Source: Arcobacter sp. LA11 (GTDB lineage: Bacteria > Campylobacterota > Campylobacteria > Campylobacterales > Arcobacteraceae). Taken from it: 64,000 bases of DNA. Within the stretch, counting starts at the first letter, position 1. Each line of letters begins with the position of its first letter. Below the pieces are notes generated by a model. That model was not told the DNA's origin, ran no database searches, and was given only the letters and a program-made list of their open reading frames with translations. The stretch is from assembly GCF_001895145.1 (NCBI RefSeq), contig NZ_BDIR01000003.1, positions 124,001 to 188,000 on the forward strand, read 5' to 3'. This document shows, one piece after another, positions 1 through 64,000 of the stretch. A program made the position numbers and the translations under genes.

Positions 1-1256
1 AAAGAGATATTATAGCACTTGATGAAAAATTAAATATTGCATACATGGTTTACAACGGTAACTTATTTAATTTATTCCCTCAAATAGGTGTTAATGATAA
101 TAACAAATGGTATACACCTCTTGATGCTATGAAATCATTTAAAGGAGAGAACCAAAAAGCTGTAGAATCTATGGTTAGAGGTTTTATAAACTCTGTTATA
201 AATGAAAACTGGGAAGTATCAAATAAATTTTTAGATATGTTATCACAATATCAAGAAAAAGCAGGAGCACAAGTTATTCCTTCTAAGTCACAAATTGATA
301 AAGAGATTGCTTTTAACAATTTAGATATTTTTCCTAAAATTACACTTGCATATATTATTTTAGGTTTTGTAATGTTAATTGTTGCATTTATTGTTGTTTT
401 TAATCCTAAAATTAAACCAAGAAAAACTACATTTGTATTTTTTATTTTACTAGCAATTCTTTTTGCACTTCATACTTTTGGTATGGGGTTTAGATGGGTT
501 GTTTCAGGACATGCGCCTTGGTCAGATACATATGAATCTCTTTTATATATTTCATGGTCAGCAATTTTTGCTGGGGTTATTTTCTTTAGAAAATCACTTC
601 TTGCATTAAGTGCAGCTGTAATAGTAGCTGGTATTTTTATGTTTACAGCACACTTAACAGGTATTAACCCTCAAATTACAAACCTAGTGCCTGTACTAAA
701 ATCATACTGGTTAACAATTCATGTTTCAATTTTAACAGCTTCATATGGATTCTTTGGATTAGGTGCTATTTTAGGTTATATGTCATTAATAATGTATATA
801 TTTAGAAAAGGTAGACCTCATTTAGATGAAACAATTAAACATATTACTGCTATTAATGAAATTGCGTTAATTATTGGATTATCAGCGATTACTATTGGAA
901 ACTTCCTTGGTGGAGTTTGGGCAAATGAATCTTGGGGTAGATATTGGGGATGGGATCCAAAAGAGACTTGGGCTTATGTATCAATCGTATTATATGTATT
1001 AGTTGTACACTTAAGATTTGTTAAACCACTTAACAATCCATTTGTATTCTCAACAGCATCATTATTGACATTCTCTTCAATTTTAATGACATATTTTGGA
1101 GTAAACTTTTATCTATCAGGAATGCACTCGTACGCAACAGGGGATCCAGTTCCAGTTCCTATGTGGGTATACTATATAACAGCTGCTATCTTTGTAACAA
1201 TAGGACTTGCATACAAAAATAGAAATCTAAAAGATGATGTTTGTCATACAAAATAA
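1..1256 (+). CDS. ccsBA: Cytochrome c synthetase CcsBA, C-terminal (CcsA) part, truncated by window edge
   Basis: The reading frame is open from the first bases of the window to the stop at 1254-1256, so this is the 3' part of a longer gene; the first ATG at 45 is internal. The fragment is a polytopic membrane protein with the WWD-type heme-handling motif WGWDPKETWA about 100 residues before its end, and conserved-type histidines in TIHVSIL and GMHSYATGD. This is the CcsA/ResC half of system II cytochrome c biogenesis, which attaches heme to CXXCH motifs at the periplasmic face. In Campylobacterota CcsB and CcsA are usually fused, and the large non-membrane segment before the first helix seen here fits a fusion. 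It would mature the multiheme and monoheme cytochromes encoded at 8.5-11.9 kb, but nothing shows it is dedicated to them. Confidence 0.88.
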   Translation, partial: RDIIALDEKLNIAYMVYNGNLFNLFPQIGVNDNNKWYTPLDAMKSFKGENQKAVESMVRGFINSVINENWEVSNKFLDMLSQYQEKAGAQVIPSKSQIDKEIAFNNLDIFPKITLAYIILGFVMLIVAFIVVFNPKIKPRKTTFVFFILLAILFALHTFGMGFRWVVSGHAPWSDTYESLLYISWSAIFAGVIFFRKSLLALSAAVIVAGIFMFTAHLTGINPQITNLVPVLKSYWLTIHVSILTASYGFFGLGAILGYMSLIMYIFRKGRPHLDETIKHITAINEIALIIGLSAITIGNFLGGVWANESWGRYWGWDPKETWAYVSIVLYVLVVHLRFVKPLNNPFVFSTASLLTFSSILMTYFGVNFYLSGMHSYATGDPVPVPMWVYYITAAIFVTIGLAYKNRNLKDDVCHTK

Positions 1257-1261
1257 CTTTT

Positions 1262-1293
1262 TTATAACTAAGCCAATTATGGTTTAGTTATAA
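1262..1293 (+). terminator. Strong hairpin after ccsBA
   Basis: A 13-bp stem (1262-1274 with 1281-1293, one G-T pair) with a 6-base loop lies 6 bases after the ccsBA stop. There is no T-run directly after it, so it may act as a terminator with a poor U-tract or as a 3' stabiliser. Confidence 0.5.
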
Positions 1294-1376
1294 CAAACTA
1301 GTCATATTTGTAACTAAAATAAACAATATAAATAAAATTTTCTAACAATTTAATAATTTTTCAAACTATTTTTTAT

Positions 1377-1382
1377 TATAAT
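1377..1382 (+). promoter_or_regulatory. Probable -10 box for response regulator gene
   Basis: TATAAT lies 22 bases upstream of the ATG at 1405 in an AT-rich region with periodic T tracts and no clear -35, typical of Campylobacterota housekeeping promoters. AAGG at 1391-1394 is the probable ribosome binding site. Confidence 0.5.
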
Positions 1383-1404
1383 AATCTATAAAGGTTATAT
1401 TTAT

Positions 1405-2142
1405 ATGAATCATGACAAGTTACACAATATTATTGCATTTACAAAAGATTTACATGTTCTATATATAGAAGACAATTTCGATGTAAGAGAACAGACTATA
1501 AAAATGCTTCAAATCTTTTTTACGTCTATAGTAGTTGCAAAAAATGGTTCAGAAGGATTAAATCTATTTAATTCAAACAATAAATATGAATCTACATCTT
1601 TTGATTTAATTATTACAGATATAGAAATGCCTGTAATTGATGGAATTTCCATGATAAATTCTATTAGAGATACAAATAAAGATATCCCAATTTTAATTTT
1701 TTCTGCACATAGTAATACTGATTACTTTCTAAAAACGATCAATGCAGGAATTGATGGATACATACTAAAACCCTATAATATTGAACAAATATCTAATTCT
1801 TTGATGAATATAATTGAGAAAAATAAACTTACTAACTCAAATGATCATATAATTCATTTAGAAGATGATTATATTTGGAATTTAAAAGATTCTTTATTAT
1901 ACAAAAATGAAGAAATCATAAAGCTAACAAAAAATGAGATAAAACTTTTTACTTTATTTATAACTTCGAAAGGTTCTTTAAAAACCTATGATGAGATAGA
2001 ATCATATATTTTTAATGATTTTAGTTCAAATAATAAAAGAGTTAGAAACTTAGTTTCAAGACTAAAGATAAAACTAGATTATGAAATCTTTGAATCTATT
2101 TACTCTCATGGATATAAATTAAAATATAAAAACTTTTTATAA
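1405..2142 (+). CDS. OmpR/PhoB-type response regulator
   Basis: The 245-residue protein has an N-terminal receiver domain (about 14-130) with acidic pair E22-D23, phospho-acceptor D72 (ITDIEMP), S100 and K122 (LKPYN). The C-terminal part (about 145-243) has an OmpR-type winged helix, shown by the start LTKNEIKLFTLF and the end RVRNLVSRLK...YSHGYKLKYK. It is a DNA-binding output protein of a two-component system. The kinase that follows (2214-5057) is its likely partner. A direct repeat with 11-bp period sits between the two genes, exactly where an OmpR-type activator of the kinase promoter would bind, so it probably controls the downstream operon. The target genes beyond that are not visible. 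Confidence 0.9.
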   Translation: MNHDKLHNIIAFTKDLHVLYIEDNFDVREQTIKMLQIFFTSIVVAKNGSEGLNLFNSNNKYESTSFDLIITDIEMPVIDGISMINSIRDTNKDIPILIFSAHSNTDYFLKTINAGIDGYILKPYNIEQISNSLMNIIEKNKLTNSNDHIIHLEDDYIWNLKDSLLYKNEEIIKLTKNEIKLFTLFITSKGSLKTYDEIESYIFNDFSSNNKRVRNLVSRLKIKLDYEIFESIYSHGYKLKYKNFL

Positions 2143-2151
2143 TTCATAAAT

Positions 2152-2186
2152 ATTGAGACATTATTGAGACAATTTTTTGATATAAT
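2152..2186 (+). promoter_or_regulatory. 11-bp-period direct repeat plus -10 box: OmpR-type activated promoter
   Basis: ATTGAGACA occurs at 2152-2160 and again at 2163-2171, one helical turn apart. Nine bases later comes TATAAT (2181-2186), giving an inferred start near 2193 and placing the repeats at about -41 to -22, in place of a -35 element. This is the layout of PhoB/OmpR-class activator sites. The regulator encoded immediately upstream is the obvious candidate. Confidence 0.55.
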
Positions 2187-2213
2187 CTTAAAAATATAAT
2201 CAAAAAGCTTATA

Positions 2214-5057
2214 ATGAATAAACTGATAAATAATCTAATAATACTCTTAATTCTTTCATTTTCAGTTTTTGCAAATGATAATATAAACTTAACAATAGAA
2301 GAAAAAAAGTTTTTAAAAAATAACTCTCCATTAAGACTTCATAATGAGTTAAATTGGCCTCCATATAACTATTATCAAAATGATAAACCAAAGGGTTTCT
2401 CTATTGATTATTTAAATTTATTGGCAAAAAAAATAAATACTGATATAAAATTTATTACAGGTCCTTCGTGGGATGAGTTTATGCAGATGCTCCAAAATGA
2501 CGAAATAGATGCCATTATTAATATTTCAAAAAATGAACAAAGAGCTAAAACAATTGCTTTTACATCAATTTTTCATACTGCTGCGAATGCAATTTATGTA
2601 AAGAACGGTGATGAACAACTGGATTCTTTAGAAAAATTAGAAGGCAAGACTATTGTTATGCCAAAAGGTTTTTTTGCACAAAAAGCAATTGCAAAGTACT
2701 ATCCTAAAATAAATCAAATATTAGTAAAAGATTCCCTTGAAGCACTAAAGCTACTATCTTTAGGAAAGGCCGATGCAACTATTGGAAAAAAGAATGTAAT
2801 TGACTATGTAATTACATTAAACAATATTTCAGGGGTTAGCCCGACAAATTATGTTGATGATAATAGAATGGTAAGTTTAATACGTATAGGTACTTCAAAA
2901 AAGAAAGCTATTCTTAGAGATATTTTAGAAAAAGCTCAAAAAAGTGTTACAGATGAAGAATTACTTTCTTTAAAAAGAAAATGGTTTGGAGCTAGAGAAA
3001 TAAAAGAAGATCTTTTTAGTAATTTTTTAACTAAAAGAGAATCCAACTATATTTCAAAAAGAAAAATCATAAGAATGTGTAATATCAATGATTTAAAACC
3101 TATTTCATTTAAAGAAGATGAAAAATTAAAAGGTATTACTATTGATATATTAAAAAAAATCGAAAAGCTGATTAATATTCGATTTATTCCCATTAAAACA
3201 AAATCTTGGGAACAATCAAAAGAGTATTTAAGAACAAATAGATGTGATATTATTCCTACAGTAACAAACAGTAATGAATTAATCGATTATGCAAAGTTTA
3301 CAAAACCTTATCTAAACTATAAATTAGCAATCATAACTCAGAAAAATAAACCTGTTGTATCAAGTTTAGATGATATTTTAGATAAAACAATGGCAAAAAA
3401 ATATGATTCTCAATTAATTACTCTATTAAAATCTACAAATCCAGATTTAAATATTTTAAAAACGAAAAACGATAGAGAAACGATAGAAGCAGTTAGTACA
3501 GGAAAAGCATATTTTGCAGTAGAACCACTTCCTATAGCCTCTTATTATATGTCAAATTACGCACTAAAAAATCTTTATATTTCTAGATATACAAATATGT
3601 CCTATACTGTTAATATGGCTGTAAATAGTAATAACCCTATTCTTTTGAGTATTTTAGATAAAACATTAAGCCAAATTAATGAAAATGAACACAGAGAAAT
3701 ATTTAATAAATGGACTGCGGTATCATTTGAAACGACTTTTGATTATACATTTTTATGGGAAACAATATTTGTTATTTTAGTTATTATTGCAATTTTTTCC
3801 TATAGACAATATGTTTTAAATAAGCATAATAAAACATTACAACTAGCAAATGATGAAATTGAAGAAAAAACTATTGAGCTTGCAAAACAGAAAATATTAT
3901 TTGAAAAATTATATGATAAATCATCGGATGGAGTTCTTTTAATACGAAATAATTTAATTACAAGCTGTAATGAGTCAACACATAATATTTTGAAATATTC
4001 AAAATCTGAAATACTTTATAAGCATTTATATGAAATATCGCCTTATAGACAACCAAATGGTGAAATATCAAAAGAAAAATCTGAAAATATGATAAGAGAA
4101 ACTTTGCACAAAGGTGTTTCAAGTTCAGAATGGATTTTTGCAGATGCAAATAATCAAAGTATTTGGGTAGAGATAGTACTTACTTCTATTGAAATAGAAG
4201 GAAATAGAGTTATACATACTGTGATTAGAGATATATCAAATAGAAAAATTTTAGAGCAGAAACTTGAAGATTTAAATATTAATCTTGAAGAGAAAATCAA
4301 AAAAGAGATAATCAAAAATGAAAAAAATACAAAACAACTAATCCAACAATCAAGACTTGCTCAAATGGGAGAAATGATTTCAATGATTGCACATCAATGG
4401 AGACAACCCCTTGCTGCTATATCTGCTACTACTAATAATTTACTAATCAAAATGTTAATTGATAAAAAAGTGGATAAAGAGCTTATTGAAAATGAATTAA
4501 AATTAATTACAGATTATTCTCAACATTTATCTTCTACAATAGATGATTTTAGAAATTTCTTTAAAACAGAAAAAGAAAAAAATGAATTTGATTTAGAATT
4601 ACTTATTTTAAAATCTATTAGTATAATTAAAACATCTATTGAATCAAATAATATTATTCTAAAAACACAATTTAACTCAAATTTGAAGGTTTTTTCATAT
4701 TCTACAGAAATTCAACAAGTTATATTAAATATTCTTAAAAATGCAGAAGATATATTGATTGAAAAAGATTCAGATGACAAAAAAATAGAAATAACAACTT
4801 ATAAAAAAGATGATACATCAGTATTAATTAAAATTCATGACAATGGAGGAGGAATCGAAAATAGCGTTATTGAAAAGATTTTTGACCCCTACTTCTCTAC
4901 AAAAGATACTAAAGATGGAACAGGACTAGGATTATATATGAGTAGAATTATAATAAATGAACATTGTGAAGGAAATTTAAGAGTTGTAAATGAGTATGAT
5001 GGAGCAACTTTCTTAATAGAGTTACCAACTAATAATATGGATAAAAAAAATGCCTAA
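2214..5057 (+). CDS. Hybrid-type sensor histidine kinase with two periplasmic solute-binding domains and PAS
   Basis: This 947-residue protein starts with a signal sequence, then two bacterial extracellular solute-binding family 3 domains (about 25-255 and 275-505), one membrane helix (about 515-535), a short coiled coil, a PAS domain (about 565-680), and a kinase core. The H-box is IAHQWRQPLAA with phospho-acceptor H727; N (NILKNAED), G1 (DNGGGIE) and G2 (GTGLGLYMS) boxes follow. The tandem Venus-flytrap design is that of BvgS/EvgS kinases, which sense small ligands in the periplasm. There is no C-terminal receiver or Hpt domain, unlike BvgS. The stop overlaps the next gene by 8 bases, so kinase and REC-GGDEF protein are translationally coupled. 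Ligand unknown. Confidence 0.9.
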   Translation: MNKLINNLIILLILSFSVFANDNINLTIEEKKFLKNNSPLRLHNELNWPPYNYYQNDKPKGFSIDYLNLLAKKINTDIKFITGPSWDEFMQMLQNDEIDAIINISKNEQRAKTIAFTSIFHTAANAIYVKNGDEQLDSLEKLEGKTIVMPKGFFAQKAIAKYYPKINQILVKDSLEALKLLSLGKADATIGKKNVIDYVITLNNISGVSPTNYVDDNRMVSLIRIGTSKKKAILRDILEKAQKSVTDEELLSLKRKWFGAREIKEDLFSNFLTKRESNYISKRKIIRMCNINDLKPISFKEDEKLKGITIDILKKIEKLINIRFIPIKTKSWEQSKEYLRTNRCDIIPTVTNSNELIDYAKFTKPYLNYKLAIITQKNKPVVSSLDDILDKTMAKKYDSQLITLLKSTNPDLNILKTKNDRETIEAVSTGKAYFAVEPLPIASYYMSNYALKNLYISRYTNMSYTVNMAVNSNNPILLSILDKTLSQINENEHREIFNKWTAVSFETTFDYTFLWETIFVILVIIAIFSYRQYVLNKHNKTLQLANDEIEEKTIELAKQKILFEKLYDKSSDGVLLIRNNLITSCNESTHNILKYSKSEILYKHLYEISPYRQPNGEISKEKSENMIRETLHKGVSSSEWIFADANNQSIWVEIVLTSIEIEGNRVIHTVIRDISNRKILEQKLEDLNINLEEKIKKEIIKNEKNTKQLIQQSRLAQMGEMISMIAHQWRQPLAAISATTNNLLIKMLIDKKVDKELIENELKLITDYSQHLSSTIDDFRNFFKTEKEKNEFDLELLILKSISIIKTSIESNNIILKTQFNSNLKVFSYSTEIQQVILNILKNAEDILIEKDSDDKKIEITTYKKDDTSVLIKIHDNGGGIENSVIEKIFDPYFSTKDTKDGTGLGLYMSRIIINEHCEGNLRVVNEYDGATFLIELPTNNMDKKNA

Positions 5058-6042
5058 TAATTTAAAAGAATTAATCAATTATGGTCAAACATTAAATGTA
5101 CTATTTATTGAAGACAATGAAGAAGTAAGAATCCAATTAGAAAAACTTTTGAAAAACTTTTTTTCAAATATTGATATGGAAGAAAATGGTTTAGATGGAT
5201 ATGAAAGATATATTGATTTTAAAAACAAAAATGATAGATCTTACGATTTAGTAATTACAGATTTGAGTATGCCAAAAATGGATGGTGTAGACTTATGTAA
5301 GCAAATAATGAAAGATAACCCTAATCAGCTTATTTTAGTAATCTCTGCACATACAGAATCTAAAAAACTGATAGAGCTTATAGATATTGGCATTTATAAA
5401 TTTCTTCAAAAACCTGTAGATTATAATAATTTATTAAATAGTTTATCTTTGATAATTTCAAAAATAAAAAGAGAAAAATCTTATGTAAAACTTGAAACTG
5501 AAGTTAAAAATATCAAAGATCATAATGAAAAACTTAATGAATTAGTAATAACTGACAAATTGACCTCTATCTACAATAGACGTTTTATTGATAATATATT
5601 AAATCAAAGATTTTCTGATTTAGAAAGTAATTCAAATAAAGAACTATCAATAATTTTTATTGATATTGATGATTTTAAATTAATAAATGATTTTCATGGA
5701 CATTTAATAGGAGATCAGATTTTAGTAGAATTCTCTCAAAAATTAAAATCTTTAATAAGAGCTAACGATATTTTAGGACGTTGGGGTGGAGAAGAGTTTA
5801 TTATAATTTCAGATAGAACAAATCTTGAATCTGCAAAAAGTATTGCAGAAAAGTTAAGAAAAGGTATAGAAAATAGTACTTTTACTAAAGTAGATAAATT
5901 AACAGCAAGCTTTGGAATAGCCTCATATGAAGAAAAAGATTGTATACATAATCTAATCCAAAAAGCTGATTATAGTTTATATAAAGCAAAAGAAGAAGGT
6001 AAGAATAAAGTCTGTTTTATTGATAATTTAAATAAATTATAA
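5050..6042 (+). CDS. Response regulator diguanylate cyclase (REC-GGDEF)
   Basis: This 330-residue protein has a receiver domain (about 10-130; E21-D22, phospho-acceptor D71 in ITDLSMP, K near FLQKPVD), a short helical linker, and a GGDEF domain (about 165-327). The active-site motif is GGEEF at 246-250. An inhibitory I-site RxxD (RAND) lies five residues before it, so product feedback is expected. It should convert GTP to cyclic di-GMP when phosphorylated, probably by the kinase whose 3' end it overlaps by 8 bases. It converges on the kinase gene 6017-7813 and the two 3' ends overlap by 26 bases. Confidence 0.92.
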   Translation: MPNNLKELINYGQTLNVLFIEDNEEVRIQLEKLLKNFFSNIDMEENGLDGYERYIDFKNKNDRSYDLVITDLSMPKMDGVDLCKQIMKDNPNQLILVISAHTESKKLIELIDIGIYKFLQKPVDYNNLLNSLSLIISKIKREKSYVKLETEVKNIKDHNEKLNELVITDKLTSIYNRRFIDNILNQRFSDLESNSNKELSIIFIDIDDFKLINDFHGHLIGDQILVEFSQKLKSLIRANDILGRWGGEEFIIISDRTNLESAKSIAEKLRKGIENSTFTKVDKLTASFGIASYEEKDCIHNLIQKADYSLYKAKEEGKNKVCFIDNLNKL

Positions 6043-7813
6043 ATTCTGCACCATATTCTTTATTTTCAACAGTAATTTTACCTTTCATTTTATCTTCTAT
6101 AATTGCTTTTGATAAATAAAGACCTATTCCTGTACCTTTATCTTTTTTAGTAGTAAAATATGGGTCAAAAATATTATTTATAATATTTTTAGGTATTCCT
6201 TCTGCATTATCATTTATAATTATTCTTATACCTTTTTCATCTTTTTTTATAAGCAAATTAATTAATGGTTTCTCAATACTATTCTCTTCTAAAGCATCTT
6301 TTGCATTAACTATTAAATTCATTAAAACTTGCGAAAATTCATTTTTATTTCCATGCAATTTTACTTTTTGTTCATCTTCAATATTAATTTCAATATTATT
6401 ATGTTCTAACATAGGTCCAATAATTTTTAATATTGAGTCTATAGCATCAACTACAAAAAAGTCTTTCTTTTCATTATCTTTTTTATAAAAATCCTTAAAG
6501 TTATCAATAGTATTAGACATAAATTCTATATGATGAAGCGAAGTATCTAAAGAATCATTTAACATTTTATCATCAAGTTTTCCTTTATTTTGAAAAGCTT
6601 TTAAGTTTTGTAAAGTTAAAGAAAGTCTTGTTAAAGGATGTCTCCATTGATGAGCAATATTTCCAATCATATCCCCAAGCTCTGCTAGTTTTCCTTGATT
6701 TTGAAGAAGTCTATCTTTTTTAGCATTCTTTAAAGTTTCAATCCTTACTTTCTTATCTAAATTTGTTGCTAATTCATGTAATTTATCAGCTTGAGAAACT
6801 ACAATCTCGTACATATGTTTTAAAGGACTAGAAAATATTATACTAAATATTATTGACATAAAAAAAGAAAATATTAAAATTGCAATAATCATTTTATTAT
6901 TATTTTCTTCAACTTCTTTTAGTGATTTATCTGTCTCAACTAAAACCATATTAAACCTTTGATTTCCCAAAAGTAAGGGTTGTACATAAAGATTACTAGT
7001 TAAAACTCTACCTTTTAAATTGTCTTTTTGTATTTCATATACAATTTCATCTTCAAAATCATGATCTAATCTATGTTTAGTATGATATAAAGACCAATCA
7101 TACTTTGGGTTCTTATGTTTTATATAATATCCTGCACTATCGGAGATATAAATATCATATAAAGTTGATTTCGTAATACTACTAAAAAGTTCTCGCATAA
7201 AAATATTTATAATTAAAATACCTTCAAATTCATTATTTATATATATTGGTGTTGCAACTCTCACAACGGATTTATTTGGTTGTTCAACTTTACCATGTTC
7301 TATATTTAAATCAATGGGAGAAAACCATACAGAGTTATGGTTTATTTGACTAGCATTTTTAAAATAGTATCTACTTGATTTATCCTGTAACCTAGAGGTT
7401 TTATAAGGTTCTTGAGATTTTTTTTCTCTTTCAAATCTAAGTTTTTCCATACCATTTTTATCTATATATCTCATTTGCATATACTCTTTATTTGCCTCCA
7501 TAATTGTAAGAAATAATAAATCAATATAATAGTTGTAAGCTCCATTATCAACAAATCTTAAAAAATATTCATTTTTTGAAATTGCAAGAATAGCATCACC
7601 TCTTTTTTTAAAAAAGCTATCAAATTCTTTTTTCTTTTCATTACTTTGTAAAGTTACTTCTCTTTCAAACTTATGAAGTTTTAAATCATCAGATAAATAG
7701 ATATGAATAACAGTAATTGAGGCAATTAACAATAGTGTAAATGTTATATACGATAAAAAAAGTTTAAATCCAAAGTTTTTATGTTCTTTAGATAATTTAT
7801 CAACTTCAATCAT
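6017..7813 (-). CDS. Cache-type sensor histidine kinase
   Basis: This 598-residue protein has a membrane helix at about 16-40, a periplasmic region of roughly 265 residues of Cache (PAS-like) type, a second helix (about 309-332), a linker, and a kinase core with H388 in IAHQWRHPLTR. It ends with an HATPase domain containing DNAEGIP and KGTGIGLYLSK. The G1 box reads DNAEG rather than the usual DNGGG, a mild deviation. The gene follows the OmpR-type regulator 7806-8456 with an 8-base overlap, so they form a cognate pair. Its position in the same transcription unit as a thioredoxin-fold protein and a monoheme cytochrome, divergent from the 12-heme cytochrome, suggests it senses a substrate or redox state linked to that respiration. 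The ligand is unknown. Confidence 0.88.
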   Translation of the reverse strand: MIEVDKLSKEHKNFGFKLFLSYITFTLLLIASITVIHIYLSDDLKLHKFEREVTLQSNEKKKEFDSFFKKRGDAILAISKNEYFLRFVDNGAYNYYIDLLFLTIMEANKEYMQMRYIDKNGMEKLRFEREKKSQEPYKTSRLQDKSSRYYFKNASQINHNSVWFSPIDLNIEHGKVEQPNKSVVRVATPIYINNEFEGILIINIFMRELFSSITKSTLYDIYISDSAGYYIKHKNPKYDWSLYHTKHRLDHDFEDEIVYEIQKDNLKGRVLTSNLYVQPLLLGNQRFNMVLVETDKSLKEVEENNNKMIIAILIFSFFMSIIFSIIFSSPLKHMYEIVVSQADKLHELATNLDKKVRIETLKNAKKDRLLQNQGKLAELGDMIGNIAHQWRHPLTRLSLTLQNLKAFQNKGKLDDKMLNDSLDTSLHHIEFMSNTIDNFKDFYKKDNEKKDFFVVDAIDSILKIIGPMLEHNNIEINIEDEQKVKLHGNKNEFSQVLMNLIVNAKDALEENSIEKPLINLLIKKDEKGIRIIINDNAEGIPKNIINNIFDPYFTTKKDKGTGIGLYLSKAIIEDKMKGKITVENKEYGAEFIIYLNYQ

Positions 7814-8456
7814 ATTTTTCTATCTTATAACCGATATTTCTAATATTTGTAATAAAATTATCTTCTAGTTTATTTCTAAGTTTTTTTATTTTTGTTCTTA
7901 AAGTGTTATCACAAACATCTTTTTCTTCCCAAACGTAATCTTTAATGATATCAGGACTAACGGCTATTCCTATATTTTTCACAAGAAGATATAGTAACTC
8001 TTTTTCTTGATTATTTAAAAGAACAGGTTCTTTTTTATAAAAAAGTTGCATACTACATAAATCGAAACAATAATTCTCATTGATTTTTATTCTTTCCATA
8101 CAATCTTTATGTATTAGTTGATTGATTCTTAACTCTAATTCTTCAAACAAGAAAGGTTTTCTAACATAATCATTACATCCCGCTGCATAACCATCTTTTA
8201 CATGGTCTAAATCATTCATAGCAGTTAAATATATTGCAGGAGTATCACAGCTTTTTCTTATCTCTTTTAAAGTCTCTATTCCATTTTTTATTGGTGTGTT
8301 AATATCTAATAAAAGAATATCATAGATTGATAAGACTGAATTATCCAATAATGATTGTCCATCATTGTAAAAATCCACTTTATGTCCATCTAATTCAAAA
8401 TAATTTTTTACTTGTTCACAAATAAAATCATCATCTTCTAATAGCAAAATTTTCAT
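7806..8456 (-). CDS. OmpR-type response regulator of the dodecaheme cytochrome island
   Basis: This 216-residue protein has a receiver domain (about 1-115; acidic cluster E7-D8-D9-D10, phospho-acceptor D51 in LLLDINTP, T78, K100 in VRKPF) and a C-terminal winged helix (about 125-214, with DNTLRTKIKKLRNKL and NIRNIGYKIE). It lies 17 bases downstream of the monoheme cytochrome gene and overlaps its kinase. The direct repeat GCACTTTCA at 9456-9475, next to the cytochrome promoter, has the 11-bp period typical of targets of this family and is the best candidate for its binding site (inference). Confidence 0.9.
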   Translation of the reverse strand: MKILLLEDDDFICEQVKNYFELDGHKVDFYNDGQSLLDNSVLSIYDILLLDINTPIKNGIETLKEIRKSCDTPAIYLTAMNDLDHVKDGYAAGCNDYVRKPFLFEELELRINQLIHKDCMERIKINENYCFDLCSMQLFYKKEPVLLNNQEKELLYLLVKNIGIAVSPDIIKDYVWEEKDVCDNTLRTKIKKLRNKLEDNFITNIRNIGYKIEKYD

Positions 8457-8473
8457 ATAATACTTTCATTTTT

Positions 8474-8842
8474 TTAATTACATGTAGGAACATGCTCAGA
8501 GTCATAAGCAAACTCTTGTAAAAATTCTAGCATTAATTTACTTTGCTTTTTAAATTCATCTCCTTTTAAATATACAATAACATTTTTGGTTGAATTGTCT
8601 TCTTCATGGAAATAAATTAACTCGCTAGCATTTTTTGAAAAGAACTCTTTCCATTCTCTTATTGAAGCAATATTACCTCCTCTACTTCCTTCTCCATGGC
8701 ATGAAGAACAATTCTTTAAATAATAGTCTTGACCTTTCAAATTTTTAGTAGCGTATTCACCTCTAATTTTTTCAGCATTTAAGTTAAAACTTAAAGAAAT
8801 CATAATTATTAAATATAAATTTATCTTATTAATTATTTTCAT
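8474..8842 (-). CDS. Periplasmic monoheme cytochrome c
   Basis: This 122-residue protein has a signal peptide (about 1-23, ending FNLNA) and a single CXXCH heme motif (CSSCH, residues 45-49) early in the mature part. Candidate distal methionine ligands lie near residue 100 (KLMLEF). Size and order fit a small class I cytochrome c acting as a soluble electron carrier. Its start overlaps the stop of the thioredoxin-fold gene (ATGA-type, 4 bases), so they are co-translated. A role as electron donor or acceptor for the divergently encoded 12-heme cytochrome is plausible but rests only on position. The protein ends in VPTCN, leaving one extra cysteine next to the C terminus. Confidence 0.85.
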   Translation of the reverse strand: MKIINKINLYLIIMISLSFNLNAEKIRGEYATKNLKGQDYYLKNCSSCHGEGSRGGNIASIREWKEFFSKNASELIYFHEEDNSTKNVIVYLKGDEFKKQSKLMLEFLQEFAYDSEHVPTCN

Positions 8843-9327
8843 TTTATCATTCCTTTTTCTTTTAATTTATTATGTTTTTTAACTGCATCATCCATCCATT
8901 CCAACATTTGATCTAGTTGCCACATTCCATAAATAATCATGTGTTTTTTACCCCGCCTAGCAAGCTTTTCTTCTTCTGCACCCATAAAATAAATTGCTGG
9001 AGTCATTGATACAGTTAATCTTGGTGGACATTGTCCAGTATTGGCTACATCTGAATCTGCATCTAATGAATTATCTAAAATTACAGGAATAAAATGCTTT
9101 TTAATTTTATCTTTAAACTCTTTTTTACTAAATACTTCTTTCTTTAATTTTGGGCAATAAAAGCAGGTTCTAGATTCTAGAAACATAAATATTAATTTGT
9201 CATGATACTTTGCTAATTGCTTTGTTTCATCAAAATCAGACTGCCAATCTAAACCTTCTTGCCAAGAAAAATCTTCTGCAAAAAGCGATGAAATTAATAC
9301 TAAAAAACTAAATATAATTCTTTTCAT
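8839..9327 (-). CDS. Periplasmic thioredoxin-fold protein (SoxW-like)
   Basis: This 162-residue protein has an N-terminal signal peptide (about 1-17), then a thioredoxin-like domain with redox motif CFYC (C55, C58) after LIFMFLESRT and the expected cis-proline in SMTPAIYF. Such SoxW/thioredoxin_7-type proteins reduce disulfides in the periplasm, often to keep the CXXCH cysteines of apocytochromes or the active cysteine of sulfur enzymes reduced. It also contains an additional cysteine in GQCPPR. It is the first gene of the minus-strand unit with cytochrome, regulator and kinase. AGGAG about 8 bases before the ATG is a good ribosome binding site. A second, related protein is encoded on the other side of the big cytochrome (12704-13177). 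Confidence 0.82.
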   Translation of the reverse strand: MKRIIFSFLVLISSLFAEDFSWQEGLDWQSDFDETKQLAKYHDKLIFMFLESRTCFYCPKLKKEVFSKKEFKDKIKKHFIPVILDNSLDADSDVANTGQCPPRLTVSMTPAIYFMGAEEEKLARRGKKHMIIYGMWQLDQMLEWMDDAVKKHNKLKEKGMIK

Positions 9328-9356
9328 TATAGACTCCTAAATTTCGACTTTTTTTT

Positions 9357-9398
9357 ATTCTAACAGATTGTAATTTAATTAAAATTGATTAAAATCAA
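9357..9398 (-). promoter_or_regulatory. FNR/CRP-type box at -41.5 of the minus-strand thioredoxin-cytochrome-TCS operon
   Basis: TTGATTAAAATCAA at 9385-9398 is a perfect TTGAT-N4-ATCAA match, inside a 7+2+7 palindrome (9384-9399). On the minus strand TAGAAT at 9362-9357 is a good -10, giving an inferred start at 9350. The box centre (9391.5) then falls at exactly -41.5, the class II activator position for FNR/CRP-family proteins. Which family member binds cannot be told. Confidence 0.6.
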
Positions 9399-9455
9399 TC
9401 TTTAAAACTTAACTTATTCTTAAATATTAGTAATAAATATAAAAAATTAGTTTAG

Positions 9456-9493
9456 GCACTTTCAAAGCACTTTCATCTGATAGAATTCATAAA
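9456..9493 (+). promoter_or_regulatory. Direct repeat and -10 of the dodecaheme cytochrome promoter
   Basis: GCACTTTCA is repeated at 9456-9464 and 9467-9475, an 11-bp period. Candidate -10 boxes follow: TAGAAT at 9481-9486 (start near 9493), or CATAAA at 9488-9493 (start near 9500). No -35 is seen. The arrangement fits activation by the OmpR-type regulator encoded at 7806-8456. Confidence 0.5.
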
Positions 9494-9495
9494 TG

Positions 9496-9513
9496 GTTGG
9501 GTATTGTCCCAAC
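9496..9513 (+). other. 5'-leader hairpin of the dodecaheme cytochrome mRNA
   Basis: GTTGGG (9496-9501) and CCCAAC (9508-9513) form a 6-bp GC-containing stem with a 6-base loop, close to the inferred transcript 5' end and 7 bases before the strong AAAGGAG ribosome binding site (9521-9527). It may protect the mRNA from decay. Confidence 0.4.
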
Positions 9514-9533
9514 AATACATAAAGGAGAAGAAG

Positions 9534-11900
9534 ATGAAAAGCTCGATGTTTAGAATTGCTAAAATCGCTTTTATTACAGCAATGCTTTCAACTTTTGCTT
9601 TTGGTGCGGTTGAGCATTCAAAAGGAAAAACTGAAATGGCTGCTGTTGAAGGTGGTGATTCATGTATCAAGTGTCATAAAGGTATTGAGTCTATTAGAGA
9701 CGAAAAATCTGACATGATGCAACAAATCGTTGCTATGGGTCAAGGTCTTGGCGATACTGCAGGTTGTGTAGTTTGTCATGGTGGTAACCCAGAAGATGGT
9801 ACTGTTGCAGGAGCACACAAAGGTGCACCAAAAGCTCACGCTGGAGGTTTATCTGAATTTGTTAGAGATCCAGGTTCTATGTGGATTGCTGATAAAACAT
9901 GTGGTATCTGTCACGCAGATACAGTAGAAAATACTATGAAGTCGTTAATGATGACAGAAGCTGGTAAAATCCAAGGTAATATGCATACTTGGGGAACATA
10001 TAATACTAAAAAAGTACAATATGCTAACTATGATGTAAAAGATGAAGATGGGAAAACACCTGCTTGGGGGACTAAGGTATATAAAGATTATATGGTAAAA
10101 ATGATCGATAAATATCCTGACCAATTCCCTACTGAGTTAAAACAACTTCCATTACCACCTAGTGGACCAGAAGATTTCGTTGGTAAATCAGAAGAAGAAA
10201 TTGGTGCTATGGCATCTATTACTTACCAAAGATCTGATTGTCAAAGATGTCACATTGGTGTAAGAGGTAGAAAAGGTAGAGGTGACTGGAGAGGTATGGG
10301 ATGTTCTGCATGTCATATGCCATATGGAAACGAAGGTATTTACGAAGGTGGAGATCCAACAATTGATAAAAAAGAACATGGTCATATGTTAGTTCACATG
10401 ATGCAAGGTTCTAGAGAAGCAAAAGTTAAAACACCATCTGGTATGGAATTTAGCGGTATTCACCCTGAAACTTGTAACTCTTGTCATAATAGAGGAAAAA
10501 GAATCGGTGTATCTTACGTTGGTTTAATGGAACAACCTTATGGTTCACCACTTCAAGCTGGTGGTAAATCACAATCTAAACATCATGGTAAGAGATATAA
10601 ACATATCAAAGAAGACTTACACTTTGAAGCTGGTATGACTTGTCAAGATTGTCACACATCTGTTGATATGCATGGTGATGGTACATTATTTGGTACTACA
10701 TTAGGTCAAGTTGAAATTGAGTGTTCTGACTGTCACGGTACAAATGACAAATATCCATGGGAATTAAAAATTGGTTATGGTGAAAAATTTGGTATCGATA
10801 CTCCTGAAGGTCCAAGAGGTATGACTAATGAGTTACCATACTTTATGACTCAAGGTACAGTATATGACAAGCAAGATGGATATTTACTATCAACTAGAGG
10901 GAACCCACTTGGTAACGTTGTTAAACATAAAGGTTCAAATAAAGTTACTGTTCACTTAGCATCTGGAAAAGATTTAGAAGTGCCTTTATTAAAATATAAA
11001 GCAGAGACTTCATCATGGAAATCTAAAAATGCTGATGTAGCTATGGGTAAAATTCAAGCACACATGGATAACCTAGAGTGTTATGCTTGTCACTCTGATT
11101 GGGCACCACAATGTTACGGATGTCACGTTAAAGTAGATTATACTCCTGGTAAATCTAAAATTGACTGGATAGCATCTGGATCAACTAACTTTAAAAATGG
11201 TGAAACATCTGAGTCTGTATTAGGTACTAAAGGTAAGAAATTATTTGGTAAACCAAGTGAAACTAGATCTTACTTAAGATGGGAAGACCCAATCTTAGGA
11301 ATCAATGGTGAAGGTCTTGTTACTCCTGTTATTCCTGGTTGTCAAGTTACATTTACGGTAATTGGACCTGATGGTAAAACATTAATTCTTAACAAACAAG
11401 CTAGAGTTTCAGACAATGGTCAAACAGTTGCTGGTACAGATATGGCACCAGTACAACCTCACACATCTGGAAGAAAAGCTAGATCTTGTGAATCTTGTCA
11501 CTCTAATCCTAAAGCTTTAGGTTATGGTATTAATGATGGACAATTTATCCAAAAACAAGGTGAAGATTTATACATGGATCTTCAAGATTTAAGAACTAAG
11601 AAATTTGTTCCAGCAAATAAAACTGTTCAAATGAAAGCAATTCCAGGTATGGATTACGATTGGTCACAAATTGTAACTAGAGATGGAAAACAACTTCAAA
11701 CTGTTGGTTCTCACTGGCCTGATTCAAGACCTCTTGATCAAGATATGAGAGAAAACATGGAGAAAACTGGTTTATGTATGGGTTGTCATCAAAATATGAA
11801 AAATGACGAACTATGGGAAAAAGTAAACACAGATAAGAAATTGAATGTTACAGAACATATCAATAAAATGCATGAGTTGATTAATAAAGCTGCTAAATAG
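9534..11900 (+). CDS. Periplasmic dodecaheme c-type cytochrome
   Basis: The ATG at 9534 is chosen because AAAGGAG precedes it and it begins a clear signal peptide (about 1-25, ending AFGA); an upstream in-frame ATG at 9504 lies in the leader hairpin. The mature protein of about 763 residues has 12 CXXCH motifs: CIKCH (44), CVVCH, CGICH, CQRCH, CSACH, CNSCH, CQDCH, CSDCH, CYACH, CYGCH, CESCH and CMGCH (748). Many extra histidines (HMLVHMM, KHHGKRYKH, DLHF) can serve as distal ligands. No membrane anchor or lipobox is visible, so it is soluble and periplasmic. It is either a multiheme oxidoreductase or an electron conduit. It lacks the CX15CH site of MccA-type sulfite reductases and the CXXCK of NrfA. 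Two heme pairs are very close (CYACH and CYGCH are 11 residues apart). I do not recognise the subfamily. Thioredoxin-fold genes on both sides suggest dedicated help with maturation. Confidence 0.85.
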   Translation: MKSSMFRIAKIAFITAMLSTFAFGAVEHSKGKTEMAAVEGGDSCIKCHKGIESIRDEKSDMMQQIVAMGQGLGDTAGCVVCHGGNPEDGTVAGAHKGAPKAHAGGLSEFVRDPGSMWIADKTCGICHADTVENTMKSLMMTEAGKIQGNMHTWGTYNTKKVQYANYDVKDEDGKTPAWGTKVYKDYMVKMIDKYPDQFPTELKQLPLPPSGPEDFVGKSEEEIGAMASITYQRSDCQRCHIGVRGRKGRGDWRGMGCSACHMPYGNEGIYEGGDPTIDKKEHGHMLVHMMQGSREAKVKTPSGMEFSGIHPETCNSCHNRGKRIGVSYVGLMEQPYGSPLQAGGKSQSKHHGKRYKHIKEDLHFEAGMTCQDCHTSVDMHGDGTLFGTTLGQVEIECSDCHGTNDKYPWELKIGYGEKFGIDTPEGPRGMTNELPYFMTQGTVYDKQDGYLLSTRGNPLGNVVKHKGSNKVTVHLASGKDLEVPLLKYKAETSSWKSKNADVAMGKIQAHMDNLECYACHSDWAPQCYGCHVKVDYTPGKSKIDWIASGSTNFKNGETSESVLGTKGKKLFGKPSETRSYLRWEDPILGINGEGLVTPVIPGCQVTFTVIGPDGKTLILNKQARVSDNGQTVAGTDMAPVQPHTSGRKARSCESCHSNPKALGYGINDGQFIQKQGEDLYMDLQDLRTKKFVPANKTVQMKAIPGMDYDWSQIVTRDGKQLQTVGSHWPDSRPLDQDMRENMEKTGLCMGCHQNMKNDELWEKVNTDKKLNVTEHINKMHELINKAAK

Positions 11901-11921
11901 TAGTTTAATTATCTAACTTAG

Positions 11922-11947
11922 AAAAAAGGGGTTTAGGCCCCTTTTTT
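11922..11947 (+). terminator. Rho-independent terminator of the cytochrome gene
   Basis: A 10-bp stem (six A-T pairs plus GGGG/CCCC) with loop TTTAGG ends in TTTTTT. It separates the cytochrome from the three genes that follow. Confidence 0.9.
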
Positions 11948-12023
11948 AATATCTAATTTTTTTTAATTATGTTATTATCCAGTCTAAATAATATAATTAA
12001 AAATAATTAATTAAAGGATACAA

Positions 12024-12704
12024 ATGAATACAAAATTATTTTCAAAAATGACTCTTAGCTCTATAATTACGGCATCTATAATATTTACAGGATGTGGAGA
12101 AAAAACGGATGAAGCAAAAAAAATAGAAAGCCCTGCAATTATTAAATCTGAAAAAGTTGAAAAAATGAAAGATGAAAAACCGGCAGAACCTAAAAAAGAA
12201 GCTATGTCTGTATATACAAAATATGATTCTGTTGTACAAGATGTATTCAAAGATGTTGCAAAAATTGCTCCAGAGGGAAAGCAAATGATATTAGTTTTTG
12301 GAACAAATACTGATCCTTATTCTGATAGATTAAAAGCAGATATACAAAATACTCCTGATTTAGAAAAAAGATTAAAAGAAGATTTTAATTCTTATTATTT
12401 TAAAGCTCATGAAAACTTAAGACATAAACAATTTCATGAAGGTGAAATGATGGATGTTGATACAAAAACTATGATTGCTGTTTATAGTGTAACTGCAACT
12501 CCAACTATTATCTTTACAGACGATAATGGTAAAGCTGTTATTGTTGTACCTGGGTATATGCCTCCAAAGCAGTTTTTAGTAACTATGGACTTTATGGCAG
12601 AAGGTAAATGGAAAGGTAAAGATAGAAAAAATGGAGAAGTATATGAAGCTTTAAGAGACTTCTATATTGCAAAAGGTATAAACGTAAAGAAGAAGGCTGA
12701 ATAA
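12024..12704 (+). CDS. Lipoprotein with cysteine-free thioredoxin-like fold
   Basis: This 226-residue protein has a lipoprotein signal ending IIFTGC (lipidated C24), a charged Lys/Glu-rich linker (about 27-60), and a thioredoxin-like domain (about 65-215) with strand MILVFGTNTD and cis-proline region SVTATPTIIF. Where a thioredoxin would carry CXXC the sequence reads TDPYSD, and C24 is the only cysteine in the protein. It therefore cannot do thiol-disulfide exchange and more likely binds or scaffolds a partner. The next gene, overlapping its stop by one base, encodes a related fold with an intact CPYC. Such pairs suggest a membrane-anchored adaptor plus an active redox partner; this is inference. 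Confidence 0.75.
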   Translation: MNTKLFSKMTLSSIITASIIFTGCGEKTDEAKKIESPAIIKSEKVEKMKDEKPAEPKKEAMSVYTKYDSVVQDVFKDVAKIAPEGKQMILVFGTNTDPYSDRLKADIQNTPDLEKRLKEDFNSYYFKAHENLRHKQFHEGEMMDVDTKTMIAVYSVTATPTIIFTDDNGKAVIVVPGYMPPKQFLVTMDFMAEGKWKGKDRKNGEVYEALRDFYIAKGINVKKKAE

Positions 12705-13177
12705 TGAAAAAGATTTTATTAACTTTTTTATTTTTAATAAGCTCACTATTTAGTAGTGAACTATTTAAAACTGGAAACAAACTTGTAGCAGATGGAAAAG
12801 GGGTAATCTTTGTTTTTGAGAGTGCAACCTGCCCTTATTGTGATCTTCTAAAAAAAGATTTCAAAGAAAATAAAGAGATGAACGAATTAGCAAAGAATTT
12901 CAATATTTACTTAATTGATAGAGAAAAAGAACAAGACTATATTGTAGGGAAAACAAAGAAAAAAGAGACTACTACTACATTAAGAATGGCTTTTTCAACT
13001 AAAAATACCCCTACAATTACAATCTTTGACAAAAACTGGAATAGAATATTTCAACTACCAGGATATGCACACCCAGAACAAATGATTACTTTTATGAAAT
13101 TTGTAAAAGGGTTACATGAAGGTAAGTATAAAACAGATCAATGGAAGAAATTCTTAAAAGATAATGGTGTTGAATAA
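12704..13177 (+). CDS. Periplasmic thioredoxin-fold protein with CPYC motif (SoxW-like)
   Basis: This 157-residue protein has a signal peptide (about 1-18, ending LFSS), a thioredoxin-like domain with motif CPYC (C43, C46) following VIFVFESAT, and a cis-proline in KNTPTITIF. CPYC is also the glutaredoxin motif, but size, signal peptide and the C-terminal LPGYAHPEQ region match SoxW-like periplasmic thioredoxins. It starts on the last base of the preceding lipoprotein gene (TAATG) and the next gene begins directly after its stop, so the three form a tight operon beside the 12-heme cytochrome. Likely role: reductant for periplasmic thiols, such as apocytochrome heme sites. Confidence 0.82.
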   Translation: MKKILLTFLFLISSLFSSELFKTGNKLVADGKGVIFVFESATCPYCDLLKKDFKENKEMNELAKNFNIYLIDREKEQDYIVGKTKKKETTTTLRMAFSTKNTPTITIFDKNWNRIFQLPGYAHPEQMITFMKFVKGLHEGKYKTDQWKKFLKDNGVE

Positions 13178-13531
13178 ATGAAAACTTTATTAAAAATTGC
13201 ACTTCTTTTTACTATTACTACATCTATTTTTGCAGAAGTGGTATGGTTAAAAGAAGCAAAGACAAGAATGAGTTGGAAAGATGCTATGCAATATTGTAAA
13301 GATATGAATGCAATTTTACCATCAAAAAAAGTTTTTCAAGAAATTTGGTATAAAAACAATAAAGCATCTGATATAGATGGATTTGAAATGTCAGTATCAT
13401 ATTGGACAAGTGATGAAGTAAAAGGAAATGAAAAGTATGCTGCTTATCCTTTTTATTTTGGAGAAGGTCGAGATAGTTGGTATTATAAAGCGGATCACTA
13501 TGGAGTAAGATGTATAAAAAAAGTTAAGTAG
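13178..13531 (+). CDS. Small periplasmic protein with DUF1566/Lcl-like domain
   Basis: This 117-residue protein has a signal peptide (about 1-20, ending SIFA) followed by a compact domain that reads like the Lcl/DUF1566 fold: MSWKDAMQYCKDM, a WTSDE segment, a YPFYFGEGR strand and a terminal YGVRCIKKVK. Two cysteines, one in each half, could form a disulfide. Its ATG follows the stop of the CPYC protein with no gap, so it belongs to that operon. The family is often found in secreted proteins of Campylobacterota and its function is unknown. Its pairing here with thioredoxin-fold proteins would make sense if its disulfide needs management. Confidence 0.65.
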   Translation: MKTLLKIALLFTITTSIFAEVVWLKEAKTRMSWKDAMQYCKDMNAILPSKKVFQEIWYKNNKASDIDGFEMSVSYWTSDEVKGNEKYAAYPFYFGEGRDSWYYKADHYGVRCIKKVK

Positions 13532-13548
13532 AGAATTAAATCTCTACT
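13527..13548. terminator. Bidirectional terminator between convergent genes
   Basis: AGTAGAGA (13527-13534) pairs with TCTCTACT (13541-13548) around a 6-base loop. A run of A on the left gives a T-run on the minus strand, so it best fits the ABC-F gene, and overlaps both stop regions. Confidence 0.65.
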
Positions 13549-15365
13549 AGCTTCTTTTCATATTCTTCTGTTATTTCATCTAAACTGAGTTGAGTTTCTT
13601 CTAGTTTTTCAAATTTCTCTTCTACTTCTTTTTCATGTCTTATTACAATCTGAGATAATTCAATCACTTTACTATTATCTCCAATATTTGAAGCTTGTAT
13701 TAATTCTGCTTGTTCCTTTTCAATTAAATCTTCAATTTCCATAATTGAATTTTCTAATTTTTCAACTTCTTTTTTTAAAGGGTTAGTTAATTTATTTCGC
13801 TCACTAATAAGTGCTGTTCTTAGTTTTTTATTCTCTTTTTTATTTATTTTAGGTTGTGCTTTTACTTTTTCTTCATTTATCTCTTCATCCCAACCAATTT
13901 TTTCAAGAAACTCATCATATTTTCCATCAAAGTACTCAGCTTTATCTTTTGCAAATACAATTAACCTATCACATACTTGCCTTAAGAGTTCTTCACTATG
14001 CGTTACTATAATACAAGAACCATCAAAATTCTTTATTGCATTAGTTAGAGCATCGATTGATTGCATATCTAAATGGTTTGTAGGCTCATCAAGAAATAAT
14101 AAGTTTACATCTTTAGCTAAAATCTGTCCTAACATTACCCTACTCTTTTCACCACCTGAAAGTAATGAAATTTTCTTAGAAGCATCATCTCCACTAAACA
14201 TCATAGAACCACAAATAGCTCTTACAGTAGCTTCTGGAAGTTTTGAATTAGATACATAAATTTCATCCATAATTGTATTATTTGGATTTAAATGTGCAAT
14301 GTTTGTTTGCCCGAAATGTGCAAAAGATGTTGAACCATGAAGTTCTATATTTCCGGTAAGTTGTTTTAGTTCACCGGCTATTGTATTTAATAATGTAGAT
14401 TTACCCTTTCCATTTTTTCCAATAATTCCTAAGGTTTCACCTTTTTTTAGAGTAAAAGAGATATCTTTAAAAAGTATATTATCGCTACTGTATCCAAAAC
14501 TTATATTCTTTATATCTAACAAAACTTTTGCCGGAGTATCTTTAAAATTAAAACTGAACTCTAAAGTAGACTCATTTACAATTGATTCCATATCATCCAT
14601 TTTTTCCAAAAGTTTAACTTTTGATTGTGCTTGTGCAGCAGTGGAAGCTCTAGCTTTATTTTTTGCTATAAATTCTTCAAGTTCTTTTCTTTTTCTATCT
14701 TGTGAAGCTTTTTGTTTTTCATAATGCTCATCATCCATACTTATTTGCTCATAGAACTTATAAGTATTTCCTTTTATCATAAATAGACTTTGTCTAATTA
14801 TTCCTATAGTATGAGTTGTTATACTATCCATAAAATCCCTATCATGGGTAATAAGTATAACTTCCCCTTCAAAAGACTTTAAAAACTGTTTTAACCATCG
14901 TAAAGATAAAATATCTAAGTAGTTTGTAGGCTCATCTAATAAAAGTAAATTTGGTTCAGAAATTAATAATTTAGCAAGATTTATTCTAATTTGATAACCA
15001 CCTGAAAAAGATAAAGGACTTTTATCTAAATCTTCTTGTGTAAAACCTAATCCAAAAAGCATCTTTTCAACTTTATATATGCTAAACTTATCATCTTCAT
15101 TAAGAGCAAGAGCAGTTTCTTCTCTTAAGCTATCTTCTGTAAATTCAAGATGCTGTTTCAAAGCACCAATTTTATACCCTTTTGGAATAATAATCTCACC
15201 ATCATCACTAGACTCTTCTCCGAGTATTAATTTAAATAGCGTTGATTTTCCAGTTCCATTTCTTCCTACTAAACCTACTCTATCCCCAGAACTTAATCTA
15301 AAGTCTAGATTAGAAAATAGTTTTTTAGAAGCAAAACTTTTTGAAATATTTGAAAGTTGTATCAT
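13536..15365 (-). CDS. ABC-F family ATPase (Uup/YheS-like)
   Basis: This 609-residue soluble protein has two ABC domains: Walker A GRNGTGKST and GKNGKGKST, signatures LSFSGG and LSGGE, Walker B LLLLDEPTN and LLFLDEPTN. They are joined by the arm/linker helices of ABC-F proteins (charged segment around 215-265), and a C-terminal coiled coil of about 100 Glu/Lys-rich residues follows. There are no membrane helices, which excludes a transporter. ABC-F proteins act on the ribosome, in translation regulation or rescue; Uup also affects DNA transactions. The C-terminal coiled coil is what makes it Uup/YheS-like rather than YbiT-like; the second ABC-F gene in this window (58173-59762) lacks it. It stands alone, convergent with the DUF1566-like gene. 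Confidence 0.88.
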   Translation of the reverse strand: MIQLSNISKSFASKKLFSNLDFRLSSGDRVGLVGRNGTGKSTLFKLILGEESSDDGEIIIPKGYKIGALKQHLEFTEDSLREETALALNEDDKFSIYKVEKMLFGLGFTQEDLDKSPLSFSGGYQIRINLAKLLISEPNLLLLDEPTNYLDILSLRWLKQFLKSFEGEVILITHDRDFMDSITTHTIGIIRQSLFMIKGNTYKFYEQISMDDEHYEKQKASQDRKRKELEEFIAKNKARASTAAQAQSKVKLLEKMDDMESIVNESTLEFSFNFKDTPAKVLLDIKNISFGYSSDNILFKDISFTLKKGETLGIIGKNGKGKSTLLNTIAGELKQLTGNIELHGSTSFAHFGQTNIAHLNPNNTIMDEIYVSNSKLPEATVRAICGSMMFSGDDASKKISLLSGGEKSRVMLGQILAKDVNLLFLDEPTNHLDMQSIDALTNAIKNFDGSCIIVTHSEELLRQVCDRLIVFAKDKAEYFDGKYDEFLEKIGWDEEINEEKVKAQPKINKKENKKLRTALISERNKLTNPLKKEVEKLENSIMEIEDLIEKEQAELIQASNIGDNSKVIELSQIVIRHEKEVEEKFEKLEETQLSLDEITEEYEKKLVEI

Positions 15366-15446
15366 AAGACTCTTTTTATATTTAATAAATTTTATTGAAG
15401 AGCGATTATATGATATTATGTGTTAGAAATTGGTTATTTTACTTTT

Positions 15447-16412
15447 TTATCTCCACCAATTTTTTGTTGGAGTATAATCCAATAAAGATATTACTTCACC
15501 CATAATAGGAAATCTAATATCTATATTATTCTTTTTTGCTAATGCACTAATCCTTTCAAAAGGTTCGTCCCAAGCATGTAAAGACAAGTCAAATGTACCA
15601 TTATGAATTGGAAATAATACCTTTGCATTTAAATCTTTGTGGGCTTGTATACTATCTTCTGGCAGCATATGAATATCTCTCCATTTTCTATTATAAGCTC
15701 CAACTTCAAGAAAGGACATATCAAAAGGACCATGATTAAAGGCAATTTCTTTAAATCCTTCAAAATATCCACCATCTGCACCAAAATAAAACTTTCCTTT
15801 TGGTGCTTTGATTACCCAAGAAGACCATAAAGTTCTGTCTCTGTCTAATAATGTTCTACCTGAGAAGTGTTGAGCTGGAGTACAAATAAACTCTATAGAA
15901 TCCTTCTTTTTACTATCCCACCAATCTAATTCAACAATATTACGCCTAAGAACCCCAAACTTCATAAGGTGTTGTCCAACTTCAAGAGTTGTATAAAAAG
16001 TTTCAACTTTATTCTTTAATTTTTTTATACTCTTTTTGTCTAGGTGATCATAATGGTCATGGGAAATTATTACTGATTTTATAAAAGGTAATTCATCAAT
16101 TTCTATTGGGTTATCATGGAATCTTTTTGGCCCCATAAAAGAAAAAGGTGATGCCCTATTGGAAAATACTGGGTCGGTTAAGATAAATTCATTTTCTATT
16201 TTATATAATAATGTTGAGTGTCCAAATCTTACTACACTATAATCTTCCATATTTTCCAAATCAGTTTTTGTTAAAAAATTAACTGGTATTTGATATTTAT
16301 GTTTTGGTTTAGCATTTTTTGACTTCTCTTTAATCATTGAAGCGATAATTGATAAACCTTCTTTAAATCTAACTTTATACTCTTTTTCAAGATTTTTATA
16401 TCTTTTTTTCAA
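15447..16412 (-). CDS. Metallo-beta-lactamase-fold hydrolase (UlaG/NAPE-PLD-like)
   Basis: This 321-residue protein carries the metal motif HDHYDHLD in SHDHYDHLDKKS, upstream RFGHSTLLYK, further ligands in CTPAQHFSG and GADGGYF, and a final HNGTF histidine. This is the layout of the RomA/NAPE-PLD/UlaG branch of beta-lactamase-fold hydrolases, which cut phosphoester or lactone bonds. The start is TTG at 16412-16410: AAAGGA lies 5 bases before it and the only nearby ATG is out of frame. The gene follows arsR in the same direction, and a perfect 16-bp palindrome lies 17 bases before its start, so it is almost certainly an ArsR-controlled gene. Substrate unknown. Confidence 0.82.
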   Translation of the reverse strand: MKKRYKNLEKEYKVRFKEGLSIIASMIKEKSKNAKPKHKYQIPVNFLTKTDLENMEDYSVVRFGHSTLLYKIENEFILTDPVFSNRASPFSFMGPKRFHDNPIEIDELPFIKSVIISHDHYDHLDKKSIKKLKNKVETFYTTLEVGQHLMKFGVLRRNIVELDWWDSKKKDSIEFICTPAQHFSGRTLLDRDRTLWSSWVIKAPKGKFYFGADGGYFEGFKEIAFNHGPFDMSFLEVGAYNRKWRDIHMLPEDSIQAHKDLNAKVLFPIHNGTFDLSLHAWDEPFERISALAKKNNIDIRFPIMGEVISLLDYTPTKNWWR

Positions 16413-16428
16413 TACATTCCTTTTATAG

Positions 16429-16444
16429 TTTGATAACTATCAAA
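16429..16444 (-). promoter_or_regulatory. Operator for ArsR-family repressor (MBL gene)
   Basis: TTTGATAACTATCAAA is a perfect 7+2+7 palindrome just upstream of the MBL-fold gene. A related copy with two deviations lies at the arsR promoter (16769-16784), which supports its reading as an ArsR operator rather than an FNR box, although it also matches TTGAT-N4-ATCAA. Confidence 0.6.
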
Positions 16445-16467
16445 TTATATATAGAAAAAAAGGGCCT

Positions 16468-16755
16468 TTATAAATCAATAAAACCTCTAATTTTCTCTAA
16501 AGTCTCTTTATTAATATGAGCTATTAAAAATTTACCATTTTTTTCAGTTGTAATTAAATTTGCATTAGTTAGTTCTTTTAAATGATGAGATATAGTAGGT
16601 GCTCCAATTTTTAAACAAGATAATATTTCAGAAATAGAACATTCGCATTTTTGCTCAAAATCTATATCTTCTTGTTTTGCAATTTCCTTATATATTTCTA
16701 ACCTATTCTCATTTGATAATGCTTTAAATATTTTTGCTAACTCTTTAGAATCCAT
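16468..16755 (-). CDS. ArsR/SmtB-family transcriptional repressor
   Basis: This 95-residue winged-helix protein begins LAKIFKALSNENRLEIYK and has the recognition helix region IGAPTISHHLKELTNANLI, diagnostic of the ArsR family. A CEC pair (residues 38-40) plus a further Cys (SCLKI) lies in the helix where ArsR/CadC proteins carry CVC-type metal or metalloid ligands, so it may sense a soft metal, arsenite or an electrophile; this is inference. It lies 55 bases upstream of the MBL-fold gene on the same strand. Matching palindromic sites at both promoters suggest autoregulation and control of that gene. Confidence 0.85.
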   Translation of the reverse strand: MDSKELAKIFKALSNENRLEIYKEIAKQEDIDFEQKCECSISEILSCLKIGAPTISHHLKELTNANLITTEKNGKFLIAHINKETLEKIRGFIDL

Positions 16756-16768
16756 TTCACTCTTTTAA

Positions 16769-16784
16769 TTTGATAGTTGTCGAA
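16769..16784 (-). promoter_or_regulatory. Operator for ArsR-family repressor (autoregulation)
   Basis: TTTGATAGTTGTCGAA matches the site at 16429-16444 except in the spacer and two positions of the right arm. It lies 13 bases before the arsR start codon and overlaps the region downstream of a TACAAT-like -10 read on the minus strand. Confidence 0.5.
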
Positions 16785-16813
16785 TTGTAATATAACTTAT
16801 TTTATTTGTCAAG

Positions 16814-16844
16814 AAAAAACCCACCTTCAAAAGAAGATGGGTTT
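16814..16844 (-). terminator. Terminator of the pyruvate dehydrogenase operon
   Basis: Read on the minus strand, a 12-base-arm stem with one mismatch and a TTTT loop is followed by TTTTTT. It lies 45 bases after the lpdA stop. Confidence 0.8.
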
Positions 16845-16889
16845 AAGAGGAAAGAAATAATTATTTTTAACTAGTCAAACTAAACTTTA

Positions 16890-18662
16890 TTATTTCTTTT
16901 TTATTGCTTTCGCATTTGGTAAATCAGTAATTGTTCCGTCAAAAATTTCAGCAGCCATACCAACAGATTCATGCAGAGTTGGGTGCGCATGGATAGTCAA
17001 TCCAATATCCTCTGCATCACAATCCATTTCTAGGGCTAAAGAAATTTCACCAAGAAGTTCACCTGAGTTATCTCCAACAATTGCACCACCAATTAATTGG
17101 TGTGTGTCTTTATCAAAAATAAGTTTTGTAAGCCCAGCTCCTGCAACATCAGAGGCAATTGCTCTTCCTGATGCAGACCAAGGGAAACTTGCTACTTCAT
17201 AATTGATACCAGCTTCTTTAGCTTCTATCTCACTCATACCAGCTGTAGAAATTTCTGGGAAAGTATAAGCAATTCCTGGAATTTGTTTTGGTTCAAAGAA
17301 TACTTTGTGTCCAGCAATAACTTCAGCAGCAACATGACCTTCATGTACAGCTTTATGTGCTAGCATTGGACCACCAATAATATCACCAATAGCAAAGATA
17401 TGAGGAACATTAGTTCTTAGTTGATTATCAGTACTAATAAATCCCCATTCATCTACTTCAACACCAGCATTTTCTAATCCAATTTTTAAACCATTTGGAG
17501 TTCTTCCCATTGCAACAAGAACAGCATCATACATTTGAGGTTCAGCAGGTGCATTATCACCTTTAAACTCTACATAAATACCATCTTCTTTAGGGATAAT
17601 TGCTTGAGTTTGAGTTTTAAACATAAAGTTAAATCTCTTCTCATTTGCTTTTGTATATACTTTTACAATATCTTTATCTGTTCCTGTCATTAGTTGAGGG
17701 CCACGTACTACTACATCAACTTTTGAACCAAGTTTCTCATAAACTGTACCCATTTCAAGTCCAATAATTCCACCACCCATTACAAGTAATCTTTTTGGAA
17801 CTTCTTTTACTTCTAAAGCATTTGTAGAATCCCAAATTCTTGGATCTTCATGGGGAATAAATGACATTTTTGAACTCTGTGAACCAGCTGCAATAATACA
17901 ATTATCAAAAGTAACTTTTGTTTGTTGACCTACTTTATCAGTATGTTCAACAATTACAGATTTATCATCAAGGAATGTTGCATTACCTTGAATAACTTTT
18001 ACTTTTCTCATCTTAGCCATTGCACTTAAACCATCAGTAAGTTTCTTAACAACACCTGACTTATAAGCTGCAACACCCGCTAAATCAACTTCTGGCTTAC
18101 CAAACTTTACACCTGCATGCTCTACATGTTCAGCTTCTTCAATTACTTTTGCAACATGAAGTAAAGCTTTTGAAGGGATACATCCTACATTTAAACAAAC
18201 TCCACCTAAAGTTGGATGTCTTTCAACTAAAACAGTATCTAAACCTAAATCTGCACATCTAAATGCTGCAGAATATCCACCAGGTCCAGCTCCTATTACA
18301 AGAACTTGTCCTTTTACTTCATTAGCATTACTATTAACTTCAACATTTTGAGATGCAGGAGTTGAAATACTTGCAGCTGGTGCTGCTTTTACTTCTTCTT
18401 TTTTCTCTTCAGTTGATGCACCTTGAACTTCAACTCTAGCAATTAAATCACCAGAGTTTACTTTATCCCCAACTTTTACAAGTATCTCTTTAATAATACC
18501 TGCTTGGGTTGTAGGTACGTCCATAGAAGCTTTTTCAGTCTCTAATGTAATTAATCCATCTTCAACTTCAACTTCATCACCAACTTCAACCATAACTTCG
18601 ATTAAATCTACGTCTTTATCTCCACCTAAGTCAGGAATAACGATATCTACTAGTGTACTCAT
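16890..18662 (-). CDS. lpdA: Dihydrolipoyl dehydrogenase (E3) with N-terminal lipoyl domain
   Basis: This 590-residue protein begins with a lipoyl domain (about 1-80; lipoyl lysine in LETEKASMDV at about 44), an Ala/Glu-rich linker (about 82-115), and a flavoprotein disulfide reductase core. The core has the FAD motif VIGAGPGGYSAAF, the redox disulfide CLNVGC, an NAD motif GGGIIGLEMG and the C-terminal HAHPTLHES with the active-site His-Glu. It reoxidises dihydrolipoamide of the pyruvate dehydrogenase complex with NAD. Lipoyl-bearing E3 is known in several bacteria. It is last in the operon aceE-aceF-lpdA, 11 bases after aceF. The lipoyl domain is almost the same as the first one of AceF. Confidence 0.95.
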   Translation of the reverse strand: MSTLVDIVIPDLGGDKDVDLIEVMVEVGDEVEVEDGLITLETEKASMDVPTTQAGIIKEILVKVGDKVNSGDLIARVEVQGASTEEKKEEVKAAPAASISTPASQNVEVNSNANEVKGQVLVIGAGPGGYSAAFRCADLGLDTVLVERHPTLGGVCLNVGCIPSKALLHVAKVIEEAEHVEHAGVKFGKPEVDLAGVAAYKSGVVKKLTDGLSAMAKMRKVKVIQGNATFLDDKSVIVEHTDKVGQQTKVTFDNCIIAAGSQSSKMSFIPHEDPRIWDSTNALEVKEVPKRLLVMGGGIIGLEMGTVYEKLGSKVDVVVRGPQLMTGTDKDIVKVYTKANEKRFNFMFKTQTQAIIPKEDGIYVEFKGDNAPAEPQMYDAVLVAMGRTPNGLKIGLENAGVEVDEWGFISTDNQLRTNVPHIFAIGDIIGGPMLAHKAVHEGHVAAEVIAGHKVFFEPKQIPGIAYTFPEISTAGMSEIEAKEAGINYEVASFPWSASGRAIASDVAGAGLTKLIFDKDTHQLIGGAIVGDNSGELLGEISLALEMDCDAEDIGLTIHAHPTLHESVGMAAEIFDGTITDLPNAKAIKKK

Positions 18663-18672
18663 CTTATAATCC

Positions 18673-20400
18673 TTATAGGCTTAATAATCTAATGTCGCTT
18701 AAAAGCTTAGATAATGTTGTTGTAAATCTTGCACCATCAGCACCATCAATAACTTTGTGGTCGTACGATAATGATAATGGTAACGTAAGTCTTGGAACAA
18801 AGTTTTCACCATCCCAAACTGGTTTCATTTCAGATTTAGATAATCCTAAAATTGCAACTTCAGGAGCATTGATAATTGGAGTAAAATAAGTTCCACCAAT
18901 TCCACCTAAAGATGAAATAGTAAATGAGGCACCTTGCATATCTTGAGCTTTTAATTTACCATCTCTAGCTTTTTGTGAAATTTCAGCCATTTCAATAGCA
19001 ATCTCTTTAAATCCTTTTTTATCTACATCTCTAATTACTGGCACAACTAATCCATTAGGAGTATCAACAGCAATTGCAATGTGGAAGTATTTCTTCATTA
19101 CAATACTTTGACCATCAGGAGTTAATGATGCATTAAATTTAGGATGTAAAGCTAGAGCTTTTGCAACAGCTTTAACAACAAATACTAATGGAGATAATTT
19201 AAACCCATCAGCAATGGCATTTTGAGCTTTTCTAAAGCTTTCCATTTCAGTAATATCACACTCATCAAATTGTGTTACGTGAGGCATTGATACCCAGTTT
19301 CTATGTAAAGAAGGTCCAGAAATTTTTTGAATTCTTGTTAATTCTACAGTTTCAGTTTCACCAAATTGTGAGAAGTCAATCTCTTTTAATTCAGGGAAAT
19401 TAAATCCTAATCCAGTTCCTGTTCCAGCAGCTGCAACTGCAGGTTTATTTAACTGTTCTTTTACATAAGCTTTAACATCATCTTTTAAAATTCTGTTTTT
19501 CTTACCAGTACCTTTAACAAAACCTAAATCAACACCAAATTCTCTAGCTAATTTTCTTACACTAGGACTTGCATATACTTTTTTAGATTTTTGTGTTAAT
19601 ACACTTGTAGCTTCTGGAGCAGAAGTTGCTGCTACTGCTTGAATAGTTGCAGGAGCTTTTTCTTCTTTCTTAGGTTCAACTGTTTTTGTAACTGAAGGAG
19701 TTGGAACTTTATTTTCCATTACTACTGTTTTAACCATTTTGGCAATTAAATCACCAGAGTTTACTTTTCCACCAACTTCAACAAGAATTTCTAAAATCTC
19801 ACCAGCAAAAGGAGCAGGAACATCCATAGAAGCTTTTTCAGTTTCTAAAGTAATTAGTCCATCATCAAACTCAACTACATCACCAACAGAAACCATAATA
19901 TCAATTAAATCTACATCAGTATCACTTCCTAAATCAGGAACATATACTTCTTCAACAACTGAACAAATAGTTTGTTCATTTACAAATTGACAAGAAATTT
20001 CTGCTCCTGAAGCTGAAATAGCTTGAAGTTCAGCTTCTGCATCTTTTAAGTTCATTGGTTCATTTGAAGCACTAGCTGCAGCAGGAGTTTCTACAGGTGT
20101 AGATACTTCTTGTGCAACAGGAGCTTCAACTGCTTTTGTTTCTTCAACAGCTACTTCATCTTGAACTTCAACTCTTGCAATTAAATCACCAGAGTTTACT
20201 TTTGCTCCAACTTCAACAAGAATTTCTTTTATAATTCCTGCATGAGTTGTTGGGACATCCATTGATGCTTTTTCAGTTTCTAATGTAATTAATCCATCTT
20301 CAACTTCAACTTCATCACCAACACTAACCATAATTTCAATTAAGTCAACGTCAGTATCTCCACCTAAATCAGGAATAAATATATCTTGAATTGTACTCAT
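18673..20400 (-). CDS. aceF: Pyruvate dehydrogenase E2, dihydrolipoyl acetyltransferase
   Basis: This 575-residue protein has two lipoyl domains (about 1-80 with K44 in LETEKASMDV, and about 150-225), separated by Ala/Glu/Val-rich flexible linkers. An E3/E1-binding domain follows (about 272-310, YASPSVRKLAREFGVDLGFV), then the catalytic acetyltransferase domain (about 345-575) with active-site motif DHKVIDGADG near the end. It transfers the acetyl group from lipoamide to CoA and forms the complex core. It lies 11 bases downstream of aceE and 11 bases upstream of lpdA. The two-lipoyl layout is intermediate between one- and three-lipoyl E2 proteins. Confidence 0.95.
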   Translation of the reverse strand: MSTIQDIFIPDLGGDTDVDLIEIMVSVGDEVEVEDGLITLETEKASMDVPTTHAGIIKEILVEVGAKVNSGDLIARVEVQDEVAVEETKAVEAPVAQEVSTPVETPAAASASNEPMNLKDAEAELQAISASGAEISCQFVNEQTICSVVEEVYVPDLGSDTDVDLIDIMVSVGDVVEFDDGLITLETEKASMDVPAPFAGEILEILVEVGGKVNSGDLIAKMVKTVVMENKVPTPSVTKTVEPKKEEKAPATIQAVAATSAPEATSVLTQKSKKVYASPSVRKLAREFGVDLGFVKGTGKKNRILKDDVKAYVKEQLNKPAVAAAGTGTGLGFNFPELKEIDFSQFGETETVELTRIQKISGPSLHRNWVSMPHVTQFDECDITEMESFRKAQNAIADGFKLSPLVFVVKAVAKALALHPKFNASLTPDGQSIVMKKYFHIAIAVDTPNGLVVPVIRDVDKKGFKEIAIEMAEISQKARDGKLKAQDMQGASFTISSLGGIGGTYFTPIINAPEVAILGLSKSEMKPVWDGENFVPRLTLPLSLSYDHKVIDGADGARFTTTLSKLLSDIRLLSL

Positions 20401-20410
20401 CCTATACTCC

Positions 20411-23083
20411 TTATGCTTTTAATGGATTGATTTTATTTGCATCAATATTGTATTTCTTCATTGCTTCTAATACAACTGAATTTTCAACTTTTCCAGCTTT
20501 AGCTAATTGAGCTAATGTTGTAAATACAACAAAATCAGAATCAACTTCAAAGAAAGATCTTAAGTTTGCTCTTGAATCAGATCTACCAAAACCATCAGTT
20601 CCTAATGCTTTAAATGAACCAGATACAAATGGAGATAATTGTTCAGAGTAAGACTTAATATAGTCAGTTGTAGAAACAATAATATTTTCTTCATCTTGAC
20701 CAAGTACTTGATCAATATAAGGTACTTTATCTTCTGCTTCTACATTTAATAAGTTATATCTCTCTACATCTTGAGCTTCTCTTGTTAATTCATTATATGA
20801 AGTAACAGAATAAACTTCAGAAGCAATTCCATATTCAGAAGCTAGAACTTCTGAAGCAACTCTAACTTGCTCTAAAATTGAACCAGAACCTAATAATTTA
20901 ACTTTATAGTCATTTTTAGCTTCCACATCTTTTAATTTATAGATACCTTTTAAAATTCCATCAACTGCACCTTCTGGCATAGCAGGTTGTTTGTAGTTTT
21001 CATTTAATGTAGTTAAATAATAGAATACATCTTCTTGTTTTTCACCATACATTCTATTAATACCATCTTGAACAATAACTGCAACTTCATAACCATATGT
21101 AGGATCATAAGTAACACAATTAGGAATTGTATTTGCAATAACATGAGAATGTCCATCTTCATGTTGTAATCCTTCACCATTAAGCGTTGTTCTACCAGAT
21201 GTACCACCAACTAAGAAACCTCTAGCCATTTGGTCACCTGCTGCCCAACAGATATCACCTGTTCTTTGGAATCCAAACATTGAATAGAAAATATAGAATG
21301 GAATCATTGGACAATCATTTACAGAGTATGAAGTAGCTGCTGCAACCCAAGAACCCATTGCTCCAAGTTCATTAATACCTTCTTGAAGTACTTGACCTTT
21401 TTTATCTTCTTTATAGTATGCTACTTGATCTTTATCTTGTGGAATATATTTTTGACCTTCAGAAGAATAAATACCTAATTGTCTAAACATACCTTCCATA
21501 CCAAATGTTCTTGCTTCATCAGGAACAATTGGAACAATATTTTTACCAATTTTTTTATCTTTTACTAAAATATTTAAAACTCTAACAAATGCCATTGTTG
21601 TAGAAATTTCTCTATCTCCAGAACCTTTTAATACACCATCAAATTTTTCTAATGCAGGAATTTCTAAAGGAGTTGAGAATTTTTGTCTTCTTTGTGGAAC
21701 AGAACCACCTAGTTCTGCACGTCTAGCTTTCATATATTGCATTTCTTCTGAATCATCAGCTGGTCTGTAGTATTTTAAGTTATCAACATCTTCGTCAGAA
21801 ACTGGAATATCAAATCTATCTCTAAATTGTCTTAATACAGTAGTATCAACTTTTTTAACACCGTGAGCAATATTTTTACCCTCTGCTGCTTCACCCATTC
21901 CGTAACCTTTAACAGTTTTAGCTAAAATTACAGTTGGTTTACCTTTTGTATCTTGTGCTTTTTTATATGCAGCATAAACTTTAACAGGATCATGTCCACC
22001 TCTGTTTAATCTCCAGATTTCATCATCACTCATATTTTCTACAAGTTTTGCAGTTTCAGGGTATTTGTTAAAGAAATGTTCTCTTGTGTAAGCTCCACCT
22101 TTTTGTTTGAAGTTTTGGTACTCACCATCAACAGTCTCTTCCATTAATTGTTGTAATTTACCAGATTTATCTTTCTTAAGTAAAGCATCCCAATGTCTAC
22201 CCCATACAACTTTAACAACTTTCCATCCATTTCCTCTAAAGTTACCTTCAAGTTCTTGAATGATTTTACCATTTCCTCTTACTGGACCATCAAGTCTTTG
22301 TAAGTTACAGTTAATAACAAATACTAAATTGTCTAACCCTTCTCTACCTGCAAGCCCAATTGCACCTAAAGATTCTGGTTCATCACATTCACCATCACCC
22401 ATATAACAATATACTTTTTGTCCACTACAGTCTTTAATACCTCTGTCAGTTAAGTATTTTAAGAATCTAGCTTGATAAATAGCTTGAATTGGTCCAAGAC
22501 CCATTGATACTGTTGGAAATTGCCAATAATTTGGCATAAGTTTTGGATGAGGATAAGATGATAGACCATCAGCAAATGCTTCTTGTCTAAAGTTATCCAT
22601 TTGATCTTCAGAAAGTCTTCCTTCTACAAACGATCTTGCGTATATACCTGGAGCAATATGTCCTTGATAAAATACTAAGTCTCCACCATCTTTATCATTT
22701 GGCGCTTTGAAAAAGTGGTTAAATGCTACATCATATAGAGTAGCAGATGATTGGAATGATGCAATATGCCCACCAAGCTCTAAATCTTTCTTAGATGCTC
22801 TTAAAACCATAGTTTGTGCATTCCATCTAATAATTGATCTTATTTTTCTTTCTAAATCATGATTAGCTGGCATCTTTGGTTCTTGGTCAACTGGGATTGT
22901 GTTAAGATATGCAGTGTTAGCACTGTGTGGGATGTGTGCTCCATTTCTTCTTGCATTATCAATTAGCTTTTCTAATAGAAAATGAGCTCGTTGGGGCCCT
23001 TCTTCCTCTAAAACAGCGTCTAGAGCATCAATCCATTCAAGAGTTTCTTCTGGATTAATATCGTTTAAGTTTATTTCTGACAT
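20411..23083 (-). CDS. aceE: Pyruvate dehydrogenase E1, homodimeric type
   Basis: This 890-residue protein is the single-chain (alpha2) E1 of gamma-proteobacterial type. The thiamine diphosphate motif is GDGECDEPES followed at the usual distance by INCN, and the transketolase-like signature region GLQHEDGHSH lies in the pyrimidine-binding part. It decarboxylates pyruvate and acetylates the lipoyl groups of E2. It is the first gene of the operon, with a strong AAGGAAG site before ATG. A 14-bp perfect palindrome overlaps the inferred transcription start upstream, pointing to repression by an unidentified factor. Confidence 0.95.
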   Translation of the reverse strand: MSEINLNDINPEETLEWIDALDAVLEEEGPQRAHFLLEKLIDNARRNGAHIPHSANTAYLNTIPVDQEPKMPANHDLERKIRSIIRWNAQTMVLRASKKDLELGGHIASFQSSATLYDVAFNHFFKAPNDKDGGDLVFYQGHIAPGIYARSFVEGRLSEDQMDNFRQEAFADGLSSYPHPKLMPNYWQFPTVSMGLGPIQAIYQARFLKYLTDRGIKDCSGQKVYCYMGDGECDEPESLGAIGLAGREGLDNLVFVINCNLQRLDGPVRGNGKIIQELEGNFRGNGWKVVKVVWGRHWDALLKKDKSGKLQQLMEETVDGEYQNFKQKGGAYTREHFFNKYPETAKLVENMSDDEIWRLNRGGHDPVKVYAAYKKAQDTKGKPTVILAKTVKGYGMGEAAEGKNIAHGVKKVDTTVLRQFRDRFDIPVSDEDVDNLKYYRPADDSEEMQYMKARRAELGGSVPQRRQKFSTPLEIPALEKFDGVLKGSGDREISTTMAFVRVLNILVKDKKIGKNIVPIVPDEARTFGMEGMFRQLGIYSSEGQKYIPQDKDQVAYYKEDKKGQVLQEGINELGAMGSWVAAATSYSVNDCPMIPFYIFYSMFGFQRTGDICWAAGDQMARGFLVGGTSGRTTLNGEGLQHEDGHSHVIANTIPNCVTYDPTYGYEVAVIVQDGINRMYGEKQEDVFYYLTTLNENYKQPAMPEGAVDGILKGIYKLKDVEAKNDYKVKLLGSGSILEQVRVASEVLASEYGIASEVYSVTSYNELTREAQDVERYNLLNVEAEDKVPYIDQVLGQDEENIIVSTTDYIKSYSEQLSPFVSGSFKALGTDGFGRSDSRANLRSFFEVDSDFVVFTTLAQLAKAGKVENSVVLEAMKKYNIDANKINPLKA

Positions 23084-23383
23084 TTATACTTCCTTCTAAA
23101 GATTTTGATTATTTTCACTAATTATTTTTCACAAAATGACTGAACATATGTTCATTATGTAAAATTTATGTAGCTATTCGTACCACAAAGTCGAATTGTG
23201 AGCATATGATACTTTATTTTACTTAAATTATTTTTTTTTCAAATTATTAATTTTTTTTCTTAAGTTTTATCACATATAAATGAAATTATAATGAAAAAAA
23301 GAGGGCTTTCAAATATTATTTTTTTTACTTGAAATCTCACACATTATAATTTTTTTAAATAATGTTATTAAGGAATTATACTA
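23084..23383. other. Divergent promoter region between aceE and the lipoate genes
   Basis: These 300 bases hold the aceE promoter on the minus strand (CATAAT, 23159-23154), the palindrome at 23141-23154, and a very T-rich stretch (about 23220-23350) that should hold the promoter of the lipoyl transferase gene. I see no ORF or RNA gene here. Confidence 0.5.
23141..23159 (-). promoter_or_regulatory. Palindrome overlapping the aceE start site
   Basis: TGAACATATGTTCA (23141-23154) is a perfect 14-bp palindrome directly after the minus-strand -10 CATAAT (23159-23154). Its centre coincides with the inferred transcription start near 23147, the place for a repressor operator. It matches GAAC-N4-GTTC. 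Confidence 0.5.
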
Positions 23384-24121
23384 TTGATAGACAAAAAAAG
23401 CAAGTTTAGAGTTATAATTACAGAACAAAAAAGTGCTAAAGAAAATATGGCTATAGATGATGCCCTATTATCATCATATAAAAATGAAGATTTAGCAATT
23501 TTAAGATTATATACTTGGAACAAAGATTCACTTACAATTGGTGTATCTCAGAACTTTTCTAATTATGCTTTTATTGAAAAACCAGATGAAATTGGAGCAA
23601 AAAGGATAACAGGTGGTGGTATTCTTTTTCATGGTCATGACTTGTCATATTCTTTAGTTATTCCAACAGAATTTTTAAAAGATTATAATATAAAAAAATC
23701 TTATGAAACTATATGTTCATTTATACTTAAATTTTATGGAAAACTAGGTCTAAATGTTTGTTATGCGAAAGATAATGAAAATATTCAATTATCAAAAAGT
23801 GAGTATTGTCAAGTAGGATTTGAAGCCTATGATATATTAGTAAATGGTAAAAAAATTGGTGGAAATGCACAAAGAAGAACAAAAAAGGCAATTTTTCAAC
23901 ACGGTTCTATACCAATTTTTAAAACAAAAGATGATGAAAAATTTGGAAATTCATTAGAAGATGTAAATATAAATACAACTTTTGAAGAAGCAATAAAATT
24001 ATTAATTGCTTCATTTGAAGACTCATTCAATGTAGAAATTGAGTATTCAAATCTTACAAAAGAGGAAGAAGAAAAAAAAGTGTTATTATTAAAGGATAAA
24101 TATGACTATGCCAGCAAGTAA
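23384..24121 (+). CDS. Lipoyl/octanoyl transferase, LipM-like
   Basis: This 245-residue protein belongs to the lipoate/biotin protein ligase fold: ENMAIDDALL near the start, RITGGGILFH (74-83), a conserved Lys in NGKKIGGNAQRR (about K157) and HGSIP. A cysteine (C142, YCQVGFEAYD) stands where LipM octanoyltransferases carry the catalytic Cys, and lipA follows, so de novo transfer of octanoyl from ACP to lipoyl domains is more likely than scavenging of free lipoate. The start is TTG at 23384: an in-frame stop lies at 23369 and AAGGAA is 8 bases before the TTG. The gene overlaps lipA by 20 bases and is divergent from the PDH operon that needs its product. Confidence 0.75.
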   Translation: MIDKKSKFRVIITEQKSAKENMAIDDALLSSYKNEDLAILRLYTWNKDSLTIGVSQNFSNYAFIEKPDEIGAKRITGGGILFHGHDLSYSLVIPTEFLKDYNIKKSYETICSFILKFYGKLGLNVCYAKDNENIQLSKSEYCQVGFEAYDILVNGKKIGGNAQRRTKKAIFQHGSIPIFKTKDDEKFGNSLEDVNINTTFEEAIKLLIASFEDSFNVEIEYSNLTKEEEEKKVLLLKDKYDYASK

Positions 24122-24992
24122 AAAAATAGATTTTAAAAAACCAGAGTGGTTAAGAAAGAAACTTACTCCAACAGCTCAAAAAGAAATGGAAGGATTATTA
24201 AAAGATGTTGGTGGATTACACACAATCTGTCAAGAAGCAAAATGTCCAAATATTTCAGAGTGTTATTCAAATAAAAATGCAACTTTTTTAATTTTAGGGA
24301 ATATCTGTACAAGAAGATGTAGTTACTGTAATGTACTTACAGGTAAGCCAACTGAAGTAGATTTAGATGAAATTCAAAAAGTTACAACTTCTGTATTAAG
24401 CCTTGGATTAAAATTTGTTGTAATTACAAGTCCTGCTAGGGATGATTTAGAAGATGGTGGAGCAAGTCAATTTTATAGAGTAACAAAAGATATTTTGGAA
24501 AAATCGCCAGGAACACAAGTTGAAATACTAATTCCTGATTTTAAAGCAAAAGAAGAATCACTACAAACTGTTGTTGATTCAGGGGCAGTTATTATTGGAC
24601 ACAATGTTGAAACTGTTCCAAGGTTTTATAATATTAGAAAAAATGCATCATATGAACGTTCTATTGAAGTATTAAAAAGATTAAAAGAACTTGGTGGAGA
24701 TAAAATTAAAACAAAATCTGCTTTAATGGTAGGACTTGGTGAAACTGAAGAAGAAATGGTAGAAGTATTCAAAGATTTAATCGCTGTAGGATGTAAATTT
24801 TTAAGTATTGGTCAATATTTAGCACCATCTGGTGATTATGAAAAAGTAAAAGAATTTGTTCATCCAGATCAATTTAAAAGATATAAACAAATAGCTCTTG
24901 ATTTAGGTTTTGAATTTGTACACTCTACACCTTATGCAAGAAGCTCATATATGGCACATGAATATTTAGCAAAAGGGGAAGGAAGTCTTTAA
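24102..24992 (+). CDS. lipA: Lipoyl synthase
   Basis: This 296-residue radical SAM enzyme has both iron-sulfur motifs of LipA: the auxiliary cluster CX4CX5C (CQEAKCPNISEC) and the radical SAM CX3CX2C (CTRRCSYC). It ends with ARSSYMAHE, holding the conserved RSSY serine that ligates the auxiliary cluster. It inserts two sulfurs into protein-bound octanoyl groups. AAAGGA five bases before the ATG at 24102 supports that start over the ATG at 24108. It is translationally coupled to the LipM-like gene. Confidence 0.96.
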   Translation: MTMPASKKIDFKKPEWLRKKLTPTAQKEMEGLLKDVGGLHTICQEAKCPNISECYSNKNATFLILGNICTRRCSYCNVLTGKPTEVDLDEIQKVTTSVLSLGLKFVVITSPARDDLEDGGASQFYRVTKDILEKSPGTQVEILIPDFKAKEESLQTVVDSGAVIIGHNVETVPRFYNIRKNASYERSIEVLKRLKELGGDKIKTKSALMVGLGETEEEMVEVFKDLIAVGCKFLSIGQYLAPSGDYEKVKEFVHPDQFKRYKQIALDLGFEFVHSTPYARSSYMAHEYLAKGEGSL

Positions 24993-25002
24993 GACTTCTT
25001 TT
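24982..25002. terminator. Terminator overlapping the lipA stop codon
   Basis: GAAGTCTT and AAGACTTC form an 8-bp inverted repeat around the T of the TAA stop, followed by TTTT. It lies between the convergent lipA and iclR-family genes. Confidence 0.65.
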
Positions 25003-25010
25003 CTTTTAAA

Positions 25011-25745
25011 TTAATTATGGCTATTAACTAATTTAAAGATTTCTTGTCCGTACTTATGTAAGACTTCATCTTCTAATCTTACAGATAATCCAGATATTCC
25101 TACCGTACCAACAAATTGATTTTTCTTATTAAAATAAGGAACTGCAACAGACTTTAATCCAAACTCATGTTCTTCACTTCCTATTGCATATCCTCTTTCT
25201 TTTATTAAATCAATTTCTTTTTGAAGTTTACCAACACTAGTTATTGTATTTGAAGTAAATTTAGTTAATTCAAGGTTATCTATATCTATTTCATTTGAAA
25301 AAGCAATTAAAACTTTACCAAAACCACTTGAATGCAAAGGAGAATGCAATCCAATAGAATTTCTTGTTTTTAATACTCTTTTTGATTTGTCAATCTGATT
25401 TAAATATAAAGTAGAACTATTATCTAGTATACCTATATATGCACACTCATTTGTTAAATAAAAAACTTCATCAAGTAAGGCACTAGTTTTTTCTATAATT
25501 TTATCTCTATCATCTTTATTTACAATTTTTCTTACAATATCACTTAATACTATTTCTTTTGTATTATCTTTATATTCAATAAAATCTTCGCTCATTAAAG
25601 TTGTAACTAATCTTGACATTGTACTTTTATCTATTCCTAGTTTTTGACATAATATATTTGCAGTAATAGGTTTATTTGTTCCCATAACTTCTTTTAGAAC
25701 TTGAAGACCTTTAGTAAAAGATTTATTTTGACTCTGCATTTGCAC
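25011..25745 (-). CDS. IclR-family transcriptional regulator
   Basis: This 244-residue protein has an N-terminal winged helix-turn-helix (about 8-65; KGLQVLKEVM, ANILCQKLGIDKSTMSRLVTTL) and an IclR effector-binding domain (about 75-240) with GLHSPLHSSGFGKVLIAF and the closing AVPYFNKKNQFVGTVGISG. It is divergent from the acyl-CoA synthetase/lyase operon (26140-31895), the classical place for an IclR regulator of a catabolic operon. The ligand would then be a pathway acid or CoA ester (inference). A 17-bp palindrome in the shared intergenic region is its likely operator. Confidence 0.9.
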   Translation of the reverse strand: MQMQSQNKSFTKGLQVLKEVMGTNKPITANILCQKLGIDKSTMSRLVTTLMSEDFIEYKDNTKEIVLSDIVRKIVNKDDRDKIIEKTSALLDEVFYLTNECAYIGILDNSSTLYLNQIDKSKRVLKTRNSIGLHSPLHSSGFGKVLIAFSNEIDIDNLELTKFTSNTITSVGKLQKEIDLIKERGYAIGSEEHEFGLKSVAVPYFNKKNQFVGTVGISGLSVRLEDEVLHKYGQEIFKLVNSHN

Positions 25746-26139
25746 TTGTTTTGACTCTTTTTAATATGTATTTTTCGTATTCTAGCATCTTTTTAATAAA
25801 GAAATTTAAAAAAATCATGTTAACTTTTGTAACAAAAGTAGTTATTGGTATATATTTTAAAAAGAATTTTTAAAAAAATTCTTTTAGATTCTAAGAATAT
25901 TCAGACATTTTTTCTCACAATGTAAAACTGACATATACTCACTTCTATAAAGCCCAAAAATAAGGGAAGCCTAGGCTTTATAAAATAAATCTTAAAAATA
26001 AAATTAGTTTTAAAATTTATATTTCAACTTATTTGATGTATGGATTAATTCCCTTGTCGAAAATAAATAGTTATTTTTATTGAGTTAAAAAACTTGATAA
26101 ATTTAAATAAATTAATAAATAAAATAAAAAGGTATTATC
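25746..26139. promoter_or_regulatory. Divergent regulatory region of the IclR gene and lyase operon
   Basis: No ORF is seen in these 394 bases. On the minus strand an extended -10 TGCTAGAAT (TAGAAT at 25784-25779) serves the IclR gene. The palindrome ACTTTTGTAACAAAAGT lies at 25823-25839. An AT-only-armed inverted repeat (25860-25871 with 25874-25885) and a 9-bp inverted repeat TATAAAGCC/GGCTTTATA (25946-25954 with 25974-25982, enclosing the palindrome AAGCCTAGGCTT) lie towards the operon. If transcription starts near TATATT at 25851-25856 the operon leader would be about 280 nt. Confidence 0.5.
25823..25839. promoter_or_regulatory. 17-bp palindrome, probable IclR operator
   Basis: ACTTTTGT-A-ACAAAAGT is a perfect odd palindrome, about -59 relative to the inferred start of the IclR gene and upstream of the oppositely oriented operon. 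Confidence 0.5.
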
Positions 26140-27273
26140 ATGAATTCATCTTTCGTAGATTTATCAAAATTGACAGCAAACGATGATTTAAAACCAGTAC
26201 TTGGTGGTTTATGGCCAGGAATCCAAATTTACTACCCACCAATCAAGTTTAATCCACTTGATGGAACTTATGAAACTATGGAGCAAGCTAAGTATAGATT
26301 ACAAAAACATGCTTACAAAACAAAAGCTCATACAGTTTTATTTGACCTTGAAGATGGTTGTAGAATGAAAGACATGTCTAGAAAACTTTTAATTGAAGAA
26401 TTACCAAAGTTTCCAGAAAGAGATTTTCAAATTGCGATTAGAATAAATCCATTCAGAACTGAAGAATATGAAGAAGATTTAAAAATGTTAAAACAAATAC
26501 ATATGCATGTTGATGCAATTGTTTTAGCAAAAGCTGGTGAAGTTTATGGTGATGCGGAGATTAGAGACTTGTCTTCATGGTTAGTATCAATTGGAAGTAA
26601 TTTACAAATTCAACCAATTATTGAACACCCAAAATCACTTAAAATTGCAGATCAACTAATGAGTCATTCAACAGTACAACACGTTGTATTTGGTATCCAT
26701 GATTTTTCTAAAGCGATGGCGTATAAAATTACTCCTGAGGGATGGATTGATGAGTTAGAAACATTCTTTAACATTCTTACTATGGAAGCTAGAATCCAAG
26801 GTAAAGGAGTTATTGGTGGAGTTGAAGTTTTATTAACACCAAATTCTCTTCCAGATTCTTGTGTTGAGAAAAAAGATATTAGAAGATGGTTAGATTTACA
26901 TGGTGATGATGCATCAAGACATGTTTACGCTCATGCACAAAGAGAAACAGCAATGGGATTAACAGGTAAGCAAGTTATTACTCCAAATCATATTAATGTT
27001 TGTAAAGTTGCATTTACGCCATCTCCAAAAGAGTTACAAAGAGATATTAGTATTCTTAAAGAAGCTATCAAAACTGATGCTTTATTAAGTGGTGCAATTA
27101 GATATGAAGGTGAAATGTTAGACCCACCAATGTTTGGTAAGTCTTTACAAAATATTTTAAGAGGATATGCACTTAATAGTTTATCTAAAGATGATTATGA
27201 ATTTGCACTAAAAGTATTAAATAGAATGCCGTTACATACATTTAAAGAAAACTGGCCTTACGGTCAAATCTAA
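26140..27273 (+). CDS. HpcH/HpaI aldolase / citrate lyase beta-like CoA-ester lyase, long form
   Basis: This 377-residue TIM-barrel protein of the CitE/malyl-CoA lyase superfamily has the metal-binding motif LFDLEDGC (about 65), IIEHPKS and a VFGIHDFSKAM Asp. Its length, about 80 residues above CitE, and the C-terminal ITPNHINVCKVAFTPSP segment match the longer malyl-CoA-lyase-like proteins. It would cleave or form a CoA ester such as malyl-, methylmalyl- or citramalyl-CoA (family knowledge; exact substrate unknown). It is the first gene of a four-gene operon (gaps 17, 9 and 33 bases). The acidic residues that coordinate Mg in this superfamily are present, unlike in the fused domain of the next gene. 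Confidence 0.8.
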   Translation: MNSSFVDLSKLTANDDLKPVLGGLWPGIQIYYPPIKFNPLDGTYETMEQAKYRLQKHAYKTKAHTVLFDLEDGCRMKDMSRKLLIEELPKFPERDFQIAIRINPFRTEEYEEDLKMLKQIHMHVDAIVLAKAGEVYGDAEIRDLSSWLVSIGSNLQIQPIIEHPKSLKIADQLMSHSTVQHVVFGIHDFSKAMAYKITPEGWIDELETFFNILTMEARIQGKGVIGGVEVLLTPNSLPDSCVEKKDIRRWLDLHGDDASRHVYAHAQRETAMGLTGKQVITPNHINVCKVAFTPSPKELQRDISILKEAIKTDALLSGAIRYEGEMLDPPMFGKSLQNILRGYALNSLSKDDYEFALKVLNRMPLHTFKENWPYGQI

Positions 27274-27290
27274 TAAAGGGAGTTTAGATA

Positions 27291-29810
27291 ATGAATTCAC
27301 AAGTAAAAATTGAAGTACCTGAATTTTTAAATATCGGTGTTGCTTGTACATCAGCGCATGTTGGTACAGGTAAAGAAGACAACACTGCTATGATTATTGA
27401 AGATGATAAACTTGGTACTGATGAAATTACATATAAAGATCTAGCTAGTAAATCAGATCAAATGTGTAACTTCCTTACTAGTATTGGTATTAAACCAAGA
27501 GATAGAGTTCTAGTATGTCTTAAAAACTCACTAGCTTATCCTATATCTTTTTTTGGTGCAATAAAAGCAGGAATAACAGCAGTACCTACTTCAACCCTAC
27601 TTTCAGGATCTGAAGTTAAGTATTTAGCTGAAGATTCACAAGCAAGTGCAATTGTATTATCAGTTTCTATGTATGAGAACTTAGTTCCATATTTAGAAAA
27701 CATTGATAACTTAAAAACAATTATTGTTGCTGCAACAGATAATATTGATAATTTAAAAAAGCCAAAAGATATTAATGTTTATTGTTTAAATGATATTTTA
27801 ACTAATACAGATGCGACACCTAATCATTATAATTCAAAAGCTGGAGAACCTGCATATTTAGTATATACTTCAGGAACAACTGGTTATCCAAAGGGTGTTT
27901 TACACTCACATAGATCTTTAGTTGGTAGAACTCCTGCAACTGAATACTGGTTTGATTTTAAAGAGAATGATAGAATCATGCATTCTGGTAAATTTAACTG
28001 GACTTATGTATTAGGTTCAGCATTAATGGATCCATTGTTTAATGGTCATACAGTTATTGCTTATGAAGGTTCTAATGATGCTGGAACGTGGATTGATTTA
28101 ATCAAAAAACATAACTGTACAATCTTTATTGGTGTTCCAACAATTTATAGACAAATTATCCAGAAAACAGACTTCACAATTGAAGATTGTCCAAGTCTAA
28201 GATACTGTATGTCTGCTGGGGAACATTTATCTGATGAAATGTTAGGATTGTGGAGAGAGAAGTTTAATCAAGATATTTATGAAGCAATCGGTATGTCTGA
28301 ATGTTCATACTATATTTCTCACTCAAAAAATAATCCAATTAGACCTGGTTCTGCTGGATTTGTTCAACCTGGTCACACTGTAAAACTTTTAGATCCTGAT
28401 ACTTTAGAAGAAGTAGGATTAGAAGAAGAAGGTATGATTTGTATTGGTATGGATGATCCAGGATTATTTTTAGAATACTGGCAGTTAGATGAAGAAACAG
28501 CTAAAGCTAAGCATGATGGTTATTTCTTTACTGGTGATTATGCAAAAAGAGATAAAGATGGATATATTTGGTTCATTGGTAGAAAAGATGACATCATTAA
28601 TACATTTGGATTTAGAGTATCTCCACATGAAATAGAAAGAGTTGTAAAAACTCATAATGATGTTGCTGATTGTGTTGCATTTGGATTAGATTTAGAGAAA
28701 GATAAAACAATAGTTGCAATTGCAGTTATTGGACATGAAGAACTAAGTGAAGAAAGAAAAGAAGAAATTCTTAAATTCTCACAAGATAATTTAGCTAAGT
28801 ACAAAGCTCCAAAAACAATTTTTGGATTAGCTGATTATCCTAGAACTAAAAATGGAAAAGTTCTAAGAAAACAATTAGTTAAACAATTACATGAACAGTA
28901 TCATTCAATTGAAACTGGTGAAGAGATTGTTGAGTATAAAGCTAGAAGATCTATGATGTTAGTACCTTCATATAATAAACACAATGTAGAAAAAGCAAAA
29001 ACTGCTTTAGCTGATAGTATCATTTTTGATTTAGAAGCAATTCTACAAGAACAAAGAGAAGTTGGAAGAGATACTTTAAAAGAAGTATATTCTGAAAAAG
29101 GCTCACAGTTTGGTGTTTCTGAAAGAGTATTAAGAATCAACAATCTTGGAAGTGAAGATATTAAAAAAGATTTAGAACTTGCAGCTGATATCGAATTTGA
29201 TGCATTACTATTCTCTAAAATTGAAACAAAAGAAGATGTTTTAGAAGCAGCTAAATTAATAGAAGAAGTAAATCCGAATTTATCTCTTATGATAATGATT
29301 GAAACACCATTATCTGTATTAAATATCCAAGAGATTTGTTCAGCTTCAACAAAACTAGAAGTTGTTGTAGTAGGTTCAAACAAGCTTGCAAATAGACTTG
29401 AAATTGATATTAAAAAAGGTGCACAAGCGATGATTACATATTTATCGCAAATAACATTAGCAGCAAAAGCTTATGGCAAAACTGTTATTGATGGACCTCA
29501 CTTTGATGTTAGAGATGAATTTGCGTGTGAAGCTTCAAGTAAAGTGGCATTTAATTTAGGATTTGATGGTAAATGTCTTATCCATCCAGTTCAAATTGAA
29601 TATATCAATGATATCTTTACTCCAAAACAAGCGGAAATAGAAGATTATGAAAAGATGATTGATTCTTATGAAGAAGCTAAAAAAGATGGAAAAGAAGTAA
29701 TCCTTCATAATGATAAACTTGTTGATGGTATTAAAATTAAATGGGCTAAAAAAATGATTACACTATATGAAACATATAAATCATTAGGTCAAAACCTATT
29801 TAATAAATAA
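27291..29810 (+). CDS. Fusion of acyl-CoA synthetase and citrate lyase beta-like domain
   Basis: This 839-residue protein is a natural fusion. Residues about 10-545 form an AMP-dependent acyl-CoA synthetase: P-loop YTSGTTGYPKGVLHSH, the motif YEAIGMSE, GDYAKRDKDGYIWFIGRKDD, and the C-terminal catalytic lysine in PRTKNGKVLRKQL. Residues about 555-839 form a CitE-like TIM barrel beginning RRSMMLVPS and ending GFDGKCLIHP. The usual DLED is DLEA (580-583) and the usual G-x-x-D is GSNK (695-698), so two acidic positions are lost and the lyase part may be inactive or altered. The synthetase half resembles benzoate-CoA-ligase-type enzymes. It activates an acid for the hydratase and lyases in the same operon. 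Confidence 0.85.
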   Translation: MNSQVKIEVPEFLNIGVACTSAHVGTGKEDNTAMIIEDDKLGTDEITYKDLASKSDQMCNFLTSIGIKPRDRVLVCLKNSLAYPISFFGAIKAGITAVPTSTLLSGSEVKYLAEDSQASAIVLSVSMYENLVPYLENIDNLKTIIVAATDNIDNLKKPKDINVYCLNDILTNTDATPNHYNSKAGEPAYLVYTSGTTGYPKGVLHSHRSLVGRTPATEYWFDFKENDRIMHSGKFNWTYVLGSALMDPLFNGHTVIAYEGSNDAGTWIDLIKKHNCTIFIGVPTIYRQIIQKTDFTIEDCPSLRYCMSAGEHLSDEMLGLWREKFNQDIYEAIGMSECSYYISHSKNNPIRPGSAGFVQPGHTVKLLDPDTLEEVGLEEEGMICIGMDDPGLFLEYWQLDEETAKAKHDGYFFTGDYAKRDKDGYIWFIGRKDDIINTFGFRVSPHEIERVVKTHNDVADCVAFGLDLEKDKTIVAIAVIGHEELSEERKEEILKFSQDNLAKYKAPKTIFGLADYPRTKNGKVLRKQLVKQLHEQYHSIETGEEIVEYKARRSMMLVPSYNKHNVEKAKTALADSIIFDLEAILQEQREVGRDTLKEVYSEKGSQFGVSERVLRINNLGSEDIKKDLELAADIEFDALLFSKIETKEDVLEAAKLIEEVNPNLSLMIMIETPLSVLNIQEICSASTKLEVVVVGSNKLANRLEIDIKKGAQAMITYLSQITLAAKAYGKTVIDGPHFDVRDEFACEASSKVAFNLGFDGKCLIHPVQIEYINDIFTPKQAEIEDYEKMIDSYEEAKKDGKEVILHNDKLVDGIKIKWAKKMITLYETYKSLGQNLFNK

Positions 29811-29819
29811 GGAGTATTG

Positions 29820-30878
29820 ATGTCTAAAATAAATATGGGAAACTTTTTCGAAGATTTTTCAATCGGTCAAAAAATTGTTCATCCACTTCCTAGAACAATA
29901 AGTGAAGGAGATGTATCTTTATACATCGCTTTCACTGGTTCTAGATTCGCCCTACACTCTTCTGACGTGGTTGCCAAAGAGATGGGATATAAGAACAGAC
30001 CTATTGATGATACTTTAATGTTTCACCTAACATTTGGAAAATCTGTACAAGATATTTCTTTAAATGCTATTGCTAATTTAGGTTATGCAGAGATTGCATT
30101 CCCTTTCCCAGTTTTTATTGGGGATACAGTTTCAATGACTTCAACAGTTATTGGACTTAAAGAGAACTCAAATGGTAAGAGTGGAGTTGTATATGTTCAC
30201 TCTATTGGTGTAAACCAAAATGGTGATGAAGTATTAAATTTCAAAAGATGGGTTATGGTTCATAAAAAAGATAAAGAGACTTTATCTGGAATTAAAGAAA
30301 TTCCAACTTTTGAAGAATCAACTCCAATTTTAGAAGAAATTAACATCCCAAAAATAAAAACTGTTGATACAGATGCTACTGGTGGAAAGTATTTCTTCGA
30401 AGATTATGAAAAAGGTGAAAGATTAAATCACCCAGAAGGTATTACAATTGATAACAGTGATCATACACTAGCGACAAAGTTATACCAAAATAATGCAAAA
30501 GTACATTTCAATGACCATATGATGAAATCAACTCCAATGGGTGAAAGACTTATGTATGGTGGAATTGTAATCTCTATGGCAAGAGCTATTTCTTTTAATG
30601 GATTACAAAATGCTCAATGGATGTATGCTATTAATAGTGGAGCTCATGCAAATCCGACATATGCAGGAGATACAATCTATGCATACACTGAGGTTTTAGA
30701 GACTATTGATCATTCTAGAGATGATATTGGATTATTAAGATTAAGAACTATTGCAGTTAAAAATCAAAAATCTTTAGAGATTGATAATCCAAAAAGCGAA
30801 GATGGTAAGTACTTAAAGAATGTAGTACTTGATTTAGATTACACTGTTGTTATTCCAAAAAGAAAAACAGCAAAATAA
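29820..30878 (+). CDS. MaoC-type double-hotdog hydratase (mesaconyl-CoA hydratase-like)
   Basis: This 352-residue protein has two consecutive MaoC/hotdog domains. The first (about 5-150) opens NFFEDFSIGQKIVHPLPRT and continues DVSLYIAFTGSRFALHSS; the second (about 180-345) contains FFEDYEKGERLNHPEGITI. The opening is like that of mesaconyl-CoA (beta-methylmalyl-CoA) hydratases, which interconvert methylmalyl- and mesaconyl-CoA; other enoyl-CoA hydratases with this fold are possible. The ATG at 29820 is preferred over the TTG at 29817 because GGAG lies five bases before it. It sits between the synthetase-lyase fusion and a second lyase, giving the order activation, hydration, cleavage. Confidence 0.78.
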   Translation: MSKINMGNFFEDFSIGQKIVHPLPRTISEGDVSLYIAFTGSRFALHSSDVVAKEMGYKNRPIDDTLMFHLTFGKSVQDISLNAIANLGYAEIAFPFPVFIGDTVSMTSTVIGLKENSNGKSGVVYVHSIGVNQNGDEVLNFKRWVMVHKKDKETLSGIKEIPTFEESTPILEEINIPKIKTVDTDATGGKYFFEDYEKGERLNHPEGITIDNSDHTLATKLYQNNAKVHFNDHMMKSTPMGERLMYGGIVISMARAISFNGLQNAQWMYAINSGAHANPTYAGDTIYAYTEVLETIDHSRDDIGLLRLRTIAVKNQKSLEIDNPKSEDGKYLKNVVLDLDYTVVIPKRKTAK

Positions 30879-30911
30879 AAAATAAATTAAAACTAATAAA
30901 AGGAAAATATT

Positions 30912-31895
30912 ATGACACACCCTAATGAAGCACTATTTGAATCTGGAAAATCATTACCGATTATTCCAACTTGTGAGCACTTTGCAGGAAGCGAGAAACT
31001 AATTTTAAAAGGTTTCGAAATGCAAAAGAAACTAGGACCTGTATTTGATATTACTTGTGACTGTGAAGATGGTGCAGAAACTGGTAAAGAAGTTGAACAT
31101 GCCCAAATGATAGTAAGAGTTGTAAATTCTGATGCAAATCCATATTCTATGGCTGGTACAAGAATTCATGATGCGGCACATCCAGATTGGAGACAAGATG
31201 TTGATATTTTAGTTCCTGGTGCTGGTGAAAAATTAGCATATATTACATTACCAAAATCAACTTCTTATGAAGATGCAAAAATGCAAATTGAGTATATTCA
31301 AGAAGTAGCTAAAAAATCTGGAATTACGAGAGAGATTCCAATTCATATTTTAATTGAAACACATGGAGCATTAAAAGATGTAGAAAAAACTGCAACTTTA
31401 CCATGGTTACAAGTATTAGACTTTGGATTAATGGACTTTGTTTCAGGTTACCAAGGTGCAATTCCAGCATCTAATATGAGAAGCCCAGGTCAATTTGAGC
31501 ATAGATTAATTGGAGCAGCAAAAGCAAAAGTTTGTCAAGCAGCAATCCAAAATCACGTAATTCCTTGTCATAACGTAACATTAGACCTTAAAAACCCATA
31601 CCAAACTTATAAAGATGCTGAAAGAGCAAGAAATGAATTTGGATTTATGAGAATGTGGTCAATTTACCCAACACAAGTACAAGCAATTGTTGATGCTATG
31701 AAACCAGATTTTACAGAGTTAGAAGCAGCACAAAATATTTTATTATTAGCACAAGATGCTGAGTGGGGACCAATCCAGTATGATGGTGAGTTACACGATA
31801 GAGCAACTTATAGATATTTCTGGGAATTAGTTCAAAGAGCACACTTTTCTGGAGCTAAATTATTAGATGATGTTAATACAAGATTTTTCTCTTAA
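30912..31895 (+). CDS. HpcH/HpaI aldolase / malyl-CoA lyase-type CoA-ester lyase
   Basis: This 327-residue member of the CitE/Mcl superfamily has ITCDCEDGAETG carrying the metal-binding acidic residues, LIETHGAL, LDFGLMDFVSGY, and WSIYPTQVQAIVDAM near the end. The N-terminal pattern TCEHFAGSEKLILKG resembles the lyases found in beta-proteobacteria next to C4 metabolism genes. Likely reactions are cleavage of malyl-CoA, beta-methylmalyl-CoA or citramalyl-CoA to glyoxylate or pyruvate plus an acyl-CoA. It is last in the operon. With the first gene and the fused domain it is the third lyase-type barrel encoded here, so either several stereo- or regio-isomers are handled or some are regulatory. 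Confidence 0.82.
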   Translation: MTHPNEALFESGKSLPIIPTCEHFAGSEKLILKGFEMQKKLGPVFDITCDCEDGAETGKEVEHAQMIVRVVNSDANPYSMAGTRIHDAAHPDWRQDVDILVPGAGEKLAYITLPKSTSYEDAKMQIEYIQEVAKKSGITREIPIHILIETHGALKDVEKTATLPWLQVLDFGLMDFVSGYQGAIPASNMRSPGQFEHRLIGAAKAKVCQAAIQNHVIPCHNVTLDLKNPYQTYKDAERARNEFGFMRMWSIYPTQVQAIVDAMKPDFTELEAAQNILLLAQDAEWGPIQYDGELHDRATYRYFWELVQRAHFSGAKLLDDVNTRFFS

Positions 31896-31930
31896 TACTA
31901 TAAATTAAGTTAAAAAATTTAATTAAAATT

Positions 31931-31960
31931 TTAGATAAGAAGGTATTCTTTCTTATCTAA
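31931..31960 (+). terminator. Hairpin after the lyase operon
   Basis: TTAGATAAGAA (31931-31941) and TTCTTATCTAA (31950-31960) form an 11-bp stem with an 8-base loop, 35 bases after the operon stop. Adenines rather than a T-run follow, so termination is uncertain; it could also be the first hairpin of the leader that follows. Confidence 0.45.
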
Positions 31961-31982
31961 AAAAACTTAAGAAGGACAAATA

Positions 31983-32042
31983 ATGAAAAAGCAACTAGTC
32001 TCGGTCGCCAAGTTTAGTGAGAAGAGTTTATACTCCAGGTAG
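31983..32042 (+). CDS. 19-codon small ORF, possible leader peptide
   Basis: ATG at 31983 is preceded by a good ribosome binding site (GAAGGA, 31971-31976, 6-base spacer) and reads 19 codons to TAG (32040-32042). The peptide is basic (MKKQ start, several Lys and Ser, ends YSR) with no membrane segment. Its 3' half overlaps the left arms of a long inverted structure (32013-32100), and its stop codon lies in the apical stem. This arrangement would let translation alter the RNA fold upstream of the gene at 32166. It is also possible that it is not translated. Confidence 0.35.
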   Translation: MKKQLVSVAKFSEKSLYSR

Positions 32043-32100
32043 ATTTTTTAGACAAAACTCAACTACCCTATAAACTTCAAGTAAAAAATTCTCACTTAAA
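32013..32100 (+). ncRNA. Candidate structured RNA element
   Basis: Three nested complementary segments build one long irregular hairpin: TTTAGTGAGAA (32013-32023) with TTCTCACTTAAA (32089-32100, one bulge), AGTTTATA (32025-32032) with TATAAACT (32069-32076), and GGTAG (32038-32042) with CTACC (32063-32067), around a 20-base loop. It ends 65 bases before the DUF5718 gene. I do not recognise it as a known riboswitch or small RNA class. Confidence 0.4.
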
Positions 32101-32165
32101 TAAATAATCATACAAAACAAAAAAGCATTGTCAAACAATTAATTAAAAAATTAAAGGCATAAAAA

Positions 32166-33014
32166 ATGAATAAACATAATATAAATTTAGAAGAACTAAG
32201 AGATTATTTAGGTTTTGGTGTTGCAGGTAACTTTGCAAACCACTTAGGTGAAGCAGGTGAAGCGGACGAATTCTCTGTAATTGAAACAAAAGAAAAAGAT
32301 GCTCCAAAAGGAATGTTTCCTTTTTATATACCAGGTCATGACTCATTCTTAGGAACATTTCCTATTTGTGATGAGACAATTAAAACTTATGATAGAGAAG
32401 CAGATAATTTACAAGTTGAAGCAGAAGTTGCTTTAATCTGTGATTTCATATATGAAGATGGAAAAATAATAGATTTAAAACCAAAATATTTTTCTGCATT
32501 TAACGATTTCTCAATAAGAATACAAGATGGAAATAAACTAAGTACTAAGAAAAACTGGGGAGAAAATACAAAAGGTATCTCAAGGGATGCTATAGAGATT
32601 GATCAGTTCACAGAAGAGGGTATTTTAAATAGATACCATATTGCTTCATTTATAAAAAGAGATGGTATTGTACATGATTATGGTACAACATCAGCTGTAA
32701 AATCATATAGCTACTTTTTTAAGCAATTAAAAGATTGGATGATAGAGAAACTAAATAGTCAAATAGATTTAGGACCATTAGAAGAATTAACACAATTTAC
32801 AAAGTATGCTGAAAATGCAAAAGGATTGGTAATCGCGGCAGGGGCAACTGCTTATGCAGAATTTGGTAAAAAACATTTCCTAGAAAAAGGTGATGAAATT
32901 TTTGTATATATATACGATGCACACTTTCATTCATTTGATGATATGTACAATGATATGTGTGGAATGGATACTTTTCTAAGTAAATGTTCTAAATTACACC
33001 AAATAGTAGAATAA
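32166..33014 (+). CDS. DUF5718-like protein
   Basis: This 282-residue soluble protein has no signal peptide or membrane helix. It opens with LRDYLGFGVAGNFANHLGEAGE, has a Phe/Pro-rich FPFYIPGHDSFLGTFPICDE segment, an acidic cluster (QVEAEVALICDF), and ends with HSFDDMYNDMCGM. The overall pattern recalls a family annotated as DUF5718 in Campylobacterota and some proteobacteria, with a possible distant relation to fumarylacetoacetate hydrolase-type folds (EAEVALI and the GNFANHL part). This assignment is from memory. Upstream is the structured RNA/19-codon ORF, suggesting regulated expression. It is not clearly part of the lyase operon, since 270 bases separate them. Confidence 0.6.
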   Translation: MNKHNINLEELRDYLGFGVAGNFANHLGEAGEADEFSVIETKEKDAPKGMFPFYIPGHDSFLGTFPICDETIKTYDREADNLQVEAEVALICDFIYEDGKIIDLKPKYFSAFNDFSIRIQDGNKLSTKKNWGENTKGISRDAIEIDQFTEEGILNRYHIASFIKRDGIVHDYGTTSAVKSYSYFFKQLKDWMIEKLNSQIDLGPLEELTQFTKYAENAKGLVIAAGATAYAEFGKKHFLEKGDEIFVYIYDAHFHSFDDMYNDMCGMDTFLSKCSKLHQIVE

Positions 33015-33052
33015 TATAATTTTTATATAACTTTATTTAATCCCTCAAAATT

Positions 33053-33089
33053 GAATAGTTACTAACAAGTAACTTTTTAGTAACTATTC
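33053..33089. repeat. 13-bp perfect inverted repeat
   Basis: GAATAGTTACTAA (33053-33065) and TTAGTAACTATTC (33077-33089) form a perfect stem with an 11-base loop that itself contains GTAAC. It lies 39 bases after the DUF5718 stop and 24 bases before the chemoreceptor -10, so it is either a terminator without a U-tract or an operator for the chemoreceptor gene. Confidence 0.5.
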
Positions 33090-33112
33090 ATTAATAATTT
33101 CATTTTTTACTG

Positions 33113-33118
33113 TATAAT
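33113..33118 (+). promoter_or_regulatory. Extended -10 box of chemoreceptor gene
   Basis: TATAAT preceded by TG lies 32-37 bases upstream of the start, after a T-rich tract. Confidence 0.5.
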
Positions 33119-33150
33119 TTTATAGAGAGAAACTTATAGAGGAGAAGATG

Positions 33151-35598
33151 ATGAAAAAAGAATCAAGTTTTGGAAATAAACTATTGTTTCAAGTCCTAAG
33201 TGTAACTATATTTATATTTGGTCTTACAATGTTTTTCGTAACAAAATATTCTTATGATACTGCAGAAACTGATGCAGAAAGCTACGTGAGTGAAATGGCT
33301 GGGAAATACGCAGCACAAATTCAAAATAACATGAGTCAATCAATTGTATTATCAAGAGCAATGGCTTCAAAATTTGAGGAAGCTATAAATAATGATGCTC
33401 CATTAAATGAAAAAGAAGTTATAAACTATTTTAAATCTATATTAAAAGATAATAAAGGTGTTATAGGAGTTTGGTTTAAAAATAAACCAAAAGAGTTATT
33501 TTTTAAAGAAAATATTGATAGCAAGGGAAAGAATGGTTATGATAAAACTGGTCAATTTAATCCTTATGTAGTAAGTTCAAATGGCAACTATGTAGTTCAA
33601 TCAGGTTCTCCATATAGTGAAGAATTAGAATGGATAGCAGGGCCAATGAAAGCTGGGAAAGATTATGTTACAAAACCATACTTATACCCAGTTGATGGTG
33701 TAAAAGTACTTATGACTACTGTAGCTGTTCCTATGTACCATAAAGAAAAATTTATTGGATCTATTGGTGTTGATATTACATTAGATACTTTCACGAAGAT
33801 GGCATCATCTATTAAAATATATGAAAATGGATATCCTTTTATTCTTGATAGTTTTGGAATGATTATAGGGCATCCAGATAAAAAATTACTTGCAAAAGAG
33901 TTATTGTCTGTGGTAAAAAAAGACAGTGATTATGTAAAGATTTTAGAAAATACAAGAGAAAACAAAGATTATATGTTCTTCAAAGAATCTCTTAAAGATG
34001 GTCTTGAATCACTTTATTACTCAAAATCATTTGAAATTTTAGGAACAGGTAAAAATTGGACTTTTGTAATCACGGCACCAACAAATGAATATATGTCTCA
34101 TGCAATTTTTATTAGAAATTTTTCTATAATAGCAACACTTTTAGGTCTTATAATTATTGCATTGGTAATCTATTTTTCAGTTAGAAGATTAAATAAAAAC
34201 CTTATTTCAATTTCATTAGGATTAGAAGACTTTTTTAAATATTTAAATAAAGAATCAAAAAGTACTAATCAAATTACAATAAATACTAAAGATGAATTTG
34301 GAGTTATGGCACATAGTATCAATGAAAATATCTCAAAAATTAGTAAGTCTATAGATGAAGATAATAAACTAATTGATGAAGTAAAAACTATTGTAAATAC
34401 AGTAGGAGAAGGTCATTTAGATAAAAGAATCAATAAGTCAACAACATCAGAATCTCTAAATGAGCTAAAAAATCTATTAAATGATATGCTAAATAACCTT
34501 GAAGCATTAGTTGGAAAAAACTTAAATAATATCAGTGATGTATTATCAAAATATTCACAAAGAGATTTTACACCAAAACTAAACAGTAACTCTTCAGGTA
34601 AAATAGGAAATGAAATTATACGAATGAATACTATGATTTCAAATATGCTAAAAGACAATCAAGAAGATGGATTATCTTTACAACAAAGTTCTAATGAATT
34701 AACATCTAATGTAAAAACATTAAGTAATAATGCAACATCACAAGCTGCTTCATTGGAAGAGACTGCAGCATCAATTGATGAAATAACAAGCAACATAGAA
34801 CAAACAAGCCAAAAAGCACAAGAGATGTTAATTATTTCTAATCAGACAAAAGATTCTGCTACAGAAGGTAAAAACTTAGCTAATGATACAGTAAACTCGA
34901 TGGAAGAGATTAATGAAACGGTAATAAATATAAATGAGGCTATTTCAGTTATTGATCAAATTGCTTTCCAAACTAATATTCTATCTTTAAATGCAGCAGT
35001 AGAAGCAGCAACAGCAGGAGAAGCAGGAAAAGGCTTCGCAGTTGTTGCACAAGAAGTAAGAAACCTTGCTTCACGTTCAGCAGAAGCAGCAAAAGAGATT
35101 AAAGATTTAGTTGAAAGTGCTACTGCAAAAGCAAATAGTGGTAAAAATATTAGTAGTAAAATGATTGAAGGTTTTAATCAGTTAGAAGAGAAAATTGTTC
35201 ATACTAGTACTTTAATTGATGATGTTACAAACGCTGCTAAGGAACAAACAATTGGTATGTCACAAATTGCAGATGCAGTTGGTCAACTTGACCAATTTAC
35301 CCAAGAAAATGCATCTATTGCAGATAAAACCAATGAAATTGCACAAGAAACAAATAATATCGCAATTGAAATTGTGAAGAATGTTGATAAAAATAATTTT
35401 GAAGGTAAGAATACAAAAAAAGTTTTAGAGAAAAAAACAAAAGAAACAGTAGTTCATCCTAAACCAATTAAAAAAAATATCAAACAAGACATCAAACAAG
35501 ATAGCAAAATATCAAGTACTCCAAAACCAATAAAAACCCAAGCAAAGGTCATCACAGCTCAAAAATCTGATGATAATGATGAGTGGGAAAGTTTTTAA
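33151..35598 (+). CDS. Methyl-accepting chemotaxis protein with dCache domain and C-terminal CheR-tether-like pentapeptide
   Basis: This 815-residue chemoreceptor has a membrane helix (about 12-32), a periplasmic double Cache region (about 35-325), a second helix (about 325-345), a HAMP-like linker, and a signalling hairpin with [26 protein letters not shown] split over two ranges. The dCache contains EWIAGP and GVDIT elements of amino-acid-type sensors but lacks the usual Arg before the Trp, so the ligand cannot be named. After the hairpin a basic, Lys/Gln-rich linker of about 45 residues leads to a terminal EWESF, very like the NWETF/NWESF tether that binds CheR in enterobacterial receptors. 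AGAGGAG is placed best for the ATG at 33151; an ATG at 33148 is the alternative. Confidence 0.92.
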
Positions 35599-35605
35599 AA
35601 AACTA

Positions 35606-35636
35606 AAAATTAAGAGGTATAAAGCCTCTTAATTTT
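35606..35636. terminator. Bidirectional terminator
   Basis: AAAATTAAGAGG (35606-35617) pairs with CCTCTTAATTTT (35625-35636), a 12-bp stem with 7-base loop between convergent genes; T- and A-runs on both sides allow termination in both directions. Confidence 0.85.
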
Positions 35637-36198
35637 AAATATCTACCATTGCTTTAAAATAAGCACCACTTCTACCTATATTTTCCACATGAACATGAGA
35701 TCGTTCATCTAATCTTCCATCTTCTATAAACTGCTTTTTAACTTCAAGTATTATAGGTGTAGTTTTTCCAGGAATATCAACCTTTTGATAAAACTCACAG
35801 AAAAGTGCTGTTTGAGTAGAACTAATCATTGGAGGAAAGTCCTCTAATGGTCTTTGAACATCAATTTCATAAGCATCAATTTCACTCTCATCTTTACTTA
35901 ACATATTTGCACAAAGTTTTACTTCTTCTGTATTATCTTTATTTACAAAACAAATAGTTGCTTTCTTATGTTTTAAGATATTATGTAAGCTATCTTTAGG
36001 CACATCTTTCTCTTTTTGTCCAATTGAAACAATTACAACTGCTGGATTTGAAGATAAAGGAACAAAATATGAGAAAGGTGCTGCATTTATAACACCATCA
36101 TCTTCTGTAACTATCCATGCAATAGGTCTTGGTACAACAGTATCTGACATGATTTTATATCTATTTAAATCATTTACATCTTTATAATCTATAATCAT
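35635..36198 (-). CDS. Flavin reductase-like FMN-binding split-barrel protein
   Basis: This 187-residue protein matches the flavin reductase-like domain: PRPIAWIVTEDDGVINAAPFSYF near the start, PAVVIVSIG, and KDSLHNILKHKKATICFV. These proteins bind FMN and reduce flavin or use it as cofactor; many are uncharacterised. It stands alone between the chemoreceptor (convergent) and pepD (divergent), so context gives no pathway. There is no signal peptide, so it is cytoplasmic. Confidence 0.82.
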   Translation of the reverse strand: MIIDYKDVNDLNRYKIMSDTVVPRPIAWIVTEDDGVINAAPFSYFVPLSSNPAVVIVSIGQKEKDVPKDSLHNILKHKKATICFVNKDNTEEVKLCANMLSKDESEIDAYEIDVQRPLEDFPPMISSTQTALFCEFYQKVDIPGKTTPIILEVKKQFIEDGRLDERSHVHVENIGRSGAYFKAMVDI

Positions 36199-36335
36199 CT
36201 ATTTCCCTTAGTGTTTATATTAATTTATGATATTAAAATCTCTTTATATCAAGCTTAAAAATGTGTAACTAAATTATAGATAGTTTTAATTATAATTAAT
36301 CATAATTAGTTATAATCATTATAAAAAGGTATTTT

Positions 36336-37625
36336 GTGGATAATGTATTAGATATTTTTAAGGAAATAACTTCTATTCCTAGATGTAGTGGAACGTATCA
36401 ACCTTTTATGAACTATGTGAAAGACTTCTCTGCTAAATATGGATTTGAGTGCCATATAGACAACTATAATAATATTTTATGTAAGAAAAAAGATTCAAAA
36501 GCTAATTTATGTTTACAAAATCACTATGATATAGTATGTTTAGTTGATAATTGTATACCTGAAATTATAGAAGAAAGTGATTATTTAAAAGCTAACAATT
36601 CAACTTTAGGTGCAGATAATGGTATTGGCTGTTCTTACATGCTTTCATTAATATCTCAAAACTATGATTTAGAATATTTATTTACAAGTGATGAAGAGAT
36701 TGGACTTATTGGTGCAAACAATTTAGAACTAAAACTACAATCAGAATATATGCTAAATATTGATAGTGAAGAAGAAGGTGAAATTTGTATTGGATGTGCT
36801 GGTGGAATTGATATTTTTGGAAAAAATAACTCAAAAACTATTATAGAAAACAAAGAAAACTATGAACTTTACAAAGTAGAAATATCTAAACTTCCAGGAG
36901 GGCATAGTGGAGTGGATATTCACTTAAATGTACCAAATGGTATAAAACTTATTGCACAAACAATAAAAGAAAATGATGCTTTACTTTTAGATATAAATGG
37001 AGGAGAACGTATAAATTCAATTCCAGTAAATGTAGAAGCAATAATAGCCTGTAAATCTTATCCATCAAAAATATCCCATGAAAATATATGTATAACTAAA
37101 ATAGATACTAAAAGTGAACATTTAAATATTTGGAATAGTGATATTATAGATTTCATTTATACATTTTCAAATGGAGTCAGAGCTTTTGATAAAGATTTAA
37201 ATGTAGTATTAAACTCTATAAATCTTGCAAAAATCAATACAACAGTAGATTCTATTGATATTGAGTTAAGTGCTAGGTCGATGACAAACGAAGGTTTAAG
37301 TTTAATTAAAAAAGAGACCATTGCCCTACTTCATCATTTTGGATTTGAAGTTACTACAAATGGTAAATATTCTGCATGGAAACCAGATATCAACGAATTT
37401 ACAAATAATATTTTAGATATATATAAAAAGTATGATAAAAATGCAAGTCTTGAAGCTATTCACGCTGGACTTGAATGTGCGATATTTAAAAAGAAATTCC
37501 CAAATATGAAAATAGCTTCTATTGGTCCAAACATATTTAATCCTCATTCAAATAGAGAAAGAGTTGAAATCAAATCTGTTGAAAGACTTTCAAAAATTGT
37601 AAAAGAAATTGTAGATACATTTTAA
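36336..37625 (+). CDS. pepD: M20-family peptidase, PepD-like (aminoacyl-histidine dipeptidase)
   Basis: This 429-residue metallopeptidase has the M20 pattern: LQNHYDIVC with the first His-Asp metal site (about 69-75), GADNGIG, the catalytic Glu pair in TSDEEIGLIGA, a LPGGHSGVDIH lid/dimer segment and a C-terminal metal His region. It resembles PepD Xaa-His dipeptidases, though it is shorter than the E. coli enzyme (about 485), and LQNHYD replaces the more common LQGHxD. It starts with GTG at 36336, with AAAGG six bases upstream, since no ATG fits. It lies 8 bases before the lipid-transport permease gene and so is the first gene of that operon, without an obvious functional link. Confidence 0.8.
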   Translation: MDNVLDIFKEITSIPRCSGTYQPFMNYVKDFSAKYGFECHIDNYNNILCKKKDSKANLCLQNHYDIVCLVDNCIPEIIEESDYLKANNSTLGADNGIGCSYMLSLISQNYDLEYLFTSDEEIGLIGANNLELKLQSEYMLNIDSEEEGEICIGCAGGIDIFGKNNSKTIIENKENYELYKVEISKLPGGHSGVDIHLNVPNGIKLIAQTIKENDALLLDINGGERINSIPVNVEAIIACKSYPSKISHENICITKIDTKSEHLNIWNSDIIDFIYTFSNGVRAFDKDLNVVLNSINLAKINTTVDSIDIELSARSMTNEGLSLIKKETIALLHHFGFEVTTNGKYSAWKPDINEFTNNILDIYKKYDKNASLEAIHAGLECAIFKKKFPNMKIASIGPNIFNPHSNRERVEIKSVERLSKIVKEIVDTF

Positions 37626-37633
37626 GAAGAAGT

Positions 37634-38716
37634 ATGAATAAATTTGAAATATCAGAAACATGGGAATATCATAACTTAGAAAATCAAATTAAAAATTTTG
37701 ATCTTTTTTTTAATAGCAATATAAATACAAAATCTGTAGTTTTTGATTTTTCAAAATTAAAAGAGATAGATTCATCAGGAATAATATTAGTTATAAAGTA
37801 TATCTGCTTATTTAAAAATAAAGAAATAGAAGTTATTCTTGAAAATATTTCAAGTAAACATAAAAAAATGTTAGATTTATATAACTCTAATTATGTTCAT
37901 AAAGAAATGAAAGAGATAGAAGAACCAATCTTCCTTGAAAAAATTGGAAAAGAGGCTATTGATACTTCACATAATTTTAAGAACTTCCTTTATTTTACAG
38001 GAAGATTATTTACTCTTTTTATGTATCTATTTATACATCCATCAAAGATTCGTTTTAAAGCAATTATAAATCAAATAGAAATTGCGGCTATACCTATTTT
38101 ACCTATTGTTGCACTTGCACTATTCCTTGTAGGTTTTGTTACTGCTTATCAAGGTGCAGAACAGTTAAATAAATTTGGGGCATCTATTATAGTTATAGAA
38201 ATGTCTACAATGTCAATGTTTAGAGAAATTGCTCCTTTCTTAGCTGCTGTAATAGTTGCAGGACGTAGTGCTTCTTCATATACTGCACAAATAGGGACAA
38301 TGAAGATTACAGAAGAGATAAGTGCAATGCGTACTATGGGATTAGATATAGATATTTTTCTAATTATTCCTAGAATTATTGCTTTAATAATTGTAATGCC
38401 TTTACTTGTGTTTTTTGCAGATATGGCTTCACTTTTAGGAGAAATGGTAATTGCTAAATATCATTTAGGAGTTTCTTACACACAATTTATTGACAGAATA
38501 TATGAATATGTTGAAATTAGACATATATTATTAGGGATTGCCAAAGCTCCACTTTTTGGTATTTTAATTGCTGTAATTGGATGTTATAGAGGTCTTCAAG
38601 TAAGAAGTGGAACAGATATAGGAAGATATACAACAAAAGCAGTTGTTGATTCTATTTTTTGGCTTATTGTTATAAATGCAATAATCTCACTTTTATCTAT
38701 TCAATTAGGATTTTAA
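37634..38716 (+). CDS. mlaE: MlaE-type lipid ABC transporter permease with N-terminal STAS domain
   Basis: This 360-residue protein has a STAS-like domain (about 1-95; VVFDFSKLKEIDSSGIILVI) fused to an MlaE/YrbE permease (about 110-358, five to six membrane helices; GRSASSYTAQIGTMKITEEISAMRTMG). In E. coli MlaB (STAS) and MlaE are separate; this fusion does both. With the ATPase, MCE protein and lipoprotein that follow it forms a system moving phospholipids between outer and inner membrane. The next gene starts one base after its stop. Confidence 0.9.
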   Translation: MNKFEISETWEYHNLENQIKNFDLFFNSNINTKSVVFDFSKLKEIDSSGIILVIKYICLFKNKEIEVILENISSKHKKMLDLYNSNYVHKEMKEIEEPIFLEKIGKEAIDTSHNFKNFLYFTGRLFTLFMYLFIHPSKIRFKAIINQIEIAAIPILPIVALALFLVGFVTAYQGAEQLNKFGASIIVIEMSTMSMFREIAPFLAAVIVAGRSASSYTAQIGTMKITEEISAMRTMGLDIDIFLIIPRIIALIIVMPLLVFFADMASLLGEMVIAKYHLGVSYTQFIDRIYEYVEIRHILLGIAKAPLFGILIAVIGCYRGLQVRSGTDIGRYTTKAVVDSIFWLIVINAIISLLSIQLGF

Positions 38717-38717
38717 T

Positions 38718-39461
38718 ATGGTAGAAGTTAAAAATTTATCTACTTCATTTGATGATAAAATTGTTCATGACAATATATCTTTGAAAATAAACAAAGGTGA
38801 AATATACGGAATACTAGGTGGAAGTGGTAGCGGTAAAACTGTTTTACTAAGACAAATTATCATGTTAGATGAGATTCAAAAAGGCGAAATAAAAATATTT
38901 GGAGAAAATATTAAACATCTAAATATAAAAAAAAGAGAGTTTATAAAGAGAAATTGGGGTGTTTTATTTCAATTTGGTGCCCTATTCTCTTCTCTTAACG
39001 TAATTGAAAATATTGGAATAATGCTAAAAGAGAATACAAACCTTCCTAAAGACTTAATTGATGATATAGCTCATACAAAGCTCAAGATGGTTGGACTTGA
39101 TGCTAGAGTTGGAAAATTATATCCTGAAGAATTAAGTGGTGGAATGAAAAAAAGAGTAGCACTTGCAAGAAGTCTAGCACTTGATCCAGATATTGTATTC
39201 TTAGATGAGCCTACATCAGGTTTAGATCCTGCAAGTGCTAAAGCTTTTGATACTCTTATATTAGAACTAAGAGACATGTTAGGACTTACAGTTGTAATGA
39301 TAACACATGAGTTAAATACTATTAAAAACGTTTTAGATAGGTTCTCTATTTTATCTGATGCAAAATTAGTTTTGACGGGGACTTACGAGGATGCATTAAA
39401 AGCAAATAATGCTACAATAAATAGGTTTTTAAAACTGCAAAAGGAAGATTTTGGAAAATAA
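38718..39461 (+). CDS. mlaF: MlaF-type lipid ABC transporter ATP-binding protein
   Basis: This 247-residue ABC ATPase has Walker A GGSGSGKTVLLR, signature ELSGGMKKRVALARSLA, Walker B DIVFLDEPTSGLDP and switch His in ITHELN. The LLR after Walker A, and the permease upstream and MCE protein downstream, make it MlaF rather than an importer ATPase. It powers lipid movement through the MlaE permease. The 3' end overlaps the MCE gene by 11 bases. Confidence 0.93.
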   Translation: MVEVKNLSTSFDDKIVHDNISLKINKGEIYGILGGSGSGKTVLLRQIIMLDEIQKGEIKIFGENIKHLNIKKREFIKRNWGVLFQFGALFSSLNVIENIGIMLKENTNLPKDLIDDIAHTKLKMVGLDARVGKLYPEELSGGMKKRVALARSLALDPDIVFLDEPTSGLDPASAKAFDTLILELRDMLGLTVVMITHELNTIKNVLDRFSILSDAKLVLTGTYEDALKANNATINRFLKLQKEDFGK

Positions 39462-40404
39462 GGCTAGATATACAGTTGTTGGTCTCTTTGTTTTAGTTTT
39501 TACTATAGCTATGGTTTTATTTATATTATGGCTAGCAAGATATGATATTGAAGAAATAAATGCTAAAGAATATAGACTTTATAGTAAAACATCAATTGGA
39601 GGACTAAATAAAAACTCTATAATTGAATACAAAGGTTTGGATATTGGAATAGTTGAAAAAATTCAAATTAATCCAAAGAATTTAGAAGAGATAGAAATAA
39701 TACTAAAAATCACTAAACCAGAAGTAATAAAAACGGATAGCTTTGCAATAATTCAATCACAAGGTGTAACGGGAAATAAAATTATCGAAATAGATGGAGG
39801 GACATCTGATTCTAAACTTTTAGAAGTAAAAAAAGATTCATATGCAGTAATTCCTTTAAAAAAATCATTTATAGATAAAATCACTTCAAGTGCAGGAAAT
39901 ATTAGTGAACAAATTGAAACTGTATTAAAACGTTTTGAAAACTTATTAAATGAAAAAAACCTTAACAATATTGATGCAATATTAACAAATACAAATAATT
40001 CAACAAGAGATTTTGATGAAATGGTTTTAAAAGTTAATAAACTTATAGATACTTCACTTATTAAAACTTTAGATAATGTAAATAAGATGACAACAAGTAT
40101 GGATAATGTTATTAAAAATGATATATCAAAAACAGTGACAAATGTAGATAAATTATCTAAAAATTTAAATTTATTAGCAAAAGATATTCAAGTAATTGTA
40201 AACAATGATGTAAAACTCTTAATAAAAGATTTAAAAGAAACAGCAAATTCTTCTCAGGATATAGATAAAGTTTTAGACGAACTTGAAATTACCTTACAAA
40301 AAATAGACTCTACTGTTGAAGAGTTTAGTCAAAATGGTGGAGATATGATATTCAAAACAAGAAAAGTAAACTATGGGCCAGGAGAATTAGAAGATCATGA
40401 ATAA
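39451..40404 (+). CDS. mlaD: MlaD-type MCE-domain protein
   Basis: This 317-residue protein has one N-terminal membrane helix (about 6-28), an MCE domain (about 38-120; SIGGLNKNSIIEYKGLDIGIV, VTGNKIIEIDGG), and a long helical C-terminal region rich in Asn, Asp and Lys (about 140-300). MCE proteins form hexameric rings in the periplasm that carry lipids. The long helical tail, absent from E. coli MlaD, resembles needle-forming MCE proteins such as PqiB. The start is TTG at 39451 with AAGGAAG directly upstream; no suitable ATG exists. Confidence 0.88.
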   Translation: MENKARYTVVGLFVLVFTIAMVLFILWLARYDIEEINAKEYRLYSKTSIGGLNKNSIIEYKGLDIGIVEKIQINPKNLEEIEIILKITKPEVIKTDSFAIIQSQGVTGNKIIEIDGGTSDSKLLEVKKDSYAVIPLKKSFIDKITSSAGNISEQIETVLKRFENLLNEKNLNNIDAILTNTNNSTRDFDEMVLKVNKLIDTSLIKTLDNVNKMTTSMDNVIKNDISKTVTNVDKLSKNLNLLAKDIQVIVNNDVKLLIKDLKETANSSQDIDKVLDELEITLQKIDSTVEEFSQNGGDMIFKTRKVNYGPGELEDHE

Positions 40405-41020
40405 GCAAATATATAAATCATTTTTTATTGCACTAACAGCAATATTTTTATTTAATGGATGTATCAGTTTAACAAAAGAACTTCCAGCTCAAAAAACGTA
40501 TTCTTTAACTTTAGAAGATAAACAGATAAATACAAATAACAAGTTTTATGATAAAACTATTCGTATCTATGAACCAAAAGCTTTAAGTAGTATGAATACT
40601 AAAGCAATACTATATTCACGAAATAGCATTGAACAAGAAGAATATGCCTTAAGTAAATGGAGTGATAAACCATCAAAAATAATACAACAAATAGTTGCCA
40701 AGTATCTAACAAAACAAAATAAATATAAATATATAACTGTTTCTAATATAAAAGTTCCTACTGATTATAAGATAATGAGTGAACTAGTAGAATTTAAACA
40801 AACATTTACTAAAAATAAATCTTATGCTGATTTTTCTATAAGAGTTTATCTAATTAATAATCATACTCAAAAAGTATATTTTAAAAGTTTTACTTATAAT
40901 AAACTCTCAGATACGAACAATGCGAAAGGTTTAGTATATGGAATAAATAATATTTCTAACAATTTTTTATTTGATTTACAACAATTCTTACAAAAGTCTC
41001 TGAAAAAGGATGCTATGTAG
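40397..41020 (+). CDS. ABC-type transport auxiliary lipoprotein (PqiC/ABC_trans_aux-like)
   Basis: This 207-residue protein has a lipoprotein signal ending FLFNGC (lipidated Cys at about 22), followed by a domain opening PAQKTYSL and IRIYEPKALSSMNTKAILYSR. That matches the auxiliary lipoprotein family that accompanies Mla/MCE operons and PqiC, an outer-membrane-anchored partner of the MCE tube. It overlaps mlaD by 8 bases and ends the operon. Confidence 0.8.
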   Translation: MNKQIYKSFFIALTAIFLFNGCISLTKELPAQKTYSLTLEDKQINTNNKFYDKTIRIYEPKALSSMNTKAILYSRNSIEQEEYALSKWSDKPSKIIQQIVAKYLTKQNKYKYITVSNIKVPTDYKIMSELVEFKQTFTKNKSYADFSIRVYLINNHTQKVYFKSFTYNKLSDTNNAKGLVYGINNISNNFLFDLQQFLQKSLKKDAM

Positions 41021-41066
41021 GGTTTTAAGAGCTTAAATATTATATCTTCTTATAAAATTATTTTGA

Positions 41067-41072
41067 TATAAT
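41067..41072 (+). promoter_or_regulatory. -10 box of Cache kinase gene
   Basis: TATAAT in the context TTTTGATATAAT, 20-25 bases before the ATG at 41092; AAAGG at 41081-41085 is the ribosome binding site. Confidence 0.5.
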
Positions 41073-41091
41073 AATTTTATAAAGGTAACGA

Positions 41092-43002
41092 ATGTTCAAC
41101 AAAAATGAAAATATAATATTATTTATTATTAAATATACGCCTCCAGTTTTTATACTTACATTATCTTTTATTATTTCTCTAATCTTATATTTTAATAACC
41201 AAGCAACTTTTAATGAAGAAAAGACTTTAATCCAAAAACAGTATATTGAAGAGAATAAAAAAGAGATAAAATCCCAAGTAAATATTACATATAAATATAT
41301 AATCAAACAACAGAAACAAACTGAAAAAAAATTAAAAAAGAGTCTTAAAGAAAGAGTTTATGAAGCACATACCATTGCTACAAATATTTATGAAGAAAAT
41401 AAACACTTAGATAAAAATATTGTAAAAAAAATGATAAAAGATGCATTAAGAAATATTAGATTTAACAATGGTAGAGGATATTTCTTTATTTATTCTTTTG
41501 ATTATGAATGTATATTATTACCTGTAGCAAAGCAGTTAGAAGGAAGTGATTTTTATAATTTTAAAGAAGGTAAAGGTAATTTTTTAACTAGAGACATCAT
41601 AAAAATGGTAAAAGAAAAAGACGAAGGATTTATGACTTGGTGGTATCATAAACCAAATGATATGAAAAACCAGTATAAAAAACTTGGTTTTAATAAACAC
41701 TTTAAGCCATTTGATTGGTTCATTGGTACAGGTGAATATTTTGAAGACTTTGAAGGAGATATTAAAAAAGATGTATTAAATCATATTCACAATACAAGTT
41801 ATGAGCAAAATGGTTACATTTTTGTTTTAGATTATGAAGGGAACTACTTAAATCATATTAGAAAAGAAATCATAGGTTTAAATGCATTAAAGGCAAAAGA
41901 TACTCAAACTCATAAAACTGTTGTTGATGCAATTAATACTGCAAAAAATGGTGAAGGATATATTAGCTATATACAAAATAAAAAGCCAGGAAATGATTTA
42001 CCTGTAGAAAAAACAAGTTATGTTAAAGGTATAAATAACTGGCAATGGCTTATAGGAAAAGGTTTTTATAAAGATGATTTAGAAAATATTGTCAAAAACC
42101 AAGAATTATTGTTAAATAAAAGATTTAAAAATAATATGCAAGATTTACTAATAATGACTATTATACTTACTGTTTTATTATTAGTTATGTCTATTTATAT
42201 ATCAAAAATATTAGAAAATAGATTTAGGAAATATCAAGATGAAATAAAAATCAATTTAGAAGAGATAACAAAACAACACAATATTTTAGCTCATCAGTCA
42301 AAAATGGCTGCTATTGGTACGATGATTGGAAATATTGCACATCAATGGAGACAACCTTTATCTCTTATCTCAACTGCAGCAACAGGTATGAAATTAAAAA
42401 AAGAAATAAATGATTTAAGTGATGAAGAATTTAATTCAAACTTAGATTATATAAATGATTCTACACAATATCTTTCAAAGACTATTGATGACTTTAGAAA
42501 TTTCTTTGCAACAAATAAAGAGAAAGTTGAATTTAGTATTGATTCAGCTTTTAATGAAGCTATAAACCTAGTAAACGTTCAATTTGTTAATAACAATATC
42601 CAAGTTATAAATAAGATTCAAAATCATTCTACTTATGGTATCCAAAGTGAATTAGTACAAGTATTAATAAATATTCTTAATAATTCAAGAGATGAACTTT
42701 TAAATGTAGAAGAACAAGAAAGATATATTTTTATTGAAAGCTTTGAAAAGAAAGATAGAGTTGTTCTTGAAATAAAAGACAATGCAGGAGGAATTAAGCC
42801 TGAAATAATTGAACATATCTTTGAGCCCTACTTTACTACAAAACATCAATCACAAGGTACTGGTATTGGACTGTATATGTCTCAAGAAATAATTGTAAAA
42901 CATTTTGAAGGCTCTATGCGTATGGAAAATACAACATATTCATATAACGATAAAGTCTATACAGGAGCAAAAACAATTATTGAAATAATTTTGCCAAGAT
43001 AA
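41092..43002 (+). CDS. Sensor histidine kinase with two Cache_2-type domains
   Basis: This 636-residue protein has a membrane helix (about 14-36), a periplasmic region holding two Cache units, a second helix (about 349-368), and a kinase core with phospho-acceptor H417 in IAHQWRQPLSL. The two Cache units are NGRGYFFIYSFDYECILLP...KPFDWFIGTGEYFEDF and NGYIFVLDYEGNYLNH...INNWQWLIGKGFYKDDL. G boxes are DNAGGIKPE and GTGIGLYMSQ. The WFIGTG/WLIGKG repeats are typical of Cache_2 tandem sensors of small carboxylates. No response regulator is adjacent, so the partner is encoded elsewhere. The fumarase genes next to it hint at C4-acid metabolism but are not linked by operon structure. Confidence 0.9.
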   Translation: MFNKNENIILFIIKYTPPVFILTLSFIISLILYFNNQATFNEEKTLIQKQYIEENKKEIKSQVNITYKYIIKQQKQTEKKLKKSLKERVYEAHTIATNIYEENKHLDKNIVKKMIKDALRNIRFNNGRGYFFIYSFDYECILLPVAKQLEGSDFYNFKEGKGNFLTRDIIKMVKEKDEGFMTWWYHKPNDMKNQYKKLGFNKHFKPFDWFIGTGEYFEDFEGDIKKDVLNHIHNTSYEQNGYIFVLDYEGNYLNHIRKEIIGLNALKAKDTQTHKTVVDAINTAKNGEGYISYIQNKKPGNDLPVEKTSYVKGINNWQWLIGKGFYKDDLENIVKNQELLLNKRFKNNMQDLLIMTIILTVLLLVMSIYISKILENRFRKYQDEIKINLEEITKQHNILAHQSKMAAIGTMIGNIAHQWRQPLSLISTAATGMKLKKEINDLSDEEFNSNLDYINDSTQYLSKTIDDFRNFFATNKEKVEFSIDSAFNEAINLVNVQFVNNNIQVINKIQNHSTYGIQSELVQVLINILNNSRDELLNVEEQERYIFIESFEKKDRVVLEIKDNAGGIKPEIIEHIFEPYFTTKHQSQGTGIGLYMSQEIIVKHFEGSMRMENTTYSYNDKVYTGAKTIIEIILPR

Positions 43003-43094
43003 ATTTCACGTATCGCTAGGTAACATATTATTTTAAATCAAAATTGCTATGTAATTTTTGCTAATTTCATTTTATTAAATAAACTGCTTTTTGC

Positions 43095-43100
43095 TATAAT
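43095..43100 (+). promoter_or_regulatory. Extended -10 of class I fumarase gene
   Basis: TGCTATAAT (TATAAT at 43095-43100) lies 30 bases before the ATG at 43130, after a T-rich tract; AAAAGG at 43116-43121 is the ribosome binding site. Confidence 0.55.
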
Positions 43101-43129
43101 TAACCCAATTTCGTAAAAAGGTATATTAA

Positions 43130-44620
43130 ATGGGAAAAATTACAGAACAAGATATTATAGATAGCGTTGCAGGAGCATGTCAATATATTTCATACTATCA
43201 TCCAGAAGATTTCGTTGAGGGAATGGTTGAAGCGTACGAAAAAGAACAATCAGAAGCAGCAAAAAATGCTATTGGACAAATTTTAATTAACTCTAAAATG
43301 TGTGCTATGGGACACAGACCTCTTTGTCAAGATACAGGTTCAATCAATATTTTTGTAAAAGTTGGTTTAAAAGCAGATTTAGATATTTCAAGAGAATTAG
43401 AAGACATTTTAAATGATGGTGTAGCTAAAGGTTATACTGATCCAGATAATACATTAAGATTTTCAGTTGTTTCAGACCCAGCAGGTGAAAGAAAAAATAC
43501 TAAAAACAATACTCCAGCAGTTATTCATATGAGTGTTGATAATGGTGATACAATAGATATTACTGTTGCAGCTAAAGGTGGAGGTTCTGAAAACAAATCT
43601 AAGTTTGCAGTACTTAATCCATCTGATTCAATTTATGACTGGGTTATGGAAAATGTAAGACAAATGGGTGCAGGATGGTGTCCTCCTGGTATCTTAGGTA
43701 TTGGTATTGGTGGAAACCCAGAAAAATCAATGCTTTTAGCAAAAGAGTCTTTAATGTCTCATGTTGATATTCATGAACTAAAAGAAAGAGGTCCTCAAAA
43801 TGCCCTTGAAGAGTTAAGATTAAGATTATACGAAGATATTAACAAAATTGGAACAGGTGCTCAAGGTCTTGGTGGTTTAACTACACTTCTAGATGTTAAA
43901 ATCTTAGACTACCCTTGTCATGCTGCTTCTTTACCAGTTGCAATGATTCCTAACTGTGCTGCTACTAGACACATTCACTTTGAATTAAAAGGTGATGGTG
44001 CAGCTAAATTTAATAAGCCTGATTTAGATATCTGGCCAGATTTAGAAATTCCAATGGATACAGTTAAAAAAGTAAATATTGAAGATTTAACAAAAGAAAA
44101 CTTATCTCAATACAAATCAGGTGATACATTATTATTATCTGGAAAAATTTTAACAGCAAGAGATGCTGCTCATAAAAGAATAGTTGAGTACAAAAATGCT
44201 GGTAAGCCACTTCCAAATGGTGTTGATTTAAAAGATAGATTTATTTATTACGTTGGACCAGTTGATCCAGTAAGAGATGAAAAAGTTGGACCAGCAGGGC
44301 CTACTACATCTACAAGAATGGATAAATTTACTAAAGACATGATGGAAATTGGTATTATGGGTATGATTGGTAAAGCTGAAAGAAAGCAACCAACTATTGA
44401 TTTAATTAAAGAATACAAATCAATGTACTTAATTGCTACAGGTGGAGCTGCATACTTAATTTCTCAATCTATTACAGATTCAAAAATTGTTGCATTTGAA
44501 GATATGGGTATGGAAGCTATTTACGAATTTGAAGTAAAAGACATGCCTGTTACAGTTGCAGTTGATACAGAAGGTACTTCTATTCATACAACTGGACCTG
44601 CTAAATGGAGAACTATCTAA
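43130..44620 (+). CDS. fumA: Fumarate hydratase, class I (iron-sulfur)
   Basis: This 496-residue protein contains both class I fumarase halves in one chain: alpha part with CQDTGSINIF and PNCAATRHIHFELKGDG (cluster cysteines), beta part with YYVGPVDP, GPAGPTTSTRMD and the TGGAAYLIS region. The enzyme holds an oxygen-labile [4Fe-4S] cluster and interconverts fumarate and malate in the TCA cycle. It is followed by its own terminator and then by an unrelated class II fumarase gene. The chain is about 50 residues shorter than E. coli FumA. Confidence 0.93.
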   Translation: MGKITEQDIIDSVAGACQYISYYHPEDFVEGMVEAYEKEQSEAAKNAIGQILINSKMCAMGHRPLCQDTGSINIFVKVGLKADLDISRELEDILNDGVAKGYTDPDNTLRFSVVSDPAGERKNTKNNTPAVIHMSVDNGDTIDITVAAKGGGSENKSKFAVLNPSDSIYDWVMENVRQMGAGWCPPGILGIGIGGNPEKSMLLAKESLMSHVDIHELKERGPQNALEELRLRLYEDINKIGTGAQGLGGLTTLLDVKILDYPCHAASLPVAMIPNCAATRHIHFELKGDGAAKFNKPDLDIWPDLEIPMDTVKKVNIEDLTKENLSQYKSGDTLLLSGKILTARDAAHKRIVEYKNAGKPLPNGVDLKDRFIYYVGPVDPVRDEKVGPAGPTTSTRMDKFTKDMMEIGIMGMIGKAERKQPTIDLIKEYKSMYLIATGGAAYLISQSITDSKIVAFEDMGMEAIYEFEVKDMPVTVAVDTEGTSIHTTGPAKWRTI

Positions 44621-44625
44621 TTTAA

Positions 44626-44655
44626 AAATAACAAAGGATTTTTCCTTTGTTATTT
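44626..44655 (+). terminator. Terminator of class I fumarase gene
   Basis: AAATAACAAAGG (44626-44637) and CCTTTGTTATTT (44644-44655) make a perfect 12-bp stem with a 6-base loop, 6 bases after the stop. Confidence 0.75.
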
Positions 44656-44741
44656 CCTTAATTTTCTATCTTATATCTAACAATTATAATTAAAACTAAC
44701 CTATGACTTGATATACTATTTTGTTTTTCAAAAGGATATTT

Positions 44742-46139
44742 ATGAATTACAGAATTGAAAAAGATACAATGGGTGAAGTAAAAGTTCCAAACGACAAGTA
44801 TTGGGGAGCACAAACACAAAGAAGTATCGAAAACTTTCCTATTGGTACTGAACAAATGCCAGCTGAGATTATAGAAGCTTTTGCATATCTGAAAAAAGCT
44901 TGTACAATTGTAAATAATAAGCTTGAAATATTAGATGATACAAAATGTGATGCCATTTCTCAAGCTTGTGATGAAATAATTGAAAAAAAACATAAAGAAA
45001 ATTTTCCTCTTGTTGTTTGGCAAACAGGTTCTGGAACACAATCAAATATGAATATAAATGAAGTTATTGCAAATAGAGCTACAGAGATTCTAGGAAGCGA
45101 CTTTAGAAAAGAAAAACTTATCCATCCAAATGATGATGTAAATAAAGCTCAAAGTTCAAATGACACTTATCCAAGTGCTATGAGAATTGCATTTGTTCTT
45201 GATATTCAAAAAAAATTAATCCCATCAATTAAAACTTTGAAAACTACTTTAGAACAAAAATCAAAAGATTTTGATGATATAGTTAAAATTGGTAGAACAC
45301 ATTTACAAGATGCTATACCACTTACATTAGGACAAGAATTATCAGGATATGTTGATATGTTAAACAAAGCTCTATGTCAAATAGATGATGCAATAAAATA
45401 CATAGTTGAGCTTGCAATTGGAGGTACAGCAGTAGGTACTGGATTAAATTCAGAAGCTAATTTCTCACAAATGGTTGCTGAAACATTGAATCAATTAACA
45501 AATACAAAATATAAATTTAAATCTCATCCAAATAAGTTTCATGCACTAACAGCACATGATGGAGAAGTTGTACTTAGTGGAGTATTAAATGCTTTAGCCT
45601 CAAACTTAATGAAAATTGCCAATGATATTAGATGGCTAGCATCTGGACCAAGATGTGGGATAGGAGAAATTAATATACCAGCAAATGAACCCGGTTCTTC
45701 AATTATGCCAGGTAAAGTAAACCCAACTCAAAGTGAAGCTATGACAATGGTAGCCGTTCAAGTTATGGGTAATCATACTACTGTATCAATTGCAGCTTCA
45801 CAAGGTAATTTTGAATTAAATGTATTTAAACCTGTAATTGCCTTTAATATTATTCAATCAATAAGATTGCTATCTGATACTATAATTGCATTTAATGATA
45901 AATGCGCACTAGGAATTGAACCCAATATAGAAAATATTGATAAATATTTAAATGATTCTCTTATGCTTGTAACTGCACTTAATCCATACATTGGATATGA
46001 AAATGCAGCTAAAATTGCAAAAACTGCTCATAAAAACGGTACAACATTAAAAGATGAAGCTATTAATCTTGGTTTATTATCTAGTGAAGACTTTGATAAA
46101 TACATTAAACCTAAAGAGATGTCTTATCCAAAAAAATAG
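44742..46139 (+). CDS. fumC: Fumarate hydratase, class II
   Basis: This 465-residue protein has the fumarase/aspartase superfamily signature [11 protein letters not shown], plus [29 protein letters not shown] and [14 protein letters not shown]. These residues distinguish class II fumarase from aspartase, although the QSSND segment is common to both. It is iron-free and oxygen-stable. The ATG at 44742 is preferred over an upstream TTG because AAAGG is placed six bases before it and the protein then opens [13 protein letters not shown], like other FumC proteins. It has its own upstream region after the fumA terminator, so it can be regulated separately. Confidence 0.92.
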
Positions 46140-46153
46140 AATAACTAAATTTT

Positions 46154-46179
46154 AAATAAAAACTTTTAAGTCTTTATTT
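46154..46179. terminator. Probable terminator between fumC and the chemoreceptor gene
   Basis: AAATAAAAACTT (46154-46165) and AAGTCTTTATTT (46168-46179) pair with one mismatch between convergent genes. The stem is AT-rich and weak. Confidence 0.45.
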
Positions 46180-46185
46180 ATACTG

Positions 46186-49149
46186 TTATCTATTTTTTTC
46201 TCTCAAAATTTGAGTATTTATCACTGCAATATCATTTAAAGAATTAAATACTTCACTTGTTGCATCTTCAATCTCTTTAGCACTTTGCTTCAAGACTTTG
46301 TTATCTGCTCTTTTCGCATTTAAATTAATATAGTTTTCAACTTTTTTATGAACATTCTCATGTGTTTGTTTTAAAGTGTTCCATTCTATTGAGTTAGTAT
46401 ATACTTTATTTTGGTTTTCAACTTGACTAATCCAAATTCCTAAATCACAAGATTTACAATCTTTTACATTACAAGTTTTAAAAGAATCTAAATCTTTAAA
46501 GTAAGTTTTTTTAAAATTTATATGATCATTTTTATATTTTGATATTTCTTGGATTAAATCTATATCATCAACCATTGAATAGTACTTTTCATTTATCTCA
46601 GCTTGGGCAGTAATTCCAAGTAATCTAGTAGATAAATTTGCAACTTCTTTTGATAAGTTATCAATATTAGATGATGTAGTTGCATTCTTTTGAGTCATTT
46701 GATCAAGAAGTGATATTGCATCATTTATTTGTATCATACCACCTTCTTGTTCTTTAATAGCAGTTGTTACATTATCAATAATATCTCTAGTATCAACAAT
46801 CTTTGATGAAAGATTTGAATATCCATTTATCATATTTGTAGCAATATCTTTACCTTCATTAGATTTCTGACTTGCATCTTCAACTAAACTTTTAATCTCT
46901 TTTGCTGCATCAGCAGAACGACCAGCAAGGTTTCTTACTTCTTGTGCAACAACTGCAAATCCTTTTCCAGCTTCACCTGCTGTTGCTGCTTCTACTGCTG
47001 CATTTAGAGATAAAATATTAGTTTGAAAAGCAATTTTATCAATTACTGATATTGCATCGCTAATTGCGCTTACTTTTTCATTTATTTCATCCATTGAAAG
47101 AGATGTTTTAGTTGCAAGTTCATTTCCATTTTTAGCAGAACTATTTAACTCTTCAGCAATATTTGACATTTTAACTACGTCTTGACTACTTGACTTCATA
47201 TTACTTGTAATCTCTTCAATTGATGCTGCAGTTTCTTCTAAAGATGAAGCTTGTTCATTTGCACTATTTGATAATATTTGAGAAGAGCGTGTTAAAACCT
47301 CTGTATTCGATTCTAGTTCTTGTCCTGCATTTGTTATCATTGCTACTAACTGCGAAGTTGATTGTCCTAATAGTACAGCACCAGTAGATAAAGTACCAAA
47401 ATCACCATACATACCAATTTTTTCTTCTTCATTTAATCTAAACTGATAATTGCCCATTGCATAATTATCAAGTACTTTATTAATATTATTTACTTTTTGT
47501 TTTGTATAAGAAATCATTTTATTAATAATCTCTCTTAAAGATTCAACTTCTCTTGTAGCCCCTCTTTCATGTATTTTATACTCAAAGAAACCATTAGATA
47601 CTTTTCCCATAACATCGCTAATTTCAACTACAACTTTTTTATCTTGTTCAATAATTCTTTCAATTTTTTTAATTTGTTCATTCATATCATGAGTCATTTT
47701 TGCAAACTCATCACTACCTTTTATTTCCATAGGTTGAAGATGTTCTTTTTCTCTAATCACATATAAAAAGAAGTCTTCTAATCCATCTTTAAAAGTTGAT
47801 AATGAATTGACAATTTTTTTAGTCATTAATGTACTAATAACAAACACAATAATTAAAATAATAAGTACAAAAATAGATATTAAAATAAACTCTATATTTA
47901 TCTCATTGTTTTTATTTTCTATATATGTTTTTATATTCTTTGATACTTTTTTATTTAAAGCATTTAAATAGTTTATTCTTTTAGATGATATATCAAACCA
48001 TGTTTTATCATCTGCGTTAGACATGCTTTTACTTAAAGTACTTAAGGCAGATATAGCTTCATTATCAACTATCTCAATCAATGAATCAATCTCTTCTATT
48101 GATTTATTATCTCTTTTATAATCTGTAACATCTAGCATAGATCCCATATAGTTATCAAATACATTCTTAATTTTTTTCAATAATTTTTTTTCTTCTTTTG
48201 TCACTCCCTTAATTCTTCTATACTTATTTAAATCTCTTAAAATACTAGTATGATATTTTTGAATTTTATTTGAATACTTATCATCACCAGTTATTACATA
48301 GTTTTTAAAATTATGAATCAATCCTCCATAACCAGCAAGTTCTCTAATATGTGAAATAATTTGATTCTTCTTACTTTTATTAAAAAGTATATTCCTATAC
48401 TCTTCTACTTCTTTACAATCTTTACAAGTTTGCATTTTTTTAAATTCACTTATTTGCTCTAAATTAGCAATCTTAATAAATATATTTGAAAATGTATTTT
48501 GAGAAGATACAAGAGAGCTAAACTTATAATACTCATTGTTTGAAAAGGAACCCTTTTCAAATATTTGTCTTAATAATATTCTTTCTAAAGATGCATATTC
48601 TGTTATGTTGGCAATTGAAATATAAGCCTGAAGTTTTTTTGATAAAGCTGCATCATTGGTATAATTTAAGACATTATCCATAAAAGATAGAATTGTTTTT
48701 ATTAATTTAGAATAGTATTCACTCAATTTATCATCACTAATAGAGATATTATCAACTTTCATTCTAATTGAATCAATTTTTTTTAATTCTATTTTCAATA
48801 AATCAATTTTCTTTTTAACATTTTGGGAATGAAGTTGTTCATCAAAAGATGATAAAAATTTATCTATTTCTTTAATTTTAAGTTTAGTATTATTTCTATG
48901 TGAATTTAATTCATTTTTATACTCTTTTCCATAACTATTTAAGTATATTAAACTAATATCTCTTTCTAATTGTAATTTACTTAAAAGTTCATTTGAATCT
49001 ATAGAAAACTCTAAATAAGTTTTTGTTTTTTTGATTGAGTTTTGTTCTTTTATTTTTGTATATATTAAGTCAATAGATAATAAGACAATAACTACTATTG
49101 GTATTGCTAAAATTAAAAAAATTTTATTTTTCAATGAAATATTATTCAT
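46186..49149 (-). CDS. Chemoreceptor with NIT sensor and C-terminal CZB-like zinc domain
   Basis: This 987-residue chemoreceptor has a membrane helix (about 9-30), a long all-helical periplasmic region (about 35-425), a second helix (about 430-452), a linker and the signalling hairpin ([26 protein letters not shown]). The periplasmic part opens [23 protein letters not shown], the hallmark of the NIT (nitrate/nitrite-sensing) family. The C-terminal region (about 865-985) reads [17 protein letters not shown] and [12 protein letters not shown], the His/Cys/His-His set of the chemoreceptor zinc-binding (CZB) domain. A CKDCKE pair in the periplasmic part could bind metal or form a disulfide. GGAG precedes the ATG. 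Confidence 0.88.
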
Positions 49150-49223
49150 CAGGGATTCTCCAGAAAATTATTTATTTTTTGGAGTATATTTATTTTCAGT
49201 TACAATGGGATTACATAATATTA

Positions 49224-50042
49224 TTATTTAAAAGTAATAAATAACCATTCTATCTTAGAAAAATTATTTATCCACAATAAAGGAGATTTTCTCATTTTGT
49301 TATATATCTTTACTATTTTTTTTGTTTCCTCAAAATTAGCCCAAGAATCAATTGTGTTAAAGGAGCATACCCAATCATATCTATGTGGTATATAATATTT
49401 CATACTTTTATAAATACCATTTGTTATAAATTCCTTATAGGTTATATACAAACCTTTTTTACATAAATTATTCACAAGTTCATATTTATTATTAAAATCT
49501 TTTTGTAAATAAAATAGATTTGCTTTAAAACATAGTCTTTGTTTTATATTATTTATATCAATATCTTTTAGATATTTTTTTGTCTCATTTTTGAAAAGTA
49601 AAGGGAATTGCTTATTCTTAAGTTTTGTTAGTTTTTTAATTAAAGTATCGTTTCTATTTGGACCAATATATCTATTTAGTTCACTAGAGAAAGTTTTATC
49701 ATATATGTAATACTTATATACTAATTCAACATGAAGAAATTCACTATTTTTTTTATCAAAAACAACAAAATCAATCTCACCTATAGTATTTTTTTCTACT
49801 ATAACTTGTATATTTTTTAAAATCAATTCATATCTATTGGAATTTATTATATAAAATTCAAAAAAACGCTCTATTCTCTTCCCTAAAGGAACTTTTTCTG
49901 TAATTACTAGTTTTGTAAAATCTAAAGAAGAGATATCTATTTCATCAAATTCAAAATTTGTTATTCCATAGATATCATCAATAAATAAGGATGGTGTATT
50001 ATAAAAACCTAAAAACTGTTCTTTTAAATTTTTATTATTCAA
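49224..50042 (-). CDS. DUF1853-family protein
   Basis: This 272-residue cytoplasmic protein shows the DUF1853 pattern: LGKRIERFFEFYI, NIQVIVEKNTIGEIDFVVFD, LHVELVYKYYI and RYIGPNRNDTLIKKLTKLKNKQFPLL. The E-x9-GEIDFVV...HVE...K arrangement is like a PD-(D/E)XK nuclease core, a fold suggested for this family. The function is unknown; nuclease activity is inference. The start codon is TTG, 4 bases after the stop of the small membrane protein gene, so the two are co-transcribed. Confidence 0.75.
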   Translation of the reverse strand: MNNKNLKEQFLGFYNTPSLFIDDIYGITNFEFDEIDISSLDFTKLVITEKVPLGKRIERFFEFYIINSNRYELILKNIQVIVEKNTIGEIDFVVFDKKNSEFLHVELVYKYYIYDKTFSSELNRYIGPNRNDTLIKKLTKLKNKQFPLLFKNETKKYLKDIDINNIKQRLCFKANLFYLQKDFNNKYELVNNLCKKGLYITYKEFITNGIYKSMKYYIPHRYDWVCSFNTIDSWANFEETKKIVKIYNKMRKSPLLWINNFSKIEWLFITFK

Positions 50043-50046
50043 GTAT

Positions 50047-50397
50047 TTAGTTATTTAACCTATTTTTAGCTAAATCAATGTCACTTTGATATTTATAAAT
50101 CATAAAATCAACCATAGTAGTATTATCATTTTTATTAAAAAAAGAGACCATTTCTATAAGTCTATAACTCATTCTAAAAAATGCTGTAAAAGGAATCATA
50201 TAAGTTACAATAGTTTCATATTTTCTATATGGATAATATGTATCAAATTCATTTTTCAAATCTGCTAAGTATATATTTTCTTCTTCTAATTGTTCTTTAC
50301 TCTTAGCACTAATAGCTCTCATAGCAAGGAAAAAATTTAAAAGAAACATAATTAGGTTTAAATTCCAACCTAATAAAAAAATTTCATCATAAGTCAT
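50047..50397 (-). CDS. Small membrane protein of unknown function
   Basis: This 116-residue protein has a hydrophobic N-terminal segment (about 6-28, LGWNLNLIMFLLNFFLAMRAI), a charged middle (about 30-58, Glu/Lys-rich, probably helical), a second weaker hydrophobic stretch (about 62-85) with aromatic residues, and a hydrophilic tail. I recognise no family. ATG follows a weak ribosome binding site. It is upstream of and almost touching the DUF1853 gene, which suggests joint function, perhaps anchoring it to the membrane. Confidence 0.6.
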   Translation of the reverse strand: MTYDEIFLLGWNLNLIMFLLNFFLAMRAISAKSKEQLEEENIYLADLKNEFDTYYPYRKYETIVTYMIPFTAFFRMSYRLIEMVSFFNKNDNTTMVDFMIYKYQSDIDLAKNRLNN

Positions 50398-50488
50398 CTA
50401 TTCTCCAAGTTTAATAATTATATCAAATATTTGTTTTAATTATTAAATATCTTAATTTAAGTATAATTACATCTAATAAAGGATTATA

Positions 50489-51190
50489 ATGAAATTAATT
50501 GAAACAAATATAACAGAAACTTTTGAAGAGATATACTTAATCGAAACACTAAACTTAGATAATAAGAAAATTTTGGAGTTAGGTTGTGGTTCAGCTTCAA
50601 TGACAAAGAAAATTGCTGCAAATGGAAATAACAGAGAGGTAATAGCTTGTGAAGTAGATAAGATACAACATAAACAAAACTTGAAACTAGACCTAGAAAA
50701 TATTGAATTTATACTTTGTGGTGCTGAAAACATACCTTTAGATGACAACTCTATAGATATTATTTTTATGTTTAAATCATTTCATCATATACCAGAAGAG
50801 TTAATGCCACAAGCTTTAAATGAAATATGTCGTGTATTAAAACCAAATGCTCTAGCTTACATATCAGAACCTCTTTTTGCAGGAGATCAAAATGCATTAG
50901 TAGCTATGTTTCATGATGAAGAAAAAGTAAGAATTGATGCATTTAATAATATAAAAAAGTCTGTAGAAAATGGACAATTTAAACTTTTTAAAGAAATATT
51001 TTTTCAAACTAAAGTCTTTTATAAAGACTTTGAAGAGTTTAAAAAGAAACAAATGAATCTAACATATAATAATGACCAAAGTAACCAAGAACTCGAAGAT
51101 AAGGTCAAAAACAAATTCAATAGCTACAATTCTGGGCAAAATGTTGAATTTTTAAAACCCTTTAGAGTTGATATATTACAAAAATATTAA
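50489..51190 (+). CDS. SAM-dependent methyltransferase (class I)
   Basis: This 233-residue protein has the class I Rossmann methyltransferase motifs: motif I ILELGCGSASM (about 31-41), acidic motif ACEVDKIQH, and AENIPLDDNSIDIIFMFKSFHHI before the post-motif III ALNEICRVLKPNALAYISEP. That pattern is the Methyltransf_11 group (UbiE-like small-molecule methylases). The substrate cannot be told. It has its own -10 (TATAAT at 50462-50467) and is followed by a signalling gene with its own promoter. Confidence 0.82.
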   Translation: MKLIETNITETFEEIYLIETLNLDNKKILELGCGSASMTKKIAANGNNREVIACEVDKIQHKQNLKLDLENIEFILCGAENIPLDDNSIDIIFMFKSFHHIPEELMPQALNEICRVLKPNALAYISEPLFAGDQNALVAMFHDEEKVRIDAFNNIKKSVENGQFKLFKEIFFQTKVFYKDFEEFKKKQMNLTYNNDQSNQELEDKVKNKFNSYNSGQNVEFLKPFRVDILQKY

Positions 51191-51209
51191 ATAATTGAAC
51201 TAATTATGA

Positions 51210-51215
51210 TATAAT
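51210..51215 (+). promoter_or_regulatory. -10 box of REC-PAS gene
   Basis: TGATATAAT (TATAAT at 51210-51215), 24-29 bases before the ATG at 51239. Confidence 0.5.
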
Positions 51216-51238
51216 TATTATTATCAAAAGGGTTCATA

Positions 51239-52477
51239 ATGATAAATAATAATTTTTTAAAAAAGTTAATTATTTTATATGTTGAAGATGATGAAACTAC
51301 AAGAGAACAATTATCAAAGCTTTTGAAAAGGCTATTTAAAACTGTCGTAATTGCTACTAATGGTGAAGAAGGTTATATAAAGTTTAAAGAAATAACATCT
51401 AGAGGTTATGTTATTGATTTAGTATTAAGCGATATTAATATGCCAAAATTAAATGGCATAGATATGCTTGAAAAAATCAGAGAACTAGATGATGAAGTTC
51501 CTTTTATATTTACAACAGCAAGATCAGAAAGTGAATATCTTATGAAAGCTATAGAGTTAAATGTTGATCATTATGCTCTAAAACCTGTTGATATGGAAGA
51601 TATCCTCTTAAGAATACAAAAAGTATGTGAAAAAAAATATTACGAAAAAATTGTAAAAAAACAGCGATTTGAATTAGAAAACTATTTTAATGCAATTAGT
51701 CAAGTAGCAACTATCTATAAAATGAATGAAGAAGGTAAGATAATTTATGCAAATAAAAATTTTCTTACTCTTTCTAGATATACAAAAGATGAAGTAAAAG
51801 AGTTAGTTGTTGAGGACTTACTACATAAAGATATACCAGATGAATTTATAGAAAAAACTTGGAATTTTATTAGAGCTGGAAAAATCTGGAGAGGTGATAC
51901 TAAATACATTGATAGAAATAAAGAAGCCTTTTATTTGAAAATTACAATTTTTAAAATAGAAGGAGATGAGAACGAATACGTAACTATTGGGTTTAATCAA
52001 ACAGAAGAATATCTTAAAAAAAGAGACTTTCATAAAAATGTAATGCTTAATATGAAAGATAAGAATATGAAAATTACAGAACTTAATAGAGCATCTCAAA
52101 ACCAATCTTATCAAATCGACCAATTATCTGATTATTCAATGGAACTGCAAAAAAAAGTTGAAGAGGAAAAAGCTAAAGGAAAAGCAAACTTAAGACAAAT
52201 AAACTATTACGAAAAAAAATTAACAAATATCGATGAAAAATATGAATCTATACTTAAAAAAGCCGAAGCAAGACATGAAGATTTTATGGCAATATACAAT
52301 ACTATGAAAAACAAGTATGATTCAAATGCTAAAAAAGCATCCCAATTAGAAGAAGAATTAGAATTAAATAGAAAGCTTGTAGAAAATAGAAATGAAAAGA
52401 TAAAAAATCTAGAAACTGATTTAAGAAAAAGAGAATCTCAATTAAGAAAAATTGATCCTAAACTAATCTATCAATGA
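51239..52477 (+). CDS. Response regulator with PAS domain and long coiled coil
   Basis: This 412-residue protein has a receiver domain (about 8-128; YVEDDE, phospho-acceptor in LVLSDINMP, LKPVD), a PAS domain (about 150-265; MNEEGKIIYANKNFLTLSRYT), and a C-terminal Glu/Lys-rich coiled coil (about 275-405) with no enzymatic domain. The output is therefore protein-protein contact or dimer scaffolding. It converges on the REC-kinase gene 52463-53596, sharing 15 bases at the 3' ends, and is likely part of the same signalling circuit. It could be mistaken for a truncated kinase or GGDEF protein, but the coding frame ends cleanly in a coiled coil. Confidence 0.85.
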   Translation: MINNNFLKKLIILYVEDDETTREQLSKLLKRLFKTVVIATNGEEGYIKFKEITSRGYVIDLVLSDINMPKLNGIDMLEKIRELDDEVPFIFTTARSESEYLMKAIELNVDHYALKPVDMEDILLRIQKVCEKKYYEKIVKKQRFELENYFNAISQVATIYKMNEEGKIIYANKNFLTLSRYTKDEVKELVVEDLLHKDIPDEFIEKTWNFIRAGKIWRGDTKYIDRNKEAFYLKITIFKIEGDENEYVTIGFNQTEEYLKKRDFHKNVMLNMKDKNMKITELNRASQNQSYQIDQLSDYSMELQKKVEEEKAKGKANLRQINYYEKKLTNIDEKYESILKKAEARHEDFMAIYNTMKNKYDSNAKKASQLEEELELNRKLVENRNEKIKNLETDLRKRESQLRKIDPKLIYQ

Positions 52478-53590
52478 TTTATTTGATAATGCAATTATAA
52501 ACTTGATACCTTCTTTTGTATTCTGTAATTTTAAATCACCTGCAAAACTAGATTGAACAACAAGTTTAACCATATATAACCCTATTCCCGTACCATAGTC
52601 TTTCGTAGTGTAATATGGATCAAAGATCCTTTCAATATCTTCTTCTTTTATTCCACCAGCGTTATCTTCTATCATTAAAATAGTATATTTACCTTTTTCT
52701 AATGAATTAATTTTTATATTTCTTTCTTCTATTTTTCTATCATTAAATGCATCTTTTGAGTTTGTAACTATATTTAAAATCACTTGCTCTAATTCACTAT
52801 CTACACCAAATACTTGTTCATTTGATACATTAATATCAATATTTATATTGTTTGACTCTAAGTGCTTTTCTAATATCTTTAGTATCTTTTCAATTGAATC
52901 TTTTAATAAAAAAGTCTTTTTAATCTTTTTAGGGTTAAAAAAATCACTAAAATCATCAATAGTTGTAGACATAAAAGCTATTTGTTCTTTTGTTTTTTGA
53001 TGAAATTTATCTATAAACTTTTCATCTATTTCATCATATTTATAAGAGTCTTTTACATCATCACAATATAAAGACATAATATTTAGCGGTTGTTTCAACT
53101 GATGTACAATAACTCCTATCATTTCCCCTATAGTAGCCATTTTTGATTGATGAATTAACATTTCATTTTTTTTACTTAACTCTTTTTCATTAGTTTTTAA
53201 AGAATCAAATAAATCTATATAAACCTTTAGTTTTGAAGAGAGTAATACATCATCAATTGGTTTAGAAATATATTCTACAGCACCTAAATCATAACCTTTT
53301 TTTTGATATTCGCTTTTATCATAAATTCCAGTAATAAAGATAATTGGAATATCTTTGGTTTTCTCAATACCTTTTATGTATTCTGCAAATTGAAAACCAT
53401 CTACTTCTGGCATTTGAATATCACTCAAAATCAAATCTACACTGTTTTCCATTAGTAAAGCCATTGCATCTTGGGCATTTAAAGATGTTAAGATATTAAT
53501 ATCATCAAAATTATCTTCAATCATTAGCTTTAAAGAATAAATATTAGCCTCAACATCATCTAATAATAATATCGTAAATTTACTCATCAT
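52463..53590 (-). CDS. Response regulator-histidine kinase (REC-HisKA-HATPase)
   Basis: The protein, about 375 residues long, has an N-terminal receiver domain (LLLDDVEAN, phospho-acceptor in LILSDIQMP, ISKPIDD) and a soluble histidine kinase core with H163 in VIVHQLKQPLN, an unusual H-box compared with HQWRxPL elsewhere in the window. N, G1 (EDNAGGIKEED) and G2 (YGTGIGLYMVK) boxes follow. The ATG at 53590 has AAAGG five bases upstream and is preferred over the GTG at 53596; another ATG follows at 53587. It overlaps the end of the kinase gene 53580-55409. The kinase-then-REC-kinase order suggests a phosphorelay. Confidence 0.86.
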   Translation of the reverse strand: MMSKFTILLLDDVEANIYSLKLMIEDNFDDINILTSLNAQDAMALLMENSVDLILSDIQMPEVDGFQFAEYIKGIEKTKDIPIIFITGIYDKSEYQKKGYDLGAVEYISKPIDDVLLSSKLKVYIDLFDSLKTNEKELSKKNEMLIHQSKMATIGEMIGVIVHQLKQPLNIMSLYCDDVKDSYKYDEIDEKFIDKFHQKTKEQIAFMSTTIDDFSDFFNPKKIKKTFLLKDSIEKILKILEKHLESNNINIDINVSNEQVFGVDSELEQVILNIVTNSKDAFNDRKIEERNIKINSLEKGKYTILMIEDNAGGIKEEDIERIFDPYYTTKDYGTGIGLYMVKLVVQSSFAGDLKLQNTKEGIKFIIALSNKSLID

Positions 53591-55409
53591 ACACACCTTT
53601 AATAGCCTTTATTATATCTTCTTTTGATAAAGTTTTATCTATGCAAAGACTTGCACTATTTTCTATTTCGTTATCAATTTTAGTATCAGTATTATAGATT
53701 ATTATAAATCTATTATTTGAATTTTTCATAATCTCTTTTAGTTTTTCTAGATCTAATTTATTAATATCTATAATTATCAAATCAAAACTATTATTCGTAT
53801 CTATTTTAGTAGTAAGGTCTAACAAAGAACTAACTTGAGTTACATTATTTTCTATTTTTAACTCTACAATTATATTTAAATAATTTATAGGTTCATCATG
53901 TAAAAATAAAATATTCTTTTTATTTGTGTTTTCTAGATATTCATCTATCTCTTCATTTTCTATTTCAATAAGGGTTTCAAAACTCTCTTCTACTTCTTTT
54001 ACTTCGGCCGTTTTATCAACTTTTTCAAGATTTTTTGGAATAACGATACTAAAAGTACTTCCTTCATTTATCTTACTTGTAACTTCAATAGTTCCATTTA
54101 GCAATTCAATAATCTCTTTACAAATAGCTAAGCCTAGTCCTGTACCACCATACTTTCTTGTGGTACTTCCATCTACTTGTTTAAATCTTTCAAATATTTT
54201 TTCTAACCTATCTTCAGGGATTCCTATTCCATTATCTTCTACATAAATTCTTATATTTTCATCTTCATCTTTGGCAGCTAATTTAATCTTTCCCTCTTCT
54301 ACAAACTTTAATGAGTTACTTAAAAAGTTCTTTAATACTTGTTTGATTCTATTTTTATCACTATAGATAAAATCAATATCTAAGTTACAATCAAATTCAA
54401 AAATAAGGTTTTTTTGCAAAACTTGAGGTTCAATCATATCTTTAATTTCGTACATCATTTTATAAAAATCTATTGTTTCATAATTAAGACTAACTTCTTT
54501 AGCTTCAAGCTTTGATACATCTAAAACATCGTTAATTAAACATAGTAAATCATTACCACAACTGTTTATGATTTTTAAATTCTTAACATGCTCTTCTTCT
54601 AGTTTATTATCTTTATTTTTTGTCATTACAGAAGAAATTATATTTATAGAATTTAAAGGGGTTTTTAACTCATGACTCATATTTGCTAAAAAATCATCTT
54701 TTGATTTATTTGCTTCTTCTAAATCTTTTTTCTGCTTATCTTGTATCATTGTTAATTGTTGTAAGTTTATATATGATTCATTAATATGTTTAGACATATC
54801 ATTTATACTATTTGATAATTCTTCAAACTCGTCTGATGTACTTATCTTTAAGCTTTCATGATACTCACCACTACCTATAAGTTCCATATGGGTTTTCAAT
54901 TTATTTATATATGACAAAAAGAAATGTTTTACAATATAAATTAAAACTATAAATAAAAATACAAATAATGAAAGTACCAAAATTATATATTCTTTTATAT
55001 TTTTATCTATGATTTTGTCATATTCTTTTTGAGATAAACCAATTTCTATATCACCTACATATTTTTTTAGAACAGTAACTTTTTCTTTAAATATAAGCAA
55101 ATTGTCATTTAAAATCGCGTCTTTGTTTATTCTTGATATCAATTCATTATCTTTTGATACTTCTAAATATGCTAAGTTATCATAGTTTTCAATAACCGTA
55201 ATAAGAAAAATATTTAATTCAGAAAAGTTTTGTTCATCAAGGTAGTTTGAACTAACAGATGAAATTGTATGTAATATTAAAGTACCCTCTTTTTTTAAAA
55301 TTGATAGAATAGAAGCTTTTTCATTTTTAATTGCTAAATAGGAAAAAGTAGATAAGAAAACCATAAGAGTAAGTAAAAATATAATTGTAATTTTAGGCAG
55401 TAACTTCAT
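53580..55409 (-). CDS. Membrane sensor kinase with HAMP and degenerate C-terminal receiver
   Basis: This 609-residue protein has a membrane helix (about 7-28), a short periplasmic sensor region (about 30-135), a second helix (about 138-160), HAMP (about 165-220), and a kinase core with H246 in NMSHELKTPLNS. G1 and G2 boxes are DNGIGIPED and GTGLGLAIC. A Glu-rich linker (about 470-500) leads to a receiver-like domain (about 500-605) with LHDEP, LIIIDINK and IDKTLS: it keeps an Asp and a Lys but lacks the usual MPxMDG segment, so phosphorylation is doubtful. The H-box and kinase core are of the common NxSHELRTPL type, unlike the other kinases here. Confidence 0.87.
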   Translation of the reverse strand: MKLLPKITIIFLLTLMVFLSTFSYLAIKNEKASILSILKKEGTLILHTISSVSSNYLDEQNFSELNIFLITVIENYDNLAYLEVSKDNELISRINKDAILNDNLLIFKEKVTVLKKYVGDIEIGLSQKEYDKIIDKNIKEYIILVLSLFVFLFIVLIYIVKHFFLSYINKLKTHMELIGSGEYHESLKISTSDEFEELSNSINDMSKHINESYINLQQLTMIQDKQKKDLEEANKSKDDFLANMSHELKTPLNSINIISSVMTKNKDNKLEEEHVKNLKIINSCGNDLLCLINDVLDVSKLEAKEVSLNYETIDFYKMMYEIKDMIEPQVLQKNLIFEFDCNLDIDFIYSDKNRIKQVLKNFLSNSLKFVEEGKIKLAAKDEDENIRIYVEDNGIGIPEDRLEKIFERFKQVDGSTTRKYGGTGLGLAICKEIIELLNGTIEVTSKINEGSTFSIVIPKNLEKVDKTAEVKEVEESFETLIEIENEEIDEYLENTNKKNILFLHDEPINYLNIIVELKIENNVTQVSSLLDLTTKIDTNNSFDLIIIDINKLDLEKLKEIMKNSNNRFIIIYNTDTKIDNEIENSASLCIDKTLSKEDIIKAIKGVYDE

Positions 55410-55474
55410 CTAAATACTCTTTAAAATAATAATTTTATATATATGATAAATTATTGTAACATAAATTCTAATAA

Positions 55475-57469
<1,995 letters not shown>

Positions 57470-57603
57470 ATTCTTTCACTTTTCTTAAAAATGTTACCTT
57501 TTTATATACTTTTAATAGATTATAAGTAAAATCAATAAATAAGCTTAAAATTTCTCTTTAATTACTTTATAATAATTCATAAGTAAAAAAAAAGGGTAAT
57601 AAA

Positions 57604-58077
57604 ATGAGTGAAAATTACAAAAGAGAAAAATCACTAACTATGACAATGTTAATGACTCCTGATAAAGCAAATTTCTCAGGAAAAAATGTTCATGGTGGGG
57701 AAATTTTAAAAATGTTAGATCACGTTGCATATGCATGTGCTGCAAGATATACAGGAATGTATGCTGTAACATTATCAGTTGATATGGTTTTATTTAAAAA
57801 CCCAATTAAAATTGGTTCTCTCGTAACTTTTCACGCCTCTATAAACTATACCGGTAGAACATCTATGGAAATTGGTATAAAAGTAATTTCAGAAGATATA
57901 AAAGACCATACACTTAAAAATACAAATGTTTGTTACTTTACAATGATTGCAATGGATGAAGATGGTAAAACAACACCTGTTCCAAAACTAGAACCTGAAA
58001 CAGAAGATGAAAAAAGAAGATACAATGATGCTATTGCAAGAAGAGAATCAAGAATGGCATCTAGACATTCTAAATAA
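57604..58077 (+). CDS. Acyl-CoA thioesterase, hotdog fold
   Basis: This 157-residue protein matches the cytosolic acyl-CoA thioesterase (YciA/BFIT) family: ANFSGKNVHGGEILKMLDHVAYACAARY, the helix and catalytic-region signature, then a second strand set VTFHASINYTGRTSMEIGIKV. It hydrolyses acyl-CoAs to free acid and CoA. Its own -10-like TATAAT precedes it, and it is followed by a bidirectional terminator. No pathway link to its neighbours is visible. Confidence 0.88.
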   Translation: MSENYKREKSLTMTMLMTPDKANFSGKNVHGGEILKMLDHVAYACAARYTGMYAVTLSVDMVLFKNPIKIGSLVTFHASINYTGRTSMEIGIKVISEDIKDHTLKNTNVCYFTMIAMDEDGKTTPVPKLEPETEDEKRRYNDAIARRESRMASRHSK

Positions 58078-58093
58078 CTTTAAATAATATACA

Positions 58094-58127
58094 AAAAAAG
58101 GGATGGAAGTTTTTCCATCCCTTTTTT
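58094..58127. terminator. Bidirectional terminator
   Basis: AAAAAAGGGATGGAA (58094-58108) and TTCCATCCCTTTTTT (58113-58127) form a 15-bp stem with a 4-base loop between convergent genes. This is the strongest terminator in the window. Confidence 0.92.
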
Positions 58128-58172
58128 AATGTCCAAAAATATAATTGTATGTATATTATTGGACTTTAATAC

Positions 58173-59762
58173 TTATGAGTTTTTTGATTCAATAAACTCT
58201 TCATAAGTTCCTTTGAAGTCAATAATTGAGCCATCTTCTTGAATTTCGATAATTCTATTTGCATAAGCATCTAATAATTCCCTATCGTGAGAAACACAAA
58301 TTACAGAACCAGGATATGCTAATAATCCTTCTCCCAATGCAATAATTGCCTCTAAGTCAAGGTGGTTTGTAGGCTCATCAAGAACCATAAAGTTTGGTTG
58401 TTCTAACATTATTTTTGATAAAAACATTCTGTGTTTTTCTCCACCAGAACAAGATTTAACTTGTTTTTCCTGTTCAGTTCCGTTAAATAACATTCTTCCT
58501 AAACAATTTCTAATTTCTGAGATATCAGCATCTCTATCAAAGTTTCTTAACCAATCATATAAAGTTATATCACCATCAATTAAATCTGTTGCATTTTGAG
58601 GGAAATAACCATTTTGAATAGTTGCACCCCAATGAATTGTACCTTCATCTGCTTTTAATTTTTCTACTAAAATTTCACATAAAGTTGTTTTACCAATACC
58701 ATTTGGACCAATTAATGCAATTTTGTCATCTTTTTCAACTGTAAATGAAATATCTTTTAATACAGTTTCACCATCAAATGATTTTGATATATTTTTAACA
58801 ATTAATAACTCTTTACCAACTTCTCTTTTTTGTTTAAAAATAATAGATGGATCTCTTCTACTTGATACTTGAATTGCACTAACATCTAATTTATCAAGTT
58901 GTTTTTGCCTAGAAGTCGCTTGTTTTGCCTTTGAAGCATTTGCAGAGAATCTAGCAATAAACTTTTCAAGTTCTTCTTTTTCTTTTAATTTTTTATTCAT
59001 ATCAGTTTGTTGTTGCTTAGCTATTACAGTTGAAGCAATATACCAATCATCATAATTACCAGAGAACTCTCTAATTTGTTTAAAGTCAACATCTAAGATA
59101 TTAGTACAAACAGCATTTAAGAAGTGTCTATCGTGAGAGATTACTACCATAGTACCATCATGGTGTTGTAATTGGTTTTCTAACCAACCAATAGTTTCAA
59201 TATCAAGGTTATTTGTAGGCTCATCTAAAAATAAAACATCTGGTTTTGGATATAAAACTTGTGCAAGTAAAACTTTAAATTTATCTCCACCTGTAACTGT
59301 AGACATTAAATCATTTTGTTGAGATGCAGGGAAACCTAAATCTTCTAAAATTTTTGTAATTTTTATATCATATTCATAAGTTGGATCTTCTTCACAACAA
59401 ACGATTTCCAGTTCACCAAGTTTATCACCAATTTCATCAGTGTACTCTTCTAAGTAAAGTTTTTCTTTTTCTTTAATTGCATCATAAAGTCTTTTATTTC
59501 CTAAAAGTACTGTATCAAAGATTGAATACTCTTCATAAGCAAATTGATTTTGTCCTAAAGTTCCAACTTTTTTACCATTCTGAACTTGAACTTCACCCTC
59601 AGTAGCATCTTCAATTCCTGAAAGTATTTTTAAAAAAGTTGTTTTACCAGCACCATTTGCACCAATAAGACCATATCTTTTACCTGTATCTAGTTTTATA
59701 TTTATATCTTGAAATAGCACTCTTGCACCGAATGCTTTTTTAAGGTTAACTGTTTGAACCAT
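58173..59762 (-). CDS. ABC-F family ATPase, YbiT-like
   Basis: This 529-residue protein has two ABC domains (Walker A GANGAGKTT and GPNGIGKTT; Walker B DVLFLDEPTNN and NFMVLDEPTN; signature SCSGGE) and the ABC-F interdomain linker, no membrane helices, and no C-terminal coiled coil. Length and layout match YbiT. It is likely a ribosome-associated translation factor. The first signature reads VTGGD rather than LSGG, as in some YbiT proteins. It stands alone on the minus strand. Confidence 0.88.
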   Translation of the reverse strand: MVQTVNLKKAFGARVLFQDINIKLDTGKRYGLIGANGAGKTTFLKILSGIEDATEGEVQVQNGKKVGTLGQNQFAYEEYSIFDTVLLGNKRLYDAIKEKEKLYLEEYTDEIGDKLGELEIVCCEEDPTYEYDIKITKILEDLGFPASQQNDLMSTVTGGDKFKVLLAQVLYPKPDVLFLDEPTNNLDIETIGWLENQLQHHDGTMVVISHDRHFLNAVCTNILDVDFKQIREFSGNYDDWYIASTVIAKQQQTDMNKKLKEKEELEKFIARFSANASKAKQATSRQKQLDKLDVSAIQVSSRRDPSIIFKQKREVGKELLIVKNISKSFDGETVLKDISFTVEKDDKIALIGPNGIGKTTLCEILVEKLKADEGTIHWGATIQNGYFPQNATDLIDGDITLYDWLRNFDRDADISEIRNCLGRMLFNGTEQEKQVKSCSGGEKHRMFLSKIMLEQPNFMVLDEPTNHLDLEAIIALGEGLLAYPGSVICVSHDRELLDAYANRIIEIQEDGSIIDFKGTYEEFIESKNS

Positions 59763-59879
59763 TTATTAAATTCTCCGTTATATTTTATGTCGCGATTATA
59801 TCTAATTTTTACTATATTTTTTGTTAGATGAACTATTCTTAACAAACTATTTATTTTTTTATATAAAAAAGTAATTGAT

Positions 59880-61223
59880 TTATTCTAGAATATTAGCTAT
59901 CTCTTTAATTGCATCTTCATTTTTAAGACTAAATTTTATTTCAATTCTTCTTGATTCATCTTTATCTTCTATTCCTTTTTTGTCATAAATAGGATCTAGA
60001 AAAGAACGTCCACTTGCAACTATTAAATTTTTCAAATTCTCTTTTTTCTGAAAATCAAGAGATAAAAGAAAATCCATCACAGAGTATGCTCTTTTTTGAG
60101 AAAGTTCTAAGTTATAAAGAAAAGTTCCTTTTGAATTTGTATGCCCTTCTATTATGATTTTATCAATATGTTTATTTATCTCTTCATTTTCTAAAATTGT
60201 ATAAAAATAATCATAAATAGCATCCTTTAAAGAATTTTTTGAGCTCTCTTTTAATTCAAATTTACCTTCATCAAACAAAATATTTGAAGATAGTCTTATT
60301 GCACCATTTTTAGGGTCAATTTGCATATTTTTACCTAGTTTATTTTTTAATAAACTTATGACTTTTATTTTTATTCCAGTAAGATTTTTGATTTTTGATT
60401 TTGTTGAAAGTAAATCTTTTGAAAGTATACTATGTCTATTTTCTGTATCTTTTAATTTTTGAGATAATACTTTTATTTCATCATCAAGAAAACCATTTTT
60501 TTCTTCAAATGATTTTATAAGTGCTTGTTTTTCTAATACATCTTCTAATAAACTATCTAGTCTCTTGTCTTTTTCTTCTAAGCTTAACTCTACTTTTTTT
60601 AGACTTATTTCTAAATCTTCTTTTTGAGTATTTAATTGTGAAATTTCTTTTTCAAAACTCTTTTTTTCATCTAAAAATATAACTATTTTTTCATCTTTTA
60701 TTTTTAAATTTGAATCTAATTTATTAATATCTGAAAGTAAAGATTTTTTTTCTTCTTCTAAACTTTTTAATCTCTTTTCTAAGTCATCTTTTGTTGTTGA
60801 AAAAAGAGCTAATTTACTTTTTTTATCTATTAACTCTTTTTCTTGTTTACTAAGTATAGACTCTTTTTTTTCTAATACAAGTTTTAGTTTTTCATTTTCC
60901 AATAATCTTTTCTTTAAGTCACTTTTAGTATCTTCAAAATCAAATTTCACTTTTTTTAGGTCTTTTCTTGCTTGTTCCAAATCAGTTACAGTATTTTTTA
61001 TTTTTAACTCTTTTTGGATTAACTCTTTTTTATTTTTTTCTAATGCAATTTTTTCTTTTTTTAAAGTTTGTTCTAATATATTTGATTCTGATTGAAGTAG
61101 TGAGTACTTAACAATAATTGCCCCAATAAGTAAGATAAAGACAAAAAGCAATCCTGCCATTAAATCTGCATAAGATATCCAAAAGTTTGTATTACTATCT
61201 TTGTTCATCTTTTGAACTTTCAT
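59880..61223 (-). CDS. MotB/OmpA-type protein with long coiled coil (ZorB-like)
   Basis: This 447-residue protein opens with SYADLMAGLLFVFILLIGAII: one membrane helix (about 18-40) with the proton-channel Asp D20, as in MotB/ExbD/ZorB stators. A Lys/Glu/Leu-rich coiled coil follows from about 45 to 290. The C-terminal OmpA/MotB peptidoglycan-binding domain (about 305-445) has IIIEGHTNSKG and LELSQKRAYSVMDFL. In topology terms the coiled coil lies in the periplasm, far longer than the MotB linker. The start at 61223 overlaps the preceding gene by 29 bases; an ATG at 61208 is an alternative. With its MotA-like partner it forms an ion-driven unit of unknown task. No ZorC, ZorD or ZorE gene is next to it. 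Confidence 0.8.
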   Translation of the reverse strand: MKVQKMNKDSNTNFWISYADLMAGLLFVFILLIGAIIVKYSLLQSESNILEQTLKKEKIALEKNKKELIQKELKIKNTVTDLEQARKDLKKVKFDFEDTKSDLKKRLLENEKLKLVLEKKESILSKQEKELIDKKSKLALFSTTKDDLEKRLKSLEEEKKSLLSDINKLDSNLKIKDEKIVIFLDEKKSFEKEISQLNTQKEDLEISLKKVELSLEEKDKRLDSLLEDVLEKQALIKSFEEKNGFLDDEIKVLSQKLKDTENRHSILSKDLLSTKSKIKNLTGIKIKVISLLKNKLGKNMQIDPKNGAIRLSSNILFDEGKFELKESSKNSLKDAIYDYFYTILENEEINKHIDKIIIEGHTNSKGTFLYNLELSQKRAYSVMDFLLSLDFQKKENLKNLIVASGRSFLDPIYDKKGIEDKDESRRIEIKFSLKNEDAIKEIANILE

Positions 61224-62283
61224 TTAAATCTTTTTGAATTAAATTCTTACCTAAGTCTTTCAAATCACTTGATACTAATTCAAAAGAAGATAAAACAGAA
61301 TATATCTCAGACTTTACAGCTTTTGAGTGTTTGTTTTGAGCATCGACTGAATTTGATAAAGAGGCATTAGTTTCTAAAACTAAAGAGTTTAGTTTTTCAA
61401 AACTTTCAAGAACTAAATGTTGTTTTTTACTTGCATCATCAAACACTTTAGTTAAATTCTCATAACTTTGAGCAAGTTTACCCTCTATAATTTTATGCTC
61501 TACATCTAAATCATTAATTGTATTTAATTTTGTTTTTGCAATTTCATCTAATTTAAAAATAAACTCTGGAGTTAAAATTGATTCTAACTTCTCTAAAAGC
61601 TGTTCATTTTGATTTTTAGTATCTGCTAAAGTTAAAAGTTCAATTTCTTCTTTGTTCCATACTAAATCTTTATATTGTAATTTGATATCTTCTAAATTAT
61701 TTTGTATTTTTGTCAAACCTCTTTTTTCAAAAAAAGTCCACCAAATAGATAAGAATATTCCATATATAGAAGCATAAAAAGCCGTTCCCACACCACTTAA
61801 TAAGATTGTGATTTCACTTTCTAAAGCTTCTTTAGATTCTACTGTAAAATTAGGCATAGATATTGCAATGGCAGTGAAAGTTCCTAAAATACCCAAGGTT
61901 GGGAATATAGAAGCTGCAATACTTGCGAAGTTATCATTTCTTATATTTTTAACATAGTTATCAAAAAATAGGTCAATATCACCATAAGATTTTTTCTTCC
62001 CTGCAATAATTAGCTCATTTGAAAGTAAATACTGATCAATTTTTTCAACTACTGTATCTAAAGAATTACGATAAGAGGCAAAAGAATACCAAGCATTATG
62101 GGAAATAAAAAAAATAAAAATAAGTAAAATAAGAAATATTATAAGAACTGAATGAAATTCTACTTTTAAAGGAATAAAATTTAAATACCCTAAAAGTATC
62201 ATTGCAAAAAGAGCAAAAGGAACGGATAAAATCATAAAAAATCTAGGAAAAGTATTTATTTTTCTTTCGGATAACTGAATCAT
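61195..62283 (-). CDS. MotA/TolQ/ExbB-type proton channel protein with helical tail (ZorA-like)
   Basis: This 362-residue protein has two membrane helices near the start (about 15-37 and 40-62) and two more (about 122-145 and 158-185) with FPTLGILGTFTAIAIS and LLSGVGTAFYASIYGIFLSI, the MotA/TolQ/ExbB core signature. A helical cytoplasmic tail of about 170 residues follows (about 190-362, with Glu/Lys/Asn-rich heptad-like runs), recalling ZorA, though shorter. It is translationally coupled to the MotB-like gene. The pair is not a flagellar stator: motility-type regulatory genes are absent and both proteins have extra coiled coils. Confidence 0.82.
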   Translation of the reverse strand: MIQLSERKINTFPRFFMILSVPFALFAMILLGYLNFIPLKVEFHSVLIIFLILLIFIFFISHNAWYSFASYRNSLDTVVEKIDQYLLSNELIIAGKKKSYGDIDLFFDNYVKNIRNDNFASIAASIFPTLGILGTFTAIAISMPNFTVESKEALESEITILLSGVGTAFYASIYGIFLSIWWTFFEKRGLTKIQNNLEDIKLQYKDLVWNKEEIELLTLADTKNQNEQLLEKLESILTPEFIFKLDEIAKTKLNTINDLDVEHKIIEGKLAQSYENLTKVFDDASKKQHLVLESFEKLNSLVLETNASLSNSVDAQNKHSKAVKSEIYSVLSSFELVSSDLKDLGKNLIQKDLNESSKDEQR

Positions 62284-62344
62284 TTAACACTCCAATAAAA
62301 AGTATCAAATATTGTATCATAAAACGATATATTTGTTAGTATAA

Positions 62345-62369
62345 TTTATAGACCATTAAGGTCTATAAA
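62345..62369 (-). terminator. Hairpin at the thiI stop
   Basis: TTTATAGACC (62345-62354) and GGTCTATAAA (62360-62369) form a 10-bp stem with a 5-base loop overlapping the thiI stop codon; the downstream minus-strand sequence is only moderately T-rich. Confidence 0.5.
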
Positions 62370-63816
62370 CTTTTATATTTTTGTAGTTTTCAGCATCTCT
62401 TAAATACTGTGCATGTAATTGACTTAATATCCCTTTATCACAGTAAAAAAGATACTCTTTATTTTGAGGAAGTTTTTTAAACTCTTTTTTTAAATTATAA
62501 AATGGTATCTTTATAGTTTCGCAAGAAGTTTCAATACATTCATTTCCTTGTCTAATATCTATAATCGTATATTTGCCATTTGATATATCACTAACTGTTT
62601 CCATTTGTCCTATATCTTTTACATCATTTACAATTTCATCAACAGAAATGCTTACAGAGTCTTCAACTGCTTTATCTAAAACTGAATAATCAAATTTCTT
62701 AGCTTCTTTTTCCATTCTGTTATAAGAACCATGTGTTACTGGGTTTTTTGATATAACACCACAATACTCAGGCATAGCTTCAGCAAAATGCCTTGTACCA
62801 ATTTTACTTGCAATATCAATTATTTCTGGTTTATTCATAGTTGATAATGGTCTAATAACTAACTTATTAGTAGATTGGTCTATTAAAGCTAAATTTCTTA
62901 ATGTTTGACTTGAAACCTGCGCTACACTTTCACCTGTAAGAAGTGCATCAATTCCCATTTCATCAGCAATCTTTTCTGAAGCCATTAACATAAGTCTTTT
63001 TAGTGTTACACCCATATATGATTCATGAGTTGATTTAAATATTTCAGTAACAACATCATCAAAAGGAACAGATATAAAAGATACTTTGTGAGATGAACCA
63101 AACTTACTCCACAAGTATAAAGCAACTTGTTTTACTCCAATTTCATGTGCAACACCACCTAAGTTAAAAAAGATAAAGTGTGTTTTTATTCCTCTTTTCA
63201 TAGTTAAATAACTAGCAACAGTAGAATCAAACCCACCTGACATAAGTGATAAGATATCACCTTGCGTTCCTAAAGGAAAACCACCTAAACCTCTATGTTT
63301 TAAAGTAATGATATTCAATTGATTATTTAATAATTCAATATTTATAGTAACTTCTGGATTATGTAAATCTACACCTTTTGATTCATTGTGAGCTAACATA
63401 TATCCACCAACTGTCTGTTCTATATTTATAGATTTAAAATCATGTGTTCCTGAACGTTTAGCTCTAATAACAAAAGTCTTACCTTCTATCTCTTTTGACA
63501 TTTGTTCATTTACAATTACTTTTATTTCATCTAATGTAGTTACTTTATCAAATTGTAAAGCTTCTAGTACTAACTCTATACCTGGTGTTTCAAGTAGTTT
63601 TTGTCTTACTTCAACAACAACATCTATTGGACATACAACTTCTATCTTATCAAAGAATTTTTTTGTTTGTATATCTTCGGAAATACGAGTTACTAGTTTT
63701 TGAATATTCCCATAAAGTTGTCCTACCATTTGTCTTTTAGCGGATGAACCCTTTATCATAATCTCAGGGAAAAATTTTAGTATAAATTTTTGTGTCTTTA
63801 TTTCTGACATTTCCAT
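62356..63816 (-). CDS. thiI: tRNA 4-thiouridine sulfurtransferase ThiI with rhodanese domain
   Basis: This 486-residue protein has an N-terminal ferredoxin-like plus THUMP region (about 1-165), an adenylating PP-loop SGGFDSTVAS, the conserved disulfide-forming Cys in PEYCGVISK, and a C-terminal rhodanese domain with active-site Cys C459 (YCDKGILS). It makes 4-thiouridine at position 8 of tRNAs and supplies sulfur to thiazole synthesis. The full-length, rhodanese-containing form is as in E. coli. The first ATG at 63816 is used because AGG lies 11 bases upstream; the ATG two codons later is further away. Confidence 0.94.
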   Translation of the reverse strand: MEMSEIKTQKFILKFFPEIMIKGSSAKRQMVGQLYGNIQKLVTRISEDIQTKKFFDKIEVVCPIDVVVEVRQKLLETPGIELVLEALQFDKVTTLDEIKVIVNEQMSKEIEGKTFVIRAKRSGTHDFKSINIEQTVGGYMLAHNESKGVDLHNPEVTINIELLNNQLNIITLKHRGLGGFPLGTQGDILSLMSGGFDSTVASYLTMKRGIKTHFIFFNLGGVAHEIGVKQVALYLWSKFGSSHKVSFISVPFDDVVTEIFKSTHESYMGVTLKRLMLMASEKIADEMGIDALLTGESVAQVSSQTLRNLALIDQSTNKLVIRPLSTMNKPEIIDIASKIGTRHFAEAMPEYCGVISKNPVTHGSYNRMEKEAKKFDYSVLDKAVEDSVSISVDEIVNDVKDIGQMETVSDISNGKYTIIDIRQGNECIETSCETIKIPFYNLKKEFKKLPQNKEYLFYCDKGILSQLHAQYLRDAENYKNIKVYRP

Positions 63817-63897
63817 TATAATTAGAACCTTATTTTTTAATAGGCGGAATTATAACATAAGAGTAGTAAAGGATAGATAGTAGGATAATTATTGAGT

Positions 63898-64000
63898 TTA
63901 TAGTTTATTATTAATATAATTTACAAGCTTTATATCTTCTTCTACAATATGTCTAACAAAAACATTTTGAACAAAGTTATAAAGTTCATTACCAGATTTA
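63898..64000 (-). CDS. Hemerythrin-like protein, C-terminal fragment (cut by window edge)
   Basis: A minus-strand frame is open from the window end to a stop at 63898-63900 and encodes the last 33 residues of a protein. They form one helix-like stretch, YNFVQNVFVRHIVEEDIKLV, with an HxxxxD (HIVEED), the last metal-ligand motif of hemerythrins, at the usual distance from the C terminus. Bacteriohemerythrins bind oxygen through a di-iron site. The assignment rests on a short fragment; other helical families are possible. Confidence 0.5.
   Translation of the reverse strand, partial: KSGNELYNFVQNVFVRHIVEEDIKLVNYINNKL

Follow-up and report, generated by a model that had tools for sequence, protein, structure and literature searches.

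Judged by sequence, the nearest named relative of the cytochrome described here is ExtM of Geobacter, of which it is a diverged homologue. ExtM is the 12-heme cytochrome of the ext cluster, which is linked to selenite and tellurite; the cluster also holds other cytochromes, a Rieske/cytochrome b pair and a porin that is required for normal selenite and tellurite reduction (PMC5877670). The octaheme sulfite reductase MccA resembles our protein in being a large periplasmic multiheme cytochrome in Campylobacterota. TsdA, a thiosulfate dehydrogenase/tetrathionate reductase, is a diheme sulfur enzyme for which His/Cys heme ligation is established (PMC5146829). Literature searches for a 12-heme cytochrome in Arcobacteraceae or a dodecaheme cytochrome of Campylobacterota returned nothing on the present protein, and no tested function or close solved structure was found for its family. 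We know of no biochemistry for members of this subfamily, a widespread but unstudied multiheme group that has relatives in 47 of 397 species of Campylobacterota and reaches into several other phyla.

The window analysed is a stretch of 64,000 nucleotides from the marine Arcobacter sp. LA11, and Table 1 lists the features of the island that it contains. The coordinates and gene assignments of the initial annotation were correct: the cytochrome lies between thioredoxin-fold proteins, for which we located three genes, together with a monoheme cytochrome, an OmpR-type regulator and its kinase. The genes of the last two overlap by 8 bases and sit just outside the start at 8474 given there. Cysteines of the small neighbours are strictly kept among relatives: C121 and the heme motif of P0002 and C55 and C58 of P0003 (each 30/30), C24 of P0004 (40/40), and C43 and C46 of P0005 (38/38). 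Neither the Lcl_C protein P0006 nor CcsBA had been annotated. The latter is a single match in the genome, with 55% identity to a CcsBA carrying Cytochrom_C_asm and ResB domains, and we rejected it as a dedicated extra heme lyase because it is the only CcsBA-type copy found there.

Table 1. Features of the cytochrome island and its surroundings, in window positions.
Feature	Position	Strand	Remarks
CcsBA (System II cytochrome c synthase), C-terminal part	1..1256	+	gene starts upstream of window, G000:C3:122503-125232
Sensor histidine kinase	6017..7813	-	PF21623 sensor domain, HisKA, HATPase
OmpR-type response regulator	7806..8456	-	Response_reg + Trans_reg_C
P0002, exported monoheme cytochrome c	8474..8842	-	invariant C-terminal Cys121
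P0003, exported thioredoxin-7-type protein	8839..9327	-	invariant CFYC-type motif
Direct-repeat activator box, GCACTTT-N4-GCACTTT	9456..9473	+	11-bp period; first half overlaps -35 position
-10 element TAGAAT	9481..9486	+	7 bp past box; TAnnaT, fixed spacing
5'-UTR hairpin GTTGGG/CCCAAC	9496..9513	+	compensatory changes
12-heme cytochrome gene	9534..11900	+	exported, 788 aa, ExtM superfamily
Cys603 codon	11340..11342	+	sole non-heme Cys, PGCQV motif
Terminator-like inverted repeat AAAAAAGGGG/CCCCTTTTTT	11922..11947	+	separates cytochrome gene from downstream genes; repeat I5
P0004, thioredoxin-fold lipoprotein	12024..12704	+	no CXXC; lipobox Cys24 only
P0005, exported thioredoxin-fold protein	12704..13177	+	CPYC; C43 + C46
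P0006, exported small Lcl_C-domain protein	13178..13531	+	last gene of run; family F16 in relatives
Bidirectional terminator-like hairpin	13527..13548	.	closes island

Motif counting over the whole protein bore out the heme content first proposed for its 788 residues, with exactly 12 CXXCH and neither CXXCK nor CX15CH; the 25 cysteines comprise the 24 of the heme motifs and one more. This number of motifs is not a product of chance, because all 12 can be aligned in the 109 twelve-heme-type sequences compared. The same alignment holds 11 conserved non-motif histidines, and invariant positions beyond the heme ligands are numerous in the family. The exclusion of the MccA and NrfA patterns also stood: unlike MccA, the protein has 12 hemes, no CX15CH and no MccA-type family match, and unlike NrfA it lacks CXXCK, the cytochrome c552 family being absent from the match lists. 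Nor did the HAO/octaheme oxidoreductase family match it by HMM.

Searching the PDB by sequence, either with the protein or with its profile, returned only chance-level cytochrome matches, and a first AlphaFold model (53 sequences, pLDDT 76) had no PDB match. With a second model (78 sequences, pLDDT 87.4, pTM 0.85) all Foldseek rows were non-significant, the best being an HAO-like protein (6h5l, E 1.8); a new fold does not follow from this lack of matches. OcwA, the Thermincola outer cell wall cytochrome (6i5b), was the only PDB chain to reach a Z of at least 2 against the predicted model (Z 2.2, rmsd 5.7 over 231 residues, model positions 39-667, 17% identity), and as Z is low this likeness may reflect just a common heme-packing arrangement.

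No characterised dodecaheme enzyme matched strongly, yet the protein is not without known kin, since it is a diverged relative of ExtM. The ExtM profile NF040943 scores 217 bits against it (E 4e-64), below the curated cut-off of 800 bits, which was reached in none of the 104 family genomes; with 12 CXXCH in the same order and alignable core motifs, the protein falls within an ExtM-related superfamily. Homology covers most of the length, every CXXCH of the two proteins aligns, and both carry the PGCQV cysteine and the CHNR..RIG and DPHT-type motifs. Our protein is about 190 residues longer, with insertions chiefly in the gap between hemes 3 and 4 and past heme 8. Its island also differs from the ext cluster, having its own two-component system and thioredoxin-fold partners and lacking the ext ones: porin, ExtN, Rieske and cytochrome b genes were all absent from the window neighbours scanned. 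At one other locus, L098, Rieske- and cytochrome-b-like genes adjoin an ext-like paralog. Plasmid records yielded only weak partial matches.

A direct repeat, GCACTTTCAAAGCACTTT, which replaces the -35 element upstream of the cytochrome gene and is the putative target of the regulator, is conserved in 33 of 37 distinct promoters with fixed geometry and has one copy in the genome, even allowing one mismatch. The exact box lies upstream of the gene in 14 of the 15 Arcobacteraceae genomes that have it, against 3 of 89 genomes that do not (Fisher p 1e-13), and these three copies all fall inside coding genes. An added set of loci gave the box in 5/5 P0001-type loci (one already seen) and in 0/21 relatives without the two-component system. 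From this co-occurrence we infer that the regulator binds the repeat, which looks like a private switch of the cytochrome gene. The promoter elements once thought to link the genes are real, but more specific: a single promoter of activator type with a direct repeat, in front of the cytochrome gene.

The adjacent pair is an OmpR-type system with a PF21623 sensor: receiver and Trans_reg_C in the regulator and PF21623, HisKA and HATPase in the kinase all score above cut-off, and the kinase is the sole PF21623 match in the genome. Kinase family F5 recurs next to the 12-heme gene in P0001-type loci on contigs that are long enough. The view that these regulators are dedicated is strengthened by the single genomic occurrence of the matching promoter and by the conservation of the pair beside the gene. 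The PF21623 sensor itself was rejected as a marker of the 12-heme system because 65 of 104 family genomes carry it and the cytochrome is often missing from them. The sequence supports control and island membership well; substrate and catalysis are inferred.

The neighbours are conserved in the P0001-type clade, but outside it they differ and comprise maturation genes, FNR-type regulators or unrelated genes. This and the ExtM kinship are the two corrections to an annotation whose overall picture, a respiratory module with its own regulators, is otherwise supported. Outside Campylobacterota we find the gene enriched for perfect upstream FNR boxes (9/39 loci versus 9/427 other ORFs, p 2e-6) and often beside cytochrome-c maturation (Ccm) genes, neither of which had been described. 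A Crp/Fnr gene adjoins it in ten loci, an extra CcmF was present in the roseobacter-type genomes checked, and CcsBA is adjacent in several Campylobacterota loci. No sigma-54 sites were found upstream of 12-heme genes with NtrC-type neighbours. The annotation had left the choice between acceptor and donor open; an acceptor is favoured because of the FNR-type boxes.

The single non-heme cysteine, Cys603, is present in every one of the 109 twelve-heme-type sequences, three of which are ExtM-like. In four of four 10-heme relatives the position is Ile and heme 10 is missing as well; the pairing is not unique, because the four form one clade that has also lost heme 12 and H351. The catalytic heme would most likely be heme 10, with Cys603 at its distal side. 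TsdA is a comparison of working principle only, to a hypothesised His/Cys heme acting on a sulfur substrate; family searches found no sequence relation between the two.

Our preferred reading, to which we assign a probability of about 0.4, is that the island encodes a periplasmic reductase system with dedicated control by a signal, which would act on a sulfur- or selenium-type substrate under oxygen limitation and possibly has a His/Cys heme. A periplasmic signal, probably the substrate, would lead the phosphorylated regulator to bind the direct repeat and switch on the cytochrome; the thioredoxin-fold neighbours would keep the exported apoprotein reduced while CcsBA attaches its 12 hemes. Electrons would pass from the quinol pool through a bc-type complex and/or the monoheme cytochrome to the 12-heme cytochrome, whose heme wire would conduct them to the catalytic heme, where selenite, tellurite, a polythionate or thiosulfate, for example, could be reduced at low oxygen. 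The reductive direction is supported by the FNR boxes and adjacent Crp/Fnr genes, evidence for low-oxygen use that comes from phyla other than Campylobacterota. Thiol and heme supply is supported by the thioredoxin-fold genes here and the Ccm or CcsBA genes of other loci, and sulfur or selenium chemistry by the conservation of C603, the His/Cys heme of TsdA, the context of the ExtM cluster and an FCSD-type flavoprotein that several Arcobacteraceae relatives encode in this run of genes.

A less likely alternative is that the protein works without catalysis, as an electron wire or capacitor that would connect the oxidation of quinol with further partners in the periplasm or outer membrane, the role assumed for multiheme conduits. 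The make-up of the ExtM cluster given above (PMC5877670) would suit this, as would a Chloroflexi relative beside genes that appear by sequence to be cytochrome-b-like, Rieske-like and tetraheme, and 11 conserved histidines could ligate nearly all hemes. The invariant residues apart from heme ligands and the strictly conserved lone cysteine count against it, and neither a porin nor a surface cytochrome gene was found in the conserved Campylobacterota island; an outer-membrane porin was recognised neither in this island nor in conserved P0001-type neighbourhoods, and the operon differs in this from MtrAB/PCC porin-cytochrome conduits. We consider it improbable that the protein instead oxidises reduced sulfur (sulfide, thiosulfate) or accepts its electrons, together with the flavoprotein and the monoheme cytochrome: the thioredoxin-fold partners would fit, but the flavoprotein gene is missing from this window and most loci, Sox genes are not in the island, and FNR-type boxes in other lineages indicate low-oxygen use. 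Equally improbable is that the protein reduces nitrogen oxides or other small oxidants that are toxic, such as nitrite, NO, hydroxylamine or peroxide, with FNR/DNR-like control in other lineages. The TTGATnnnnATCAA box, which NO-responsive regulators use too, and the non-significant HAO-like Foldseek row lend this some colour; against it stands the lack of an NrfA or HAO family match by HMM, of CXXCK and CX15CH, and of recognisable nitrogen-oxide genes in conserved neighbourhoods.

If the Cys603 reading of the proposed reductase is true, a large multiheme reductase would join the small set of His/Cys-heme enzymes known so far, and this would bear on how sulfur or selenium is cycled in the sea. 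A bolder and rather doubtful extension is a widespread, unrecognised class of 12-heme anaerobic reductases in Campylobacterota and several other phyla, reducing sulfur or selenium oxyanions at a His/Cys-ligated catalytic heme, with lineage-specific control by low oxygen or substrate and with dedicated heme-attachment helpers. The missing substrate should be findable because of the once-per-genome promoter and the adjacent sensor, and the inducing compound could be reported from that promoter.

The promoter is followed by a 5'-UTR hairpin that had not been annotated. Over 17 5'-UTRs no consensus RNA structure emerged; the hairpin holds for the Arcobacteraceae subset, where three of its six pairs show compensatory changes among nine Arcobacteraceae, and it probably lies at or near the 5' end of the transcript.

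The island lies on contig C3 of a 3.1 Mb genome, and the gene order described initially agrees exactly with our gene calls (Table). As the initial annotation had claimed, a motif count of the 788-residue cytochrome gives 12 CXXCH, and a search of the protein found neither CXXCK nor CX15CH; of its 25 cysteines, 24 lie in heme motifs and the last is Cys603. The cautious proposal of a respiratory module, its donor or acceptor unnamed, is likewise supported, and our analysis further places the cytochrome in a named superfamily and points to a private switch for its expression.

Features of the island and related sites (window positions unless a genome and contig are named)
Feature	Position	Direction	Remarks
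Second regulatory cluster	1405-6042		Adjoins island; response-regulator-like protein, large kinase with two substrate-binding-like domains, receiver-GGDEF protein
OmpR-type regulator and PF21623-sensor kinase			Immediately left of the island start proposed initially
Monoheme cytochrome and CFYC thioredoxin	Left of 12-heme gene	Leftward	
Promoter box	9456-9473	+	Direct repeat
5'-UTR hairpin	9496-9513		Just upstream of ribosome site
12-heme cytochrome	9534-11900	Rightward (+)	Exported
Cys-less thioredoxin-fold lipoprotein, CPYC thioredoxin-fold protein, small Lcl_C protein	Downstream of 12-heme gene		In this order
FCSD-type flavoprotein paralogs of the source genome	G000:C2:296200-297495; G000:C1:8494-9822		Outside island; thioredoxin-like genes close to the first
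Extra exact box in a relative	G065:C24:5332-5349		Intergenic, no cytochrome gene nearby

By sequence comparison, the cytochrome belongs to the wider ExtM superfamily. Pfam returned generic cytochrome c7/c3 matches only, and the NCBIfam match to ExtM scored 217 bits where the cut-off is 800, but every one of the 12 hemes, and the cysteine of PGCQV, aligns in register with ExtM-like paralogs of Arcobacteraceae, from which the window-type proteins differ in being longer, chiefly in the segment linking hemes 3 and 4 and in the one following heme 8. ExtM itself has 12 hemes and belongs to a Geobacter cluster in which the porin ExtI influences how selenite and tellurite are reduced (PMC5877670). A second AlphaFold model, of good quality (pLDDT 87.4, pTM 0.85), had no significant PDB match: the best Foldseek row was an HAO-like protein (E 1.8) and the only VIA row was OcwA (Z 2.2, rmsd 5.7, 231 residues), a comparison that decides nothing on kinship, either way.

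Relatives are encoded in 555 stretches of the genome contigs scanned. The best 80, for the most part metagenome bins, carry titles from Campylobacterota, Alpha- and Gammaproteobacteria, Thermaceae, Chloroflexi, Planctomycetota, Nitrospinota and Poribacteria, the closest being titled Campylobacteraceae, Campylobacterales, Arcobacter or Halarcobacter. Within a Campylobacterota sample, 47/397 genomes and 19/68 genera have a member. The tree resolves clade A (window type), its sister clade N (other phyla), clade B (other Campylobacterota) and clade C (10 hemes).

A private switch controlling the cytochrome gene is supported by its promoter sequence. The intergenic region carries GCACTTTCAAAGCACTTT, a direct repeat of 11-bp period located 7 bp upstream of TAGAAT, and such repeats are the kind of site bound by OmpR-type regulators. 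This box occurs once in the genome, even allowing one mismatch (reversed control, zero). Among 104 Arcobacteraceae, the exact box is found in 14/15 genomes with the gene versus 3/89 without it, all three of the latter inside coding genes; the one extra box in a gene-positive genome (G065) is possibly a second target or chance. All five clade A loci of a set compared later (one already counted) had the box with at most one mismatch, versus none of 21 clade B and C loci within two mismatches, and loci outside Campylobacterota had none. Of 37 distinct promoters, 33 match the pattern; among the other four, three retain a complete half-site and L031 is a poor match. The 5'-UTR hairpin, with compensatory base changes in Arcobacteraceae (L081-L089), may stabilise the transcript.

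In clade A, kinase, regulator, 12-heme gene and Cys-less lipoprotein recur, with few exceptions, on contigs of sufficient length. The monoheme and CFYC genes are missing from several loci, in one of which (L174) there is no CPYC gene either; the core is therefore the two-component system, cytochrome and lipoprotein. In several relatives within Arcobacteraceae, this run of genes includes one for an FCSD-type flavoprotein. CcsBA lies near the 12-heme gene in several Campylobacterota loci, and the sole CcsBA found in the source genome starts just upstream of the window. Outside Campylobacterota, the gene is often beside CcmE, CcmF, CcmG, CcmH and related genes; CcmF is present two or three times in each of the four roseobacter-type genomes tested, and as a single full-length copy in each of the other four. 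Clade B and C neighbours are chiefly housekeeping or lineage-specific genes. The common thread of these neighbourhoods is a link to cytochrome maturation, and thus to reduction of heme-site thiols; the thioredoxin-fold proteins would serve maturation, or Cys603. Many non-Campylobacterota loci (L033, L039, L052, L066, others) have a TPR lipoprotein (F6) and a ~197-aa protein without known family (F10) downstream, often replaced in alphaproteobacterial loci (L054, L078, others) by a Rap1a-type protein (F9).

Perfect FNR boxes precede the gene at 9/39 loci outside Campylobacterota versus 9/427 other ORFs (17/39 versus 26/427 with one mismatch), a conservative comparison because some background matches belong to the gene that diverges from the shared intergenic region. 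In Gammaproteobacteria the cytochrome gene also adjoins a sensor of the same class as the window kinase, there with an NtrC-type regulator, and in Chloroflexi it does so with a NarL-type one. A PF21623-type sensor is single in the source genome but common across Arcobacteraceae, and was therefore rejected as a stand-alone marker.

For their 12 hemes, proteins of clades A, N and B conserve about 11 non-motif histidines, and Cys603 is present in 109/109 twelve-heme-type sequences, including three ExtM-like ones. Since clade C has neither heme 10 nor heme 12 and carries Ile at position 603, Cys603 is a candidate for the distal ligand of heme 10, tentatively so because H351 is lost there as well. 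Such a heme would resemble the His/Cys heme of TsdA, the active site for tetrathionate/thiosulfate (PMC5146829). Together with the ext link to selenite and tellurite, the FCSD-type gene of relatives and the low-oxygen control seen elsewhere, this candidate leads us to favour a reductase for a sulfur- or selenium-type substrate, with a probability of roughly 0.4; less probably, the protein only conducts electrons, works oxidatively or acts on N-oxides.

L171, L172, L173 and L178 make up the 10-heme sub-clade, from which heme 10, heme 12 and Cys603 have been lost; DsbA/DsbB-like and possible arylsulfotransferase genes, judged by sequence appearance, lie near L171. Two Arcobacteraceae genomes (G043, G066) have Ext-like loci with ExtM-like 12-heme proteins, L096 with a rhodanese-like gene and L098 with Rieske- and cytochrome-b-like genes, and G066 holds both an Ext-like locus and a window-type gene.
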